Below are positions 1 through 64,000 of a DNA stretch of 64,000 bases, piece by piece (the first letter of the stretch is position 1; the number at the start of each line of letters is the position of its first letter). Position numbers and translations under genes: made by a program. Where the stretch lies: assembly GCF_028583725.1 (NCBI RefSeq), contig NZ_CP110680.1, positions 2,418,001-2,482,000 on the forward strand. The letters run 5' to 3'. Below the pieces are notes generated by a model. That model did not search any database, was not told the origin of the DNA, and saw only the letters and a list, made by a program, of their open reading frames with translations. Origin of the DNA: Cellulomonas fimi (GTDB lineage: Bacteria > Actinomycetota > Actinomycetes > Actinomycetales > Cellulomonadaceae).

Positions 1-425
1 GCGACGCCGTGCTGGCCCGCGCCCGTCTCGGCGATGACGCGCGTCTTGCCCATGCGCTTCACGAGCAGCGCCTGGCCGAGCACGTTGTTGATCTTGTGCG
101 AGCCCGTGTGGTTGAGGTCCTCGCGCTTGAGGAAGACGCGGACGCCGTCGGCGACGTGCCGCGCGAACCGCGGGACCTCCGTCAGCGGGCTGGGACGCCC
201 CGTGTAGGTGCGGTGCAGGCGCGCAAGCTCGCGGCCGAACGCCGGGTCGGTGAGCGCCTTGTGGTACTCGGTGTCGAGCTCGTCGAGCGCCGCGATCAGC
301 GCCTCGGGCACGTACCGCCCGCCGAAGTCCCCGAAGTACGGCCCGGCGTGCGTCGCGAGCGGTCCGCCCGCGGTGTCGACCTGCAGCGGGGTCTGCGTCG
401 GACCGGCTCCGCGTCGTGCGGTCAC
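1..425 (-). CDS. trpB: Tryptophan synthase beta chain (N-terminal part)
   Basis: Beta subunit of tryptophan synthase, the PLP enzyme that condenses indole with L-serine to L-tryptophan in a complex with TrpA in the cytoplasm. Only about the first 141 codons are present; the rest lies beyond base 1. The translation shows GGRYVPEAL (residues 35-43) and HTGSHKINN (106-114), whose lysine is the PLP-binding residue, followed by AETGAGQHG, all hallmarks of TrpB. The start is GTG at 425, overlapping the trpC stop (GTGA), which implies translational coupling. Last visible gene of the his/trp operon. Confidence 0.95.
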
Positions 426-1234
426 TGGCGCACCGCCCGCAGGGACGGGTGCGACCCGGCGGCCACGAGGTCCGCGACGGACTGGCGGGGCGCGTCGTCG
501 GTCACGAGCGCCTCGCCGACCAGCACCGTGTCCGCACCGGCGCGTGCGTAGTCCATGACGTCGTGCGGCCCGCGCACGCCCGACTCGGCGATCTTGACGA
601 CGTCGGACGGGATCGACGGGGCGACCCGGGAGAACGTCGTGCGGTCCACGTCGAGGGTCTTGAGGTTGCGCGCGTTGACGCCGATGACGCGGGCACCGGC
701 ATCCACCGCGCGGGCCACCTCCTCGGTGTCGTGCACCTCGACCAGGGCCGTCATGCCGAGCGAGTGCACGCGGTCGACGAGCGACTCGAGCACGGTCTGC
801 TCGAGCGCCGCGACGATCAGCAGCACGAGGTCGGCGCCGTGCGCGCGCGCCTCCCAGACCTGGTACGGGCTGACGACGAAGTCCTTGCGCAGCACCGGGA
901 TGTCGACGCGCGCGCGCACCGCGTCCAGGTCCGCGAGCGACCCGTTGAACCGCCGCTGCTCGGTGAGCACGGAGATCGCGGTCGCGCCGCCCTTCTCGTA
1001 CTCCGTCGCGAGCGCCGCGGGGTCGGTGATGGTCGCGAGCGCGCCCTTGCTCGGGCTCGACCGCTTGACCTCGGCGATGACCGTCACGGCGTCCTCGACG
1101 CGCAGGCGCCCGAGGCACTCGATCGCCGACGGCCGCTTCGCCGCGAGCTCCTTGACGGCGGCGAGCGGCGTCGCCGCCTCCCGGACAGCAAGGTCCTCCC
1201 TGACGCCTGCGACGATGTCGTCGAGCACGGTCAT
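422..1234 (-). CDS. trpC: Indole-3-glycerol phosphate synthase
   Basis: Closes the indole ring: converts carboxyphenylaminodeoxyribulose phosphate to indole-3-glycerol phosphate in tryptophan biosynthesis. A TIM barrel of 270 residues, the normal length. Visible family motifs are [11 protein letters not shown] near residue 54, RKDFVV near 115 and the phosphate-binding AESGVRG near 220. ATG start at 1234 with a GGGGTGAGG-like ribosome site just upstream. It overlaps trpB by four bases and is separated by 150 bases from the DUF4190 gene upstream, a gap that holds a TACCAT box. Confidence 0.96.
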
Positions 1235-1305
1235 CGAAGCCTCACCCCTTCCCCCGGTCGGCCCAGTCCGCTCGCGCCGTGGTGACGGGCGGGTCTGACC
1301 TGGCC

Positions 1306-1311
1306 ATGGTA
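1306..1311 (-). promoter_or_regulatory. Possible -10 box upstream of trpC
   Basis: Reads TACCAT on the minus strand, fitting the TANNNT form, about 70 bases before the trpC start. A small hairpin, GTCGGG-TGAC-CCCGAC, lies at 1320-1335. No leader peptide rich in Trp codons is visible here, so classical attenuation is not supported. No clear -35 box. Weak. Confidence 0.3.
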
Positions 1312-1384
1312 CGGGGACCGTCGGGTGACCCCGACCACAGGCCGCAGGGTGGACCGGGCGGCGCGGTGGCGGGGTCGCACGGGG

Positions 1385-1912
1385 TCAGGTCGACGGGGTC
1401 GTCGCGACCATCGCGACCGCGAAGACGATCCAGACGAGGTAGACGAGCAGGCCCACGGCCGACAGGGCCGTGCCGATCCACCCGAGCACGACGCCCGCGG
1501 TGGCCATCCCGGGGTTGTCCGCCTCGCCGACCGCGGCGGCCTTCTTGGCGTTGTTGCCGACGATGATCGCGGGGATGCCCGTGAGGAACCCGCACGAGAC
1601 GAGCGACAGGATGCCGAGGACGAGGGCCCAGACGGCGTAGCTGTTCTTCGGGTACCCGTACCCGTACCCGTACGCGGGCGCGTACCCGCCCGGGGCCGGG
1701 TACTGCGGGGCGCCGTAGGCCGGCGCCGGCGGGTAGGCGGGGCCGGACCCGTACGGGCTCACGGCCCCGGGCGGCACCGACGCCGGGGGCTCCGCCGGAC
1801 CGTACCCCGGAGCCGCCGGGCCCGGTCCCGCGGCGCCGGGGGCGCCGCCCGTCTCGGGCTTGCGCCAGGGGTCGCCGCCGGACGCGGACGGCTGGGGGTC
1901 GGTGCTGCTCAT
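1385..1912 (-). CDS. DUF4190 membrane protein (copy 1)
   Basis: Small membrane protein of 175 residues with a long N-terminal half rich in Pro, Gly, Ala and Tyr (to about residue 88) followed by YPKNS and two predicted membrane helices around GFLTGIPAIIVGNNAKKA. This layout is that of DUF4190 proteins of actinobacteria, whose function is not established. It is a paralogue of the gene at 2371-2877: both share the YPKNS junction and the TGIPAIIVG motif. It lies between DUF2752 and trpC and is probably cotranscribed with them. A role in tryptophan synthesis is not implied by the sequence. Confidence 0.85.
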   Translation of the reverse strand: MSSTDPQPSASGGDPWRKPETGGAPGAAGPGPAAPGYGPAEPPASVPPGAVSPYGSGPAYPPAPAYGAPQYPAPGGYAPAYGYGYGYPKNSYAVWALVLGILSLVSCGFLTGIPAIIVGNNAKKAAAVGEADNPGMATAGVVLGWIGTALSAVGLLVYLVWIVFAVAMVATTPST

Positions 1913-1964
1913 CGTCGGGCTCTCCGGGTGGGGTGGCCGCGCGCACGGGGTGCGGCGGGGGGCG

Positions 1965-2369
1965 TCAGGGGGCGAGGAACGGCGCGAACGGCGGGAGGTT
2001 GCGCAGGACGGCGAAGGTCACGACGAGCGCCAGCACGGCCCACGCCCAGCGACCCGGCAGGGTGCGCAGCGGTGCCCGGCCGGTCGCGGAGCGCCACGTC
2101 CACACCGCCCACACGGCGACGGCGACCGGGACGAGCGCGACGACGAGCGGGTTCATCCCCCACGCACCCGCGACGTCGAGGTGCGCCAGGTCGTGCACCG
2201 CTCGCAGCCCGCCGCACCCGGGGCACCACAGGCCGGTGAGCACGTGCAGCGGGCACACGCCCCAGCTGTTCTGCACGTGCGGGTCGCGCAGCGCGACGGC
2301 GACGGTCGCGAGCGCCGTCGCCGCACCGACGAGCAGCGGCGTCCGGACGGACCCGGACGCCGCTGTCAC
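1965..2369 (-). CDS. DUF2752 membrane protein
   Basis: About 134 residues with three predicted membrane helices and the DUF2752 signature CPLHVLTGLWCPGCGG followed by LRAVHDL; the three cysteines are those conserved in the family. Function unknown. The preferred start is GTG at 2369, one base after the stop of the preceding DUF4190 gene; an in-frame ATG at 2405 would add 12 residues and overlap that gene. It is framed on both sides by DUF4190 paralogues inside the trp cluster, a common neighbourhood for DUF2752 in actinobacteria. Confidence 0.85.
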   Translation of the reverse strand: MTAASGSVRTPLLVGAATALATVAVALRDPHVQNSWGVCPLHVLTGLWCPGCGGLRAVHDLAHLDVAGAWGMNPLVVALVPVAVAVWAVWTWRSATGRAPLRTLPGRWAWAVLALVVTFAVLRNLPPFAPFLAP

Positions 2370-2370
2370 G

Positions 2371-2877
2371 TCAGTTCGAGGAGTTGTAGCTGTCCCAGAA
2401 GGCATCTTGGAACTCGGGGCTGTTGACCATGGCGGCGAACACGATGATGCCGACGATCGACAGGGCGATCGCGATCCAGCCGATCACGATGCCGGCCGTG
2501 GCCAGGCCGCCGTTGTTCGCCTCGCCGCGCTGCACCGCCTTCTTGGCGTTCATCCCGACGATGATCGCCGGGATACCCGTGAACAGGCCGCAGAGGACGA
2601 GCCCGACGAGCCCGAGGACCAGCGACCACACCCCCAGGCTGTTCTTCGGGTAGGGCGTGCCGTAGCCCTGCCCGGGGGCTCCGCCGTAGGCGGGCGCGCC
2701 GCCGTACTGCGGTGCCGACGGGTACTGCGGTGCCGACGGGTAGCCGGACTGCGGGGGCGGCGGGGCCGCCGGGTAGCCGCCACCGGCGGGCGGCGGAGCC
2801 GCGGGGTAGCCGGGTGCGCCGCCCTCGGGCGTGGAGCCCTTCTCGAACGGGTTCTGCGGCTCGTTGGGGGTCGACAT
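2371..2877 (-). CDS. DUF4190 membrane protein (copy 2)
   Basis: 168 residues. The first ~85 are a Pro/Gly/Tyr/Ala-rich, probably cytoplasmic, low-complexity segment; then YPKNS and two membrane helices including TGIPAIIVGMNAKKA. Paralogue of the gene at 1385-1912, with longer helices and a different C-terminal tail. The ATG at 2877 is preceded by AGGAGGA at good spacing, which decides the start over longer in-frame options. The stop is one base from the DUF2752 start, so the two are surely cotranslated. Function unknown. Confidence 0.87.
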   Translation of the reverse strand: MSTPNEPQNPFEKGSTPEGGAPGYPAAPPPAGGGYPAAPPPPQSGYPSAPQYPSAPQYGGAPAYGGAPGQGYGTPYPKNSLGVWSLVLGLVGLVLCGLFTGIPAIIVGMNAKKAVQRGEANNGGLATAGIVIGWIAIALSIVGIIVFAAMVNSPEFQDAFWDSYNSSN

Positions 2878-2977
2878 CCATCCTCCTGGCGGAGTGGCGA
2901 CCGGGTCACGGCCGGTCGCAGACGGGGCCCGCGTGCGGCCGCGCGCGGGATCGAGCTGCCCGCGGACGGGCCGGGCG

Positions 2978-3283
2978 TCAGTGCGCCCCGGGTCGTCCGT
3001 CCCGGGACCGCGTGTGCTCGCCGCCCTGGCCGTAGCCCATGCCCTGCAGGACCTTGCCGAGCACGAGAGCGACGACCGCGACACCGAGGCCGACCCAGAA
3101 CAGCCACACGAGCGCGAAGACCACCGCGACGGACATGACCACACCGCCGACGAGGACGCCGTACGTGGTCGTCCAGCCGGCGACCGTCTTGCCGTGGTTG
3201 ACCGGCGGGGTCGCGGGCGGGAGGTGGACCGTCTCGGTCCGGGTGACGTTCTGCGCGCGGTGCGCGAGAGACTGGTCAGACAT
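2978..3283 (-). CDS. HGxxPAAW-type small membrane protein
   Basis: 101 residues with the motif NHGKTVAGW near residue 29 followed by two predicted membrane helices and a charged tail. Proteins of this kind (HGxxPAAW family) are found beside trpE/trpC in many actinobacteria; their role is unknown. Here the motif ends AGW rather than AAW. It follows the trp-associated membrane protein gene by 76 bases, and the gap holds its own -10-like TAGGGT box (3317-3322), so it may also start a transcript. Confidence 0.85.
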   Translation of the reverse strand: MSDQSLAHRAQNVTRTETVHLPPATPPVNHGKTVAGWTTTYGVLVGGVVMSVAVVFALVWLFWVGLGVAVVALVLGKVLQGMGYGQGGEHTRSRDGRPGAH

Positions 3284-3316
3284 CAGGTGGTGCCCTTCGT
3301 GCTCGGTTCGCGGCCC

Positions 3317-3322
3317 ACCCTA
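3317..3322 (-). promoter_or_regulatory. -10 box for internal trp-cluster promoter
   Basis: TAGGGT (preceded by A) on the minus strand, ending 33 bases before the ATG at 3283. Placed to give a short leader and to transcribe HGxxPAAW-DUF4190-DUF2752-DUF4190-trpC independently of trpE. Confidence 0.45.
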
Positions 3323-3359
3323 TCGGACCGCACGGCCCTGCGACCTGCGCAGGACGTCG

Positions 3360-3947
3360 TCAGGTCGGGTCGTCGCCGCGGCTCAGCGCGTCCCACGCGC
3401 CGCGCTCGTCGACGGGGCCGCCGCCCCCGGCCGCGGGTGCCTCGTGGCGGCGCGACGGCCCGTGCCACGTGCGCGACGCGCGCACGAGCCACCCGGCCGC
3501 GACGACGACGGCGACGCCGACGCCGACGCTCACCCACGGCCAGGCGGTGACGCCCACCTCGCCGACGAGCCGGCCGACGCCGGTCTCCTGGGTCACGACC
3601 GGCTCGGCGGCGGCGCGCGGGTCCGCGAGGACGGCCGCGGTGGCGCCGACGACGACCGCGCCGCTCAGCACGGTGACCGCCGCGACCAGCCAGCGTCCGA
3701 CGCGCCCGACGAGCGCCACGGCGGCCGCGGTCGCGAGCAGCACGACCGCCGCCCCGAGCACCGCGGGCGCGACCTGGGTGCCCGTCGCCGGGACGTCGAC
3801 GGTGCCGCGCAGCGCGGTCACGCCGGTCGCCGTGAGCCACGTCGGCACCGCGGCGCCCGCGGACGCCGCGGCGAGCAGCACCAGGACGCCCGCCGCCCGA
3901 CTGCGTCCCCGCGGGCGTGCGACCGGCGCCGCAGGGTCGGTCGTCAC
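3360..3947 (-). CDS. Trp biosynthesis-associated membrane protein (TIGR02234-like)
   Basis: 195 residues with four predicted membrane helices (about 20-42, 63-82, 90-112 and 145-165) and a charged Pro/Gly-rich C-terminus ending DALSRGDDPT. Position right after trpE and helix layout match the actinobacterial tryptophan-associated membrane protein family. Molecular role unknown. Its GTG at 3947 overlaps the trpE stop (GTGA), so its translation is coupled to trpE. A longer reading frame continues upstream inside trpE but has no family support. Confidence 0.85.
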   Translation of the reverse strand: MTTDPAAPVARPRGRSRAAGVLVLLAAASAGAAVPTWLTATGVTALRGTVDVPATGTQVAPAVLGAAVVLLATAAAVALVGRVGRWLVAAVTVLSGAVVVGATAAVLADPRAAAEPVVTQETGVGRLVGEVGVTAWPWVSVGVGVAVVVAAGWLVRASRTWHGPSRRHEAPAAGGGGPVDERGAWDALSRGDDPT

Positions 3948-5518
3948 TCGGCGACCCGACGCAGCCGGGACGCGACCTGGACCGCGCGCACCGCGGCCGC
4001 GGCCTTGTTGCGCGACTCGGCGTACTCGAGCGCCGGGACCGAGTCGGCGACGATCCCGCCGCCCGCCTGCACGCTCGCGCGGCCGTCCCGGATGAGGGCG
4101 GTGCGGATCGCGATCGCCATGTCCATGTCGCCCGCGAAGTCGAAGTAGCCGACCGTGCCGCCGTAGATGCCGCGACGGGCCGGCTCGATCTCGTCGATGA
4201 GCGCGATCGCGCGCGGCTTCGGCGCACCGGAGAGGGTGCCCGCCGGGAACGTCGCCGTGAGGGTCTGCAGCGCCGTCGCGCCCGCGCGCAGCCGCCCGAC
4301 GACCGTCGAGCAGATGTGCATGATGTGCGAGTAGCGCTTGACGGCCATGAACTCGACGACCTCGACGCTCGACGGCTCGCACACCTTGACCAGGTCGTTG
4401 CGCGACAGGTCGACGAGCATGATGTGCTCGGCCCGCTCCTTCGGGTCGGCGAGCACCTCGTCCTGCAGCGCGCGGTCCTCCTCCGGGGTCGCGCCCCGCG
4501 GGCGCGAGCCGGCGATCGGGAACGTCACGACGTGCCCGTCGGTCACCTTGACGAGTGTCTCCGGGCTCGAGCCGACGACGGCGAAGTCGTGCCCGTCCGC
4601 GTCCTGGAGCTGCAGGTAGTACATGTACGGGCTCGGGTTGATGGTCCGCAGCACCCGGTACACGTCGAGCGGGTCGGCCGGGCAGTCGAGGTCGAGACGC
4701 TGCGACAGGACGACCTGGAAGACCTCGCCGTCGCGGATGGCCTCCTTGCCGATCCCGACCGCCTGCTCGAACTCCTCGCGCGTCGAGCGGAACTCGAGCT
4801 CGGGCTCCGGGACGTCGGCGAGCGCGGCCACGCCCGGGTCGGCGGGCTGCAGCAGCGCGCGCTGCATCGCGTCGAGCCGCGCGACCGCGTCCGCGTGCGC
4901 CTCGTCGACGCGCTCGTCGGTGTCGTCGAAGTTGATCGCGTTCGCCACGAGCCAGACGGACCCGTCGTGGTGGTCGACCACCGCGAGGTCCGTCGCCAGC
5001 AGCAGCGTGAGCTCGGGGACGCCGAGCTCCTCGGGCGCCTTCGCGGGAAGCGTCGGCTCCCAGTGCCGCACGACGTCCCACCCGAGCGCTCCGACGAGGC
5101 CGCCCGTGAGCGGCGGGAGGCCGTGGATCGCGGGCGTGCGGAGGACGTCGAGCGTGCTGCCGAGCACGTCGAGCGCGTCACCCTCCGTCGGGACGCCGAC
5201 CGGCACGTCGCCCACCCAGACCGGCGCGCCGTCACGGACCGTGAGCGTCGCGCGCGAGCGGACGCCGACGAACGACCAGCGGCTCCACGTGCCGTCGGAC
5301 TCCGCGGACTCGAGCACGAACGTGCCCGGGCGGCCCGCCGCGAGCGTGCGGTACAGGCCGACGGGCGTGACGTCGTCCGCGAGCAGCCGGCGCACGACGG
5401 GGATGACCCGCCGGTCCGCCGCGAGCGCCCGGAACGTGTCGACCGACGGCCACGTGCCGCCCCACGGGACGTCCGCGGTGACGACGTCGGCGGGGACGTG
5501 GGCGGCGGGCGCGGTCAT
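3944..5518 (-). CDS. trpE: Anthranilate synthase component I
   Basis: Converts chorismate to anthranilate with ammonia from a glutaminase subunit; first committed step to tryptophan. 524 residues, the normal length. C-terminal chorismate-binding domain with [44 protein letters not shown] and [20 protein letters not shown]. The ATG at 5518 overlaps the hisI stop (ATGA). No trpG is adjacent. Because trpE begins inside hisI there is no room for a trp leader, so any control acts at the promoter of the upstream unit. Confidence 0.96.
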
Positions 5519-6000
5519 GCGTCTCCTTCGGGTGCGGGTGCCGGTGCGGGTGTGGCGGCTGCGGGTGCGGGGGTGGCGGCTGCGGGTGCGGCGGCCGGTG
5601 CGGGCGCAGGCGCCGCGGCGGGCCGGTGGCCGACGACGACCGCGAGCGGCCCCCCGGCCTCGAAGCACGTGCGGGTGCCGGTGTGGCAGGCGGCGCCGAC
5701 CTGGTCGACCTCGACCAGCAGCGCGTCGCCGTCGCAGTCGAGCGAGACGGCCTTGACGTACTGCGCGTGCCCGGACGTGTCGCCCTTGCGCCAGTACTCC
5801 TGGCGCGAGCGGCTCCAGAACGTCACGCGTCCGGTCGTCAGGGTGCGGTGCAGCGCCTCGTCGTCCATCCAGCCGACCATGAGCACCTCGCGCGTCTCGT
5901 GCTGCTGCACGACGGCGGCGACGAGGCCGTGCTCGTCGCGACGCAGCCGCCGCGCGACCTGCGGGTCGAGGAGGGTGGAGGACGGGTTCTCGCGTGGCAC
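5515..6000 (-). CDS. hisI: Phosphoribosyl-AMP cyclohydrolase with Ala/Pro tail
   Basis: Third step of histidine synthesis: opens the adenine ring of phosphoribosyl-AMP. Residues ~1-123 are the full catalytic domain with [29 protein letters not shown] (metal-binding acidic residues) and the zinc cysteines C105 and C112 in [11 protein letters not shown]. After residue 125 comes an unusual tail of nearly 35 residues made of Ala, Pro and Thr (PAAAPAPAP type) ending EGDA. Start GTG at 6000 with AGGA upstream. Stop overlaps trpE. Histidine and tryptophan genes thus share one transcript. Confidence 0.93.
5520..5630. repeat. Low-complexity repeat encoding the HisI tail
   Basis: Short near-tandem units of the GCGGGTGC/GTGGCGGCT kind; the stretch GTGGCGGCTGCGGGTGCGG recurs nearly unchanged about 20 bases on. 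It encodes the Ala/Pro tail of HisI. Such tracts change length by slippage, so tail length is probably variable between strains. Confidence 0.7.
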
Positions 6001-6074
6001 GGACCGATCCTGCCACGGTGCCCGGTCCCGGCCGGGCGGTGTCCGTCGCGGGCGCGACCCGGTGCGCCGGCGCG

Positions 6075-7898
6075 TCAGCGGGTCTGCGCCACCCAGGCTG
6101 CGTGCATCGCCGCGTACGTGCCGCCGGTGGCGACCAGGTCGTCGTGGTGGCCCGTCTCGACGACGCGTCCCGCGTCGACGACCACGACGAGGTCCGCGGC
6201 CTCGGCGGTCGACAGCCGGTGCGCGATCGTCAGGGTCGTGCGGCCGCTGCTCAGCTCCTCCAGGGCGCGGACGAGGCGCACCTCGGTCGCCGGGTCGACG
6301 GCGCTCGTCGCCTCGTCGAGCAGCAGCACGTCGGGGTCGGCGAGGTAGGCGCGCGCGAGCGCGACGAGCTGGCGCTCACCCGCGGACAGGGACTCGCCAC
6401 GCTGGCCCACGTCGGTGTCGAGGCCCGCGGCGAGCTCCTCGACCCACGGGCCGAGGCCGAGCGCCTCGACGGCGTCGCGCACGCGTGCGTCGGCGGGGTC
6501 GGCCGCGGTCCCGTCCGGCGTCCGCAGACCGTAGGCGACGTTCTCGGCCACGGTCCCCTCGAACAGGAACCCCTCCTGCGGGACGAGCACGACACGCGAC
6601 CGCAGGTCCGCGGCGGGGATGTCGCGCAGGTCCGTGCCGTCGAGCAGCACGCGGCCCGCCTCCGGGTCGACGAGGCGTGCGACGAGGCGCGCGATCGTCG
6701 TCTTGCCCGATCCGGTCGCGCCGACCACCGCCACGGACGCGCCCGCAGGCACCTCCAGGTCGACGTCGTGCAGCACGCGCCGGCCCTCGGGGTAGGCGAA
6801 CGCGACGTCGCGCAGCTCGACGGTCGCCGGCCCGCGGGGGCTGGGCACGCCGCCGGCGCCGGGGTCCTGCACGGCGACGGGCGTCTCCAGCACGCCGAGC
6901 ACGCGCCGCCAGCCGGCGACCGCGTTCTGCAGCTCGTTGAGGATCTCGGTGGCCATCTGGACCGGGCCGGTGAACAGCTGGACCAGGAACAGGAACGCCA
7001 GCAACCGGCCGACCGAGATGTCGCCCCGCACGCCGAGGAACGTCCCGATCACGACGACGAGCGCGAGGACCACGTTCGACACCAGCACGCCGCTCGAGAA
7101 CACGACCGAGACCAGGTTCTGCGCGCGCACCATCGCACGCCGTGTCGCGGTGATCGCGGCGTCCAGGCGGCGCTGGGTGCGCGTCGCGGCACCGTACGCG
7201 CGGATCGTCTCCGCGCCGACGACGGACTCCGACACGGCGCCGAGCATCGCGCCGTACCGCTCGCGCACCGCGGAGTACCGGGCGTTCACGCGGCGCTGCA
7301 GCGGCGGCAGGACCAGCAGGAGGGGGACGAAACCGAGCCACACCACGAGCGTGAGCTGCCACGAGTAGAACGCCATCAGCACCGTGGCGGCGGCGATCTG
7401 CAGGACCGAGACGAGCAGCATGATCCCGCCCCACTGGACGAACAGCGAGATCGTGTCGACGTCGGACGTGACGCGGCTGACCATCGACCCGCGCCGCTCG
7501 GTGTGCTGCGTGAGGACCGACAGGTCGTGCACGTGCCGGAAGGCGCGCGTGCGCAGCGCGAGCAGACCGTCCTCGCTCGACCGGAACAGCCGCACGTTGA
7601 CGTACGCGGAGCACGCGGCGGCGGCGAGCAGCCCGACCGCCGCCGCGCCCGTGAGGGTGAGCACGCGGCGGACGTCCGGGCCGTCCGGCGCGAGGATGCC
7701 GGTGTCGACGACCTGCTGGACCACGAGCGGCACGAGCACCTTGCCCAGCGCGGCCAGCACCGCGAGCAGCAGCGTGACGCGCCAGCCGCGCAGCATCTGC
7801 GGCGACACCTCGAGCCCGCGCCGCAGGGTCGCGAGGATGCCGAGCGTGCTCGCGGACGCCATCCGGTGGTCGGGCGTCCCCGACGTCGCGGCGCTCAT
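6075..7898 (-). CDS. ABC exporter half-transporter, consensus subunit
   Basis: 607 residues: six-helix exporter domain (about 1-335) then an ATPase domain. Walker [10 protein letters not shown] 393-401, Walker [13 protein letters not shown] 524-535 with catalytic E529, switch histidine H560 in IAHRLST. The signature motif is LSAGERQ (504-510) instead of LSGGQ. Together with the partner gene at 7895 this is the pattern of a heterodimeric exporter in which this subunit holds the active Walker B and contributes the altered signature to the inactive site. Overlaps the partner by ATGA. Substrate unknown. Confidence 0.93.
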
Positions 7899-9757
7899 CG
7901 GGCCTCCTCCCCCGCCGTCACCGGCTCCGGGTCCTCGTCCCGCGCCTGCCCGCCCTCGGCGGCGCGCCGCGCCGACTCCTCCTCGTACGCCGTCGCGAGC
8001 GCCCGGTAGCCGTCGTCGCGCGCGAGGAGCTCGGCGTGCGTGCCGCGGTCCACGACCCGGCCGGACTCGACGTGCACGACCTCGTCCGCGAGCAGCACGG
8101 ACGACATCCGGTACGCGACGAGCAGCACCGTCGGCGAGCCCGTGCGGTCGTCGCGCAGACCGCGCAGGATCGCCTGCTCGACGCGCGGGTCGACCGCCGA
8201 CGTCGCGTCGTCGAGCACGAGCACGCGCGGCTCGCGGACCAGTGCCCGCGCGAGGGCGAGGCGCTGTCGCTGGCCGCCCGACAGGTTCGCGCCACGCTCA
8301 CCCAGGGGGGCGTCGAGGCCGCCCGGCAGCCCGCGGACGACGTCGTCGACGCGTGCCGCGCGCAGCGCGTCCCACACCGCGTCGTCCGTGGGCGCGCCCG
8401 CGTCGTCGGCGTCGGCGAGCGTGACGTTGCCGCGCACCGTGTCCTCGAAGACGAACGTCGACTGCGACACGAACGCGACGTGCCGCGCGAGGTCGGCGGG
8501 GACGACGTCGCGGAGGTCGGTGCCGTCGACGAGCACGGAGCCCGTCGTCGGGTCGCTCAGGCGGGCGACCAGGGAGACGAGCGTCGACTTGCCCGAGCCC
8601 GTCGGACCGACGACGGCCACGACGCGGCCGGGGGCGACGGCGAGGTCGACGTCGTGCAGCAGCGCGACGGGGCCGCGCGGTCCCGGCACGGTCAGGCCGA
8701 CGTCGCGCAGCTCGACGCGCGCCCCGCCGGGCGGCGGGGACCACGGCGTGGTGCCGGCGGGCAGCGCACCGCGGGCGTCGACGACGCGCGCGATGCGGTC
8801 GTACCCGACGAGCGCGCGCGGCAGCTCGCCGAGCACCCAGCCGAACGCCCGCACCGGCACCGCCAGCAGCGTGAGCAGGTACGCCGCCGCGACCACGTCG
8901 CCCGTGCCGATCCGCCCGGCCGCCACCTGGACGGCACCGACGACGAGCACGAGCAGCGTGCCGAGGCTCGGCAGCACGTCGATCACGGGGTCGAAGAACG
9001 CGCGCACGACGCCGACCCGGACGTTCGCGTCCCGCAGCTCGCGCGCACGGGCCGCGAACCGGGCGGCCTCGCGCTCCTCCGTGCCGAGCGCCTTGACCAG
9101 CAGCGCGCCCTCGAAGCTCTCGTGCGCGACGTCGGCGACCGCGGCGCGCAGCTCCTGCGCGCGCCCGACCGCCGGCGCCATCCGGCGTTGGAACACCAGG
9201 TTGGCGACGAGCGCGAGCGGGACGACGACGAGCGCCGCGACCGCGAGCCACACGTCCGTGCGCAGGAGCCCGACGGCTGCGACGCCGAGCATGACGACGA
9301 CGCCGAGCGCGAACGGCAGCGGGTTGAAGACGCCCGTCGCCGCCTCGACGTCCGCGCTCGCGTTCGACAGCAGCTGGCCGGTCGGGTGCTGCTTGTGCCA
9401 CGACATCGGCAGGCGCAGGTACTGCCGGGTGACGCGCGTGCGGTGGTCCGCCTGGATCTGCGCGAACCCCATGCCGGCGAAGATCCGCCGCCCCGCGACC
9501 GAGACGGCGAGCGTCACGGCGACCGCGAGCAGCGCGAGCCCGGCGAGCCAGATCCGCTCGCGGGCCTGCTCCGACCCGGCGAGCGCGGGCACCACGACCT
9601 CGTCGGTCACCGTGCCGAGCACGCGGCTCACGGCGACGACGGAGACGCCGAAGACCGCCGACGTGCCGATCGCGACCACGTACGTCCACGGGTGTGCCGC
9701 GATGCCGCGGACCACGATCGTCGCGGCCCGGCGGGGGGCCGAGCCGGTCAGCGTCAT
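7895..9757 (-). CDS. ABC exporter half-transporter, degenerate-site subunit
   Basis: 620 residues from the chosen ATG at 9757 (an in-frame ATG at 9823 would add a basic 22-residue extension). Six-helix exporter domain, then ATPase: Walker A GPTGSGKST 384-392, canonical signature LSGGQRQ 492-498, Walker B VLVLDDATSAVD with D517 where the catalytic Glu should be, and Y549 in place of the switch His (VAYRMSS). Both changes mark the degenerate half of a heterodimeric ABC exporter. Translationally coupled to the consensus half downstream. Likely exports a drug, lipid or peptide; substrate cannot be told. Confidence 0.92.
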   Translation of the reverse strand: MTLTGSAPRRAATIVVRGIAAHPWTYVVAIGTSAVFGVSVVAVSRVLGTVTDEVVVPALAGSEQARERIWLAGLALLAVAVTLAVSVAGRRIFAGMGFAQIQADHRTRVTRQYLRLPMSWHKQHPTGQLLSNASADVEAATGVFNPLPFALGVVVMLGVAAVGLLRTDVWLAVAALVVVPLALVANLVFQRRMAPAVGRAQELRAAVADVAHESFEGALLVKALGTEEREAARFAARARELRDANVRVGVVRAFFDPVIDVLPSLGTLLVLVVGAVQVAAGRIGTGDVVAAAYLLTLLAVPVRAFGWVLGELPRALVGYDRIARVVDARGALPAGTTPWSPPPGGARVELRDVGLTVPGPRGPVALLHDVDLAVAPGRVVAVVGPTGSGKSTLVSLVARLSDPTTGSVLVDGTDLRDVVPADLARHVAFVSQSTFVFEDTVRGNVTLADADDAGAPTDDAVWDALRAARVDDVVRGLPGGLDAPLGERGANLSGGQRQRLALARALVREPRVLVLDDATSAVDPRVEQAILRGLRDDRTGSPTVLLVAYRMSSVLLADEVVHVESGRVVDRGTHAELLARDDGYRALATAYEEESARRAAEGGQARDEDPEPVTAGEEAR

Positions 9758-9932
9758 CGGTCGCGACGACGGAGCTCGCGAGCGCACGCGAAGCCTTTCC
9801 GAGCGGGGGCGGGAAACCGTCATCCTCTCACGCAGGTCTGACGGACGCGTCCGACGCCGGGTCCGGGAGGGACCGGGCGCCCGGCCCTCGGGTGGCGCGA
9901 CGGCGCTCGTCGTCGCGGCGCGTGGCAGCGCC

Positions 9933-9947
9933 CCCACGTGGGACGAT
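9933..9947 (+). promoter_or_regulatory. Palindrome and -10-like box before the TIGR03085 gene
   Basis: CCCACGTGGG (9933-9942) is a perfect palindrome that abuts a -10-like GACGAT (9942-9947); the ATG follows after six bases, giving a leaderless layout. The palindrome could be an operator, but one copy only is seen. Confidence 0.35.
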
Positions 9948-9953
9948 GCGGGG

Positions 9954-10598
9954 ATGACGTGGCACGAGGTGGAGCGCGCGCAGCTGGCCGAGGCACTGCG
10001 GGCCGTCCCGCCCGACGCGCCCACGCTGTGCGAGGGCTGGCAGGCCCGCCACCTCGCGGCGCACGTCGTGCTCCGCGAGCACTCCCCCGTCGTCGGTGCC
10101 GGGATCGCGGTGCCCGCGCTCGCGGCGCGGGCCGAGGCGACGATCGAGCGGCTCGCCGACGACGCGTCGACCGAGGGGGCGTACCGGGACCTCGTGGCAC
10201 GCGTCGCCACGCAGCCGCCGCGCTGGCACCCGATGTCGTGGGCCGGCGAGCTCGCGAACGTCGTCGAGTTCTTCGTGCACACCGAGGACGTGCGGCGCGG
10301 GGCGGGCCCGACGCCGCCGCGCGACCTCGACCCGGAGCTCGTCGAGGTCTTGTGGAAGCACCTGTCGGGCGCGGGCGGTGCACGGCTGCGCCGCGTCCCG
10401 GTCGGGGTCGTGCTGGTGCGCGACGACGGGCCGCGCCGCCAGGTGCGGCGCCCGAAGGACGGCTACGGCACGGTCGTCGTGCGCGGGGCGGTCGGCGAGC
10501 TCGTGCTGTTCGCGTTCGGGCGCGGTGCCGCCGCGGACGTGACGGTGCAGGGCGACCCGCAGGACGTCGAGGTCCTCACGGACCGGTTGCCCGTCTGA
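9954..10598 (+). CDS. TIGR03085 family metal-binding protein (DinB/MDMPI fold)
   Basis: 214 residues starting MTWHEVERAQLAEAL, with CEGWQARHLAAHVVLREH near 25-42 and FFVHTEDVRRG near 104-114. The histidines spaced along these helices fit the metal-binding four-helix mycothiol-dependent isomerase/DinB group, and the whole matches the actinobacterial TIGR03085 family seen between hisF and hisI. Exact reaction unknown; a link to mycothiol is an inference from the fold and from mshC in this window. Only plus-strand gene in the region; converges on hisF with 12 bases between stops. Confidence 0.85.
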   Translation: MTWHEVERAQLAEALRAVPPDAPTLCEGWQARHLAAHVVLREHSPVVGAGIAVPALAARAEATIERLADDASTEGAYRDLVARVATQPPRWHPMSWAGELANVVEFFVHTEDVRRGAGPTPPRDLDPELVEVLWKHLSGAGGARLRRVPVGVVLVRDDGPRRQVRRPKDGYGTVVVRGAVGELVLFAFGRGAAADVTVQGDPQDVEVLTDRLPV

Positions 10599-10610
10599 CG
10601 CGCCGAGGGC

Positions 10611-11380
<770 letters not shown>

Positions 11381-11381
<1 letters not shown>

Positions 11382-12256
11382 CAGGAGCCTCCGTCGGGGG
11401 AACCGGTCGCGAGGATGTCGACGACGAACACGACGGTCTGGCCGGCGAGCTCCTGGCTCTCCGTGACGCCGAGCGCGTACGTCGGGGGGACGACGAGCAT
11501 GACCTGGCTGCCGACGGGCTGGTCGACCAGCCCTTCCGCCCACGCCTGCACGTCCTGCAGGCCGAACGACACGGGCAGGCCGTGCGTCCACGTCGAGTCG
11601 AACGCCTCGCCGGTCGTCCACGCGAAGCCCGTGTACTGCACCGTGATGACGTCGCTCGCCGCGACCTGCGCGCCCGAGCCGCGCAGCAGCGACTGGACGA
11701 CGAGCTGGTCGGGCGGCTCGGTGCCGGTGGGCGTGATCGACGGTGCGCCCGCCGCGTCGAGCGTGACGGCCGGCAGGTCGGGGCGCGGCGGCACGGGCGT
11801 GCCGTCCGCGCGCGTCGGGAGCACGTCGAGCACCGTCACCGTCGGGTAGTCGACGGCACCCGAGCCCCGCGGCGGGCTCACCTGGAGCAGCCGAGCGCCG
11901 ACCTTCTGGCCCCGGAGGGTCTCGTAGAGGTCCGTGCCGAGGTCCTCCTCGGTGAGGAGCCGCGGCGTCGGCGTGGTGGAGAAGCTCTCGTCGACGAGCG
12001 ACGCGTCGGAGCCGTTCTCGAGCCAGAAGTCGATGAGCACGGGCCCGCCCTCGACGAGCTCCGGGCCGGTGCCGGGCCAGATCTCCTCGCGGTAGGTCGA
12101 GCCCACCTCGAGAGGGGTGATGTACGTGAGCGTCGGCGACTCACCGGGTTCGCCCGTGACCGAGATCTCGGGGTCCGCGGCGGTCGGCGCCGTGCAACCG
12201 GCGAGCAGGGCCAGCGCCACGAGGGCGGCGGCGGCCGTGTCCCGCAGTCGTCGCAC
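11381..12256 (-). CDS. FKBP-type peptidyl-prolyl isomerase lipoprotein
   Basis: 291 residues. Lipobox LALLAGC near residue 21 follows a hydrophobic signal, so the protein is probably anchored outside the membrane. The second half is a clear FKBP domain: [21 protein letters not shown], then [11 protein letters not shown] and TVVFVVDIL. The first half looks like a second, diverged FKBP domain ([10 protein letters not shown]). Role inferred: folding of exported proteins. GTG start at 12256 preceded by AGGAAGGA. It overlaps hisF by one base, so the two are coupled although functionally unrelated. Confidence 0.9.
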
Positions 12257-12319
12257 GTCGGTCCTTCCTCGAGGTGGGCGCCCCCGCCGCGGGGGTGCCG
12301 GTCGCCCCCGCGAGGCGCC

Positions 12320-12325
12320 ACCGTA
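12320..12325 (-). promoter_or_regulatory. -10 box for the FKBP-hisF unit
   Basis: TACGGT on the minus strand about 64 bases before the GTG at 12256, leaving room for a leader. No convincing -35. Confidence 0.35.
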
Positions 12326-12414
12326 CCTGGTCGCCGACCGGACGAGCGCCGGCCGACCGGATGCGGGGCGGGTGCAGCGCAGGTCGACGTCCGCGCGGGC
12401 ACGCACACTGTACG

Positions 12415-12430
12415 GCGCCCGCCTGGGCGC
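12415..12430 (-). terminator. Hairpin at the pafA stop codon
   Basis: GCGCCC-GCCT-GGGCGC, a six-base-pair stem directly at the pafA TAG stop. No U tract, as usual in such G+C-rich genomes. Confidence 0.4.
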
Positions 12431-13791
12431 TACATGGACTCGATCAGCCGGTCCACGCGCTCGTCGACGCTGCGGAACGGGTCCTTGCACAGGACCGTGC
12501 GCTGCGCCTGGTCGTTGAGCTTGAGGTGCACCCAGTCGACGGTGTAGTCGCGCCGCGCCTCCTGGGCCGCCCGCACGAAGTCGCCGCGCAGCTTGGCGCG
12601 CGTGGTCTGCGGCGGCACCGCGGTCGCCTCGAAGATCTCCAGGTCGCTCGTCACGCGCTCGACCAGACCCTTCGCCGCGAGCAGGTTGTACAGGCCCTCG
12701 GTGCGGGAGATGTCGTGGTACGCCAGGTCGAGCCGCTGGACGCGCACGTCCGACAGCTCCAGGTCGTGCTTGGCGCGGTACCGCTCGATGAGCTGGTACT
12801 TGATGACCCAGTCGAGCTCGCGCTCGACGAGCGACAGGTCGCCCGTGCGCAGCGCGCGCAGCCCGCGCTCCCACAGGTCGAGCACCTGCTTGGTCTCGGG
12901 CGTCGGTCCGCCCTCGGTCGCCACGAAGTCCACGACCCGCGCGAGGTACTCCTCCTGCAGGTCCAGCGCCGTGACGGTCCGGCCGTTCGCGAGGGCCACC
13001 GGGTGCTTGCCCGTGACGTCGTGGCTGATCTCGCGGATCGCGCGGATCGGGTTCTCGAGCGTCATGTCGCGCATCGGGATGCCGGCCTCGACCATGCGCA
13101 GGATGAGGTCGGTCGCGCCGACCTTGAGCATCGTCGTCGTCTCCGACATCGACGAGTCGCCCACGATGACGTGCAGCCGGCGGAAGTGCTCGGCATCGGC
13201 GTGCGGCTCGTCGCGCGTGTTGATGATCGGCCGGGACCGCGTGGTCGCGCTCGACACGGCCTCCCAGATGTGGTCGGCCCGCTGCGACAGGCAGAACAGC
13301 GCGCCGCGCGGTGTGCTCAGCACCTTCCCCGCACCGGTCAGCACCTGGCGGGTGATGAGGAACGGGACCAGCACGTCGGACAGCCGCGCGAAGTCGCCCT
13401 GCCGCCGCACGAGGTAGTTCTCGTGGCAGCCGTAGGAGTTGCCCGCCGAGTCGGTGTTGTTCTTGAACAGGTGGATGCGGCCCGGCAGCCCCTCGTGCTC
13501 GAGCCGCTGCTGCGCGTCCGCGACCAGACCCTCGAGGATGCGCTCGCCCGCGCGGTCGTGCGCGACGAGCTGGCGCACGTCGTCGCACTCGGCCGTCGCG
13601 TACTCCGGGTGCGAGCCGACGTCGAGGTAGAGCCGGGAGCCGTTGCGGAGGAAGACGTTCGACGAGCGTCCCCACGCGACGACCTTCCGGAACAGGTAGC
13701 GGGCCACCTCGTCCGCCGACAGCCCGCGGCCGTCCTGCGCGGCGCACGTGACGCCGTACTCGGTCTCGAGCCCGAAGATCCGTCGGTCCAT
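12430..13791 (-). CDS. pafA: Pup-protein ligase
   Basis: Links the C-terminal glutamate of Pup to substrate lysines, marking proteins for the proteasome. 453 residues, normal length. N-terminal FGLETEYG with the metal-binding Glu, [15 protein letters not shown] with the catalytic-base Asp, NTRDEPHAD and [11 protein letters not shown]. It lacks the insert loop found in Dop, confirming ligase rather than deamidase. ATG at 13791 is preceded by GGAGGAGGGAAG. Last gene of pup-prcB-prcA-pafA, 31 bases after prcA. Confidence 0.96.
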
Positions 13792-13822
13792 CGCTGCTTC
13801 CCTCCTCCGGGTCCCGTCGTCC

Positions 13823-14563
13823 TCAGTCGTCGTGCGGCGCCGCCGCCGGCGCGTCGCCGGCCGGCGCGGGGCTGAGCAGGTCCTCCAGCAGCGGACCCGT
13901 GAGCCGGCGGAACGTGCGGCGGGGCCGCGTGCGGTCGAGCACCGCGACCTCGAGCTGCTGCGCCGGGATCGTGCGCGCCTCGCCGCCGTCGTCGCCCGCC
14001 GCGCCGAGCACGTCGACCGCGAGCCGCAGCACCTCGCGCAACGTCATGCCGGGCCGCCACCCGGCGGCGAGCAGCCCGCCGAGCCGGTCGGCCTGGCCGC
14101 CCATGACGACGTAGCCGTGCTCGTCGGCGACCGAGCCGTCGTACGACAGCCGGTACACCTGGTCGCCCGACGGCTCGCGGCCGACCTCGGCGACCACGAG
14201 CTCGACCTCGAGCGGCTTCGACTCGGTCGTGAACACCGTGCCGAGCGTCTGCGCGTACGCGTTCGCGAGCCCGCGAGCCGTGACGTCCTCGCGGTCGTAC
14301 GAGTAGCCGCGCAGGTCGGCGTAGCGCACGCCCGCGACGCGCAGGTTCTCGAACTCGTTGTACTTGCCGACCGCGGCGAACGCGATCCGGTCGTAGATCT
14401 CCGAGATCTTGTGCAGCGCGCGCGACGCGTTCTCGGTCGCGAACGCGATCCCGTCGTCGTACTGGAGCACCACGACGGACCGGCCGCGTGCGATGCCCTT
14501 GCGCGCGTAGTCCGCCCGGTCCTTCATCAGCTGCTCGGGCGAGACGTAGAACGGCATGCTCAT
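13823..14563 (-). CDS. prcA: Proteasome alpha subunit
   Basis: 246 residues. Forms the outer rings of the 20S proteasome and binds the Mpa ring. Begins [20 protein letters not shown] with [20 protein letters not shown], characteristic of actinobacterial PrcA; no catalytic Thr is expected. The start overlaps the prcB stop (ATGA). The C-terminus is Ala/Pro-rich and acidic, ending PHDD. Confidence 0.95.
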
Positions 14564-15411
14564 CGGGCACCTCCGCGGTCCGCGTGCGACGCACGGCGCT
14601 CGTCCTCGACGCGGGCCACGAGCTCGCCCAGGTCGGTGTCCGGCACCCGCAGGTAGCCGGCCTCGGTCACGGTCGCGACGACGGGCCAGATCCGCCGCGT
14701 CGAGTCGGGACCGCCCGTGGCGGAGTCGTCGTCCGCCGCGTCGACCAGCGCCTCGACCGCGACGCGCACGCCGCCCGCCGGGTCCAGCCCGGGCCGCCAC
14801 AGCTTCTTGAGAGACCCGCGCGCGAACACCGAGCCCGAGCCGACCGCGTGGTGGTCGTGCTCCTCGTAGCGGCCGCCCGTCACGTCGTACGAGAAGATCC
14901 GGCCGACGCGCCGGTCGAGGTCGAAGCCCGCGAACAGCGGGACGACCGCGAGGCCCTGCATCGCGAGCCCGAGGTTGCCGCGGATCATCGTGGACAGCCG
15001 GTTCGCCTTGCCGTCGAGCGACAGCAGGCTGCCCTCGATCTTCTCGTAGTGCTCGAGCTCGAGCTGGAACAGCCGGACGAGCTCGGTCGCCAGGCCCGCC
15101 GTGCCGGCGATGCCCACGGCCGAGTACTCGTCGGCCGGGAACACCTTCTCGATCTCGCGGCTCGCGATCATCGAGCCCATCGTGGCCCGCCGGTCCCCCG
15201 CCATGACCACGCCGCCGTCCACCGCGAGCGCGACGATCGTCGTGCCGTGCGGCGCCTGGACCTCGGACGTGGGCACCGGGCGGTTACCCGGCAGCAGCTC
15301 GGGGGCATGCCCGGCGAGGAAGTCGACGAACGACGACGAGCCCGGCGTGGTGAAGGTGTGCGGGAGCCGCCCCGAGGCGGCGCGGTCGGGCTGCGGTGTC
15401 AGTGGGGCCAT
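14560..15411 (-). CDS. prcB: Proteasome beta subunit
   Basis: Catalytic subunit of the 20S core. 283 residues including a 56-residue propeptide; autocleavage at G56/T57 in PHGTTIVAL would expose the catalytic N-terminal threonine. [21 protein letters not shown] and [20 protein letters not shown] follow, as in other bacterial beta subunits. ATG 15411, six bases after the pup stop. Confidence 0.97.
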
Positions 15412-15417
15412 CGACGC

Positions 15418-15615
15418 TCACTGACCGCCCTTCTGGACGAACCCGCGGACGAACTGCTCCGCGTTGGACTCCAGGACGTCGTCGATCTCGTCGAGCAGCG
15501 CGTCCACCTCGGCGTCGCGCGACTGTGCGGACGGCGCGGCCGGCACCGGCGCGTCGGCGCCGTCGACCGGGTCCTCGTCGTCGCGGCGGGGCCGCACCTG
15601 TTCCTGACCAGCCAT
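15418..15615 (-). CDS. pup: Prokaryotic ubiquitin-like protein Pup
   Basis: 65 residues, acidic and probably disordered, with a helix-forming EVDALLDEIDDVLESNAEQF segment (Mpa-binding) and the C-terminus VQKGGQ. The last residue is Gln, so it must be deamidated to Glu by Dop before ligation. ATG at 15615 with GGAGG upstream. First gene of pup-prcB-prcA-pafA; a TAGGGT box at 15656-15661 provides a promoter. Confidence 0.96.
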   Translation of the reverse strand: MAGQEQVRPRRDDEDPVDGADAPVPAAPSAQSRDAEVDALLDEIDDVLESNAEQFVRGFVQKGGQ

Positions 15616-15655
15616 GGGTGACCTCCGTAGGCGTCGCGCTGACCTGCTCGATCCC

Positions 15656-15661
15656 ACCCTA
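15656..15661 (-). promoter_or_regulatory. -10 box for pup-prcB-prcA-pafA
   Basis: TAGGGT on the minus strand 40 bases before the pup ATG, giving a leader of about 30 bases that contains the GGAGG ribosome site. Confidence 0.5.
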
Positions 15662-15760
15662 GGCCCATCCTCCGACGCATCCGGGTCGAGCGCCCGCGAG
15701 GCGGACACGGCGCGCCCTCCGGCGCCGGGACGCGGCGGGGCCGTGCGGGGGCGCCCGGGG

Positions 15761-17383
15761 TCAGGCGCCGAGCTCGGCGAGCAGCGCCCCGGCGTCGGCG
15801 CAGCGGTCCAGCAGGTCGCCCACGTGCGCGCGCGTGCCGCGCAGCGGGTCGCGCATGGGGACGCGCTGGAGCGTCGCGGCGCCGGGCACGTCGAACACGA
15901 CCGAGTCCCAGCTGGCCGCGGAGATCTCGCCGCCGTAGCGGGCGACGGCCTCGCCGCGGAAGTAGGCGCGGGTGTCGTGCGGCGGGTGCCACACGGCGTC
16001 CTCGACCTGCTCGGGGGTGACGAGCAGGTCGACGGCGCCCGCCGCGACGAGCCGGTGGTAGAGCCCGCGCTCGGGGCGCACGTCGGACCACTGCAGGTCG
16101 ACGGCGGCGAGCCGGGGGTGGTCCCAGGCCAGGTGGTCGCGGCGCCGCATGCCCTCCAGCAGGCGCAGCTTGGCGAGCCACTCGACGGTGCGCGCACAGC
16201 TCGCCGGGTCGGTCGCGAGGCCGTCGAGCACGGACTGCCACCGGTCCAGCACGTCGGTCGTCTGCGCGTCGAGCGGGTCGCCGACGTGCTCGAGCGCGGT
16301 GCGCACCGCCGCGAGGTACTCACGCTGCACCTCGATCGCGGTGAGCCGGCGGCCGTCCGCGAGCTCGAGCCGCGTCGTCAGGGTGAGGTCGTGGCTCACG
16401 AGGTGCACCGCGTGCACCGGGTCGCGCAGCGCGAGCCGGTCGACGGTCGCGAGCGCGCCGCCCGCGCCGCCCTCCGCGACGGCCCGCTCGATCAGCCAGA
16501 GGACGAGCGACGTCGTCCCGAGCCGCAGGTACGTCGCGACCTCGAGCATCGTGGCGTCACCGATGATGACGTGCAGCCGCCGCCAGCGGTCGGGGTCGGC
16601 GTGCGGCTCGTCGCGCGTGTTGACGATCGGCCGGCGCAGGGTCGTCTCGAGCCCGATCTCGGCCTCGATGTAGTCGGCGCGCTGCGAGACCTGGAAGCCC
16701 GGCGCCTCGCCGCGCTGGCCGATCCCGACCCGGCCCGCGCCGGTGAACACCTGACGCGTGACGAGGAACGGGATGAGACGGCTCGCGAGGTCGGTGAACG
16801 GCACCGCGCGGTCGACGAGGTAGTTCTCGTGCGTGCCGTACGTCGCACCCTTGCCGTCGACGTTGTTCTTGTAGAGCGCGACGTCGGGCAGCGCGGGCGT
16901 GGACGCGAGCGCGCGGACGGACGCGAGCATGACGAGCTCGCCCGCGCGGTCCCAGCGCACGGCGTCGAGCGGCGACGTGACCTCGGGCGAGGAGTACTCG
17001 GGGTGCGCGTGGTCGACGTACAGGCGCGCGCCGTTCGTGAGGATGACGTTCGCGGCGCCCGGGTCCTCGTACTCCTCGGTCGTGCCGCGCGGGAGCTCCT
17101 GCGGGCCGTCGCCCGCGGCCGCGGGCCCGGCGGGTGCGGCGTTCTCGGGGTCGTCGGTGAGGAGCGACGGGTGCGCGGACGCGCGCTGCAGGTGGAAGCC
17201 GCGGGCGTCGTGCAGCGGGTCCTCGTCGTCGTAGTCCCAGCGGGCGCGCGTGCGGCCGCCCTCGCGCGCCGCGGCGTGCACGGCGACGACGTGGCTCGAC
17301 AGGAGCATGGGGTTCGCGAGGGGGCGACCCGGCTGGAGGATGCCGTACTCGGTCTCGATCCCCATCACGCGGCGCACGGTCAC
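15761..17383 (-). CDS. dop: Pup deamidase/depupylase
   Basis: Deamidates the Pup C-terminal Gln and removes Pup from substrates. 540 residues, larger than PafA because of the Dop-specific loop between FHLQRASAHPSLL and EEYEDPGAANVI (about residues 62-110), here extended by an Ala/Gly/Pro stretch. MGIETEYGIL and NGARLYVDHAHPEYSSPE hold the metal site and catalytic Asp. GTG at 17383 comes six bases after a TAGGGT box, so the mRNA is probably leaderless; an ATG six codons in is an alternative. Confidence 0.95.
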   Translation of the reverse strand: MTVRRVMGIETEYGILQPGRPLANPMLLSSHVVAVHAAAREGGRTRARWDYDDEDPLHDARGFHLQRASAHPSLLTDDPENAAPAGPAAAGDGPQELPRGTTEEYEDPGAANVILTNGARLYVDHAHPEYSSPEVTSPLDAVRWDRAGELVMLASVRALASTPALPDVALYKNNVDGKGATYGTHENYLVDRAVPFTDLASRLIPFLVTRQVFTGAGRVGIGQRGEAPGFQVSQRADYIEAEIGLETTLRRPIVNTRDEPHADPDRWRRLHVIIGDATMLEVATYLRLGTTSLVLWLIERAVAEGGAGGALATVDRLALRDPVHAVHLVSHDLTLTTRLELADGRRLTAIEVQREYLAAVRTALEHVGDPLDAQTTDVLDRWQSVLDGLATDPASCARTVEWLAKLRLLEGMRRRDHLAWDHPRLAAVDLQWSDVRPERGLYHRLVAAGAVDLLVTPEQVEDAVWHPPHDTRAYFRGEAVARYGGEISAASWDSVVFDVPGAATLQRVPMRDPLRGTRAHVGDLLDRCADAGALLAELGA

Positions 17384-17389
17384 GGCCCC

Positions 17390-17395
17390 ACCCTA
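17390..17395 (-). promoter_or_regulatory. Leaderless promoter -10 of dop
   Basis: TAGGGT on the minus strand, six bases before the GTG start. It lies just downstream of the mpa hairpin, so dop can be transcribed separately from mpa. Confidence 0.55.
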
Positions 17396-17421
17396 GGCTT
17401 CCCGGCGCGCCCGACCGTGCG

Positions 17422-17473
17422 GACGTCCGCGCGCCGGGCACGCCTCGCGGGTGCCCGGCGCGCGGCGGACGTC
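17422..17473 (-). terminator. Strong hairpin after mpa
   Basis: A 20-base-pair stem (7 + 13 pairs with a 3-base bulge) from 17422-17441 to 17451-17473 with a 9-base loop. It overlaps the mpa stop codon and ends before the dop promoter. Longest hairpin seen in the window; very likely ends mpa transcription. Confidence 0.65.
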
Positions 17474-19109
17474 AGAGGTACTGGCCGGTGCTCGTGACGG
17501 TCTCGATCGTCCGCGACGCCTCGGTGCCCTTCTTGCCCTGGACGATCGTGCGGATGAACACGATGCGCTCCCCCTTCTTGCCGGAGATGCGCGCCCAGTC
17601 GTCGGGGTTCGTGGTGTTCGGCAGGTCCTCGTTCTCGCGGAACTCGTCGACGCACGCGGTGAGCAGGTGGTCGACGCGGATGCCGCGCTGGCCCGTCGCG
17701 AGCAGGTCCTTGATGGCGGACTTCTTGGCGCGGTCGACGACGTTCTGGATCATCGCGCCCGAGTTGAAGTCCTTGAAGTACAGGACCTCCTTGTCGCCGC
17801 TCGCGTACGTCACCTCGAGGAAGCGGTTCTCCTCGCTCTCGGTGTACATGCGCTCGACGACGCGCGTGATCATGGCCTCGACCGCCGCGGTCGAGGAGTC
17901 GCCGTGCTCGCGCAGGTCGTCCTCGTGGATCGGCAGGTCGGGCGTGAGGTACTTGCCGAAGATCTCGCGCGCGCCCTCGGCGTCGGGCCGCTCGATCTTG
18001 ATCTTCACGTCGAGGCGCCCCGGACGCAGGATCGCGGGGTCGATCATGTCCTCGCGGTTCGACGCGCCGATGACGATGACGTTCTCGAGCCGCTCGACGC
18101 CGTCGATCTCCGACAGCAGCTGCGGGACGATCGTCGTCTCGACGTCGCTCGACACGCCCGTGCCACGGGTGCGGAACAGCGACTCCATCTCGTCGAAGAA
18201 GACCACGACGGGGTGCCCCTGCGACGCCTTCTCGCGGGCGCGGGCGAAGATCAGGCGGATGTGCCGCTCGGTCTCGCCGACGTACTTGTTGAGCAGCTCG
18301 GGACCCTTGACGTTGAGGAAGAACGACCGGGTCTCGGCGCCCTGCTCGCCCCGCGCGGCCGCGGCGGTCGCCGCCAGGGAGTGCGCGACGGCCTTGGCGA
18401 TGAGCGTCTTGCCGCACCCGGGCGGGCCGTACAGCAGCACGCCCTTCGGGGGCTTGAGCCCGTGCTCGCGGAACAGCTCGGGGTGCAGGAACGGCAGCTC
18501 GACCGCGTCGCGGATCGCCTCGATCTGCGGGCCCAGGCCACCGATGTCCTCGTACTGGATGTCCGGCACCTCCTCGAGGACCAGCTCCTCGACCTCGGCG
18601 CGCGGGATGACCTCGAACACGAAGCCGCTGCGGGAGTCGATCGTCAGCGCGTCGCCGACCCGGACCTTCGCCTGGTCGATGACCTGGCCGGCGAACCGGA
18701 CGACCCGCTCCTCGTCGCCGCGCCCGACCACGAGCGCCCGGCCCTCGCCGAGCATCTCCTTGACCGTGACGATCTCGCCGACCTTCTCGTAGCCGCCGGC
18801 CTCGACGACCGTGAGCGCCTCGTTGAGCATGACCTCCTGGCCGGGGCGCAGGCGGTGCACGTCGATCGACGGGCTCGCGCCGACGTGCATCTTGCGACCC
18901 GACGACACGATGTCGACCGTGCCGTCGTCGCGCGCCGCGAGGAACGTCGCGTACGTGCCCGGGGGCTTCGCGAGGTCGTCGACCTGCCGCTTGAGCTCGA
19001 CGATCTGCTCGCGCGCGGCGACGAGGGCCTCGCTGAGCCGTTCGTTCTTGGCCGCCAGGATCGCGAGCTCACGGGACAGGTCCCTGCCAGGGGCGTTCGG
19101 GTCGGTCAT
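17472..19109 (-). CDS. mpa: Proteasome-associated AAA+ ATPase
   Basis: Unfolds pupylated proteins and feeds them to the 20S core. 545 residues: N-terminal coiled coil that binds Pup (about 10-55), OB domains, then AAA domain with Walker A GPPGCGKT, Walker [11 protein letters not shown] and arginine-rich second region [13 protein letters not shown]-terminus TSTGQYL carries the Tyr-containing tail that docks into the alpha ring. ATG at 19109 with GGAGG upstream; preceded by its own promoter at 19188-19207. Also called arc. Confidence 0.96.
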
Positions 19110-19187
19110 CGTCTCGGCCTCCGTTCCGCGTCGTGCATGGTCGTCACGATCACCACCGTGCACGTCGCTGTGCCTGCTGGTCCGACG

Positions 19188-19207
19188 ACCCTAACCATCG
19201 CTGTCAA
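19188..19207 (-). promoter_or_regulatory. Promoter region of mpa
   Basis: Minus strand shows TTGACA (19207-19202) and, eight bases on, TAGGGT (19193-19188). The spacing is too short for both to serve one sigma-70-type promoter, so TAGGGT is the likely -10 and TTGACA may be chance or part of a second promoter. Leader about 70 bases. Confidence 0.4.
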
Positions 19208-19220
19208 CCAGAGACGCTCG

Positions 19221-19256
19221 CCGCACCGCGGCTGTTCCCGACGTCTCGCGGTGCGG
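19221..19256 (-). terminator. Hairpin after trmI
   Basis: CCGCACCGCG (19221-19230) pairs perfectly with CGCGGTGCGG (19247-19256) across a 16-base loop, 20 bases after the trmI stop and before the mpa promoter. Confidence 0.6.
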
Positions 19257-19276
19257 GACGGTGGGCCGCCGGACGG

Positions 19277-21506
<2,230 letters not shown>

Positions 21507-21512
21507 CGGACC

Positions 21513-21518
21513 AGCCTA
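21513..21518 (-). promoter_or_regulatory. Leaderless promoter -10 of the site-2 protease gene
   Basis: TAGGCT on the minus strand six bases before the GTG. The 183-base divergent gap holds this and the RecB-like promoter. Confidence 0.5.
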
Positions 21519-21677
21519 AGCGCCGGACCTGGGCGCGCCCCGCTCGCGGCGTCGCCCGCCGGGGGCCGCGGGGTGACCGGTGACCTGCGTCGCGTCGGGC
21601 GTCAGGGCGGACCGGGGCGTCCGGGACGCACGCGTCGCCGGCGCGGCGCGGCGGGCGGGAGCGTCGGTGGTGCGGCC

Positions 21678-21683
21678 TAGGCT
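21678..21683 (+). promoter_or_regulatory. Leaderless promoter -10 of the RecB-like gene
   Basis: TAGGCT, then CCTCAC, then the GTG start: spacing six. Confidence 0.5.
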
Positions 21684-21689
21684 CCTCAC

Positions 21690-22622
21690 GTGAGCGCGCA
21701 GGACGTGGTGACGGTCGACCGGGACGAGGTCGTCGAGGAGCTGGTCGACCAGTCGGTCGAGCAGGCGGCCCGGGTCCGCCCGCCGTCCCGCCCGGGCCTG
21801 TCGCCGTCCCGGGCCAACGACTTCCTGCAGTGCCCGCTGCTGTTCCGGTTCCGCGTGGTCGACCGCCTGCCGGAGCCGCCGAGCGCGGCCGCGGCGCGCG
21901 GGACACTCGTGCACGCGGTGCTGGAGCACCTGTTCGACCTGCCCGCCGACGAGCGCACGCTCGACGCCGCCCGCGGGCTCGTGCCCGCCCGGTGGGACCA
22001 GCTGCGCGCGGACGCACCCGACGTCGCGACGCTCTTCGCCGACGACGCCGCGCTCGACGCGTGGCTCGCGTCCGTCGACGGCCTGCTCGCCACGTACTTC
22101 TCGCTCGAGGACCCGACGCGGCTGCAGCCGCGCGAGCGCGAGCTCATGGTGAGCGTCGAGCTGGAGGACGGCCCGCAGCTGCGCGGCATCGTGGACCGCG
22201 TCGACGTCGCGCCGAACGGCTGGGTGCGGGTGGTCGACTACAAGACCGGGAAGTCGCCGAAGCCGGGCTTCGAGGGCGGCGCGCTGTTCCAGATGCGGTT
22301 CTACGCGTACGTCATCTGGCGCTCGCGCGGCGTGCTGCCCAAGCTGCTCCAGCTCGAGTACCTCGGCGACGGCACGGTGCTCAAGCACGAGCCGACCGAG
22401 CCGGAGATGCGCACGCTCGAGGCGCGCGTGCGGTCGATCTGGGGCGGGATCGAGGACGCCGCGCGCGCGGGCGACTGGCGTCCGCGCACGTCACGGCTGT
22501 GCGACTGGTGCTCGTTCAAGGCGCACTGCCCGGCGTTCGGCGGCACCGTGCCGCCCGTGCCGGAGGGCGCCGTCGAGCGTGCGATCGGCGTGACGCCTCC
22601 CGCGGCCGTCGCGACGACCTGA
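21690..22622 (+). CDS. RecB-family PD-(D/E)XK nuclease
   Basis: 310 residues without a helicase domain. Nuclease motifs in order: RGTLVHAVLEHLF, RGIVDRVD, VVDYKTGKSPKPG (the D/E-x-K core) and QMRFYAYV. Four cysteines, C48 in FLQCPLLF and C271, C274, C280 in CDWCSFKAHC, form the iron-sulfur staple known from AddB/Cas4-type nucleases. A standalone member like this is common in actinobacteria; its repair role is an inference. Leaderless GTG at 21690. Confidence 0.92.
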   Translation: MSAQDVVTVDRDEVVEELVDQSVEQAARVRPPSRPGLSPSRANDFLQCPLLFRFRVVDRLPEPPSAAAARGTLVHAVLEHLFDLPADERTLDAARGLVPARWDQLRADAPDVATLFADDAALDAWLASVDGLLATYFSLEDPTRLQPRERELMVSVELEDGPQLRGIVDRVDVAPNGWVRVVDYKTGKSPKPGFEGGALFQMRFYAYVIWRSRGVLPKLLQLEYLGDGTVLKHEPTEPEMRTLEARVRSIWGGIEDAARAGDWRPRTSRLCDWCSFKAHCPAFGGTVPPVPEGAVERAIGVTPPAAVATT

Positions 22623-22636
22623 CGGGCCCGGGCCCG
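22623..22636. other. Perfect 14-base palindrome between convergent genes
   Basis: CGGGCCCGGGCCCG, between the stops of the RecB-like and HAD genes. It can fold into a short stem (CGGGC/GCCCG with CCGG loop) and may act as a weak bidirectional terminator. Confidence 0.35.
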
Positions 22637-22656
22637 CGCGACCGCCGGAGCGGGCG

Positions 22657-23361
22657 TCAGCGGGCGGGGCGCAGGTCCAGCACGTCGCCGCCGGCGATCC
22701 GCGCGAGGTCGTCGAGCGTGAGGTCCGCGAGCGACGCGACCCGGCTCAGCCCCGGACGGTCGGCGAGCTCCTGCATGACCTCGACGCCGATGACGCGCGC
22801 GCCCGACGCGACGGCCGACGCGACGCCGGAGTGCGAGTCCTCGACCGCGACGCAGCGCTCGACGGGCACGCCGAGCAGCCGGGCCGCGAGCAGGTACGGC
22901 TCGGGGTCGGGCTTGAACCGCTCCACGTCGTCGGCCGAGACGACCGCGTCGAACAGGCCGACGGTCTGCGCGAACGGCTCCGCGAGCACCCGGAACGACG
23001 ACGTGACGAGCGCCATCGGCACGCCCGCGTCGTGCAGCGCCCGCAGGATCTCGAGCGCGCCCGGCTGCCACGGGACCTCCGCGGCGACGCCCGCGCGCAC
23101 GCGTCCGTTGAGGAAGTCGGCGATCTCGTCGGCGGACAGGTCGACGCCCCGCGCCTGGAGCGCGACGACCGCCACGGACATCGGGTTGCCGACCATCGCG
23201 GCACCGTCCTCGTGCGTCCACACCCCGCCGTGCGCCTCGACGAGCTCGGTCTCGGCGCCGATCCAGTACGGCTCGGTGTCGATGAGCGTGCCGTCCATGT
23301 CCCACAGGACGGCGGCGGGCAGGGGGCGGGAGGGTCCGGAGGCGAGGGGCACGTCCTCCAT
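22657..23361 (-). CDS. HAD-superfamily phosphatase (beta-phosphoglucomutase-like)
   Basis: 234 residues. Motif I LWDMDGTLIDTE gives nucleophile D21 and D23; VTSSFR is motif II; RFKPDPEPYLLAA with Lys is motif III; VEDSHSGVASA motif IV. A helical cap between motifs I and II is of the sugar-phosphatase/phosphoglucomutase type. Substrate unknown. ATG at 23361; GTG three codons in, just after GAGGAC, is an alternative start. Divergent from the PAC2 gene. Confidence 0.92.
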   Translation of the reverse strand: MEDVPLASGPSRPLPAAVLWDMDGTLIDTEPYWIGAETELVEAHGGVWTHEDGAAMVGNPMSVAVVALQARGVDLSADEIADFLNGRVRAGVAAEVPWQPGALEILRALHDAGVPMALVTSSFRVLAEPFAQTVGLFDAVVSADDVERFKPDPEPYLLAARLLGVPVERCVAVEDSHSGVASAVASGARVIGVEVMQELADRPGLSRVASLADLTLDDLARIAGGDVLDLRPAR

Positions 23362-23425
23362 GCTACGGACCGCGCGCGACGCGCCCTGCCGCGCGTCCGG
23401 TCGGGGTGGTGGGGAGCACGCGTCC

Positions 23426-23431
23426 TAGGCT
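23426..23431 (+). promoter_or_regulatory. Leaderless promoter -10 of the PAC2 gene
   Basis: TAGGCT followed by GGGCAG and the ATG: spacing six. Confidence 0.5.
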
Positions 23432-23437
23432 GGGCAG

Positions 23438-24295
23438 ATGACTGAGCACGGACCCGCGGACCTCCCCGACGACGAGCCCGTCCTGCTCGCCGCGTTCGAG
23501 GGCTGGAACGACGCGGGCTCGGCGGCCACCCACGCGCTGCAGCACCTGCACGAGGCGTGGGGCGCGGAACAGGTCGACGAGCTCGACCCCGAGGAGTACC
23601 ACGACTTCCAGGTGAACCGTCCGACGGTCGGCGTCGGCCCGCACGGGCGGCGCGAGATCACGTGGCCGACCACGTCGGTCGCGGTCGTCGAGACGCCGCG
23701 CAGCCGACGGCGCGTGGTCCTGGTGCACGGCATCGAGCCGTCGATGCGCTGGCGGCGCTACTGCGCCGAGCTGCTCGACATCGCCGCCGGGCTCGGCGTG
23801 CGGACGGTCGTCACGGTCGGTGCGCTGCTCGCGGACGTGCCGCACACGCGTCCCATCCCCGTGAACGCGACGAGCGAGGACGCGGACCTGCGCGAGGCCG
23901 CAGGCCTGGAGCCCAACACGTACGAGGGCCCGACGGGGATCGTCGGGGTGCTCCAGCACGAGGCCGCCGCGCGTGGGCTGCAGTCGCTGTCGCTGTGGGC
24001 GGCGGTCCCCCACTACGTCGCGCACCCGCCGTCGCCGAAGGCGACGCTCGCGATCCTGCACCGGATCGAGCAGCTCATCGGCGAGCCCGTGCCGCTGGGC
24101 GAGCTGCCCGACGACGCCGCCGCGTGGCAGGACGGCGTCGACGAGCTCGCGGGCGAGGACAACGAGATCGGCGAGTACGTCCGCCAGCTCGAGGAGGCGA
24201 AGGACACCGCCGACCTGCCGGAGGCGAGCGGCGAGGCGATCGCGCGCGAGTTCGAGCGCTACCTGCGGCGGCGCGACAAGGGCACCGGCGGCTGA
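23438..24295 (+). CDS. PAC2 family protein
   Basis: 285 residues: PVLLAAFEGWNDAGSAATHALQ at the start and PTGIVGVLQHEAAARGLQS in the middle match the PAC2 (proteasome assembly chaperone 2-like) family of actinobacteria. A charged C-terminal helix ends RRRDKGTGG. In eukaryotes PAC2 assists proteasome assembly; whether bacterial members do so is unproven. Lies about 4.3 kb from the mpa start and beside mshC, with which it converges. Confidence 0.88.
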   Translation: MTEHGPADLPDDEPVLLAAFEGWNDAGSAATHALQHLHEAWGAEQVDELDPEEYHDFQVNRPTVGVGPHGRREITWPTTSVAVVETPRSRRRVVLVHGIEPSMRWRRYCAELLDIAAGLGVRTVVTVGALLADVPHTRPIPVNATSEDADLREAAGLEPNTYEGPTGIVGVLQHEAAARGLQSLSLWAAVPHYVAHPPSPKATLAILHRIEQLIGEPVPLGELPDDAAAWQDGVDELAGEDNEIGEYVRQLEEAKDTADLPEASGEAIAREFERYLRRRDKGTGG

Positions 24296-24306
24296 CGGTC
24301 CGCGCC

Positions 24307-24334
24307 GCGGCCCGGGTCTCCCGGGTCAGGCCGC
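24307..24334. terminator. Bidirectional hairpin between PAC2 gene and mshC
   Basis: Outer stem GCGGCC (24307-24312)/GGCCGC (24329-24334), inner stem CGGG/CCCG around TCT, with a five-base bulge. Sits between two convergent stops. Confidence 0.5.
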
Positions 24335-24351
24335 GCGGGCACCCGACGACA

Positions 24352-25608
24352 TCAGAGCCGGACGCCCAGCAGTGCGTCGACGGCGCGCGCGACGAGACCG
24401 GGCGCGCCCTCGACGGGGTCGTGGTCGCCGTGCAGCGCGGTCTTGACCCACGCGTCGACGACCGCGAGCGCCTGCGGGGTGTCGAGGTCGTCGGCGACCG
24501 CAGCTCGCAGACCGGCGATCGTGGACTCCGCGTCGGGCCCGCCGTTGCCGGACAGGGCGCGCCGCCAGCGCGCGAGCCGGTCCTCGGCCTCCGCGAGGCA
24601 CGCGTCGGTCCAGTCCCAGTCGTCGGAGTACCGGTGCGCGAGGATCGCGAGGCGGACGGCCATGGGGTCGACGCCCGCCGCGCGCAGCGCGGAGACGAGG
24701 ACGAGGTTGCCGCGCGACTTGCTCATCTTCGCGCCGTCGAGGCCCACCATGCCGGTGTGCACGTGCACGCGGGCGCCGTGGCCGGCGTCGAGCAGGCGCG
24801 CGTGCGAGGTGCTCATCTCGTGGTGCGGGAAGCGCAGGTCGGAGCCGCCGCCCTCGACGTCGAAGGGCAGTCCGAGGGAGTCGCGCGCGATGACGGCGCA
24901 CTCGATGTGCCAGCCCGGGCGGCCGCGGCCGAGCGCTCCCCCGTCCCACGCGGGTTCGCCCGCGCGCTCGCGACGCCAGAGCAGCGGGTCGAGCGGGTCA
25001 CGCTTGCCGGGGCGCTCGGGGTCGCCGCCGCGCTCGGCGGACAGCGCGAGCATCTCGTCGAGGCCGAGGCCCGCGACCGTGCCGAACGCGCCGTCGACGG
25101 ACAGGTCCGCGTAGACGTCGCCGGGGCCGCCGTCGACGGCGTCGGGGGTGGGGACGGTGTACGCGGCGCCGCGCTCGACGAGCGTGCGGACCGCGTCGAC
25201 GACGTCCGGGATCGACTCGACGACGCCGGTCCATGCGTCGGGCGGCACGACGCCGAGGGCGGTCATGTCCTCGGCGTAGAGCGCGATCTGCTCGGCGGCG
25301 AGCTCGCGCCAGTCGACGTCCGTGGCGGTCGCGCGCTCGAGCAGCGGGTCGTCGACGTCGGTGACGTTCGACGCGTACCGCACGTCCTGCCCGGCGTCGC
25401 GCCAGGCGCGCCCGAGCACGTCGAAGTGCACGTAGGTGGCGGCGTGGCCGAGGTGGGTCGCGTCGTACGGGGTGATGCCGCACACGTAGAGCGTGGCGGT
25501 CGGGCCGGGTGCGGCGACGACGCGCTCGCCGGTCGACGAGTCGCGGACGACGACGGGACCGCCCCGTCCGGGGAGCCGAGGGATCTGCGGGGCCGGCCAG
25601 GTGAGCAC
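24352..25608 (-). CDS. mshC: Cysteine:glucosaminyl-inositol ligase (mycothiol synthesis)
   Basis: Joins cysteine to GlcN-inositol with ATP, the third stage of mycothiol biosynthesis. 418 residues. It resembles cysteinyl-tRNA synthetase but shows MshC features: LTWPAPQIPRLPG at the very start, CGITPYDATHLGHA (HIGH-like), SNVTDVDDPLLERA and KMSKSRGN (KMSKS). The zinc site is formed by the Cys of CGITPYD with WHIECA and FPHHE. GTG at 25608, seven bases after TAGGCT: probably leaderless. Shows that the host uses mycothiol. Confidence 0.95.
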   Translation of the reverse strand: MLTWPAPQIPRLPGRGGPVVVRDSSTGERVVAAPGPTATLYVCGITPYDATHLGHAATYVHFDVLGRAWRDAGQDVRYASNVTDVDDPLLERATATDVDWRELAAEQIALYAEDMTALGVVPPDAWTGVVESIPDVVDAVRTLVERGAAYTVPTPDAVDGGPGDVYADLSVDGAFGTVAGLGLDEMLALSAERGGDPERPGKRDPLDPLLWRRERAGEPAWDGGALGRGRPGWHIECAVIARDSLGLPFDVEGGGSDLRFPHHEMSTSHARLLDAGHGARVHVHTGMVGLDGAKMSKSRGNLVLVSALRAAGVDPMAVRLAILAHRYSDDWDWTDACLAEAEDRLARWRRALSGNGGPDAESTIAGLRAAVADDLDTPQALAVVDAWVKTALHGDHDPVEGAPGLVARAVDALLGVRL

Positions 25609-25615
25609 GGGCGGA

Positions 25616-25621
25616 AGCCTA
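25616..25621 (-). promoter_or_regulatory. Leaderless promoter -10 of mshC
   Basis: TAGGCT on the minus strand seven bases before the GTG start. The divergent corA-like gene has CACAAT six bases before its start (25654-25659). Confidence 0.5.
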
Positions 25622-25665
25622 ACCGTCGGGGCGCACCGGGCCGGGCGGAGGACCACAATGCAGCC

Positions 25666-26676
25666 GTGGACGACCTCGCCGGCGCGACCCCCGGCACGAC
25701 CCCCGCCGAGCCCCCGCAGGCCGGTCCCCGGTCCGACGTGCACCCGCTGGACCACGGCGCGACCTGGGTGGTGGTGCACCACCCGGCGGACCTGGCCGCG
25801 GCCGCCGCGCGGCACGGCCTCGGCGACGACGCGGTCGCGGTGATGCGGCTCAAGGGGCTCGGCAGCCGTCCGCCGTCGCCGGACCGCCCGGTGAGGGCGC
25901 GGATCGACCGGACGGCGGACGGGACGCTGCTCGTGACGGCGCCGACGTTGTCGTTCGACGGCGCCACGCGTCAGGTGAGCACGGGGTCGCTCCTGCTGGT
26001 CGTCGGGGAGAAGGTCGTCCTGACGGCCGAGACCGGCACGGCCGACGTCGTCGGGCGCACGGCCGCGCGGCTCGGTGCGGGGCCGCACGCGCCCGACGAC
26101 GGCGTCCGGCAGGTGCTCGCGGGGGCGCTGCTCACGCTCGTCGCGACCGCGGGCGACGTCGAGGTCGAGCTCGGTGACGCGGTGGTCGCGACCGAGTCGG
26201 TGGTGTTCGCGGCGACGCTCACGGGCGACCCGGTGCAGCGGATCTACGACCTCAAGCGCGAGATCGCCGAGGCGCGGCGCGCGCTCGGCCCGGTGACGTC
26301 GGTGCTCGCGGAGCTGGTCGCGGACGCCGCCGACGAGCCCGCCGAGGCAGGCGGGCGCACGCAGCGGTGGCTGCGTCGGGTGCAGACGACCGCGGACCGC
26401 GTGGACGAGCACCTGGACGCGCACGACCGCCTGCTCGGGGACATGCTCTCGGCGCACCTGTCGCGCGTGTCGGTCCGGCAGAACGAGGACATGCGCAAGA
26501 TCTCGGCGTGGGCGGCCATCGCGGCGGTGCCGACGCTCGTCGCGGGGATCTACGGCATGAACTTCCACCACATGCCGGAGCTCACGTGGACCTACGGGTA
26601 CCCGGCCGCACTGCTGGGCATGGGGGCGGTGTGCTGGTGGCTGCACCGCCTGTTCCGGCGCTCCGGCTGGCTCTGA
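25666..26676 (+). CDS. CorA-family magnesium/divalent metal transporter
   Basis: 336 residues. Large soluble N-terminal region with long helices, two C-terminal membrane helices and the selectivity motif YGMNF at the end of the first, followed by the loop HHMPEL. Transports Mg2+ or a related divalent ion as a pentamer. GTG at 25666 with CACAAT six bases upstream. Ends with basic HRLFRRSGWL, typical. Converges on uppP. Confidence 0.92.
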   Translation: MDDLAGATPGTTPAEPPQAGPRSDVHPLDHGATWVVVHHPADLAAAAARHGLGDDAVAVMRLKGLGSRPPSPDRPVRARIDRTADGTLLVTAPTLSFDGATRQVSTGSLLLVVGEKVVLTAETGTADVVGRTAARLGAGPHAPDDGVRQVLAGALLTLVATAGDVEVELGDAVVATESVVFAATLTGDPVQRIYDLKREIAEARRALGPVTSVLAELVADAADEPAEAGGRTQRWLRRVQTTADRVDEHLDAHDRLLGDMLSAHLSRVSVRQNEDMRKISAWAAIAAVPTLVAGIYGMNFHHMPELTWTYGYPAALLGMGAVCWWLHRLFRRSGWL

Positions 26677-26688
26677 GCGGACCCGACG

Positions 26689-26705
26689 GCGCCCGCCGCC
26701 GGCGC
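26689..26705. terminator. Hairpin between corA-like gene and uppP
   Basis: GCGCC (26689-26693) pairs with GGCGC (26701-26705) over a seven-base loop, between convergent stops. Confidence 0.35.
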
Positions 26706-26709
26706 GGCG

Positions 26710-27609
26710 TCAGGGCGTCGCGGCCGGCATGGGGTCGAGCACGCCGGTGAGCAGCAGCAGCACCACGAGCGCGGCGAGCCCGAGCCGGTAGACGACGAAC
26801 GGCGTGTAGCTGAACGTCGACACGATCTTGAGGAACACGATGATGACGAGGTAGCCGACGACGAACGCGACGAGCGTCGCGAGCAGCGTGGCGCCGAACC
26901 CGGCCGTGCCGGGCGACGCGTCCCCCCCGACGGCCTTCGCGAGCTGGAACAGCCCCGAGCCGAACACCGCGGGGATGGCCAGCAGGAACGAGTACCGCGC
27001 GGCGGCCTCGCGGGTGTAGCCCATGAGCAGACCACCGGTGATCGTGCCGCCGGACCGCGACACGCCCGGCACGAGCGCGAGTGCCTGCCAGAGGCCGAAC
27101 TTGAGGGCGTCGCGGGGTGTGAGCTCGTCGAGGGTGCGCCGGTGCGCGCCCCGGCGGTCCGCCCAGCCGAGCACCAGGGCGAACCCGGCGAGCGTGAGCA
27201 CGATGAGCCACAGGTTGCGGAACGCGTGCTCGATCGTGTCCTGGAACAGCAGGCCGAGCACGACGATCGGGACCGAGCCGAGCGCGATGAACCACGCCAT
27301 GAGGGCGTCGTGGTCGGCCTTCTCCCCCGCCGGCATGCCCATCCGGGCGCGCAGGTCGGTCCCGCGGTCGCCGCGCACGTGCCGCCACCACGCGGTGCAG
27401 ATCCGCGCGATGTCGCGGCGGAAGTAGAGCAGCACCGCGGACTCGGTGCCGAGCTGCGTGATGGCCGTGAACGTGGCCCCGGGGTCGCCGCTGCCGAGCA
27501 GGTCCCCGACGATCCGCAGGTGCGCGCTCGACGACACCGGCAGGAACTCCGTCAGCCCCTGGACCAGCCCCAGGAAGATCGCCTCACCTGCACCCATCGC
27601 GTCAGCCAC
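26710..27609 (-). CDS. uppP: Undecaprenyl-diphosphatase
   Basis: Recycles undecaprenyl pyrophosphate to the carrier lipid used in peptidoglycan synthesis; can confer bacitracin tolerance. About 299 residues with the two active-site motifs [14 protein letters not shown] and [10 protein letters not shown], and some eight membrane helices. The chosen start is GTG at 27609, eight bases after TATCGT; ATG four codons later (27597) is nearly as likely. Also known as bacA. Confidence 0.95.
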
Positions 27610-27617
27610 GAGGCGCA

Positions 27618-27623
27618 ACGATA
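27618..27623 (-). promoter_or_regulatory. Leaderless promoter -10 of uppP
   Basis: TATCGT on the minus strand eight bases before the GTG; favours the GTG start over the internal ATG. Confidence 0.4.
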
Positions 27624-27660
27624 GCCGCGGAGCCTCCCCCGACGGGCACGCGCCCGACGT

Positions 27661-27666
27661 TAGGGT
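27661..27666 (+). promoter_or_regulatory. -10 box of the aldo/keto reductase gene
   Basis: TAGGGT eight bases before the ATG at 27675. Confidence 0.45.
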
Positions 27667-27674
27667 GGCGCACC

Positions 27675-28639
27675 ATGGAACAGCTCCACCTCGGCCGCAC
27701 CGGTCTGCGGGTCTCCCGGCTCGGTCTCGGCACGATGACGTGGAGCCGCGACACGGACGAGCACGAGGCGTCGGAGCAGGCCTGCGCGACTTCGTCGACG
27801 CGGGCGGGACGCTGCTCGACACGTCCGCGTCGTACGCCGACGGGGGTGCCGAGGAGCTCATCGGCAGCCTCCTGGGCGACGTGGTCGCGCGCGACGAGGT
27901 GGTCCTGTGCACCAAGGCGGGCGTGCGCCGCACGTCGGCGGGCGGCGTGGTCGACGCGTCGCGCGGCGGCCTGCTCGACTCGCTCGACGCGTCCTTGCGG
28001 CGGCTGGGCACCGACCACGTCGACCTGTGGCTCGTCCAGACGCCCGACCCGCGCACCCCGCTCGACGAGACCGCGACCGCCCTGCGGCTCGCCGTGAGCA
28101 GCGGTCGGGCGCGCTACGTCGGGCTGTCGAACCACGCCGGCTGGCAGGTGGCACGCATGGCGTCGCTCCTGGACCGCGACCCGGGGCTGGCCGCCGTCGA
28201 GGTCGAGTACTCGCTGCTGCAGCGCGGGGTCGAGCGCGAGGTCGTGCCGGCCGCGGCCGCGCTGGGGCTCGGGGTGCTGGCGTGGTCGCCGCTCGGCCGG
28301 GGCGTGCTCACCGGCAAGTACCGCCGCACGATCCCCGCGGACTCGCGCGCCGCGTCCCCGCACCTCGCCGGGTTCGTCGAGCCGTACCTGTCCCGCGACG
28401 CCGCGTCCGTGGTCGAGGCGGTCGCCACGGCGGCGTCGGGGCTGGAGCGGCTGCCGCTGGAGGTCGCGCTCGCGTGGCTCACCGGACGACCGGGTGTCAG
28501 CTCGGCGATCGTCGGGGCGCGCACCGCGGCCCAGCTGCGCGCGTCGCTCGGCGCGCTCGACCTGGAGCTCCCGGAGGAGCTGCGCCGCGCGCTCGACGAG
28601 GTCAGCGCGCCGGAGATCGGCTACCCCGAGCGGTTCTGA
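27675..28639 (+). pseudogene. Aldo/keto reductase, frameshifted
   Basis: The first 35 codons ([20 protein letters not shown]) read in one frame and everything from [20 protein letters not shown] to the end in another. The junction is at about 27779-27783, where a single missing base after GAGCAGG would restore one protein of ~321 residues. The body is otherwise complete: catalytic Asp, Tyr (SYADGGAEE) and Lys (CTKAG) are present, but the catalytic His position reads Gln (LWLVQTPDP). Either a decaying gene or a sequencing error; the His change leans toward true loss. Confidence 0.8.
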
Positions 28640-28655
28640 CCGCGGCGTCCCGCGG
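28640..28655. terminator. Hairpin after the aldo/keto reductase gene
   Basis: CCGCGG-CGTC-CCGCGG: perfect six-pair stem directly after the stop, between convergent genes. Confidence 0.4.
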
Positions 28656-28696
28656 GGGCCACCTCGTCGTCGGCCGTGGCCGCCGCCAGGCGTCGG

Positions 28697-29005
28697 TCAG
28701 CGGGTGCCGAGGCCCGTCGGCTCGTCCGCGAGGTCGTCCGCGTCGTAGTCGTCGTCCTCGTCGCCCGACCACTCGTCGTCCTCGTCGTCCTCGTCCTCGT
28801 CCTCCTCCTCGGCGAGGTAGAACGGGGTGGCCTCGCCGTGGACGGTGCCGAGCGCGTCGTCGTAGACCTCGAACGCGTCCGCCAGGACGTCGTACGCGTC
28901 GTCGACCGCCGGGTCGTCCTCACCCTTGCGGGAGACGACGGCGTTGTAGTGGGCCTCGAGGGCTGCGATCAGGCGGTCCAGCGCGGCACGCGGGTCGACG
29001 GTCAT
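28697..29005 (-). CDS. Small acidic conserved protein
   Basis: 102 residues. N-terminal helical part (DPRAALDRLIAALEAHYNA, then DAYDVLADAFEVYDDALG) and a very acidic tail of Asp and Glu around residues 70-92. Resembles a small actinobacterial family sometimes labelled primosomal protein without firm basis; function unknown. ATG at 29005, six bases after TACGGT, so apparently leaderless. Confidence 0.8.
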   Translation of the reverse strand: MTVDPRAALDRLIAALEAHYNAVVSRKGEDDPAVDDAYDVLADAFEVYDDALGTVHGEATPFYLAEEEDEDEDDEDDEWSGDEDDDYDADDLADEPTGLGTR

Positions 29006-29011
29006 GCGACG

Positions 29012-29017
29012 ACCGTA
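29012..29017 (-). promoter_or_regulatory. Leaderless promoter -10 of the small acidic gene
   Basis: TACGGT on the minus strand, six bases before the ATG. Confidence 0.45.
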
Positions 29018-29045
29018 GCGCCGCGCGGGGCACAATGGCACCGCG

Positions 29046-29051
29046 TAGGGT
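29046..29051 (+). promoter_or_regulatory. -10 box of the DUF5703 gene
   Basis: TAGGGT, 55 bases before the ATG at 29107, leaving a leader of about 45 bases. Confidence 0.35.
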
Positions 29052-29106
29052 CTTTCGGCACGAGGTCGCGGGGCGCGACCCACCAGCAGGCGAGACGGGG
29101 TGGCGG

Positions 29107-29355
29107 ATGGCAGTCGGGCGCACCGGGACGAAGCGCGACGCATGGGTCGCCCAGGGCGGCCAGTACGAGTACCGGGTCCTCACCCTTCCGCGCACGACCA
29201 GCCGCAACGACGCCCGTCGCCTGCTCACCGAGCAGGCCGAGTACGGCCGCTGGGAGCTCGCCCGTACGGTCCTCTACGCGGGCGGCGAGCGGCGCGTGTG
29301 GCTGCGCCGCAAGATCATCCGCGTGCGCAGCACGCTCGCCGGCTTCGAGGACTGA
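29107..29355 (+). CDS. DUF5703 family protein
   Basis: 82 residues, basic. QYEYRVLTLPRTTSRNDARR and ELARTVLYAGGERRVWLRRK match the actinobacterial DUF5703 family. No signal or membrane segment. Function unknown. ATG at 29107; converges on the M20 peptidase gene, with a hairpin between. Confidence 0.87.
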   Translation: MAVGRTGTKRDAWVAQGGQYEYRVLTLPRTTSRNDARRLLTEQAEYGRWELARTVLYAGGERRVWLRRKIIRVRSTLAGFED

Positions 29356-29367
29356 GCCCCGCACCGG

Positions 29368-29393
29368 GCCACCGCCCGCCGCGGCCGGGTGGC
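29368..29393. terminator. Hairpin between DUF5703 and M20 genes
   Basis: GCCACC (29368-29373) pairs with GGTGGC (29388-29393); the 14-base loop can pair further. Convergent stops on both sides. Confidence 0.4.
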
Positions 29394-29397
29394 GGCC

Positions 29398-30747
29398 TCA
29401 GCAGGTGCGCAGCAGCCGGTCCAGCACGCGCGTGCCGAACCGCAGCGCGTCGACCGGGACCCGCTCGTCGACGCCGTGGAACATCCCCGCGAAGTCCAGG
29501 TCGGCCGGCAGCCGCAGGGGCGCGAACCCGTAGCCCGTGATGCCCAGCCGGGACAGCGACTTGTTGTCGGTGCCGCCCGACAGCGTGTACGGCAGGACGG
29601 TCGCGCCCGGGTCCTCGGCGTGCAGCGCGTCGACCATCGCGTCGACGAGGTCGCCGGCGAACGGCACCTCGAGCGCGGTGTCGTGGTGGATCCGCTCGAT
29701 CCGCACGTGCTCGCCCGCGAGCTCCGTCACGGTCGCGACGAACTCGTCCTCGAACCCGGGCAGGAAGCGGCCGTCGATCGTCGCCTCCGCGCGGCCCGGG
29801 ATGACGTTGGCCTTGTACCCGGCCTCGAGCTGCGTGGGGTTGGTCGTGTGCCGCAGGGTCGCGCCGACGAACCGCGACGCGGGCCCGAGCGCCGCGACCA
29901 GCCGGTCGACGCCCTCGGGGTCCTCCGGGTCGAACGGCAGGCCCGTGAGGTCCGCGACGCCCTGGAGCAGCGCGCGCACGGTCGGCGTCGGCTGCAGCGG
30001 CCACGGGTGCCGGCCGATGCGGGCGACGGCCTCCGCGAGGTGCGTCACCGCGTTGTCCCGGTTGACCTGGCTGCCGTGCCCCGCGCGCCCGTCGGCCACG
30101 AGCCGCAGCCACGACAGACCCTTCTCCGCGGTCTGCAGCAGGTAGGCCCGGCGGCCGTCGACGTCGACCGAGAAGCCGCCCACCTCGCTGATCGCCTCCG
30201 TCGCGCCCGCGAAGAGCTCCGGCCGGTGGTCCACCGCCCAGCTCGCGCCGTACGTCCCGCCGGCCTCCTCGTCGGCGAACATCGCGACGACCACGTCGCG
30301 CGCCGGGCGGCGGCCCTCGCGGGCCATCTGCCGGACGACCGCGAGGATCATCGCGTCCATGTCCTTCATGTCGACGGCGCCACGGCCCCAGACCAGCCCG
30401 TCGGCCTCCACGGCCTCGAACGGGTCGACGGTCCAGTCCTCCGCACGCGCGGGGACGACGTCGAGGTGGCCGTGCAGGACCAGCGCCGGCCGGGACGCGT
30501 CCTCGCCCTCGAGCCGCACGACGACGTTGGCGCGTCCGGGCGCGCTCTCGAACAGCTCGGGCTCCAGGCCGACCTCGGTGAGCAGCCCCATGACGTGCTC
30601 CGCCGCCGCGCGCTCCCCCGGGCCCGAGCCGTCGCCGTAGTTCGAGGTGTCGAACCGGATGAGGTCGCGGCAGATCCCGACGACCTCGTCCTGGGCGTCC
30701 GGGACGGACGCGGGCGTGCGGGCGGGGTCGGAGGTCGCGTCGGGCAT
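29398..30747 (-). CDS. M20/M25/M40 family metallo-hydrolase
   Basis: 449 residues; amidohydrolase/dipeptidase with two metal ions. VLHGHLDVVPA (metal His and Asp), GRGAVDMKDM (bridging Asp), FADEEAGGTYGA (catalytic Glu-Glu) and the dimerisation domain with HGSQVNRDNA. The C-terminal metal His lies in FHGVDERVPVD. Substrate not evident, probably N-acyl amino acids or small peptides. ATG at 30747, seven bases after TACGGT. Confidence 0.93.
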   Translation of the reverse strand: MPDATSDPARTPASVPDAQDEVVGICRDLIRFDTSNYGDGSGPGERAAAEHVMGLLTEVGLEPELFESAPGRANVVVRLEGEDASRPALVLHGHLDVVPARAEDWTVDPFEAVEADGLVWGRGAVDMKDMDAMILAVVRQMAREGRRPARDVVVAMFADEEAGGTYGASWAVDHRPELFAGATEAISEVGGFSVDVDGRRAYLLQTAEKGLSWLRLVADGRAGHGSQVNRDNAVTHLAEAVARIGRHPWPLQPTPTVRALLQGVADLTGLPFDPEDPEGVDRLVAALGPASRFVGATLRHTTNPTQLEAGYKANVIPGRAEATIDGRFLPGFEDEFVATVTELAGEHVRIERIHHDTALEVPFAGDLVDAMVDALHAEDPGATVLPYTLSGGTDNKSLSRLGITGYGFAPLRLPADLDFAGMFHGVDERVPVDALRFGTRVLDRLLRTC

Positions 30748-30754
30748 GCGGCCC

Positions 30755-30760
30755 ACCGTA
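30755..30760 (-). promoter_or_regulatory. Leaderless promoter -10 of the M20 gene
   Basis: TACGGT on the minus strand, seven bases before the ATG. Confidence 0.45.
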
Positions 30761-30779
30761 CCCGGCCACGCCGCCGCCC

Positions 30780-30795
30780 CCGGGCCCGCGCCCGG
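30780..30795 (-). terminator. Hairpin after the M3 peptidase gene
   Basis: CCGGGC (30780-30785) pairs with GCCCGG (30790-30795) around a four-base loop, 25 bases past the M3 stop and before the M20 promoter. Confidence 0.4.
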
Positions 30796-30820
30796 CCCGC
30801 TCAGCAGGCGGACCCGCGAC

Positions 30821-32917
30821 TCACACGGCGCCGGCCGCCAGGAGCCCGCGGCGCGCGAGCAGCGGTGCGATGTCCGCGTCGCGGCCGCGCAGGTCGCGGA
30901 ACGACGCCAGCGGGTCGCGCGACCCGCCGCGCGACAGCAGGCGTGCGCGGAACACGTCACCGTTCTCGCGGCGCAGGCCGCCGTTCTCGCGGAACCACTC
31001 GACGGTGTCCGCGTCGAGCACCTCCGACCAGATGTAGGAGTAGTACCCGGCCGAGTACCCGCTCGCGAAGACGTGGTTGAAGTACGTCGTGCGGTAGCGC
31101 GGCGGCACGGGCGCGAAGTCGACGCCCGCCGCCGCGAGCGCCGCCGCCTCGAACGGCTCGACGTCGGCGACGTCCGTGGGGACCTCCTCGGGCGCGAGCC
31201 GGTACCAGGCCTGGTCGAGCAGCGCGGCCGCGAGGTACTCGGTGGTCGCGAAGCCCTCGCCGTCCTGGCGGGCGTCGAGCAGCGTCTGGACCCACTCCGC
31301 GGGCATGGGCTCGCCCGTCTCGTGGTGCACGGCGTACGACGCGAGGACCTGCGGCTCCCACGCCCACATCTCGTTGACCTGCGACGGGTACTCGACGAAG
31401 TCGCGCGGGACCTCGGTGCCGGACTGCGACGGGAACCGCACGTCGGACAGCAGGCCGTGCAGCGCGTGGCCGAACTCGTGGAACAGCGTGATGACGTCGT
31501 CCCACGCCAGGAGAGTCGGCTCGCCGGGCGGGGGCTTCGGGACGTTGAGGTTGTTGACGACGACGGGCGGGTGGCCGAGCAGGGTCGACTGGTCGACGAG
31601 GTTGTTCATCCACGCGCCGCCGCGCTTGGAGCCGCGCGTCCAGAAGTCGCCCAGGAACAGCCCGAGGCCCGAGCCGTCGGCGTCGAACACCTCGAACACG
31701 CGCACGTCGGGGTGGTAGCCGGTGAGGTCGTGCCGCTCGGCGAACGTCAGCCCGTAGAGGGCGTTGGCGGCCCGGAACACGCCGTCGGCGAGGACGCGCT
31801 CGAGCTCGAGGTACGGGCGCAGGCGGGTGTCGTCGAGCGCGCGGCGTTCCTGGCGCACCTGCTCGGCGTAGTACGCCCAGTCCCACGGCTCGAGCGTCGC
31901 ACCCGGGTGGTCGCGCTCCAGGGCCTCCTGCAGCGCGACCGCCTCCTCGCGCGCGTTCGCGACGGCGACGGGTGCGAGCCGGGCGAGCAGGTCGGCCACG
32001 GCGTCGGCGGACCCGGCGGTCGCGTCCTGCGCGACGTAGTCGGCGTGGTGCTGGTAGCCGAGGAGACGTGCCCGCTCGGCCCGGAGCCGGGCGAGCCCGA
32101 GCAGGGCAGGGCGGGTGTCGTGCTCGCCGCCCGCGCCGCGGGTCAGCGACGCGCGCATGACGCGCTCGCGCAGCCCGCGGTCGCGCAGCACCGCGAGCGT
32201 CGGCTGCTGGGTCGGCAGGCGCAGCTCGATCAGCCAGGCGCCGTCGTGACCGCCCTCCGTCGCGGCGTGCGCGGCGGCCGCACGCGCGTCGTCGGGCAGG
32301 CCGTCGAGCTCGGCCTCGTCGGTGACGAGGACCGCGGCGTCGTTCGTCGCGGCGAGCAGCTCACGCCCGAACGTCGCGTCGAGCGCGCTGATCTCGGCGT
32401 TGAGCTCGCGCAGCCGCGCCTGGGCGTCGCCGTCGAGGCGCACGCCGGCGCGGACGAAGGCGGTGTGGGTGCGGTGCAGGAGCCACGCGGCGTCGTCGGG
32501 CAGGTCGAGCTCGCCGGCGGCCGCCTGCCCCGCGAGCGTCTCGACGCGCGCGAACAGGCGGCCGTCGAGGTAGATCGCGTCGCGGTGGGCCGCGAGCAGC
32601 GGGGCGACCTCCTCCTCGATCGCGTCGAGACCGGGCGTCGAGTCGCTGCTCGCCTGGTTGTAGAACGCGACCGCCGCACGGTGCAGCAGCCGGCCCGCGC
32701 GCTCCAGCGCGACGAGCGTGTTCTCGACCGTGGGCTCGGCGGGGTCCGCCGCGATCGCCTCGACCTCGGCGCGGTGCTCCGCCATGCCCACGAGCAGCGC
32801 GGGCCGGTAGTGCTCCTCGCGGATCGCGGTGTAGTCGGGCAGGCCGTAGGGCAGCGTCGAGGGCGACGCGAAGGGGTTGCTCGCGTCGAGGGCGTCGGCA
32901 GTCATGCGGGTCATCAT
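30821..32917 (-). CDS. M3 family oligopeptidase (Dcp/OpdA type)
   Basis: 698 residues. Zinc peptidase of the thimet oligopeptidase family; degrades short peptides in the cytoplasm, which would follow on from proteasome products. Active-site HEFGHALHGLLS with the downstream Glu, then GTEVPRDFVEYPSQ and FASGYSAGYYSYIWS, the family's substrate-binding region. The ATG at 32917 overlaps the stop of the upstream epimerase-like gene (ATGA) and is preferred over in-frame ATGs at 32914 and 32905. Confidence 0.94.
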   Translation of the reverse strand: MMTRMTADALDASNPFASPSTLPYGLPDYTAIREEHYRPALLVGMAEHRAEVEAIAADPAEPTVENTLVALERAGRLLHRAAVAFYNQASSDSTPGLDAIEEEVAPLLAAHRDAIYLDGRLFARVETLAGQAAAGELDLPDDAAWLLHRTHTAFVRAGVRLDGDAQARLRELNAEISALDATFGRELLAATNDAAVLVTDEAELDGLPDDARAAAAHAATEGGHDGAWLIELRLPTQQPTLAVLRDRGLRERVMRASLTRGAGGEHDTRPALLGLARLRAERARLLGYQHHADYVAQDATAGSADAVADLLARLAPVAVANAREEAVALQEALERDHPGATLEPWDWAYYAEQVRQERRALDDTRLRPYLELERVLADGVFRAANALYGLTFAERHDLTGYHPDVRVFEVFDADGSGLGLFLGDFWTRGSKRGGAWMNNLVDQSTLLGHPPVVVNNLNVPKPPPGEPTLLAWDDVITLFHEFGHALHGLLSDVRFPSQSGTEVPRDFVEYPSQVNEMWAWEPQVLASYAVHHETGEPMPAEWVQTLLDARQDGEGFATTEYLAAALLDQAWYRLAPEEVPTDVADVEPFEAAALAAAGVDFAPVPPRYRTTYFNHVFASGYSAGYYSYIWSEVLDADTVEWFRENGGLRRENGDVFRARLLSRGGSRDPLASFRDLRGRDADIAPLLARRGLLAAGAV

Positions 32918-33939
32918 GGCCGACGGTCGGCCAGGTACGCGTCCTCGGCGGCGTAGTCGAAGAAGTCGCCCATGGCCTCCATGCGGACGAAGCCGGGGAA
33001 CGCCTCGCGCCAGTCGCGGCGCGCGGCCTCGTCGACGAGCCAGTGGATCGCGTCGGGCGCGGTGTCGGCGTACCCGCCGCGCGCGACGTGCCCCAGCTCG
33101 CGCGCGGCCCGTGTCGTGTCGAGGACGAGGTCGTGCGGCACCGACCAGGGCGTGAGGCCGAGGTTGCCCTGCGGCGGGCCCGGGAACGTCACGATCGACG
33201 ACTCGGCGCCGAGCGTGGCGTCGACGACGCGCGCGATCTCCGCGACGGTCGGGGCGTCGGGGTCGGCCGCGTTGAGGACCCGGTCGGCGGGCTGCGCGGC
33301 GGCGAGACGGACGAGGTCGGCGAGGACGGACGTCGCGACCGTCTGGAAGCGGCTCGCGCCGTCGTGGGCGAGGACGCGCACGTCCCGGCCGTCGAGCACG
33401 CGCCGCACGAACGTCCACTCGCGCGGCTGGACGCACCCGGGGCCGTGGATCGCGGCCGCGCGCAGCGCCGTCGTCGGGACGTCCGAGCCGAGCCAGGCAC
33501 GCTCGAGCGCGACCTTGCCCGTCGCGTACGTGTCGCGGCCCGCGTCGACCGTCGGCTGCGACTCGTCGAGCGGGACCGGGAACGTGCCGAACGTGTCCGT
33601 CTCGAACCCGTCGCCCGCGGCGTCGACGTACACCGCGGCGCTCGACACGACGACCGCCGACCCGATCCGGTCGCGCGACGCGAGCAACGCGGCCGCGTCC
33701 CGGTCGTCGAACCCGACGACGTCGACCACGACGTCCACACCGCCGGCGAGCGCGCGGTCGAGCACGTCGGGGTCGTGCCGGTCGCCGACGACAACCGTCG
33801 CACCCCATGCCTCGACAGTCGCGGCGTCCTGCCGGCCGCCGCGGGACAGGACGCGGACCTGCCACCCGTCCCCGACGAGCGCGGGCACGACGGCCCGCCC
33901 GATCTGGCCCGTGCCTCCGACGACGAGTGCGGTGCGCAT
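32914..33939 (-). CDS. NAD-dependent epimerase/dehydratase-like protein
   Basis: 341 residues; extended short-chain dehydrogenase fold with VVGGTGQIGRAVV (dinucleotide-binding GxxGxxG, residues 7-19) and YATGKVALE (the usual YxxxK). SSAAVY is the catalytic Ser region. Substrate unknown. The ATG at 33939 is six bases after TAGCGT. Stop overlaps the M3 peptidase start, so the two are coupled. Confidence 0.88.
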   Translation of the reverse strand: MRTALVVGGTGQIGRAVVPALVGDGWQVRVLSRGGRQDAATVEAWGATVVVGDRHDPDVLDRALAGGVDVVVDVVGFDDRDAAALLASRDRIGSAVVVSSAAVYVDAAGDGFETDTFGTFPVPLDESQPTVDAGRDTYATGKVALERAWLGSDVPTTALRAAAIHGPGCVQPREWTFVRRVLDGRDVRVLAHDGASRFQTVATSVLADLVRLAAAQPADRVLNAADPDAPTVAEIARVVDATLGAESSIVTFPGPPQGNLGLTPWSVPHDLVLDTTRAARELGHVARGGYADTAPDAIHWLVDEAARRDWREAFPGFVRMEAMGDFFDYAAEDAYLADRRP

Positions 33940-33945
33940 GCGCCG

Positions 33946-33951
33946 ACGCTA
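33946..33951 (-). promoter_or_regulatory. Leaderless promoter -10 of the epimerase-M3 unit
   Basis: TAGCGT on the minus strand, six bases before the ATG. Confidence 0.45.
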
Positions 33952-33984
33952 GGCCGTGCGCGCCGCGACGGGCCAGGGGTCCGC

Positions 33985-35106
33985 TCAGGGCAGACGGACG
34001 ACCGCCGACGGGTCCTGCGCGGGGTAGCCGTGCGCCTGCGCGACCGCGGCGTTGAGCAGGACGCCCGCGTGCGTCGTGAGGCCCGCCGCGAGCGCCGGGT
34101 CCGCCGCGACGGCCTCGTGCCAGCCGAGCCCGGCGAGCGCGGTGACGTACGGGAGCGTGACGTTGGTGAGGGCGCGCGTGGACGTGACCGGCACCGCGCC
34201 GGGCATGTTGGCGACGCAGTAGAAGAGGGTGTCGTGCACGCGGAACGTCGGGTCGTCGTGCGTCGTGGGCCGGGTGTCCTCGAAGCAGCCCCCCTGGTCG
34301 ACGGCCACGTCGACGAGCACCGCGCCCGCGTGCATGCGGGACACGAGCTCGTTCGACACCAGGCGGGGTGCGCGTGCGCCCGGGACGAGCACGGCGCCCA
34401 CGACGAGGTCGGCGTCGACGAGCTCGCGCTCCAGCGTCCACGGCGACGACGCGAGGGTGCGCACCCGACCGCCGAACGCGGCGTCGACCTCGCGCAGCCG
34501 CGGCATCGACAGGTCGAGGACGGTGACGTCGGCGCGCATGCCGACCGCGATCTCCGCGGCGTGCGACCCGACGACGCCCCCGCCGAGGACGACGACCTTG
34601 GCGGCGTCGACGCCGGGCACGCCGCCGAGCAGCAGCCCGCGGCCGCCCGCGTTCCGCATGAGGTGGTAGGCCCCGACCTGAGTCGCGAGCCGCCCCGCGA
34701 CCTCGGACATCGGCGCGAGCAGCGGCAGGGTGCCGTCGGGCAGCTGGACGGTCTCGTAGGCGATCGCGGTCGTGCCCGCGGCGAGGAGCGCGTCGGTGCC
34801 GGGTCGGTCGGCGGCGAGGTGCAGGTACGTGAAGAGCACGAGCCCGTCGCGCAGGCGGTGGTACTCGTCCTCGACGGGCTCCTTGACCTTGCACACGAGG
34901 TCGGCGCCGGCCCAGACGTCGTCGGCGTCGGGCAGCAGCGTCGCGCCCGCGGCCCGGTACTCGTCGTCGGGGATCTGCGAGCCCAGCCCGGCGCCGGCCT
35001 CGACGAGGACCGTGTGCCCGTCGCGGACCAGCTGGTGCACGCCCGCCGGCGTCATCGCGACCCGGTACTCGCGGTTCTTCACCTCGCGCGGAACCCCGAC
35101 CCGCAT
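33985..35106 (-). CDS. ald: Alanine dehydrogenase
   Basis: Reversible NAD-dependent oxidative deamination of L-alanine to pyruvate; links nitrogen and redox balance. 373 residues, normal length. VGVPREVKNREYRVAMTP at the start, CKVKEP with catalytic Lys, YLHLAAD with catalytic His, and the nucleotide-binding VVVLGGGVVGSHAAEIA. ATG at 35106 with GGGAGGA upstream. Confidence 0.96.
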   Translation of the reverse strand: MRVGVPREVKNREYRVAMTPAGVHQLVRDGHTVLVEAGAGLGSQIPDDEYRAAGATLLPDADDVWAGADLVCKVKEPVEDEYHRLRDGLVLFTYLHLAADRPGTDALLAAGTTAIAYETVQLPDGTLPLLAPMSEVAGRLATQVGAYHLMRNAGGRGLLLGGVPGVDAAKVVVLGGGVVGSHAAEIAVGMRADVTVLDLSMPRLREVDAAFGGRVRTLASSPWTLERELVDADLVVGAVLVPGARAPRLVSNELVSRMHAGAVLVDVAVDQGGCFEDTRPTTHDDPTFRVHDTLFYCVANMPGAVPVTSTRALTNVTLPYVTALAGLGWHEAVAADPALAAGLTTHAGVLLNAAVAQAHGYPAQDPSAVVRLP

Positions 35107-35264
35107 GACCCGTCCTCCCGCCGACCGCACGACCGGTGCCGCGCGCCTGCTGCCAGTCTCGTCGGGGGCGTGCCCGGCGTCGCGGCGAACCGTGGGCGGC
35201 CCGGCGCGCCGGGGTGCCGTGCGCGGGGCGATGCGCCAGGGTGGGTGCGCGGGGAGGTGCGAGC

Positions 35265-36050
35265 GTGCGTGAGGGCCTGACGGCGACGACGTTCCGCAAG
35301 CGGCGCGACGACGCGCCCGCGGGTTTCTTCCGGTGCGAGGCGGCGGGTCTCGCGTGGTTGCGGGCGGCCGGGGGCGCGCCGGTCGTCGAGGTGCTCGACG
35401 TGGACGAGCGCGGCCTGACGCTCGCCCGCCTCACGCCCGTCCCGCCGACGCGGGACGCCGCGCGCGCGTTCGGCCGCGGCCTCGCCGCCGTGCACGACGC
35501 GGGCGCCGACGCGTTCGGCGTCGGCCCGCCGGGCTGGGACGGCGACGGGTTCTTCGGTCCGCTCGACGCGCCGCTGCCGATGCCGGTCGGGCGCTTCGAC
35601 CGCTGGGGTGAGTTCCTCGCCGCGTGCCGCGTCGAGCCGGTGACCCGGGCGCTCGTGGACGCGGGCGTGGTCGACGACGCCGTCGCGCGCGACCTCGGCC
35701 GCCTGGCGGCACGGCTCGACGCGGGTGACCTGGACGACGACGACCGGCCGGCGCGTCTGCACGGCGACCTGTGGAGCGGCAACGTCGTCTGGACCGCGGC
35801 GGGCGCGACGCTCGTCGACCCCGCGGCGCACGGCGGCCACCGAGAGACGGACCTGGCGATGCTGCGGCTGTTCGGGCTGCGGTACCTGGACGACGTGCTC
35901 GACGGGTACGCGCAGGTGCACCCGCTGCGCGCGGGCGTCGAGGGCCGCGCGGGGCTGCACCAGGTGTATCCCGTCGCGGTGCACGCGCTGCTGTTCGGGG
36001 GCGGCTACGTCGGGCAGCTCGTGGCCCTCGCCCGGCGGTGGCGACGGTGA
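35265..36050 (+). CDS. Fructosamine kinase / aminoglycoside phosphotransferase-like protein
   Basis: 261 residues. Kinase fold with the catalytic loop RLHGDLWSGNVVW and metal-binding LVDPAAHGGHRETDLAML, the pattern of fructosamine-3-kinase (repair of glycated proteins). N-terminal FRKRRDDAPAGFFRCEAAGL lacks the full nucleotide-binding Lys context of larger members. GTG at 35265 preceded by GGGGAGG. Divergent from ald. Confidence 0.88.
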   Translation: MREGLTATTFRKRRDDAPAGFFRCEAAGLAWLRAAGGAPVVEVLDVDERGLTLARLTPVPPTRDAARAFGRGLAAVHDAGADAFGVGPPGWDGDGFFGPLDAPLPMPVGRFDRWGEFLAACRVEPVTRALVDAGVVDDAVARDLGRLAARLDAGDLDDDDRPARLHGDLWSGNVVWTAAGATLVDPAAHGGHRETDLAMLRLFGLRYLDDVLDGYAQVHPLRAGVEGRAGLHQVYPVAVHALLFGGGYVGQLVALARRWRR

Positions 36051-36189
36051 GCCCGGGCCGTCGACGGCGTTGCGCGGACCGGGTGACGACGGTCGGGCGG
36101 TCGCGGTCAGGGCGGGACGCGTGTGCGATCCTCGGCGGACCGGTCGTGCCGCAGCGGGACCGGTCGGCCGGTGACGGGGAGGACGGCAC

Positions 36190-37149
36190 GTGAGCGCACG
36201 CGACGCCGCCGCGCCCCTGGTGTGGGTGCCGGCGCCGACCGCACCGATCCCTCCCGCGCCGACGGCCGCGCCGCCTCCCGACCCCGCGACGGCGTGGTCC
36301 GGCCCACCGCCCGGTGCCTGGACGGGCGGCGGTCCCCCGCTCGCGCCGACGCTCGACGTCGGCTCGGCCGGTGCGGGCCGTCGCGGACGCTCCTCCGTGC
36401 TCGTCGTCGCCGCGGTGGTCGTCGCCACGCTCGTCACGGGCGCCACGTGGTGGGTCAACGACCAGGTCGCGCGGCTCGCACCGCCCGCCGGGCTCGAGGA
36501 GTCGGCCGGTCCGCTCGGGACCCCTCCGCTGGCGTCCGCGCTCGACGCCGGGCCGCACACCTTCACCGCCATGCAGCCCGACGGCTCGGGTCCCGTGGCC
36601 TACAGCCCGTGCCGCCCGATCCACTACGTCGTGCGCCCCGACGGCGCGCCGCCCGGGGGCGACGTCCTGATCCGCACGGCCGTCCAGCGCGTGTCCGAGG
36701 CGACCGGGCTGCGGTTCGTCGACGACGGCGCCACGTCCGAGGGCCCGACCGCGGACCGCCCGGCGTACCAGCCCGACCGCTACGGCCGCCGGTGGGCCCC
36801 CGTGCTGTTCACCTGGTCGGACGCGCAGGAGACTCCCGGCCTCGCGGGTGACGTCGCCGGGACCGGAGGCTCCGCGACCGTCACGGTCGACGGCCTCGCG
36901 GTGTACGTCACGGGCGAGGTCACGCTCGACACCGACGAGCTCGCCCCGCTCGTCGCGACGCCCGACGGGACGGCCGTCGCGATCGGCGTCGTGACCCACG
37001 AGCTCGCGCACGTCGTCGGGCTCGGGCATGTCGACGACCCCGCGCAGCTCATGTACCCGAGCACGAACCTCACCGTGACCTCGTTCGCGGCCGGCGACCG
37101 CGCCGGGCTCGCCGCGCTCGGGCGCGGTGCGTGCGCGCCGGACGTGTGA
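36190..37149 (+). CDS. Membrane-anchored metzincin (M10-like zinc protease)
   Basis: 319 residues: Pro/Ala-rich cytoplasmic N-terminus (1-60), one membrane helix (about 68-88), then an extracytoplasmic domain. HELAHVVGLGH at 270-280 is the complete three-His metzincin zinc site HExxHxxGxxH, and LMYPS just after supplies the Met-turn (M288). Two cysteines (C141, C315) could form a disulfide. Resembles matrixin-like predicted proteases of actinobacteria; substrate unknown. GTG at 36190 with GGGGAGGA upstream. Confidence 0.88.
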   Translation: MSARDAAAPLVWVPAPTAPIPPAPTAAPPPDPATAWSGPPPGAWTGGGPPLAPTLDVGSAGAGRRGRSSVLVVAAVVVATLVTGATWWVNDQVARLAPPAGLEESAGPLGTPPLASALDAGPHTFTAMQPDGSGPVAYSPCRPIHYVVRPDGAPPGGDVLIRTAVQRVSEATGLRFVDDGATSEGPTADRPAYQPDRYGRRWAPVLFTWSDAQETPGLAGDVAGTGGSATVTVDGLAVYVTGEVTLDTDELAPLVATPDGTAVAIGVVTHELAHVVGLGHVDDPAQLMYPSTNLTVTSFAAGDRAGLAALGRGACAPDV

Positions 37150-37179
37150 CGCTCCCGCGGAACTCCCAGGAACGCCAGG

Positions 37180-37185
37180 TACTCT
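37180..37185 (+). promoter_or_regulatory. -10 box of the alpha/beta hydrolase gene
   Basis: TACTCT; a start point about seven bases later gives a leader of roughly 25 bases containing GAGGAG (37205-37210). This places transcription after the only standard upstream start codon, which matters for the start of the next gene. Confidence 0.45.
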
Positions 37186-37216
37186 CCCGCGGAGCACACG
37201 CCCCGAGGAGCCCGTC

Positions 37217-37885
37217 ATCCGCCCCATCGTCTTCGTCCACGGCACCCGCACGTCGTCCGCGATCTGGCACCACCAGCTCGACGCGCTCACGCGCTCGGGT
37301 CACCCGACGCTCGCGCTCGACCTGCCCGGGCACGGCGCCCGCGCGCACGAGCGGTTCACGATGGAGGGCGCGATCCGGGCGATCGACGACGCCGTCGCCT
37401 CGTTCGCGGTCGCGCCGCTGCTCGTCGGCCTGTCGCTCGGCGGCTACGCGAGCCTCGCGTACGCGCGCCGGCACGAGGACAAGCTCGCGGGCGTCGTGCT
37501 CGCGGGCTGCTCGACGGAGATCAAGGGCAAGCCGCTGCTCGCGTACCGCAGCGCCTCGGGTGCGGTCACGCGCGCGCTGCGCATCGGCGGCGGCACGTGG
37601 CACGTCGTGCAGGACATGCTGTCGGCGATGTCGGGGTACTCCCCGCTCGCCGACCTGCGCCGCGTGCGGCTCCCCGTGTGGGTCGTCAACGGCCGTCGCG
37701 ACCCGCTGCGTCTCGACGAGCGCCGCTACCTCATCGCCCGCCCCGGCACGCGTCTGACGATCGTGCCGCGCGCCGGTCACGACGTGAACTCGCACGCGCC
37801 CGTCGCGTTCAACCGTCTGCTCCTCGACGCGCTGCACGAGCTCCGCCTGCCCGAGCGCGCGCTCTCGCCCGCCGTCGTCCTCTGA
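37217..37885 (+). CDS. Alpha/beta hydrolase with apparent ATC start
   Basis: About 222 residues: [15 protein letters not shown] (oxyanion loop), [12 protein letters not shown] (nucleophile Ser), NGRRDPLR (Asp) and RAGHDVNSH (His). Substrate unknown. The natural N-terminus is IRPIVFVHG. The codon there is ATC, six bases after a good GAGGAG ribosome site. The only standard in-frame start, GTG at 37127, lies inside the upstream protease gene and would add 30 residues of unrelated sequence. Confidence 0.8.
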
Positions 37886-37931
37886 CCTCCCCGCGGGTGC
37901 CGGTGTCGGCACCCGGCGGCAGGATGCGGAC

Positions 37932-39464
37932 ATGCTGTTCGCCGACGTCGCCGCGACGTCCCTCGCCGTGGCCGCCACCCGCTCCCGCCTCGCGAAGCGT
38001 GCGCTGCTCGCCGACGTGCTGCGCCGTGCGGAGCCCGCGGACGTGCCGGTCGTCGCCCGCTACCTCGCCGGCGAGCTGCGCCAGCGCCGCACGGGTCTCG
38101 GCTGGCGGTCGCTCGCGACGCTGCCTCCACCTGCGGCCTCCCCGACGCTGACCGTCGCCGAGGTCGACGACGCGTTCGAGCGCATGGCCGGGCTCCAGGG
38201 CCCCGGGTCCACCACCGAGCGCACCCGGCAGGCGTCGGCGCTGTTCGCCGCCGCGACCGCCGACGAGCAGACGCTGCTGCGCGGCCTGGTCTCCGGCGAG
38301 CTCCGGCAGGGCGCGCTCGACGCGCTGCTGCTCGACGCGGTCGCCGAGGCCGCGTCGGTCCCGCCCGCGAGCGTGCGTCGCGCCGCGATGCTGACGGGCT
38401 CGACCGAGACCGTCGCGGGGGCGGCGCTCGGTGCCGCCGACCCTGCGGCTGCACGCGCCGCGCTCGACGCCTTCACGCTCACCGTCGGCACACCCGTGCG
38501 GCCGATGCTCGCGCAGTCCGCGGCCGACGTCGCCGAGGCCGTGGCGTCCCTCGGCCCCGGCGAGGTCGTCGTCGACACCAAGCTCGACGGCATCCGCATC
38601 CAGGTGCACCGCCGCGACGACGACGTGCGCGTCTACACACGCAGCCTCGACGACCTCACGTCGCGCGTGCCGGAGATCGTCGACGCCGTGCGCACGCTGC
38701 CCGCCTCCACGCTCGTGCTCGACGGCGAGGCCCTGGTCGTCGACGTCTCCGGCCGGCCCGTGCCGTTCCAGGACACCGCGGCGCGCACCGCGACCCGGGA
38801 CGCCGACGTCGCCGCCTCCGCCCGTCTCACCCCGTTCTTCTTCGACTGCCTGCACGTGGACGGGCGCGACCTGCTCGACGCACCGCTGGTCGACCGGCTC
38901 GCCGCCCTCGACGCGCTCGGCGCCACCGGGGTCCCCCGGCTCGTCACCGCCGACGCCAACGCCGCGCAGGAGTGGTTCACCTCCGCGGTCGCCGCCGGGC
39001 AGGAGGGCGTCGTCGTCAAGGCCGCGCAGGCGCCGTACGAGGCCGGGCGCCGGGGGGCCGCCTGGGTCAAGGTCAAGCCCCGGCACACGCTCGACCTCGT
39101 CGTCCTCGCCGTCGAGCGCGGGTCCGGACGGCGGCAGGGGCTGCTGTCGAACATCCACCTCGGCGCGCGCGACGGGCACGGCGGGTTCGTCATGCTCGGC
39201 AAGACGTTCAAGGGCATGACCGACGAGATGCTCGCGTGGCAGACGCAGCGGTTCCGCGAGCTCGAGGTCGCCGACGACGGCTGGACGGTCACTCTGCGGC
39301 CCGAGCAGGTCGTCGAGATCGCGTTCGACGGCCTCCAGCGCTCGACCCGGTACCCCGGCGGGCTCGCGCTGCGGTTCGCGCGCGTCCTGCGCTACCGCGA
39401 CGACAAGCCCGCCGCGGAGGCGGACACGATCGACACGGTGCGCGCGCTGGCGACCGGGCCCTGA
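37932..39464 (+). CDS. ATP-dependent DNA ligase (LigB type)
   Basis: 510 residues, the size of mycobacterial LigB. N-terminal DNA-binding helical domain, nucleotidyltransferase domain with the adenylated lysine K217 in [30 protein letters not shown] and [29 protein letters not shown], then an OB domain with FKGMTDEML. Accessory repair ligase beside the essential NAD-dependent one. ATG at 37932. Confidence 0.95.
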
Positions 39465-39470
39465 CCGAGC

Positions 39471-39504
39471 ACGTCGCGCCGGGCGTCACCGCGGCGTCCG
39501 ACGT
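39471..39504. terminator. Bidirectional hairpin between ligase and stress-protein genes
   Basis: ACGTCGCGCC (39471-39480) pairs with GGCG and CGACGT (39493-39504) with a two-base bulge; 12-base loop. Convergent stops. Confidence 0.5.
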
Positions 39505-39509
39505 GGCGC

Positions 39510-40400
39510 TCAGGACGGGGGCGTGGTGCCGCGGGGGACGACCAGGACGGGCACCGGCGAGTGCCGGACGAGCTTCGTCGCGCGGGCACCCAGGAAGACG
39601 GCGCGCAGCGCGCCCGCGCTCGACGAGCCGACGATGAGCAGCTCGTTCGGCTGCCAGTCGAGCCGGTCCATCGCGTCGGCCCAGCTCGTCCCGACGGGCG
39701 CGACGGTCTCGACCTCCGGGCCGAGCGCGAGCGCGCGCTGCGCGTCGAGCATCTGGTCCTGCCACTGCGCGGACACCTCGGCCTCGACGTCGAAGCCGAC
39801 CTCGGGCGGGAACATCGTCGGGGTGCGCACACCGAACGACGCGACGCGCAGCCCGACGTCGATCGAGCGCGTGAGGGCGGCCGCCCAGCGCACGGACTCC
39901 TCCCCGGCGGCGCTCGGCCCGAACGCCGCGGTGAGCCGCCGCACCGGCACGTCGAGCGGTCCCGCCCCGGGGACGGCGGCGGCGCGGTAGCCGCGCGGCG
40001 CGACCGCGACGGGCACGCGCGAGGAGTGCAGCAGGTGGTCCGCGGTGGACCCGACGACCACGTGACCGAGCCCGCCGTCGGACGACGAGCCGAGCACGAG
40101 CGCGGTCGCGTCCGACTCGACGGCGACCTGGACGAGCGCGCGGGCGACGGACCGCGCGGGCACGGTGACGAACTCGACCTGCATGCCGGACGCGCGCTCG
40201 GCGGCCCAGGCGCGCGCGGCGTCCTGCGCGCGGGCGAGCCGGTCGTCGACCGCGCGACCGTCCTCGCGCGGCGGCACGACGGTCGCGACGACGAGCACGA
40301 ACACGCCCGAGCGCTCGGGCAGCGTGCGCGCGAGGTTGGCGCCCAGCTCGAGCGCGGCACGGGCGTCCCCGAACGGCTGCGCGCCGACGACGATGGTCAT
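39510..40400 (-). CDS. Tandem universal stress protein
   Basis: 296 residues with two Usp domains. Each has the ATP-binding end motif: LVLGSSSDGGLGHVVVGSTA (first) and LIVGSSSAGALRAVFLGARA (second), followed by VPVAVAPRG and VPVLVVPRG. ATG at 40400 overlaps the permease stop (ATGA), so it is made together with the transporter and may modulate it. Confidence 0.93.
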   Translation of the reverse strand: MTIVVGAQPFGDARAALELGANLARTLPERSGVFVLVVATVVPPREDGRAVDDRLARAQDAARAWAAERASGMQVEFVTVPARSVARALVQVAVESDATALVLGSSSDGGLGHVVVGSTADHLLHSSRVPVAVAPRGYRAAAVPGAGPLDVPVRRLTAAFGPSAAGEESVRWAAALTRSIDVGLRVASFGVRTPTMFPPEVGFDVEAEVSAQWQDQMLDAQRALALGPEVETVAPVGTSWADAMDRLDWQPNELLIVGSSSAGALRAVFLGARATKLVRHSPVPVLVVPRGTTPPS

Positions 40401-41863
40401 CGCGTCGTCCCCTCGTCGACGGGCAGCCGGGCCTCGACCGCGCGGTTGAGCAGCGAGTGGTGCCGCCCCCACAGCAGGTAGAAGGCGAGCGCGACGGCGA
40501 GCCACAGCAGGAACCAGGCGTACGTGAACCACTGGAGGCCCGACAGGATGTAGACGCACGCCGCGATGGCGAGGACCGGCGTCACCGGGTAGCCCGGGAC
40601 GCGGAACCCGCGCGGCAGGTCGGGTCGCGAGCGGCGCAGCACGATCACGCCGACCGACACGACGATGAACGCGACGAGCGTGCCGATCGAGACGAGGTCC
40701 CACAGGTTCGACAGGGGCACGAAGCCGGCGAGCAGCGCGACGACGCACGCGACGATCACGGTGTTGGTGACCGGCGTGTGCGTCCGCGGGTGGACGCGGG
40801 CGAACGCGCGCGGGAGCAGGCCGTCACGGCCGATCGCGAACAGGATGCGGGTCTGCCCGTACAGGGTGACGAGCGTGACCGAGAAGATCGAGACGACGGC
40901 GCCCGCGGACAGCACGGTGCCCGGCCACGTCGAGCCCGTCACGTCCTGCAGCAGGCGCGCGAGACCCGCCTCGGCCTGCTCGGCGTCGGAGAACGCCTGC
41001 CACGGCTGCGCGCCCAGCGCGGACACCGCGACGAGGAGGTAGATCGTCGTGACGATCGCGAGCGCGCCGAGGATCGCGCGCGGCATCGAGCGCTGCGGGT
41101 CGCGGACCTCGTCGCCCGCGGTGGAGACCGCGTCGAGACCGATGAACGTGAAGAAGATCGTGCCCGCGGCCATGGTGATCCCCGCGACGCCGTTCGGCGC
41201 GAAGTCGGCGAAGTGGTCGGCGTCGAACGCGGTGAACGCGACCGCGACGAACAGGCCGAGCACGGCGAGCTTGACGACGACCATGACCGCGTTGACGCGC
41301 GCCGACTCGCTCGCGCCGCGGATCAGCAGGAGTGCGCACAGCGCGACCAGCACGATCGCCGGCAGGTTGACGGCGCCGGGCTCGACGTCGAACGGCCCGG
41401 ACGACAGCACGGCGGGCACGGTGATGCCGAAGAGGTTGTCGAGCAGCTGGTTGAGGTAGCCGCTCCACCCGACGGACACCGCGGCGGTCGACACGCCGTA
41501 CTCCAGCAGGAGGCACGCGGCGACGCCCACCGCGACGACCTCGCCGAGCGTCGCGTACGCGTACGAGTAGGTCGACCCGGAGACGGGGACCGCGGACGCC
41601 ATCTCCGCGTACGACAGCGCCGACAGGCCGGCGGCGATGCCCGCCAGCACGAACGACACCACGACGGCCGGTCCCGCGTCGGGCACGGCCTCGTGCATGA
41701 CGAAGAAGACGCCGGTGCCGACCGTAGCGCCGACGCCGAACATCATGAGACCGAACGTGCCGATCGAGCGCCGGAGTCCCTCCGACGACTCGCGCGTCGC
41801 GCGGGTCACCGGCTTGCGCCGCCAGAGCTGCGCCCGCAGCGTGTGCTGCTGGGTCGTCGTCAT
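40397..41863 (-). CDS. APC-family amino acid permease
   Basis: 488 residues with about twelve membrane helices. MMFGVGATVGTGVFFVMHEA in helix 1, FVLAGIAAGLSALSYAEMAS in helix 2 and IGLDAVSTAGDEVRDPQRSM place it with cationic amino acid transporter-like APC permeases. Substrate not certain. ATG at 41863; -10 box TAGCGT at 41892-41897. Cotranscribed with the stress protein gene. Confidence 0.93.
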   Translation of the reverse strand: MTTTQQHTLRAQLWRRKPVTRATRESSEGLRRSIGTFGLMMFGVGATVGTGVFFVMHEAVPDAGPAVVVSFVLAGIAAGLSALSYAEMASAVPVSGSTYSYAYATLGEVVAVGVAACLLLEYGVSTAAVSVGWSGYLNQLLDNLFGITVPAVLSSGPFDVEPGAVNLPAIVLVALCALLLIRGASESARVNAVMVVVKLAVLGLFVAVAFTAFDADHFADFAPNGVAGITMAAGTIFFTFIGLDAVSTAGDEVRDPQRSMPRAILGALAIVTTIYLLVAVSALGAQPWQAFSDAEQAEAGLARLLQDVTGSTWPGTVLSAGAVVSIFSVTLVTLYGQTRILFAIGRDGLLPRAFARVHPRTHTPVTNTVIVACVVALLAGFVPLSNLWDLVSIGTLVAFIVVSVGVIVLRRSRPDLPRGFRVPGYPVTPVLAIAACVYILSGLQWFTYAWFLLWLAVALAFYLLWGRHHSLLNRAVEARLPVDEGTTR

Positions 41864-41891
41864 GCGCGTCTCCCCCGGTCCGAGGGCTGCC

Positions 41892-41897
41892 ACGCTA
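41892..41897 (-). promoter_or_regulatory. -10 box of the permease-Usp unit
   Basis: TAGCGT on the minus strand, 28 bases before the ATG at 41863. Confidence 0.4.
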
Positions 41898-41920
41898 CGG
41901 AGCACCGACCGCCGCGGCAA

Positions 41921-41952
41921 CGCGTGACCGGTGCGACGGTGGCGGTCACGCG
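41921..41952 (-). terminator. Hairpin at the end of the ABC permease operon
   Basis: CGCGTGACCG (41921-41930) pairs perfectly with CGGTCACGCG (41943-41952), 12-base loop, overlapping the stop codon of the last ABC gene. Confidence 0.6.
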
Positions 41953-42617
41953 GGTGCCCGCAGGGCGCCGGAGTGCAGCTCGACGAGCCGGTCGGCGCGC
42001 TCGGCCATGAGCGGGTCGTGCGTCGTGACGACCGCCGCGACGCCGTGCCCGTGCACGAGGTCGACGAGCAGGTCCATGACGACCGCGGCGGTGCCGCTGT
42101 CGAGCTGGCCCGTGGGCTCGTCGGCGAGCAGCACCGCGGGCCGGTGCACGAGCGCTCGGGCGATCGCGACGCGCTGCTGCTGGCCCCCGGACAGCTCGGC
42201 GGGGCGCTGCGCCGCGTGCCGCTCCAGGCCGACCGCGGCGAGCGCCTCGGCGACCCGGCGGTCCCGCTCGACGGGGTCGGTGCGCAGGATCCGCAGCGGG
42301 ACCTCGACGTTCTCCGCGGCCGACAGCACGGGGATGAGCCCGAACGCCTGGAACACGTAGGCGATGCGCGTGCGGCGCAGCTCCAGCACCTGCTCCGGGT
42401 CGAGCGCCGTCAGGTCCTCGCCGTCCACGACGACCCGGCCCGCCGTCGGCCGCTCGAGTCCGCCGAGGACGTGCAGCAGCGACGTCTTGCCCGACCCCGA
42501 CCGCCCGCGCACGACGACGAGCTCGCCCGGTGCAGCGTGCACGTCGACGTCGCGCAGCGCGTGGACGGTCGCGTCGCCCGTGCCGTACGTGCGGGTCAGG
42601 CCGATGCCGCGGATCAT
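41946..42617 (-). CDS. ABC transporter ATPase (LolD/MacB type)
   Basis: 223 residues. Walker A GRSGSGKT 38-45, Q-loop VFQAFGLIP, signature LSGGQQQ 142-148, Walker B VLLADEP 162-168 and switch His in TTHDP. Type VII/MacB-like ATPase partnering FtsX permeases; these move lipoproteins or act mechanically rather than pumping small solutes. ATG overlaps the upstream stop (ATGA). Last gene of the four-gene operon. Confidence 0.93.
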   Translation of the reverse strand: MIRGIGLTRTYGTGDATVHALRDVDVHAAPGELVVVRGRSGSGKTSLLHVLGGLERPTAGRVVVDGEDLTALDPEQVLELRRTRIAYVFQAFGLIPVLSAAENVEVPLRILRTDPVERDRRVAEALAAVGLERHAAQRPAELSGGQQQRVAIARALVHRPAVLLADEPTGQLDSGTAAVVMDLLVDLVHGHGVAAVVTTHDPLMAERADRLVELHSGALRAPA

Positions 42618-43561
42618 CGCGGTCCCTCCTCGTCGCGCGCGCCGCCGTCGGTGCGGTCGTCCGCCGCGGCCGGGCCGTCGGACGCGCCCGGCACGTGGTC
42701 GTGCCGCGAGACCCGCACGTGGTCGGGCTCGAGCCCGAGCCGCACGCGGTCGCGCAGGTCGAGCCGCTCGACGACCTCGCGCGGCAGCTGGAGGCGGCCC
42801 ACCTTGTCGAGCACCGCGAACTCCTCCGCGTGCAGGCGCTCGACACCGTCCGCGCCGCGCTCGGTGCGGCGCAGCACCTCGGTCGACGTGCGCCCGTCGC
42901 GGATCTGCACCGTGCGGTGCACGTGCTCCGAGACTGTCGGGTCGTGCGTGACGATCAGCGTCGTCACGCCGAGCTCCGCGTTCACGTGGCGCATCGCGTC
43001 GAGCACGTCGGCGGACGTCGACTCGTCGAGCTCGCCCGTCGGCTCGTCGGCCAGCAGGACGCGCGGCGACGCGGCGACGGCGGTCGCGATCGCGACGCGC
43101 TGCTGCTGACCGCCCGACATCTGCGCGGGCAGCCGGTCGCGGCAGTCCGCGACGCCCATGACGTCGAGCAGCTCGGCGGCGCGCTCGGCCCGGCGCCCGG
43201 TCCCCGCGACGACGAGCGGCACCGCGACGTTCTCGGCGGCCGTGAGGTACGGCAGGAGGTTGCGGGACGTCTGCTGCCACACGAAACCGACGACGTCGCG
43301 CTGGTAGCGGCGGCGCTGCCGGCCGTCCATGCTCACGAGGTTCGTGCCCGCGACGACGGCCGTGCCCGCGGTCGGCCGGTCGAGCCCCGACAGGATCGTC
43401 AGGAGCGTCGACTTGCCCGACCCCGACGCACCGACGACGGCGACGAGCTCGCCCGCGTCGACCCGCAGGTTGAGGCCCTGCAACGCCTGCACCTCGACGC
43501 CCTCGGTGACGAAGATCCGCACGAGGTCCTCGCACAGGATCTCCGGGGTGGTGGTGGTCAT
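42614..43561 (-). CDS. ABC transporter ATPase with AbrB-like C-terminal domain
   Basis: 315 residues. ATPase 1-230: Walker A GASGSGKST 44-52, signature MSGGQQQ 148-154, Walker B VLLADEP 168-174, VTHDP switch His. Residues ~247-285 (AVLDKVGRLQLPREVVERLD and DRVRLGLEPDHV) look like a swapped-hairpin AbrB/MazE-type domain, normally a DNA-binding or dimerising fold. A charged tail rich in Asp and Glu follows. ATG at 43561, coupled to both neighbours by ATGA overlaps. Confidence 0.9.
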   Translation of the reverse strand: MTTTTPEILCEDLVRIFVTEGVEVQALQGLNLRVDAGELVAVVGASGSGKSTLLTILSGLDRPTAGTAVVAGTNLVSMDGRQRRRYQRDVVGFVWQQTSRNLLPYLTAAENVAVPLVVAGTGRRAERAAELLDVMGVADCRDRLPAQMSGGQQQRVAIATAVAASPRVLLADEPTGELDESTSADVLDAMRHVNAELGVTTLIVTHDPTVSEHVHRTVQIRDGRTSTEVLRRTERGADGVERLHAEEFAVLDKVGRLQLPREVVERLDLRDRVRLGLEPDHVRVSRHDHVPGASDGPAAADDRTDGGARDEEGPR

Positions 43562-46293
43562 GCTTCCCCTTCCCGCAGGACGGTGACGGCGGACGTGCGA
43601 CGGGCACCGACGACGGCCGCGAGCACGGCGCCCGCGACGAGCAGCGCGTACGTCGCCGCGAGCGCGAGCAGCCCGGGTGTGCCGGGCGTGGGCGGCGGCG
43701 GCTGGGCGCCGCCGGTGAGGACCGAGACGTCGGTCGTGCCGAGCATCACGGGTGCGAGCACGGCACCCGACGCGAGCCCCGCGACGACGGCGACGAGCGC
43801 CCACGGCAGGACCTCCCACCGCACGAGCGCGCGCGCGTCGCGGGTCGGCACGCCGAGGGTCGTGAGCAGCGCGAGCAGCCGGCCGCGCGACCGCGAGCCG
43901 AGCGTGACACCGAGCCCCAGCGCGAGCGCGCTCAGCGCGAGCGACGCGACCGTGGCGGTCGCGGTCGCGGTGCGGACGCCGCCGACGAGCGCACCGTCGG
44001 TCACACGGTCGAGCGCGGCGGCGCGGGTCGTGGTCGTGGGCCGGCCGCCCGTCGCGTCGGCGACGACGGTGGCGACGTCGGCCGCGACGCGCGCGGGGTC
44101 CGCGCCCGGTGCGGTGCGGACGAGCAGCCGCTCGACGACCGGTCGCAGGCCGAGGCGCTGCGCGGTCGCGTCGTCGAGGAGGACGGCGGAGGACGTGACG
44201 ACGCCGGGCAGGGTCGGCCGGGTCGCGAGCACCGTGAGCGGTCCGCTCGCACCGGACGCCCCGGCGTCGAGGACGGGCTCGTCGTCGAGGTCGACCTCGA
44301 CGTCCCCGACGAGGACAGCGGCGACGGCGCCGTCCGCGGCCCGCTCCGGCGCGTCGGGCAGGAGGTCCACGCCGGGCAGGCCGCGCTGGACGTCCGCGAG
44401 GGCCGCGAGGTCGACGACGCGCGCGGGCAGCGCGTCGCCCGCACGGCCCGCGCGCAGGACCACCTCTCCGCCGTCGGCGACCGCGACGACCGCGGCGACG
44501 CCGGGCGTGCGACGGACCGCGTCGACGGTGTCGGTCGGGACGCCGTCTGCCTGCACCGCGACGTCGGCGCCGACCGCGACGGCCGCGGCCCGCCGGGCAC
44601 CGCCGTCCATCGTGCCCAGGACGACCAGCGACGCCGTCGTCACGGCGACGCCGAGCGCGACCGCGGCGACGGGCGCGAGGCCCGCGGCGGGCGACCGTGA
44701 CGCACCCGCGGCACCGACGAACCCGGCGAGCCCGCGCCGCCGCGCGAGCACGCGTGCGAGGGCCGCGAGCGGTCCGGGCAGCACCCGCAGGACGACCACG
44801 CACACGGCGAGCGCGAGCAGCACGGGCAGCGCGAGCAGGACCGGGTCGACCCCGTGCGCGTCACCCGACAGGCCGCGCTGCCGCACCGCGAGGACGGCGA
44901 GGACCGCGAGCCCGACGACGACGGCCTCCGCGACCCAGCGGGCCGTGCGCGCCGCGCCCGCGACGGCGGACCGTCCGCCCGCCAGGGCCGCGCGCGACGC
45001 CCGGACGCGCGCACCCGCGGCACCGAGCAGGACCGCGGGCGCGAGCCCGACGCCGAGCGGGACGACGAGGTCGGTCGCCGTCGTGGGGCCGGGCGTGACG
45101 GTGAGCGCGAGGAGGACGCCGGCCGCCGCACCCGGGACGCCCAGGACCAGTCCCTGTGCGGCGCAGATCCCGGCGACGAGGGCCGTCGACGCGCCGCGGG
45201 CGCGCAGGAGGACCAGCGCGGGGCGGCGGCGCTCGACCCCCAGCGTCACCGCGAGCCAGAGCACGCCGAGGGCGACACCGGCGGGTCCGGCCGCGAGCAC
45301 CCCGAGCACGGTGACGACGAGCCGTTGGCGCGGCTCCAGGGCCTGCAGCGCCGCGTCGAGCTCGGTGTCGGTCGCGGTCGCGGTGCGGAACGCGCGCAGG
45401 TCGGCGAGCAGCGCGGCGCGGTCGGTCGTGGCGACGGGTCCGGTGTCGACCGGGAACCACGTCGTGGAGCCGAGCGGGCCCGACACGGCGAGCACGGGCA
45501 GCGCGCCCGGGTCGGCGTACGGGAAGACGTCGACGAGCGTGCCCAGGTCCGGGTCCTCGACGACCTGCGGGGCGAACGTGGAGTCGAGGTGCGCCCACGT
45601 CGGGTCGTCCGGGTCGGCCGCCTCGAACGTGCCGACGAGCACCGCCGTGACGCCCGTGCCGCCCTGCAGGACGCGCTGCTCGCCGACGCGCCACGCGATG
45701 CGCTCCGCCGACGCGACCGACAGCGCGAGCTCCAACGGCGCGTCGGGGCCGGTGCCGGTGCGCGGCGGGCTGCCGGCCGGGACGGGGGCGACGTCGGCCG
45801 GTGCGGGCAGTCGCCCGTCGACGACGCGCACGAGGTCGGGCAGCCGCTCGTCGACGCGCACACCTACCGAGAGGCGCGCGATGCCCACGTCGCGCGGGCC
45901 GCGGTCGGCGGCCCACCGGTCGGTGGACAGCACCACGCGCGGTGCCCCGAGCAGCGGCCGCAGCGCCGGGCCCGCGGACGCGGCGGTCGTGCGCAGGGTG
46001 TCCCGCTGGACGGCGAGGTCGTCGAGCGCCTCCGCGGACCCGGCGCCCGTGTCGACGAGCCACGTGGACGAGCGTGTCGGGTCGACCTGGGTCGCGACGA
46101 GCCGTCCGACGCTGTCGGCCTGGTCGGTGCCGACGACGCGGTCGACGGTGCGCGGCCACGCGGCGAGCACGCACGCGGCGACGAACGTCGCGAGCACGAC
46201 GAGGACCGCCGTCGTGGGGTCCGTGCGGAGCTGGCGCGCGGCGAGGCGCGCGCTCGACAGCCCGCGGCGGGCCGGGCGGGGCGTGGCGGTCAT
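43558..46293 (-). CDS. FtsX-family ABC permease (911 residues)
   Basis: Very large permease: one N-terminal helix (about 25-48), a long extracytoplasmic region, several central helices, a second extracytoplasmic region with VGADVAVQADGVP, and C-terminal FtsX helices ending AVTVLREGEA. The two large outer domains suggest contact with an extracellular lipid, lipoprotein or peptide. Substrate unknown. ATG at 46293 overlaps the upstream permease stop. Confidence 0.9.
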   Translation of the reverse strand: MTATPRPARRGLSSARLAARQLRTDPTTAVLVVLATFVAACVLAAWPRTVDRVVGTDQADSVGRLVATQVDPTRSSTWLVDTGAGSAEALDDLAVQRDTLRTTAASAGPALRPLLGAPRVVLSTDRWAADRGPRDVGIARLSVGVRVDERLPDLVRVVDGRLPAPADVAPVPAGSPPRTGTGPDAPLELALSVASAERIAWRVGEQRVLQGGTGVTAVLVGTFEAADPDDPTWAHLDSTFAPQVVEDPDLGTLVDVFPYADPGALPVLAVSGPLGSTTWFPVDTGPVATTDRAALLADLRAFRTATATDTELDAALQALEPRQRLVVTVLGVLAAGPAGVALGVLWLAVTLGVERRRPALVLLRARGASTALVAGICAAQGLVLGVPGAAAGVLLALTVTPGPTTATDLVVPLGVGLAPAVLLGAAGARVRASRAALAGGRSAVAGAARTARWVAEAVVVGLAVLAVLAVRQRGLSGDAHGVDPVLLALPVLLALAVCVVVLRVLPGPLAALARVLARRRGLAGFVGAAGASRSPAAGLAPVAAVALGVAVTTASLVVLGTMDGGARRAAAVAVGADVAVQADGVPTDTVDAVRRTPGVAAVVAVADGGEVVLRAGRAGDALPARVVDLAALADVQRGLPGVDLLPDAPERAADGAVAAVLVGDVEVDLDDEPVLDAGASGASGPLTVLATRPTLPGVVTSSAVLLDDATAQRLGLRPVVERLLVRTAPGADPARVAADVATVVADATGGRPTTTTRAAALDRVTDGALVGGVRTATATATVASLALSALALGLGVTLGSRSRGRLLALLTTLGVPTRDARALVRWEVLPWALVAVVAGLASGAVLAPVMLGTTDVSVLTGGAQPPPPTPGTPGLLALAATYALLVAGAVLAAVVGARRTSAVTVLREGEA

Positions 46294-49200
46294 CGGGCGT
46301 CCTCCCGGACGGTCGCGGTCGCGGCGTGCCGGCGCACCCGGGCACCGTCGCCGAGCGCGACGAGCGCGCAGCCGAGCGCGGCGACGCCGAGGAGGGTCGC
46401 GAGCACGCCGGGCTGCACGGTCGGGACGACGACGAGGGCCGCGGGCCCGGTCGCGACGACCCGGACGAGCGCGGGGCCGAGGACCGCCCCGAGCAGGAGA
46501 CCGCCGAGCGCACCGACGACGACGGCGAGCCCCAGCACCGTGCCGGTCTCGGCCCCTCGCCCGCGCGCCTGGGCCCGCGGGGGGACGCCGAGCGCGCGCA
46601 GGACGCCGACCTCGGCGCGGCGGGCGCGGGCGAGCGCGAGCACGGCCGCGGCGACACCGGGCAGGGCCACGGCCAAGGCGCAGGCGGCGGCGACGACGAG
46701 CGCCGCGCCCGCGCCGCGGGTCAACGGGTCGTCGGCGCCGACGGCGGCGGTCGTGACGGTCGCGCGCAGCCCGCCCTCGTCCGCGGCCGCGCGGACGGCG
46801 CGTGCCGTCGCGGAGGGGTCGTCCGTCGCGAACCAGACCTCGGTCGGCACGGGCGGCACGGGCGCAGCCGCGAGGAGCGCAGAACCCGCGGCCCGCAGGT
46901 CGGCCAGCGCCGCGCGTCCGGGAGCGCCGGGCACGACGGGCTGCACCGCGGCGACCACGGCCTCGATGGGGTGGTCGTCGACGCGGACCGTCACCGGGGA
47001 GCCGACCGCGAGGCCGTCGGCGGCCGCCCAGTCGGCGGACACGACCAGCGGCAGGGGCGCCGCGGCGCCCGGCAGGACGCGCACGACCGCGACGGCCGAA
47101 CCGGTCGCGGGCAGGGTCGGGTCCGGGCCGTCGGCAGTGACGACGAGCGGGTCCCCGCCCGGCACCGCGACCGTCCACGGGCCGGCGCCGAGCAGGTCGA
47201 CGTCGCCGTCCGGCCCCTCCGCCACGAGCCCGGAGACGACGACCTGCCGGGCCACCCCGCCCGCCACCGCGAGCTCGACGCCCTGCACCGTCCACGAGCC
47301 GGGCCCGGGCGGCGGCGCGGCCCACGTCCCGTCCGCACCGGTCGCGGTGGTCGCGCGCAGCACCCCGTCCGGGGCGGCCCACCAGAGGCGCGCGGCGGTC
47401 GCGGCGCCGTCGACGTCCGCCGCGACGCGCACGGCCGTCGTGCCGGCCGGCAGCGGCCATCCCGGCGCGGGCGCGAGCGGGTCGAGCGCCGCGCGCAGCC
47501 CCGGGACGCCGTCCGCGCGGACGACGTCGGCCGCGGCGTCGGACGGCACTGCGAGCAGCGTGCCGACGCGCGACGCCGAGCCCGCCGTGGCGCGCAGCAC
47601 CGGGGCCGCCGCACGGCCGAACCGGTCGAGCCCGTCGGTCGGGGGTGGCGCGTCGGCGACGGGAGGCGGCACGTCGCGCAGCACGAGGCGCACGTCCGCC
47701 CCGGCCGACGCGGCGGCGGCCGTCCGCCGCTGCTCGGCGGTCGTGCCGACGTGCACGGCGGCCAGCGCACCGGTGGCCGTCGCGAGCGTCACGAGCACGA
47801 CCGGCACGGAGTAGACGGCGGCGCGCCGGGCGACCTGCCGCGCCGCCAGCGGGACCACCAGGCCGGACCGCCGACCGACGACGCGCGCGACGGCCCGGGT
47901 CAGCGCCGGCAGCGCCGCGGCTGCGAGCAGGGCGACGGCGAGGACGCCCAGCGGCACGGCGGCGACGGCGGCGGGTTCGGCGGCGGCGGGCGGACCGGCG
48001 GCACCGTCCGCCGCGGGGGCCGCCACGGTCGACGACCGGACCAGGCGCCACGTCGCGAGCGCGGCCGCGAGCAGCACGAGCACGACGCCGCCCGTCGCGA
48101 CGCTGCGGGACCGCCGACCGGCCGGGTCGCCGCGGTCGCCCGCGCGGGCGGCGGCGGCACGCGCGCCGAGCGTCAGGGTCGTGACGCCCGCGGCGACGAC
48201 GGCGAGCGTCGCGGCGACCACGACGGCGGGTTCCGCGTCACGCCCGACGACGGCCGCCGCGACGCCCGCGCCGACGAGCGCCGGCGGGACGGACACGGCG
48301 AGCGCCTCCAGGCCGGCCGCTGCGGTGAGCTGGCCGACGGTCGTGCCGCGCGAGCGCAGGACGGTCGTCTCGGTGGCGCGCACCGCCCCGAGCAGGCGCG
48401 CGACCTGCGCGAGGGCGACGACCGCGACGACCGCGACGAGCGCGAGCGCGGCGCCGGTGACGGCCGACGCCGCGGTGAGCGCCGCGTCGGTGCGGCGCAG
48501 CGCGTCGACGAGCCCGCCGGTCGTCGACAGGCCGCCGGACTCGACGGACGCCTGGGCGTCCGCGACGAACCGGTCGAGCCCGTCGGCGACGGGCGCGAGG
48601 TCGCCGGGCCCGATCCGGTCGAGGTCCGGCACGACGGTCCAGCGGACCAGGTCGATCCCGGGCACCGCGGCGAGCACGGCCTCGTCGATCACCGCCGGGC
48701 CGGCCGCGTCGCCGGTGCCCGTCGCGACGAGCGCCTCCCCCGCCCACCGGGGGTCGTCCGGGTCGTCGGGCAGCCACGTCGCGGCGACGCGCAGCACGCG
48801 CTGCACACCCCCGTCGGCGGTGACCACGAGCGTGTCGCCGACGGCCACGCCGAGCGTGTCGGCGGCGCCGGCGTGCAGCGCAACCGGGTCGGGGTCGTCC
48901 GTGGTGCCCGCGGTGCCGGCGGCGGGCGGCCAGTCGCCGTCGACGACGTGCGCGACGCGCGCGAGGTCGGGCTCGGCGGCGAGCACGAGCGAGCGCCCGC
49001 CCTCGCCGTCGCCCGCGTCGACCGCGAGGGAGAGCGAGCGCAGCGTGCGGGACACCTCGACCGGTCGGCCGCCGAGCGCGTCGGCGAGCGCGTCGTCGGC
49101 AGCGGCCCGCTGGCCCTCCGGGTCGTCGGTGTCGAGCCGCGTCGAGACCTGCAGCGCGCCGTCCGGTCCGGCCGCGGCGAGCGCGTCGCGCGCCCCGTCG

Positions 49201-49331
49201 CGCGCGCCGCCGAGCGTCGCGGCGAGCGTGCCCGCCACCGTGGCGGCGACCACCGCGACGAGGAGCGCGACGAGCGCGAGCAGCCCGACCTGCGCGCGCG
49301 CACGGCGCAGCAGCAGGCGGCTGGTTCTCAC
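46290..49331 (-). CDS. FtsX-family ABC permease (1013 residues)
   Basis: First gene of the operon. N-terminal helix (LLALVALLVAVVAATVAGTL), large extracytoplasmic domain, helices around 270-480, a second outer domain of about 300 residues with a beta-rich stretch, and a final helix set ending RHAATATVREDAR. Not closely alike the neighbouring permease in length or outer domains, so the pair is probably a heterodimer. GTG at 49331 with GGAGGA upstream. Confidence 0.9.
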   Translation of the reverse strand: MRTSRLLLRRARAQVGLLALVALLVAVVAATVAGTLAATLGGARDGARDALAAAGPDGALQVSTRLDTDDPEGQRAAADDALADALGGRPVEVSRTLRSLSLAVDAGDGEGGRSLVLAAEPDLARVAHVVDGDWPPAAGTAGTTDDPDPVALHAGAADTLGVAVGDTLVVTADGGVQRVLRVAATWLPDDPDDPRWAGEALVATGTGDAAGPAVIDEAVLAAVPGIDLVRWTVVPDLDRIGPGDLAPVADGLDRFVADAQASVESGGLSTTGGLVDALRRTDAALTAASAVTGAALALVAVVAVVALAQVARLLGAVRATETTVLRSRGTTVGQLTAAAGLEALAVSVPPALVGAGVAAAVVGRDAEPAVVVAATLAVVAAGVTTLTLGARAAAARAGDRGDPAGRRSRSVATGGVVLVLLAAALATWRLVRSSTVAAPAADGAAGPPAAAEPAAVAAVPLGVLAVALLAAAALPALTRAVARVVGRRSGLVVPLAARQVARRAAVYSVPVVLVTLATATGALAAVHVGTTAEQRRTAAAASAGADVRLVLRDVPPPVADAPPPTDGLDRFGRAAAPVLRATAGSASRVGTLLAVPSDAAADVVRADGVPGLRAALDPLAPAPGWPLPAGTTAVRVAADVDGAATAARLWWAAPDGVLRATTATGADGTWAAPPPGPGSWTVQGVELAVAGGVARQVVVSGLVAEGPDGDVDLLGAGPWTVAVPGGDPLVVTADGPDPTLPATGSAVAVVRVLPGAAAPLPLVVSADWAAADGLAVGSPVTVRVDDHPIEAVVAAVQPVVPGAPGRAALADLRAAGSALLAAAPVPPVPTEVWFATDDPSATARAVRAAADEGGLRATVTTAAVGADDPLTRGAGAALVVAAACALAVALPGVAAAVLALARARRAEVGVLRALGVPPRAQARGRGAETGTVLGLAVVVGALGGLLLGAVLGPALVRVVATGPAALVVVPTVQPGVLATLLGVAALGCALVALGDGARVRRHAATATVREDAR

Positions 49332-49370
49332 GCGGGGTCCTCCGGAGGTCGGCTGCGCGATCCTCTCACG

Positions 49371-49390
49371 TGCTGGACGACCGCCCAGCA
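49371..49390 (-). terminator. Hairpin between the YjbR-like gene and the permease operon
   Basis: TGCTGG (49371-49376) pairs with CCAGCA (49385-49390), eight-base loop, just after the MmcQ/YjbR stop. Confidence 0.35.
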
Positions 49391-49397
49391 GCCGGCG

Positions 49398-49793
49398 TCA
49401 GCCGGGTCGGACCTCCGGGTGCGCGTCGAGCCAGGCGCGGGCGGTGCGCTTCGGCACGAGCGCGAGCCACGCGTCGGCGACGACCTCGGCGGCCTCGTCG
49501 GCCGGGAGCCGTTCGAGGCGCGCCAGGACGGCGGGGTAGCCGTGGAAGTGCGGGGTGGTGAAGTAGACGTCGGGCGCCGACGCGAGCAGCGCGTCCTTCG
49601 CGTCGAGGTCCGGCGTGCGGAAGCACACGATCTCCCCCGGCCACGCGTCGGGCCCGAGCGCCTCGTGGTCCGAGCGCCGCAGCGGTCGCTCCCAGACGAG
49701 CCCGCGCTCGTGCGCGGTCCAGCGGCGCGGGGTCGGCTCGGCGGTGTCGGGGAGCGCGACGACGGCGGCCTCCACGTCGTCCCAGGTTGCCAT
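49398..49793 (-). CDS. MmcQ/YjbR family protein
   Basis: 131 residues. RGLVWERPLRRSDHEAL, GEIVCFRTPDLDAKDALLAS, YFTTPHFHGYPAVLARLE and AWLALVPKRTARAWL match the MmcQ/YjbR fold (a CyaY-like, possibly DNA-binding domain). Function unknown. ATG at 49793; follows the DUF1801 gene by 13 bases, so the two are probably one transcript. Confidence 0.88.
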   Translation of the reverse strand: MATWDDVEAAVVALPDTAEPTPRRWTAHERGLVWERPLRRSDHEALGPDAWPGEIVCFRTPDLDAKDALLASAPDVYFTTPHFHGYPAVLARLERLPADEAAEVVADAWLALVPKRTARAWLDAHPEVRPG

Positions 49794-49806
49794 CGCGTCC
49801 GTCCTC

Positions 49807-50193
49807 TCAGCGGCCGCGCGCCGCGAGCCGGGCGTCGACCTCGGCGACCCGTCCCCGGACCACGCGTTCGAGCGTCGCGCGCGACGGCAGCGCGTCGGGC
49901 GTGAAGTGCAGGGTCGCACCGGACCAGCGCTCGTCGGGCAGCTCGGCAGCGAGCGCACGCGCGAGCGGAGGGCTCTGCAGGTGCAGGCTCAGGTGGTGGC
50001 GGGACTGCGACAGGCTGACGAGCGACCTCCCGCGGTAGGTGAGGCACGGCACCTGGTAGGAGATCACCTCTCCCGCGTCCGGCACGAGCGCGACGAGCAC
50101 GTCGCGCACCGCCCGGAGCGCCCGGGCGTCGTCGGGCGGGAGCGCGTCGAGGTACTCCTCGACGCTCGTCGCGGGCGCGTCCCCACGGGCCAT
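49807..50193 (-). CDS. DUF1801 / YdhG-like protein
   Basis: 128 residues. SVEEYLDALPPDDARALRAV, VISYQVPCLTYRGRSLVSLS and HLSLHLQ are typical of the DUF1801 (YdhG, iron-chaperone-like) family; function poorly known. ATG at 50193 six bases after TACCGT, so it has its own promoter directly downstream of jetC. It occupies the slot where jetD would be expected but is unrelated to it. Confidence 0.86.
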   Translation of the reverse strand: MARGDAPATSVEEYLDALPPDDARALRAVRDVLVALVPDAGEVISYQVPCLTYRGRSLVSLSQSRHHLSLHLQSPPLARALAAELPDERWSGATLHFTPDALPSRATLERVVRGRVAEVDARLAARGR

Positions 50194-50199
50194 GCCCTC

Positions 50200-50205
50200 A
50201 CGGTA
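50200..50205 (-). promoter_or_regulatory. Leaderless promoter -10 of the DUF1801 gene
   Basis: TACCGT on the minus strand six bases before the ATG, right after the hairpin at 50206-50220. Confidence 0.45.
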
Positions 50206-50220
50206 GGGGCGCGACGCCCC
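50206..50220 (-). terminator. Hairpin closing the jetABC operon
   Basis: GGGGCG-CGA-CGCCCC, a six-pair stem in the 98-base gap after jetC. Suggests the operon ends with jetC. Confidence 0.4.
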
Positions 50221-50291
50221 GTCCGGCCAGCGTCGCGGGGACCCGCACACGCCGGCGTCGGGCGGTCGGCGACCTCCACGACGTCGGGGTG

Positions 50292-53200
50292 TCAGGGGGC
50301 CGGCGCGCCCTCGGGGACGCCCACGACGGGCTTGGTCCGCGACCGCCCGGACGCGTCCTTGAGCACGACGTACGCGAGGTCGACGTGCGGCTCGAGCGCG
50401 CTGAACTTGTCGTTGGGCGCGCCGATCACGAGCTGGAACCCCAGCCCGCGCCACGCGCCGATCGCCCGACCGGTGAAGCGCGCGTCGGCCTTGATGAGGG
50501 CCTCGTCGAGGAACACGGGCGCGTACCGGGGCCGCTCGGCGCCCGCGTCGCCGAGCTGGTAGCGCAGCGCGGCGCCGACGATGAACGCGACGAGCTCCTG
50601 CGACTCGCCGCCGGACTTCTCGCCGATGTGGTCGTACAGCGCGACGTGCCGTCCGTCGAGGTCGACCTTCTCGGCGGACAGCCGCACGTGCCGCCGCACG
50701 TCGACGAGGTCGGCGAAGTCGGGTGCGGTGCGGCGGATCCGGTCGACGACCTTCGCCATCCGCACGTACCGGCGCTCGCGCTCGGCGTCGGTCGCGTCGG
50801 TCGCGAGCACCTCGCGCAGGTCGCGCAGCTCCTTGCGGAACCGGGCGACGACGGTCGACTGGGTGTCGCGCGCGTCGATCCGCAGGCGGTGGTCGTCGTC
50901 GGCGAACGGCAGGTCCGCGAGGATGTCGTTGACCGGCCGGATGCGCTCCTTGATCTCCCGGACCGAGCGCGCGAGCGCGCTGTGGAGGTCCGCGAGGTCG
51001 TTGCCGGACAGCCGCAGCAGGCTGCGCCGCCACTCGGCCTCGAGGTCGTGCAGCCCATTCGTCTCGAGCTCGACGAGGACACGCGCGAAGTCGCCGTACG
51101 ACGCGTCGGGGTCGGTGCCGAGGTTGGGGTCGGGCCAACGCTCGACGAACGTCTCGAACGTGCGGCGCAGCGCGTCGCGCGCGGAGCCGATGCGCTGCTG
51201 CGCGGCCTGGCGGTCGGCCAGGAGCAGCGCGTTCGCCCGGGCGAGCACCTCGTCGAGGGCCCGCAGCGAGCCGACCGCGTCGTGCGCGGGCGCCGAGGCC
51301 TCGGGACCGCCGTCGAGCAACCCCTCGACGTACGCGCGCTGCGCCGGCCCGACCGTCGTGCCCGCCGCGGTGGCCTCGTCGAGCGCGCGCTGGGCGGCGT
51401 CGACCTCGTCGGTCGTCGCCGACCACTGCTCGCCGAGCGCCTGCGCGTCGGCCTTGGTGCGGCCCAGCAGCTCGGTGAGCGCGGTGATCGTCGTGTCGAG
51501 CTCGTCGGCTCGACGCTGCAGGTCGGCGATCTGCGGGTTCCCCGCGGTGACCTCCTCGACGACCTGCGCCCAGCGGGCACGCGTCGCCTCGACGGACGCG
51601 ACGTCGACCTGCTCCCACGTGACGGCGACGACCTGCTCGAAGGCTCGGCGCTGCGCGTCGCCCTCGTCGAGCCGCGACTCCGCCTCGGTGACGCGCGCGG
51701 CCGCGAGGTCGAGGCGCTGCTGCGCGCGCGCGATCTGCTGGTCGAGGAACGCGAGCCGGCGCGTGTTGGTGAATCCGAGCACGTTGGCGTGCCCCTGCCC
51801 GCCGTGCGCGCCGCGCGTGCCCTGCGACACCTGCCCGGTCCGGGTCAGCGCCTTCGCGTGCTGCGCGAGCTCGCCGGGCGTGTCCACGCACACGTAGTCG
51901 AACCGCTGCGCGAGCTCGCTGCGCAGCCACGCCGTGAAGGGGCCGGCACGGAAGTCGAGCCGGCCGGGCAGCGTGCGCGAGTCGAGCGCGACGTCGTCGG
52001 GGCCGCCGGTCGGCACGCCCTGGAACTGCACGCGCCGCCCGGTCGGCACGGTGTCGATCGCGGCCCGGAACGCGCGCAGGTGCGCCGCGTCGAGGAGCAG
52101 GACGGTCGCGAAGCCGCCGAGCGCCAGGTTGAAGGCGTCGCGCCACGGCTCGTGCTCGGTGCGGACCTCGACGAGCTCGGCCACGAACGGCAGGTCCTCG
52201 GGCGTGAGCCCGGCCGCCTGCGCGAGGGCCGCACGGGCCGCGTGCAGGTCGCGCGGCACGTTGTCGCGGCGGCGCTCGACGTCGCGACGCTCCGCCTGGA
52301 GGTCCGCGAGGTCGGCCGCGGCCTCCTTGCGCTCCGAGCGCGCGTCGGCGAGCTCGTCGAACGACCGGCGACGCGCGCCGCCGTCCGCGAGCGCGGCGTG
52401 CGCGCGCGCCACGAGGTCGGCGAGCTGCGCCTCGGTCGTCACGGTCTCGCCCGGCAGCGCACGCAGCAGGTCGTCGAGCCGCGTCCGCGCGCGGGCGACC
52501 TCCTGTGCGCGGGCCTCGGTCGCGGCGAGCTCGCGCTGCGCGTGCGCGAGGCGGTCACCGCCCGACGACCAGAGGGTCTCCTTGACGCCGTCGAGCTCGG
52601 AGCGTGCGGCGGCGATGCGGGCCTGCGTCTCGGCGACGTGGTCGCGCGCGCGGTGCTGGCGGCGCTGCAGGTCGGCCTCGGCGTCGCGCAGCAGGTCGAG
52701 ACGGCGCTCGTGCTTCCACAGCGCGGCGGGCGACGCGGGCTCGTCGAACGTGCCGATCTCGTCGATGACGCGCAGCCGATCGGCGGCCTCGTCGATCTCG
52801 GCGCGCAGCCCGCGGATCGGTTCGAGCGCCTTGACCTGCTGACGTGCGGTGACCATCTGGTCGCGCGTGCCCGAGAGCTTGTCGAACTGCTCGACGACCG
52901 CGTCGGCGGTCGCGTAGGTGTCGGGCTCCTCGAGCACCATCGCCTTGTAGAGCGCGTCGACGGTCGTGATCTGCTGCCCCGCCTGGATGCGGCCCAGCAG
53001 GGCCACGGCCTTCGCGCCGTCGCCGGACGCGCCGATGCCGAGCGTCGCGTGCAGGCGCGCGGTGAGGTCGCGGTCGGTGTCGAAGACGGTCAGGCCGGCC
53101 TCGGTGAGTGCCGGGCGGGCGAACCGGTGCGCGGCGGCGTCCTCGAGCGTGCGCAGGTCGAACGACCCGTCGCGGGTCGCGCGGACGGCGACGACCTCCT

Positions 53201-53666
53201 CGAGCGTGCGCGCGGCCGACGGCACGTACCAGGCGCGCACGGCCGTGAGCTCGGTGCCGCCCTGGTCGGTCCACGTCATCGCGATCGCCGACCACGTGTC
53301 GCGCCCGTCGCCGCGCAGCACGCGCTGCCGGGTGCTGCCCTCGTCGGTGCGCGACTCGTCGAGCTTGCCGCGCGCGTAGGACAGGATGTTGCGCTGGTCC
53401 TTGCCGCGCGGCCGGCCCACGACGCCGCCGTTCGACGCGCCGTTGAACGGCGTGGTGTGCGGCATGAGCAGCGCGATGTACGCGTCCATGAGCGTCGACT
53501 TGCCCGACCCCGAGCCGCCCGACAGCAACGTCGCGGTCGACGCGAGCCGCACGCGGTGGTGGCCGTCGTAGCCGCCCCAGTTGACGAGCTGCAGGTCGCG
53601 CGCGACCCACTGCTGACCCGTCGACGCCTCGGGGATCAGCCCGAACAGCGTGTCGACCATCGTCAT
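50292..53666 (-). CDS. jetC: Wadjet JetC / MksB-like SMC ATPase
   Basis: 1124 residues. Motor of a condensin-like complex that extrudes DNA loops. Walker [10 protein letters not shown] (50-58) near the N-terminus; long Ala/Arg/Glu-rich coiled-coil segments; a central globular region with [20 protein letters not shown]; then KSGGESQ signature (about 1017-1023) and Walker B APVFLDEA (D1054, E1055) near the C-terminus. All ATPase motifs are intact. ATG at 53666 overlaps the jetB stop (ATGA). In Wadjet operons jetD follows; here it does not. Confidence 0.93.
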
Positions 53667-54403
53667 CGGACGTCCTCCCCCGCCGCGACGCGGACCTGCT
53701 CGGCGAGCCACGCGCGCAGCTCGCTGAGCCGCTCGTTGCTCAGCACGACCTCGACGAGCGGCGTCACGCGGAACCGGCCCTCCGACTCCTCCTCGATCAG
53801 CCCCTCCTTCGCGAGCCGCGCGACGGCCGCACGGATCTCGCGCTGGTGGCTCGCGACGTTCGTGTCGTCGGGGTCGAAGTACGTGAGCGCGGTCTGCTCG
53901 ATCTCCTCGACGTCGACGCGCACCGACGTCTCCCCCGCGCCGCGCTCGCGCTGGAACACCGTCCGCAGGTGCACGAGGACGAGCGTCTCGGCGCGCGAGT
54001 ACGCGTCGTCGCGCAGCAGCACCGGCACGTCGAGCTCGGCCGAGCGCACCTGCCGCTTGTACGCGATGCCGCGGTCGTGGTCGACGACGAGGTGCACGAA
54101 GAGGTCGTGCAGCCGCGACTCGATGACCTGCTGGTTCTCCAGCAGCGTGCGCCACTGCGCGCGGTTGCGATCGGCGACGAGGAACCGGCGCTGCAGCAGC
54201 CGCACGAGCACGCGGCGCACGTCGGCGTCGAGCGTCCCCGAGTCGCCCGCGAACAGCTCCGCGGGGTCCTCCTCCATCGGTACGGGCGCGATGAAGCCGC
54301 CGCGGCCGTCGGGCTCCGGGAGGTCGACGTCGGGCAGGTCGGCGTCGGGCAGGTCGACCGTGCCGTCCTGCGCGTAGGCGTCGACGGTCGTGGCGTCAGT
54401 CAT
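53663..54403 (-). CDS. jetB: Wadjet JetB / MksE-like KITE subunit (DUF4194)
   Basis: 246 residues; the winged-helix KITE subunit that binds the kleisin. After a Pro/Asp repeat-like N-terminus ([16 protein letters not shown]) the DUF4194 core reads [55 protein letters not shown] and [22 protein letters not shown] at 54403 overlaps the end of jetA by eight bases. Confidence 0.92.
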
Positions 54404-55895
54404 CGGTCTGGTCCTTCGTGCGGATCGTGACGCCGCCGAACGCGAGGCGTCGGCGGGCGCCGTCGGGCCGGACCGCGTCGACGACGTCGACACGGTCGGT
54501 CTCGGTCATGCCGTGGGCGTACGCGAGCTCGAGCAGCCCGAGCAGGTCCACCGGCCGGCGGAGAGGGTCCGGCGCGGCGTCGAACGCCGCGGCGACGTCC
54601 ACGCCGCCCGGGGCGTCCTCGGCGCGCGACGACGCGGTGCCCGCCGCGAAGGCCGCCAGGTGCGCGTCGAGCTCCGCGTAGTGCGGCCCGCCCCACGCGA
54701 GGGCGTCGCCGCTCCCGACGTCGGCGTCGTCGTCCCAGTCCGTCAGCGGCGCGGGCGGCTCGGGCGGCTGCAGCGCGCCCGTGGTCTGGCGGAGGTGCTC
54801 GACCTCCGCGACGGGCAGGCGGCGCAGCGGCTCGACGGGCTGGAAGCGGCGCGCGTCCGGCATCCACGCCTGCAGCCCTGTCATGACGTCGCGCAGCAGC
54901 GCGTCGACCTGCCGGTCGCGCAACGGGTCGTGGTGGCGGACCTGCGACGTGATGACCGACGACGCCTCGCGCTGCGCGGCGAACACCTGGTCGAGCCCCT
55001 GCTCGATGCGCCGGACGACCTCCCGCAGCTCGGTGCGCTGCTGGGGCCCGAGCCGCCGGGAGAACCGGTGCCGCAGCACGACGTCGAGCTGCGCGGCGAG
55101 CTCGTCGAGCCGCTGCGGGTCGCCGATCAGCCGCAGCGCGCCCGCGAACGCCCGGCCCTCGGCCGTCGACTCCATGACCTGCTCGCCGCGCGCGAGGTAC
55201 TCGCGCAGCACGTCGCCCGTCGGGCGCTCGTCCTGTCGCAGCGCGGTCACGACGTCCCGCTGCATGGCCTTGATCGACTCCGCGACGCGCGCGAAGTCCG
55301 CGGGCAGCTCGCGCACGAGGTGCAGGACGTTCTCCGCCTCCTCCAGCAGCTCCTCGTCGTCGACCGTCTCGACCGTGCCCGTGCGCTGCACGCGGTCGAG
55401 CTCGGCCCGCAGGCGGCCGATCTCGGCGTCCAGCCGGGCCATCCGGACGAGCACGTCGGGGTCGGCGTCCTGCGCGAGCCGCTCGACCGCGTCGAGCAGC
55501 GTCCGCACCCGGGACTGCGACACTCGCGCCCGCGCACCGCCCGCCCGGCCCGCGACCTCGAGCGCGCCGACCGCGTGCGCGGACAGGCGGTAGACCTCGA
55601 CGTCGTCGTCGAGCACCTGACGGACCAGCCAGCCGGCCTCGGCCCACTGCCGGCACAGCTCGCGCGCACCGCCCGTCGGCAGGGTGTCGCCGTGGCCCGC
55701 GGCGCGGAGCTGGTCGAGCGCGTCGCCGATCTCGGTGTGCGCGTCGGCGACCGCGACGGTCGGGCGCTCGGCGGTGAACGTCACGGAGAGCAGCGCGACG
55801 ACCAGCGGGGCGTGCCGCTTGTGCAGCAGGTCCAGCATCGGGTTCTGGAACGCCCGGACCGCACCCAGGTACGCACCTTCGACACGAGAGATCAT
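54396..55895 (-). CDS. jetA: Wadjet JetA / MksF-like kleisin subunit (DUF3375)
   Basis: 499 residues, normal DUF3375 length. N-terminal winged-helix region ([31 protein letters not shown]) with a helical middle containing [20 protein letters not shown], then [20 protein letters not shown], typical of JetA. A Pro/Gly/Asp-rich linker near 390-420 precedes the C-terminal kleisin part. ATG at 55895, eight bases after TACGCT. First gene of jetABC. Confidence 0.92.
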
Positions 55896-55903
55896 CGCCG
55901 CAC

Positions 55904-55909
55904 AGCGTA
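55904..55909 (-). promoter_or_regulatory. -10 box of jetABC
   Basis: TACGCT on the minus strand, eight bases before the jetA ATG; 18-base direct repeats lie about 37-76 bases further upstream. Confidence 0.45.
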
Positions 55910-55945
55910 GGTGGCCGGGGCGCCGCACCCGACCACCGTCCCCCG

Positions 55946-55985
55946 CGTGCCGTCGCCGTCACGCCGTCGTGCCGTCGCCGTCACG
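55946..55985. repeat. Tandem 18-base direct repeat upstream of jetA
   Basis: CGTGCCGTCGCCGTCACG occurs at 55946-55963 and again, identically, at 55968-55985 (22-base period, two helical turns). It covers the region where a -35 box or operator of jetA would lie. Confidence 0.7.
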
Positions 55986-56024
55986 TCGTCGTCGTCGCGA
56001 CGGGGCGCACCGGTGACCCTCCCG

Positions 56025-56055
56025 GTCACGGTTCGCGCGCGAGCGTCACGGTTCG
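56025..56055. repeat. GTCACGGTTCG direct repeat upstream of gene 56128
   Basis: GTCACGGTTCG at 56025-56035 and 56045-56055, 20 bases apart. The first copy is also the right arm of an inverted repeat, GTGACC (56013-56018)/GGTCAC (56024-56029). Arrangement suits a regulator binding site. Confidence 0.6.
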
Positions 56056-56127
56056 GTCTCGACCGTCCCCGCGGGTGAAGCCCGTGCGCCACCGTGTCGA
56101 TGTCGAGGACGACGACCTGGAGGACAC

Positions 56128-57678
56128 GTGCCCGACGCGGACGACCGCCCGCTCCACGACGACGCCCTGCGCTGGCTGTGCCACCCGACGACGTGCGTCG
56201 CCGTCGCCGTGCTCCTGCTCAACGACCACGTCCTCAAGGCCGCCTTCGGCACGTGGTGGACGGGCAAGCTCTCCGACGCCGCCGGCCTCCTCGTCGCTCC
56301 CCCGCTGGTCGCCCTCGTCCTGGCGCTCGCGTGGCGGGGCCCGCGCCCACGGTCCGACCGCGTCGTACGGGCGCTCGCCGTCGCGACCGTCGGTGCGCTC
56401 TTCGCCCTCGTGAAGGTCGCGCCGCTGGGTGCGGCGGTCGCGTCGGCGGCCTGGTCGCTCGTCGACGGCCCGGGACTGGTCCGGAGCGACGCGACCGACC
56501 TCGCCGTCCTGCCCGTGCTCGCCCTGGCGTGGCGCGCGGGCGCCGGTACGCGTCCCGGACCGGGCGGCACCCGCCGCCCGACCGCTCCCGCCCGGTGGCT
56601 CGTGGTCCTGCCCGTCGCGGTCCTCGCCACGGTCGCCACGTCCGCGCCCGCCGAAGGTGACGCGGTGCAGGCGGTGGCCGTCGTCGACGGCGTCCTCGTC
56701 GTCCGGCTGCAGGACGGCGAGCGCCTCCTGTCGACCGACGGGGAGACGTGGACCGCCGCGACCGGGTCGCCGACGCAGGACGCCGTCACCAGCGCGCTCG
56801 CGGCGGCGGCCGACCAGCCCGTCGCCTGCCGGCCCGATCGCCCCGACGAGTGCTACCGACCGCTCGGCGCCGACGACGCGGACGTCGAGCACGGCCCGCT
56901 CGGCGTCGAGCGCAGCACCGACGGCGGGCGGACCTGGCGGGTCGACTGGGTCGTGCCCGCCGAGCTGCTCGACACGCTCGCGCGCCGGTACGACCCGCCC
57001 GCCGGTGCGATCCGGACACGCCAGGTCGCCGTGCTGCCGACCTCCGCAGGTGACCGCGTCTACGCCGCGAACGGGGGCGACGGACTCGCGGTCCGCCACG
57101 ACGACGGCACGTGGGAGCGCCTCGGCCACCCGTCGCCCGAGGGCTTCGACGACGTCGTCCCGATCCCCGGGCGACCCGACACCCCGCTCCTGCCGGTGCC
57201 ACCCGCGCTTCCCGTGGGCGTCGCCGTCGCGCTCGTCGTCGTCGCCGCCTCCGGGCGACGGCCCGACGTGTCCGTCGCCCCCGGGCGACGGGCGACGGGC
57301 GTGGCGCTGCTCGCGAGCTCCGGTGTCGTGCTCGCGGCGACCGCGGTGGTCGACCACGCGTGGAGGACGCTGCCCGGCGGTGACGACCTCGTCGCCGCCG
57401 TTCGCGTCCTGGTCCTGGTCGCCCTGCTCGCGGCCGGGCTCGCGCTCGTGGGTGCCGCCGCCGCGGTCCTGCACCGCGGTGCCGCGTTCGGGCTCGCGGT
57501 GCTCGTCGGGGCCGTGGTGGTGGTCACCCTCCTGGTGGTCGGCAGCGTGTGGGCGGCGGTCGCGATCGCCGCCGTCGCCGCCACCGGGGGTGTCGTCCTC
57601 GCCCGTCGGTCGACGGCGCGGCACGCGCCCTGGCCCGACGAGCCGCTGCCGTGGGGTCGGCTGCCGGGGTCGGGCTGA
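56128..57678 (+). CDS. Membrane protein of unknown function with BNR-like loop
   Basis: 516 residues, not assigned to a named family. N-terminal helices with VLLLNDHVLKAAFG and WWTGKLSDAAGLLVAP, two more helices, then an outer domain of about 170 residues containing LLSTDGETWTAA and VERSTDGGRTWRVDW, which resemble Asp-box (BNR) repeats of beta-propeller proteins. Two cysteines (CRPDRPDEC) may pair. The C-terminus has four or five helices. GTG at 56128 with GGAGG four bases upstream. Divergent from jetA; no evidence that it belongs to that system. Confidence 0.8.
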   Translation: MPDADDRPLHDDALRWLCHPTTCVAVAVLLLNDHVLKAAFGTWWTGKLSDAAGLLVAPPLVALVLALAWRGPRPRSDRVVRALAVATVGALFALVKVAPLGAAVASAAWSLVDGPGLVRSDATDLAVLPVLALAWRAGAGTRPGPGGTRRPTAPARWLVVLPVAVLATVATSAPAEGDAVQAVAVVDGVLVVRLQDGERLLSTDGETWTAATGSPTQDAVTSALAAAADQPVACRPDRPDECYRPLGADDADVEHGPLGVERSTDGGRTWRVDWVVPAELLDTLARRYDPPAGAIRTRQVAVLPTSAGDRVYAANGGDGLAVRHDDGTWERLGHPSPEGFDDVVPIPGRPDTPLLPVPPALPVGVAVALVVVAASGRRPDVSVAPGRRATGVALLASSGVVLAATAVVDHAWRTLPGGDDLVAAVRVLVLVALLAAGLALVGAAAAVLHRGAAFGLAVLVGAVVVVTLLVVGSVWAAVAIAAVAATGGVVLARRSTARHAPWPDEPLPWGRLPGSG

Positions 57679-57684
57679 CCGGAC

Positions 57685-57707
57685 GCCCGCACCGCGCGAG
57701 GGCGGGC
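57685..57707 (+). terminator. Hairpin after gene 56128
   Basis: GCCCGC (57685-57690) pairs with GCGGGC (57702-57707), 11-base loop, just past the stop. Confidence 0.4.
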
Positions 57708-57763
57708 CGCGCCTCCCGGGGTGCGACGTGGCAGGTCGGGAACCTCCTGCGACCGCCGTCGTC

Positions 57764-57773
57764 GAATCGCTTC
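57764..57773 (+). promoter_or_regulatory. Operator-like inverted repeat before the esterase gene
   Basis: GAATCGCTTC, an imperfect palindrome of the GAAnCGnTTC kind bound by LacI-family sugar regulators, 83 bases before the start codon. Single copy, so only suggestive. Confidence 0.25.
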
Positions 57774-57856
57774 ACCGGCTGTCCCCCGACCCCTCGGGTC
57801 GGTAGGCAGAGGGCGCCGCCGATCCCGGCCGGCACACCCCGACGAAGGGACCCGGC

Positions 57857-59329
57857 GTGCGAGCGCTGCGCACCACCCTCACGCTCACGGCGATCGCGAC
57901 AGTCGTCGCGCTCGTCCCCGGAGCCGCCGTCGCGGCACCGGCCGACCCGGGCCTCGACGCGACCGTGCACACCGCGGGACGCGTCGTGGCGTCCGGCGGC
58001 ACCTGGCAGCACGCGTGGCCCGGCGTCTACTTCGAGGGCAGGTTCCGGGGCACGGGCGTCGGGGTCGTGCTCGACGACGCGTACGGCGACTACGACGTCG
58101 CCGTCGACGGCCGGACCGTCGCGACGCTCGTCACCCCCGGCGCGACCACGTACCGCGTCACGGGACTGACGGCCGGCGAGCACACGATCCGCGTCGTCAA
58201 GCGCAGCGAGGTGCCGTGGGCGACGAGCACGTTCGGCGGCTTCGTCCCCGTCGACGGGTCGCAGATCCTGTCCGCGCCACCCGCGCGCGACCTCCGGCTC
58301 GAGCTCGTCGGCGACTCCTACACCGCCGGCTACGGCAACACGTCCGCGTCGCGCGAGTGCACGGGCGACGAGGTCACGCGCACGACGAACGCCGACCTGT
58401 CGTTCGGCGCGCTCACCGCCCGCGCGCTCGGCGCGGACTACCAGGTCAACGCCTTCTCGGGGCGCGGCATGGTGCGCAACTACGCGGGCGGTGAGCCCGG
58501 CACGAGCTACCGCACCTACGAGGACCGTGCCCTGCCGTTCGTCGACGCCGCCTGGGACCGCCCGGCGTCGTGGCAGCCCGACGCGGTCGTGATCGGCCTC
58601 GGCATCAACGACTTCTCGACCGCGCTGAACGCGAACGAGCCGTGGCCGACGACGGCCGCGCTGCGTGCGGCCTGGGTCGACGCGTACCACGGCTACCTCG
58701 ACACGCTCCGGGAGCGGTACGGGCCCGACACGTACCTCGTGGTGAGCGCCACGTACGTCCACACGGGCACCGACCTCCCGGACCTGGCGAAGCGCGTCGT
58801 CGACGAGCGCACCGCCGACGGCGACGACCGGGTCCGCTACTGGTACTACGGCAACGAGGGCCTCGACTACGGCGGCTGCCACTGGCACCCGTCCGTGCGC
58901 GACCACGAGGTGATCGCGGCGCAGCTCACGACGTTCCTGCGCGGGCTCGGGCTGGGCGGCGGCCCGACGCCCACGCCCACCCCCACGACGACGCCCACCC
59001 CCACGCCGACGCCCACCGTCACGCACACGATGCCGCCCGCCGGCTGCCGGGCGACCCTCACGGTCGGCGGCCGCTGGCCGGGCGGGTACCAGGCGTCGGT
59101 CGAGGTCAGCGCGCTCACCCCGCTCACCGGCTGGAGGACGACCTTCGCCCTCCCGGCAGGCGGCACCGTCACCCAGCTCTGGTCGGGCGAGGTCACGACG
59201 TCCGGCACCGCCGTCACCGTCCGCAACGCCGCGTGGAACGGTTCCCTCCCCGCGGGTCGCTCGACGGTCTACGGCTTCCTCGGCACCGGCACACCGCCGC
59301 CGGACGGCGCCGTGGGCTGCACGCCCTGA
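57857..59329 (+). CDS. Secreted CE2-type carbohydrate esterase with CBM2
   Basis: 490 residues, secreted. Signal peptide (1-26, cut near AVAAPAD); jelly-roll domain (about 35-140); SGNH hydrolase domain with VGDSYTAGYGN (nucleophile S154), GLGIND (249-252) and the catalytic His in CHWHPS (H344). This two-domain form is that of CE2 acetyl esterases acting on xylan or mannan. A Pro/Thr linker (370-393) leads to a CBM2-like cellulose/xylan-binding module closed by C397 and a Cys near the end. GTG at 57857. Confidence 0.93.
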   Translation: MRALRTTLTLTAIATVVALVPGAAVAAPADPGLDATVHTAGRVVASGGTWQHAWPGVYFEGRFRGTGVGVVLDDAYGDYDVAVDGRTVATLVTPGATTYRVTGLTAGEHTIRVVKRSEVPWATSTFGGFVPVDGSQILSAPPARDLRLELVGDSYTAGYGNTSASRECTGDEVTRTTNADLSFGALTARALGADYQVNAFSGRGMVRNYAGGEPGTSYRTYEDRALPFVDAAWDRPASWQPDAVVIGLGINDFSTALNANEPWPTTAALRAAWVDAYHGYLDTLRERYGPDTYLVVSATYVHTGTDLPDLAKRVVDERTADGDDRVRYWYYGNEGLDYGGCHWHPSVRDHEVIAAQLTTFLRGLGLGGGPTPTPTPTTTPTPTPTPTVTHTMPPAGCRATLTVGGRWPGGYQASVEVSALTPLTGWRTTFALPAGGTVTQLWSGEVTTSGTAVTVRNAAWNGSLPAGRSTVYGFLGTGTPPPDGAVGCTP

Positions 59330-59335
59330 CCCGCC

Positions 59336-59381
59336 GCCGACGCGGGCCACGTCCCTCCCGGGCGACGCGGCCCGCGTCGGC
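59336..59381. terminator. Strong bidirectional hairpin after the esterase gene
   Basis: GCCGACGCGGGCC (59336-59348) pairs perfectly with GGCCCGCGTCGGC (59369-59381): 13 base pairs, 20-base loop, between convergent stops. Confidence 0.65.
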
Positions 59382-59384
59382 GCG

Positions 59385-60260
59385 TCAGGCGGTGCCCGCC
59401 GCGCGGTGCGAGGGGTCCGTCGCGGTGTGCCGCAGCAGACCCTCGACGAGCACCGGCCAGGCGCGCCGCGGCGGCACCCCGTGCCCCGCGCCCGGGACGA
59501 CGAGCAGCTCGGCGCCCGGGATCTCGTCCGCGAGCGCGCGACCGTGCGCGAGCGGGAACATCGGGTCGTCGGCGCCGTGCACGACGAGCGTCGGGACACG
59601 GATCTCCCCCAGCCGAGCGCGCCACGACGGCCCGCCGTCCATGACGCCGTGGTTGGTCCGGGACCGGATGTCGGTCGCGCGCGCGACGGTCCGCTCGGCG
59701 ATCACCCGCTCGACGTCCGCGTCGAAGCCGCCGCGCTGGAACGGCCGCTCCTCCTCGACGAGGTAGGCGACGACGGCCGCGTCGTCGGACCAGTCGGGCT
59801 CGGGCGGCGACGCCGCGAACAGGTCGGGGTCGGACGACGGCAGGTCGTCCGCCTCGCGACCGGGCACGCCGGGCGTCGCGCTGACCAGGGTGAGCGTGCG
59901 CACGCGGTCGGGGTGGTCGAGCGCGACCAGCTGCGCGGCCGCACCGCCCATCGACAGCCCGACGAGGTGCGCCGACGCCACCCCCTCGGCGTCGAGCACG
60001 CCGACGAGGTCGCCGGCGAGGTCGGGCAGCCCGTACCCGGGCTCGCCCGGGGGCCAGGTCGTCGAGCGTCCCGTGTCCCGCCAGTCGAACCGGATCACCC
60101 GCCTGTCCCGGGCGAGCCACGAGACGAGGTCGTCGGGCCACGCGTCGAGCGAGCACGCGCCGCCGTGCGCGAGCAGCAGCACGGGCGCGTCGGGCGGCCC
60201 CGCGGCGTCCACGCACAGCGTCACGCCGCCGACGTCCACGAGGTGCTCGTCGCGACCCAT
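59385..60260 (-). CDS. Alpha/beta hydrolase
   Basis: 291 residues. LLLAHGGACSLDAW (oxyanion loop), FDWRDTGRST, GLSMGGAAAQL (nucleophile Ser), VHGADDPMFP (Asp) and GAGHGVPP (His). Layout resembles RdmC/aclacinomycin methylesterase-like and haloperoxidase-like hydrolases; substrate unknown. ATG at 60260, six bases after GACGAT. Confidence 0.9.
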   Translation of the reverse strand: MGRDEHLVDVGGVTLCVDAAGPPDAPVLLLAHGGACSLDAWPDDLVSWLARDRRVIRFDWRDTGRSTTWPPGEPGYGLPDLAGDLVGVLDAEGVASAHLVGLSMGGAAAQLVALDHPDRVRTLTLVSATPGVPGREADDLPSSDPDLFAASPPEPDWSDDAAVVAYLVEEERPFQRGGFDADVERVIAERTVARATDIRSRTNHGVMDGGPSWRARLGEIRVPTLVVHGADDPMFPLAHGRALADEIPGAELLVVPGAGHGVPPRRAWPVLVEGLLRHTATDPSHRAAGTA

Positions 60261-60426
60261 CGCCCCATCGTCGGGCCGTCAGGTCGCCACGGCGAACGCG
60301 GACGCGACCTCCCCGAGCTCGGCCCCGCCGGTCGACACCGTGACGTGCTCGACGGCGGCTCCGCGCTCGCGAGCCGGGCCACCGCGCCCCGCCCCTCGAT
60401 CAGCCCGTGCTCCCGGGCGCGCCTCG

Positions 60427-60849
60427 TCACCGCAGCCGCACGAGCCCGGCGCGCGTCGGCGTGAACCCGCACGCGTCGACGTAGAAGGTGTCCAAGCCGT
60501 CCTCGAAGTCGACGTGGAGCCACTCGCACCCGGCGGCCGCCGCGTGCTCGCGCACGACGTCGAGCAGACGCCGCCCGACGCCCTGCCGTCGCGCGCGGCG
60601 TGCGACCGACGTGTCGACCACGAACGCGTGGGTCCGCCCGTCCCACGGGACGTTGACGAAGCCGACGAGCCCTCGGTCGTCACGCGCCGTGACCCATCCG
60701 AGGCTCAGGCGCGCGACCTGGTCCGTCCAGTCGTCGTCGGCGGGGGCGTGCCCGAACGCCTCCGCGTGCAGTGCGTTCACCTCGTCGTCCGTGAAGGTGC
60801 CGCGCCACGCGTACGTGACGTGCACCGGTGCACCGTCGGTGGTCGTCAT
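60427..60849 (-). CDS. GNAT family N-acetyltransferase
   Basis: 140 residues. VVDTSVARRARRQGVGRRLL carries the acetyl-CoA loop (R/QxxGxG/A), with LHVDFEDGLDTFYVDACGF as the C-terminal strand and helix. Acceptor unknown. ATG at 60849 preceded by GAGGAGGG. Lies 30 bases after the monooxygenase gene and is probably cotranscribed. The 166 bases after it hold only an out-of-frame remnant-like stretch. Confidence 0.92.
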   Translation of the reverse strand: MTTTDGAPVHVTYAWRGTFTDDEVNALHAEAFGHAPADDDWTDQVARLSLGWVTARDDRGLVGFVNVPWDGRTHAFVVDTSVARRARRQGVGRRLLDVVREHAAAAGCEWLHVDFEDGLDTFYVDACGFTPTRAGLVRLR

Positions 60850-60879
60850 GCCGCCCTCCTCGTCGGCCCCCGCACCGGC

Positions 60880-62004
60880 TCAGCCCCGGGCGCGCGCCAC
60901 CGCACGGGCGATCCGGACCGCGTCGATGCGCAGCTCCCGGAACATGCCGCTGATGGGGTTGGTGTAGCCGGTGAAGTAGAGGCCCGGGAGCGCGGGGCGC
61001 GGACCGTGCGCGCGCGGCAGGCCGCGCTCGTCGAGCACGCCGAGGTGGCCGACGAGCGGTTCCAGCCCGCGCCGGTACCCGGTGGCCGCGATCACCACGT
61101 CGGGCGCGACGCGCGTGCCGTCGGCGAGCACGACCTTCCCGCCCTCGAACGACTCGACGGCGGCGACCGGCTCGATCGCGCCCGACTGCACCCCGGCGAT
61201 CAGCCCGACGTCCTGCAGCGGCACGGAGCCCTCGAGCACGCGCGAGTACAGGCCCGTCGTCGGGCGAGGCAGCCCGTGCGACGCGAGGTCGGGCACCTCG
61301 ACGCGCGCGATCAGCCGCGCGGTCGCGTCGACGACCGGCACCGGCAGGTGCCGCACGACGATCCCCGTGCCCTGTGCGGGCCAGCCGAGGTTCGAGCGGC
61401 GGACGATGTGCGGCGGTGTCCGGACCGCGAGCCGCACCCGCCCGGCACCGCCCTCGACCAGGTCCACCGCGATCTCGGCGCCCGTGTTCCCGACGCCGAC
61501 GACGAGGACGTCGCGCCCGCGATACGGCTGCGCGTTGCGGTAGGTCGACGCGTGCACGACCTCGCCGGGGAACCCCTCGACGCCCGGCCACGCGGGCGGC
61601 ACCGGCGTGTGGTTGTAGCCGGTCGCGACGACCACGGCCCGCCCGTCGACCGGCTCACCGCCGGCGGTCCGCAGCCGCCAGCCGTCGCCGGTCCGCTCGA
61701 CGCGCTCGACCTCGACGCCGGTCCGCACGTCGAGCCGGTGGTGCGTCGCATAGCGCTCGAGGTACCGGACCACGTCGTCGCGCGCGACCCAACGCCCGTA
61801 CTCCCGCGGGATCGGCAGGCCCGGCAGCGACGACCAGCGGCGCGTGGTGTGCAGGTGCAGGCGGTCGTAGTGCCCCCGCCACGACGACCCGACCGACGAC
61901 GACCGCTCGACGACGACCGCGTCCACGCCCCGCGCCCGCAGCGCGGCGGCGGCGGCGAGCCCACCGGGTCCCGCACCGACCACCAGCACCGGTCCAGCCG
62001 TCAT
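60880..62004 (-). CDS. Flavin-containing monooxygenase
   Basis: 374 residues. FAD site GAGPGG (10-15), NADPH site VGVGNTG (169-175) and the class B monooxygenase fingerprint FPGEVVHASTY (145-155, FxGxxxHxxxY). FTGYTNPISGMF near the end also fits. Oxygenates N, S or carbonyl groups with NADPH; substrate unknown. ATG at 62004 with GAGGAGGT upstream. Confidence 0.93.
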   Translation of the reverse strand: MTAGPVLVVGAGPGGLAAAAALRARGVDAVVVERSSSVGSSWRGHYDRLHLHTTRRWSSLPGLPIPREYGRWVARDDVVRYLERYATHHRLDVRTGVEVERVERTGDGWRLRTAGGEPVDGRAVVVATGYNHTPVPPAWPGVEGFPGEVVHASTYRNAQPYRGRDVLVVGVGNTGAEIAVDLVEGGAGRVRLAVRTPPHIVRRSNLGWPAQGTGIVVRHLPVPVVDATARLIARVEVPDLASHGLPRPTTGLYSRVLEGSVPLQDVGLIAGVQSGAIEPVAAVESFEGGKVVLADGTRVAPDVVIAATGYRRGLEPLVGHLGVLDERGLPRAHGPRPALPGLYFTGYTNPISGMFRELRIDAVRIARAVARARG

Positions 62005-62246
62005 CCACCGACCTCCTCGTCGCGTCACGGGCGGCTCAGCGTTCCACGACGCGGGTCGGCCGCGCCAGCCCTTCCTGGACGGTTGTCCAGGCAAGGCGGC
62101 CGCACGCCACGACCGACCGGCCGGCCGACGTCCCGACCACCACGCGTCTCCGGGTGCCGGGCGGCTCGTCGTGCCGCATGCTGTGCACGCCGACACCGAC
62201 GTCGGCGGGGCCGGCACCGACGCCGGACGGAGCAGGACGGTCGACG

Positions 62247-62444
62247 ATGACGAACCCGCGCACGATCGCCCTCGGGGCGGTCGTCCTCACGGCTGCGGCC
62301 CTGCTCGTGACGCTCGTCGCGTCGAGCGAACCCCTCTGGACGTCCTGGCCGGGTGCCGTCGTCCGCTTCGGCGGCTTCGTCGGCGCCGCCGGGGGCCTCT
62401 ACGCCCTGGCCGCCCGCTGGGACCGCCGCACGGCCCACGACTGA
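62247..62444 (+). CDS. Small two-helix membrane protein
   Basis: 65 residues, MTNPRTIALGAVVLTAAALL then a short loop with WTSWPGA, a second helix and a charged end RWDRRTAHD. No family recognised. ATG at 62247 with AGGACGG upstream. Ends at a strong hairpin. A real small gene is likely from ribosome site, membrane pattern and terminator, but not proven. Confidence 0.65.
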   Translation: MTNPRTIALGAVVLTAAALLVTLVASSEPLWTSWPGAVVRFGGFVGAAGGLYALAARWDRRTAHD

Positions 62445-62446
62445 GG

Positions 62447-62476
62447 CCCGGCGACCGGTGCGACCGGTCAGCCGGG
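62447..62476. terminator. Bidirectional hairpin between small membrane gene and lipoprotein gene
   Basis: Nested stems CCCGGC/GCCGGG (62447-62452 and 62471-62476) and ACCGGT/ACCGGT (62454-62459 and 62463-62468) around GCG; overlaps the stop of the lipoprotein gene. Confidence 0.55.
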
Positions 62477-63031
62477 GGTCGGCGCCCAGGTGATCGGCCC
62501 GGCCGAGCCCGCCGCGCTGCGCGGCTGGACGTCGAGGACGACCTGGTCACCCAGGTCGACCGTGACCGGGGCGTTCTCGTCGACGTCGTCCGGCACGCCC
62601 ACGACCGACGTCGTCGGGACGAAGTCCATCGTGCACGGACCTTCCGAGGTGGCGCCGACCGTGACGGTGAGGGTGCCGCCCGCGAGCGTCGCCTCCGGCT
62701 CGGCGACGATCGGGCACGTGCTGGAACCGAACGTGACGACGTAGAGCAGCCCCTCGTCGGGCGCCCAGCCGGCACCCGGCGACCCCGAGTCGTCGGGCGG
62801 GGTGACCCCCTCCGGGAGACCCGACCCGGTGACGCCCGCCTCCAGGACGGCGTCCTGGATCGCCTGCGGCGACGCGTCGGCGGTGGGGCTGGCGGACGCG
62901 GAGGGCGAGCTGTTCGTCGGCTCCCCCTCGGGCTCGTCACCCCCCGAGGTGGCGCAGGAGCTCACCGTCGCCATCACGACGACGGCGACGCTGCTCGCGG
63001 CTGCTGCACGACGGACCGCCCCCAGTCCCAT
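62468..63031 (-). CDS. Putative lipoprotein of unknown function
   Basis: 187 residues. Signal peptide with lipobox-like VSSC (Cys near residue 26), a Ser/Thr/Pro/Glu-rich linker to about 60, then a beta-rich domain with two cysteines (TCPIVAEPEA and GPCTMDFVP) that could pair. No family recognised. ATG at 63031, seven bases after TAGGGT, so apparently leaderless. Confidence 0.82.
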   Translation of the reverse strand: MGLGAVRRAAAASSVAVVVMATVSSCATSGGDEPEGEPTNSSPSASASPTADASPQAIQDAVLEAGVTGSGLPEGVTPPDDSGSPGAGWAPDEGLLYVVTFGSSTCPIVAEPEATLAGGTLTVTVGATSEGPCTMDFVPTTSVVGVPDDVDENAPVTVDLGDQVVLDVQPRSAAGSAGPITWAPTPG

Positions 63032-63038
63032 GCAGCCG

Positions 63039-63044
63039 ACCCTA
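63039..63044 (-). promoter_or_regulatory. Leaderless promoter -10 of the lipoprotein gene
   Basis: TAGGGT on the minus strand seven bases before the ATG. Confidence 0.5.
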
Positions 63045-63184
63045 CCGCCGCACGCCGCCCTGTCCAGGGGAGCACCGCGGACGGCGCCCGACGGCCGACC
63101 CGGGCGCTGAGCCCACAGCCCAGCACCGCGGCACGACCCGGGAGCGCGGCGACGGCCACGCCGACGCGCGGTCACGCGCTCCGT

Positions 63185-64000
63185 CTAGCGCCGACCAGCC
63201 GGGCCCGGTGCGGCGACGACCCGCGTGACGGGTGTCGACCCGGCGAACGGCCCGGGCACGACGTGATCCCGTGGGCTGCCGAAGAAGTCGCCGGTCAGGT
63301 CCAGGTCGGAACCGTCGGGATCGGTCCACGGCATCTCGGCCTGGTAGCTCGTCCCGAGCCGTGCGGTCGTCACCGGGGCGACCGCGTCGACGTCGCCCAG
63401 GTCGTCGGTTGCGACGCGGACGGTGCCCGCCTCCGCGTCGACCACCTCGACGCGCACCGGTGACGTGCCGACCACGAGGGGCGTCGGCTCCGCGCGGAAG
63501 GGCTCGGCGCCCTCCGCGTAGAGGTTGCCCTCGCTCCACACCGGGAGCCGCGGCCCGGCCAGATCGCTCCCGGGCTCGGCCGGGTACTCCTGTGGCGTCG
63601 GGCAGGCGTCGTACTGCGACGTGCCCACGGGGGTCGGCACGAACGTCGCCCGGCCGGGCACGCCGTCCATGTCGACCGCGCCGGACCAGAAGCTCGCGAG
63701 CGCCGGACCCGCCTGCGCGTCCGACCCGGTCGGTCCGCTGGTGGCACCGTCACCGACGAAGACGTTGTTGTAGAACCGGTCGTCGCCGCCGAGGATGTTC
63801 GAGACGCCGTAGACCGCCGTCGAGTGCGGCAGGTGGTACGGGGTGTACCGCTGGTGCTCGGTGCAGCTCGCGAAGCGTCCCGCGACGTAGTTGTGCACGT
63901 ACGCGCCGCCGGTGGACATGTCCTTGACCGCCCACGGGGACAGGAACAGGTTCGAGTCCACGAGGTACGGGCCGTGGCAGACCTCGACCATGAAGTCCTC
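63185..64000 (-). CDS. Right-handed beta-helix protein, C-terminal part (GH141-like)
   Basis: The last ~271 residues; the start lies beyond base 64000 and the frame is open to the edge. VCHGPYLVDSNLFLSPWAV, then HNYVAGRFASC, YTPYHLPHST and GGDDRFYNNVFVG look like rungs of a right-handed parallel beta-helix of the kind found in glycoside hydrolase family 141 proteins (fucosidases/xylanases). The C-terminal ~110 residues form a separate beta-rich domain. The family is judged from motif memory only. Fits the polysaccharide-degrading theme of the nearby esterase. Confidence 0.75.
   Translation of the reverse strand, partial: EDFMVEVCHGPYLVDSNLFLSPWAVKDMSTGGAYVHNYVAGRFASCTEHQRYTPYHLPHSTAVYGVSNILGGDDRFYNNVFVGDGATSGPTGSDAQAGPALASFWSGAVDMDGVPGRATFVPTPVGTSQYDACPTPQEYPAEPGSDLAGPRLPVWSEGNLYAEGAEPFRAEPTPLVVGTSPVRVEVVDAEAGTVRVATDDLGDVDAVAPVTTARLGTSYQAEMPWTDPDGSDLDLTGDFFGSPRDHVVPGPFAGSTPVTRVVAAPGPAGRR

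Follow-up and report, generated by a model that had tools for sequence, protein, structure and literature searches.

Wadjet type I systems (JetABCD, equivalent to MksBEFG and EptABCD) owe their plasmid cutting to the toprim nuclease JetD (DUF3322-DUF2220), which accompanies the three motor subunits. According to a review, both MksBEF and MukBEF have been suggested to be descendants of Wadjet, the MksBEF of Pseudomonas aeruginosa arising via loss of the nuclease, and the same text describes activity of JetABC on the host chromosome as undocumented (PMC10586767). The DNA considered here, a stretch of 64,000 nucleotides from Cellulomonas fimi (contig NZ_CP110680.1 of assembly GCF_028583725.1; hereafter the window), resembles Wadjet type I with regard to its motor: JetA, JetB and JetC are encoded in this order in one operon with short overlaps, and the PADLOC models match. 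It differs in that JetD is missing from both the locus and the genome.

All three genes are on the minus strand. jetA (54396-55895) encodes an MksF-like kleisin of 499 aa with the DUF3375 domain (PF11855, E 2.1e-119), jetB (53663-54403) an MksE-like KITE protein of 246 aa with the DUF4194 domain (PF13835, E 7.3e-44), and jetC (50292-53666) an MksB-like SMC ATPase of 1124 aa (PF13555 and PF13558). The Wadjet models match all of them strongly (JetA1, 690.9 bits; JetB1, 367.1 bits; JetC1, 1662.5 bits); JetB also matches the MksE profile PF21980 with 31.6 bits (cut-off 27), the match to DUF4194 being much better. jetA and jetB overlap by 8 bases, jetB and jetC by 4, and the Walker A, signature (KSGGESQ) and Walker B (PVFLDEA) motifs of JetC are all intact. 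These profile matches, overlaps and motifs confirm the preliminary description of the operon as an intact jetABC with short overlaps and complete JetC motifs; the start that it gave, 50206, falls within the 98-base gap behind jetC, whose own end is at 50292. The operon thus brings SMC, kleisin and KITE genes together without the nuclease gene, and we interpret it as a probable Wadjet type I-derived SMC complex, formed by the JetC ATPase, the JetA kleisin and the JetB KITE protein, that has lost jetD. With the intact motifs and the solved homologs as guides (8dk2 and 8as8 for JetC; 8q72 and 8as8 for JetA), JetABC on its own would retain DNA binding and ATP-driven loop extrusion, and cutting would be impossible.

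The single 4.486-Mb contig of this genome yielded no match to PF09983 (JetD_C), to PF11795 (DUF3322) or to a 15-row JetD alignment run at E <= 10. As a control, the same alignment detected all four genomes with a full jetD and one with a stump; three of these (G020, G087 and G145) had supplied alignment rows and two (G148 and G489) had not. The absence of jetD from the locus, as first described, is thereby confirmed, the genome-wide search for DUF3322/DUF2220 that the preliminary description had called for came back empty, and, within the reach of these profile and alignment searches, its option of a jetD situated elsewhere can be discarded for this genome. It appears quite improbable that JetABC works with a different nuclease or other enzyme, whether its gene lies elsewhere or its product is unrecognizable as JetD: the JetD alignment (a search that covers the JetD fold only) found no JetD-like protein in 12 further Cellulomonas genomes, nor was one found in this genome, and no neighbor recurs widely. 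Behind jetC, no gene is common to more than three of 14 jetD-less Cellulomonas loci, and a single replacement effector shared across the genus is accordingly rejected; the most frequent neighbor, a luciferase-like monooxygenase (3/14), is a flank gene that in C. gelida follows jetD. The idea of another nuclease draws on genomes in which an additional, complete jetABCD copy could lend its JetD, on conserved motor columns without clear loss of a partner surface (see below), and on a small MazG-like gene that overlaps jetC by 4 bases, in the slot of jetD, in two Cellulomonas loci (L065 and L067). Given the latter, some lines may use a different partner.

The 98-base gap behind jetC (50194-50291, minus strand) corresponds to the place of jetD in those relatives that have it. 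C. fimi HM71 is collinear with the window across this gap (84% over 1311 bases), which rules out the assembly deletion that had been raised as a reason for the absence. Neither the hairpin in the gap nor the separate promoter of the downstream gene, both previously proposed, could be supported: the fold of the gap is unremarkable, being no better than shuffles with regard to a terminator-type hairpin (z -1.1), and a consensus scan of 49700-56300 returned no sigma-70 promoters or terminators. A gene does follow after 98 bases (49807-50193, minus strand), as described, but its match to DUF1801 is weak (PF08818, 23.4 bits, below the Pfam cut-off of 27.2); none of 13 other jetD-less Cellulomonas loci has a homolog of it behind jetC, and it is not counted in the system. 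A loss of jetD from behind jetC fits the locus comparison, but since the window differs in this neighbor from C. gelida, C. uda and C. persica, no deletion scar can be read there.

The absence of jetD is not peculiar to this genome. Among JetA-bearing genomes, those without a JetD match number 45 of 56 for the genus, 100 of 122 for a family sample and 27 of 51 for a class sample, and make up most of the genomes from the genus and the family sample; the survey reached up to the class, and all groups lie inside it. JetA itself has no match in 25 of the 81 genomes surveyed from the genus, and this lack of universality counts against a chromosomal role for jetABC. The named loci are the best 80 of 229 matches (eight of the 80 too short behind jetC for judgment) and are called jetD-less with reference to the locus only; they overlap in part with the genome samples (e.g. 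L054 and L174), and the counts are not additive. All three jetABC genes are present in 63 of 65 jetD-less loci, and tblastn and profile searches of about 20 kb around each of 63 such loci recovered no trace of JetD. Among genomes from which both loci were retrieved, 13 contain a jetD-less as well as a jetD-bearing copy. Close copies of JetC are absent from 72,556 plasmid records, 15 of which match it at 25-46% identity, with at least 80% of JetC covered in five. Counts of Wadjet based on the jetABC genes alone would overstate plasmid defense in these bacteria.

Several lines of evidence indicate that jetD has largely been lost, and lost repeatedly. The JetD and JetC trees agree over 33 loci (Mantel r 0.918; conflict in none of ten strong JetD branches) and over 17 loci of the main clade (Mantel r 0.708; conflict in one of five). 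The pattern of jetD presence and absence requires 17 changes on a FastTree of 97 loci, and 12 on the main-clade tree of 100 rows with either FastTree or IQ-TREE; FastTree warned of long branches meeting in both the 97-locus and the main-clade trees. Rows L140 and L148 are omitted from the trees and L160 is included without JetA; for L055, jetA was taken from an open frame, and the jetD of L154, missed by the gene caller, was added. Compared with C. gelida, both C. uda and C. persica lack a jetD-sized piece between flanks that are collinear, as do two P. iranensis genomes compared with P. panici; stumps of jetD lie behind jetABC in L180 and L243. Four loci in the synteny count (L085, L098, L100 and L110) have short flanks. 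As judged from the tree, the loss in the line of the window probably dates to about the time of its divergence from the C. gelida line, or later, and separate losses occurred in many other actinomycete lines. The jetD of L169 (C. phragmiteti) looks acquired, and in one study the scattered distribution of MksG is read as evidence of horizontal transfer (PMC10123090), so that some of the changes may be gains. Extended to the whole main clade, such gains would make jetABC without jetD the ancestral state, with jetD acquired about a dozen times. Here 82 of the 100 rows are without jetD and the tree alone cannot separate gain from loss, which together with L169 and the proposed transfer of MksG fits this direction; against it, JetD tracks the JetC tree, a 4-base overlap joins jetD to jetC in 20 of 33 operons, and stumps are present. 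We regard it as very improbable.

By its substitution pattern, jetABC is under purifying selection without jetD. Between the window and C. fimi HM71, both jetD-less, dN/dS is 0.08 for jetC (bootstrap upper bound 0.10), 0.14 for jetA and 0.12 for jetB, and jetC ranges over 0.06-0.27 in eight of nine pairs in which both members lack jetD at the locus, the ninth giving no jetC value; all are NG86 estimates, which are approximate at high GC. Constraint is weaker in jetB (up to 0.46), and jetC reaches 0.46 in mixed pairs. Dropped from the comparison were jetC of L166/L194 and of L165/L166 and jetA of L201/L206, which gave no value, and jetA of L167/L168, with just 43 codons covered. The intact JetC motifs and the low dN/dS lead us to reject a decayed motor. 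It is likewise very unlikely that the locus is a broken defense on its way out, or that the gene flickers within species, with jetABC merely not yet decayed. Some losses do look recent (C. uda, C. persica and P. iranensis, besides the stumps of L180 and L243), L140 has a split jetC, and the genes of L148 are not callable as one operon; nevertheless, the dN/dS of jetC, the near-universal retention of all three genes and the clades of several genera without jetD speak against decay, and same-species pairs of genomes from N. carnea, Nocardioides luteus and P. iranensis are alike, all without jetD.

The conserved residues tell a similar story: 618 of the 627 columns conserved with JetD are also conserved without it, and nine drop below 70%, which is above the mean (1.6) and below the maximum (18) of 60 label shuffles; the reverse comparison, from proteins without JetD to those with it, gives 12 columns. 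This column conservation did not clearly reveal a relaxed JetD-binding surface, nor did the comparison single out any residue change marking the jetD-less proteins as specialized, so that the sequence gives no pointer to the chromosome as substrate. An older jetD-less clade near topA has fewer changed columns than the jetD-bearing control, whereas the clade of L069, L077, L087 and L109 exceeds the control (13% versus 2% in JetA; 8% versus 1% in JetC) and may hold specialized changes.

Purifying selection and nearly unchanged conserved residues in the absence of jetD imply that the job under selection is probably not JetD cleavage. It is very probable from the sequence evidence that jetD was lost and jetABC still works, and the retention of an intact motor in many jetD-less relatives suggests a useful role besides plasmid cutting. 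The nuclease-free loop extruder of the preliminary description gains support at this level from the missing jetD, the intact motor, the purifying selection and the repeated loss. We propose, with a probability of roughly 0.5, that JetABC is a nuclease-free SMC loop extruder selected for a job other than plasmid cutting by JetD, most likely as an accessory condensin, comparable to Pseudomonas MksBEF, that would form loops in the host chromosome alongside Smc-ScpAB. The genome encodes a canonical Smc (922.1 bits) together with ScpA (E 4.1e-47). Whether the chromosome would be the main substrate is close to an even call. Rather unlikely, to our mind, is a defense without nuclease, wherein JetABC fully extrudes small circles and thereby silences plasmids, mis-segregates them or lowers their copy number. 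JetABC is described as the motor that extrudes and senses circles in two sources (PMC12647877, PMC10586767), and the conservation of 618 of 627 columns would be expected if the reaction were unchanged up to cleavage.

If JetABC is indeed a condensin-like extruder, a broader and more tentative proposal, to which we give somewhat less than even odds, is that independent deletions of a single gene have, on many occasions in the Actinomycetes, made a nuclease-free loop extruder out of a plasmid cutter, with no further adaptation required of the motor. Plasmid cutting would then be an optional add-on and the function of JetABC the main target of selection, and the jetD-less lines would be living replicates of the step by which a defense system is proposed to have given rise to MksBEF and perhaps also to MukBEF. 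In the Actinomycetes, closely related species differ in the presence of jetD between shared flanks (C. gelida versus C. uda and C. persica; P. panici versus P. iranensis), and such pairs, together with the stumps and the genomes holding both kinds of copy, make the question testable in cultured strains.

Among the described systems, P. aeruginosa MksBEF shares with the complex of the window its three subunits, SMC, kleisin and KITE, the presence of an SMC condensin beside them and the lack of a nuclease. It belongs to a different phylum, and its chromosomal role is reported (PMC7485682), whereas here such a role is proposed by analogy; the likeness comes from the subunit make-up, and in the jetD-less loci there are many separate losses with surviving intermediates. 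The actinomycete homolog MksBEFG of Corynebacterium glutamicum shares the three motor subunits but retains the nuclease MksG, acts on plasmids and, according to PMC7083940 and PMC10123090, has no chromosome role found for it, a result of the former that weighs against a chromosomal role for jetABC. Borrelia burgdorferi MksB is likewise an Mks-type SMC, with an effect on the chromosome according to PMC10406323, but it functions without MksE and MksF, whereas the window encodes both a kleisin and a KITE protein. Finally, MukBEF replaces Smc-ScpAB, in contrast to the complex of the window, whose genome keeps canonical Smc and ScpA.

The jetABC operon of the window lies on the minus strand and comprises jetA (DUF3375; 54396-55895), jetB (DUF4194; 53663-54403) and jetC (50292-53666), which Pfam and PADLOC identify as the JetA, JetB and JetC components of type I. 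As the preliminary description held, the genes are intact and joined by short overlaps: jetA and jetB share 8 bases, jetB and jetC share 4, and JetC retains a complete set of ATPase motifs. The 98-base gap 3' of jetC is likewise confirmed, and a small unrelated gene does follow it, its match to the proposed DUF1801 family being sub-threshold. The hairpin and the separate promoter described there are not borne out: the predicted folding of the gap is no stronger than that of shuffled sequences, and a sequence scan of the jet locus found no consensus promoter or terminator. The window JetC shares 96% identity with its counterparts in Cellulomonas algicola and in C. fimi HM71, which places the organism in Cellulomonas; collinearity with HM71, which also lacks jetD at this locus, extends across the gap, thereby ruling out an assembly fault as the cause of the missing gene.

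The suggestion that jetD might sit elsewhere in the genome also fails, as far as profile searches reach. The single contig of 4,486,221 bases has zero matches to JetD_C (PF09983) and DUF3322 (PF11795), both of which matched C. glutamicum in a control of 14 genomes. An alignment of 15 JetD proteins taken from relatives likewise gave no match at E <= 10; in an 18-genome test, it detected JetD in 4/4 genomes having jetD (three of which had supplied rows of the alignment) and a stump in G489, and gave no match in the genome of the window or in 12 further ones from Cellulomonas. Canonical Smc and ScpA are encoded as well, so jetABC is not the sole condensin of this genome.

A JetD match is absent from 45 of the 56 JetA-bearing genomes in the genus (81 searched), from 100/122 in the family sample (150 searched) and from 27/51 in the class sample (296 searched, JetA being counted when over the cut-off). 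JetD matches occur in 11 genomes of the genus: in nine the match spans most of the domain, and the other two are the G489 stump and a broken piece in G451, on a contig other than that of jetABC. This piece (L244, contig 15, about 52.6-53.2 kb) has no jetABC in the 19 kb around it, the G451 jetABC without jetD being located elsewhere. When the best 80 of 229 matches were taken as named loci, 72 could be judged, with 14 carrying jetD, one (L180) a stump and 57 none. The complex is widespread rather than universal, since 25/81 genus genomes have no JetA match. One genome, G006, holds two jetABC operons of different clades (L086, L087), both without jetD, and several others of its genus likewise match JetA twice without matching JetD. 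In the class sample, several genomes of families f24 and f25 match PF09983 weakly (E about 4e-4 to 5e-7) with no listed JetA match; these are probably other toprim proteins.

For 97 loci, of which 34 carry jetD and 63 do not, a FastTree phylogeny of JetA+JetB+JetC requires at least 17 changes in the presence of jetD, all 17 being forced by starred branches; for the 100 rows of the main clade, 18 of them with jetD and 82 lacking it, both FastTree and IQ-TREE require 12 changes. Presence and absence on a tree cannot by themselves separate gain from loss. In the main clade the bare change count would favour gains, and PMC10123090 attributes the patchy distribution of MksG to horizontal transfer. 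Repeated loss among the relatives is favoured by sequence comparison because JetD follows JetC, jetD-sized differences lie between collinear flanks and stumps of jetD persist. Across 33 loci JetD and JetC give a Mantel r of 0.918 and share 17/30 branches, with 0/10 strong JetD branches in conflict; restricting the comparison to 17 main-clade loci gives an r of 0.708, with 1/5 strong JetD branches in conflict. The conflicting branch unites the JetD of L169 (C. phragmiteti) with the JetD of L145, contrary to the JetC tree, and L169 has probably regained jetD, possibly by transfer. In 20/33 operons jetD and jetC overlap by 4 bases. Two groups of closely related species are collinear on both flanks and differ only by a jetD-sized piece: jetD is present in C. 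gelida but absent from C. uda and C. persica, and present in Promicromonospora panici but absent from two P. iranensis. Behind jetABC, L180 (Cellulomonas sp. URHE0023) retains only C-terminal pieces of jetD in two frames, and L243 of G489 only about its last quarter. No scar is seen at the window's own junction, since the gene downstream is not the one found in C. gelida and its close relatives.

In 12 family loci jetABC is directly behind leuS, and in L082 one small frame intervenes. This slot is an old fixed site in which jetD is present or absent: 11/13 loci lack it (L070, L073, L074, L076, L079, L080, L082, L084, L085, L089 and L108), and L102 and L106 hold it in exactly that position. Beyond these loci glgP or degV is often found, and the arrangement occurs in several of the family's genera. 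Among locus pairs from different genera, two or more flanking genes are common to 67/316 jetD-less pairs, 2/27 jetD-bearing pairs and 17/201 mixed pairs, the pairs not being independent. In this respect jetABC resembles a settled chromosomal gene more closely than it does a mobile island. No neighbour behind jetC recurs in more than three of 14 jetD-less Cellulomonas loci; the one found in three, a luciferase-like monooxygenase, is an old neighbour, as it also follows jetD in the C. gelida flank. L065 (12786-13136) and L067 (12733-13104) each have, where jetD would stand, a small MazG-like gene that matches PF03819 slightly above the cut-off; it shares 4 bases with the end of jetC and is possibly another partner of JetABC there. 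In another clade without jetD (L071, L075, L090, L112), topA (DNA topoisomerase I) follows jetABC after a few genes, and both JetA and JetC exceed in length their counterparts from jetD-bearing sister loci.

The window operon (G000:C1) lies at about 2.47 Mb of 4.49 Mb. Position was measured in 19 single-contig JetA-bearing Cellulomonas genomes (L252-L270), 12 of which start at dnaA as judged by a motif. In 10 of these 12, all of them related genomes, the jetD-less jetABC is at 0.42-0.58 of the contig, near where the replication terminus is expected; the exceptions are G469 (0.38) and G071 (0.15).

The motor itself is retained: 63/65 gene-called jetD-less loci carry jetA, jetB and jetC, the exceptions being a split jetC (L140) and genes not callable as one operon (L148). 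Between the window and C. fimi HM71, both without jetD, jetC has a dN/dS of 0.08 (bootstrap upper bound 0.10), jetA one of 0.14 and jetB one of 0.12. Across seven further pairs lacking jetD at the locus, jetC values run from 0.06 to 0.27, a ninth pair yielding none. Wider pairs range over 0.04-0.32 for jetC (14 pairs), compared with 0.27-0.32 in three pairs with jetD and 0.15-0.46 in three mixed pairs; jetB ranges higher, up to 0.46. Of 627 columns conserved in at least 90% of jetD-bearing rows, most stay conserved and nine drop under 70% in jetD-less rows, against 12 in the reverse comparison. Hence, selection maintains the motor similarly whether or not jetD is present. In 13 genomes with both loci fetched (e.g. 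G148, G145, G015, G025), jetD-less and jetD-bearing copies occur together, which argues that the former is not merely a failed defence. In a jetD-less clade (L069, L077, L087, L109), JetA and JetC changed more of the columns that are fixed in jetD-bearing relatives than the control did, and this clade may hold specialised changes.

In the open-licence literature, a search for Wadjet systems missing JetD matched only one review (PMC10586767). PMC10551460 lists DUF3375 and DUF4194 among domains differing between fast- and slow-growing mycobacteria and does not discuss a motor retained without jetD. The parts are already known; no description of repeated jetD loss from an otherwise retained motor in Actinomycetes was found in the sections of this literature covered (including PMC12287153, PMC10512200, PMC10406323 and PMC7485682), and the pattern is apparently new, although the original EptABCD and Mks publications may go further.

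As presented in PMC12647877 and PMC10586767, JetABC is a DNA-extruding motor and JetD cuts after a circle has been fully extruded. Without JetD, what remains would be an ATP-driven loop extruder unable to cut. The nuclease-free extruder proposed in the preliminary description is thus upheld as regards the missing nuclease, the intact motor genes and the selection on them, and we infer that the complex still extrudes loops. Its main substrate would, by analogy with P. aeruginosa MksBEF (PMC7485682), be the chromosome. The main rival is control of plasmids by JetABC without cleavage; counting against a chromosomal substrate, PMC7083940 reports no chromosome role for C. glutamicum MksBEFG, a complex that keeps its nuclease.
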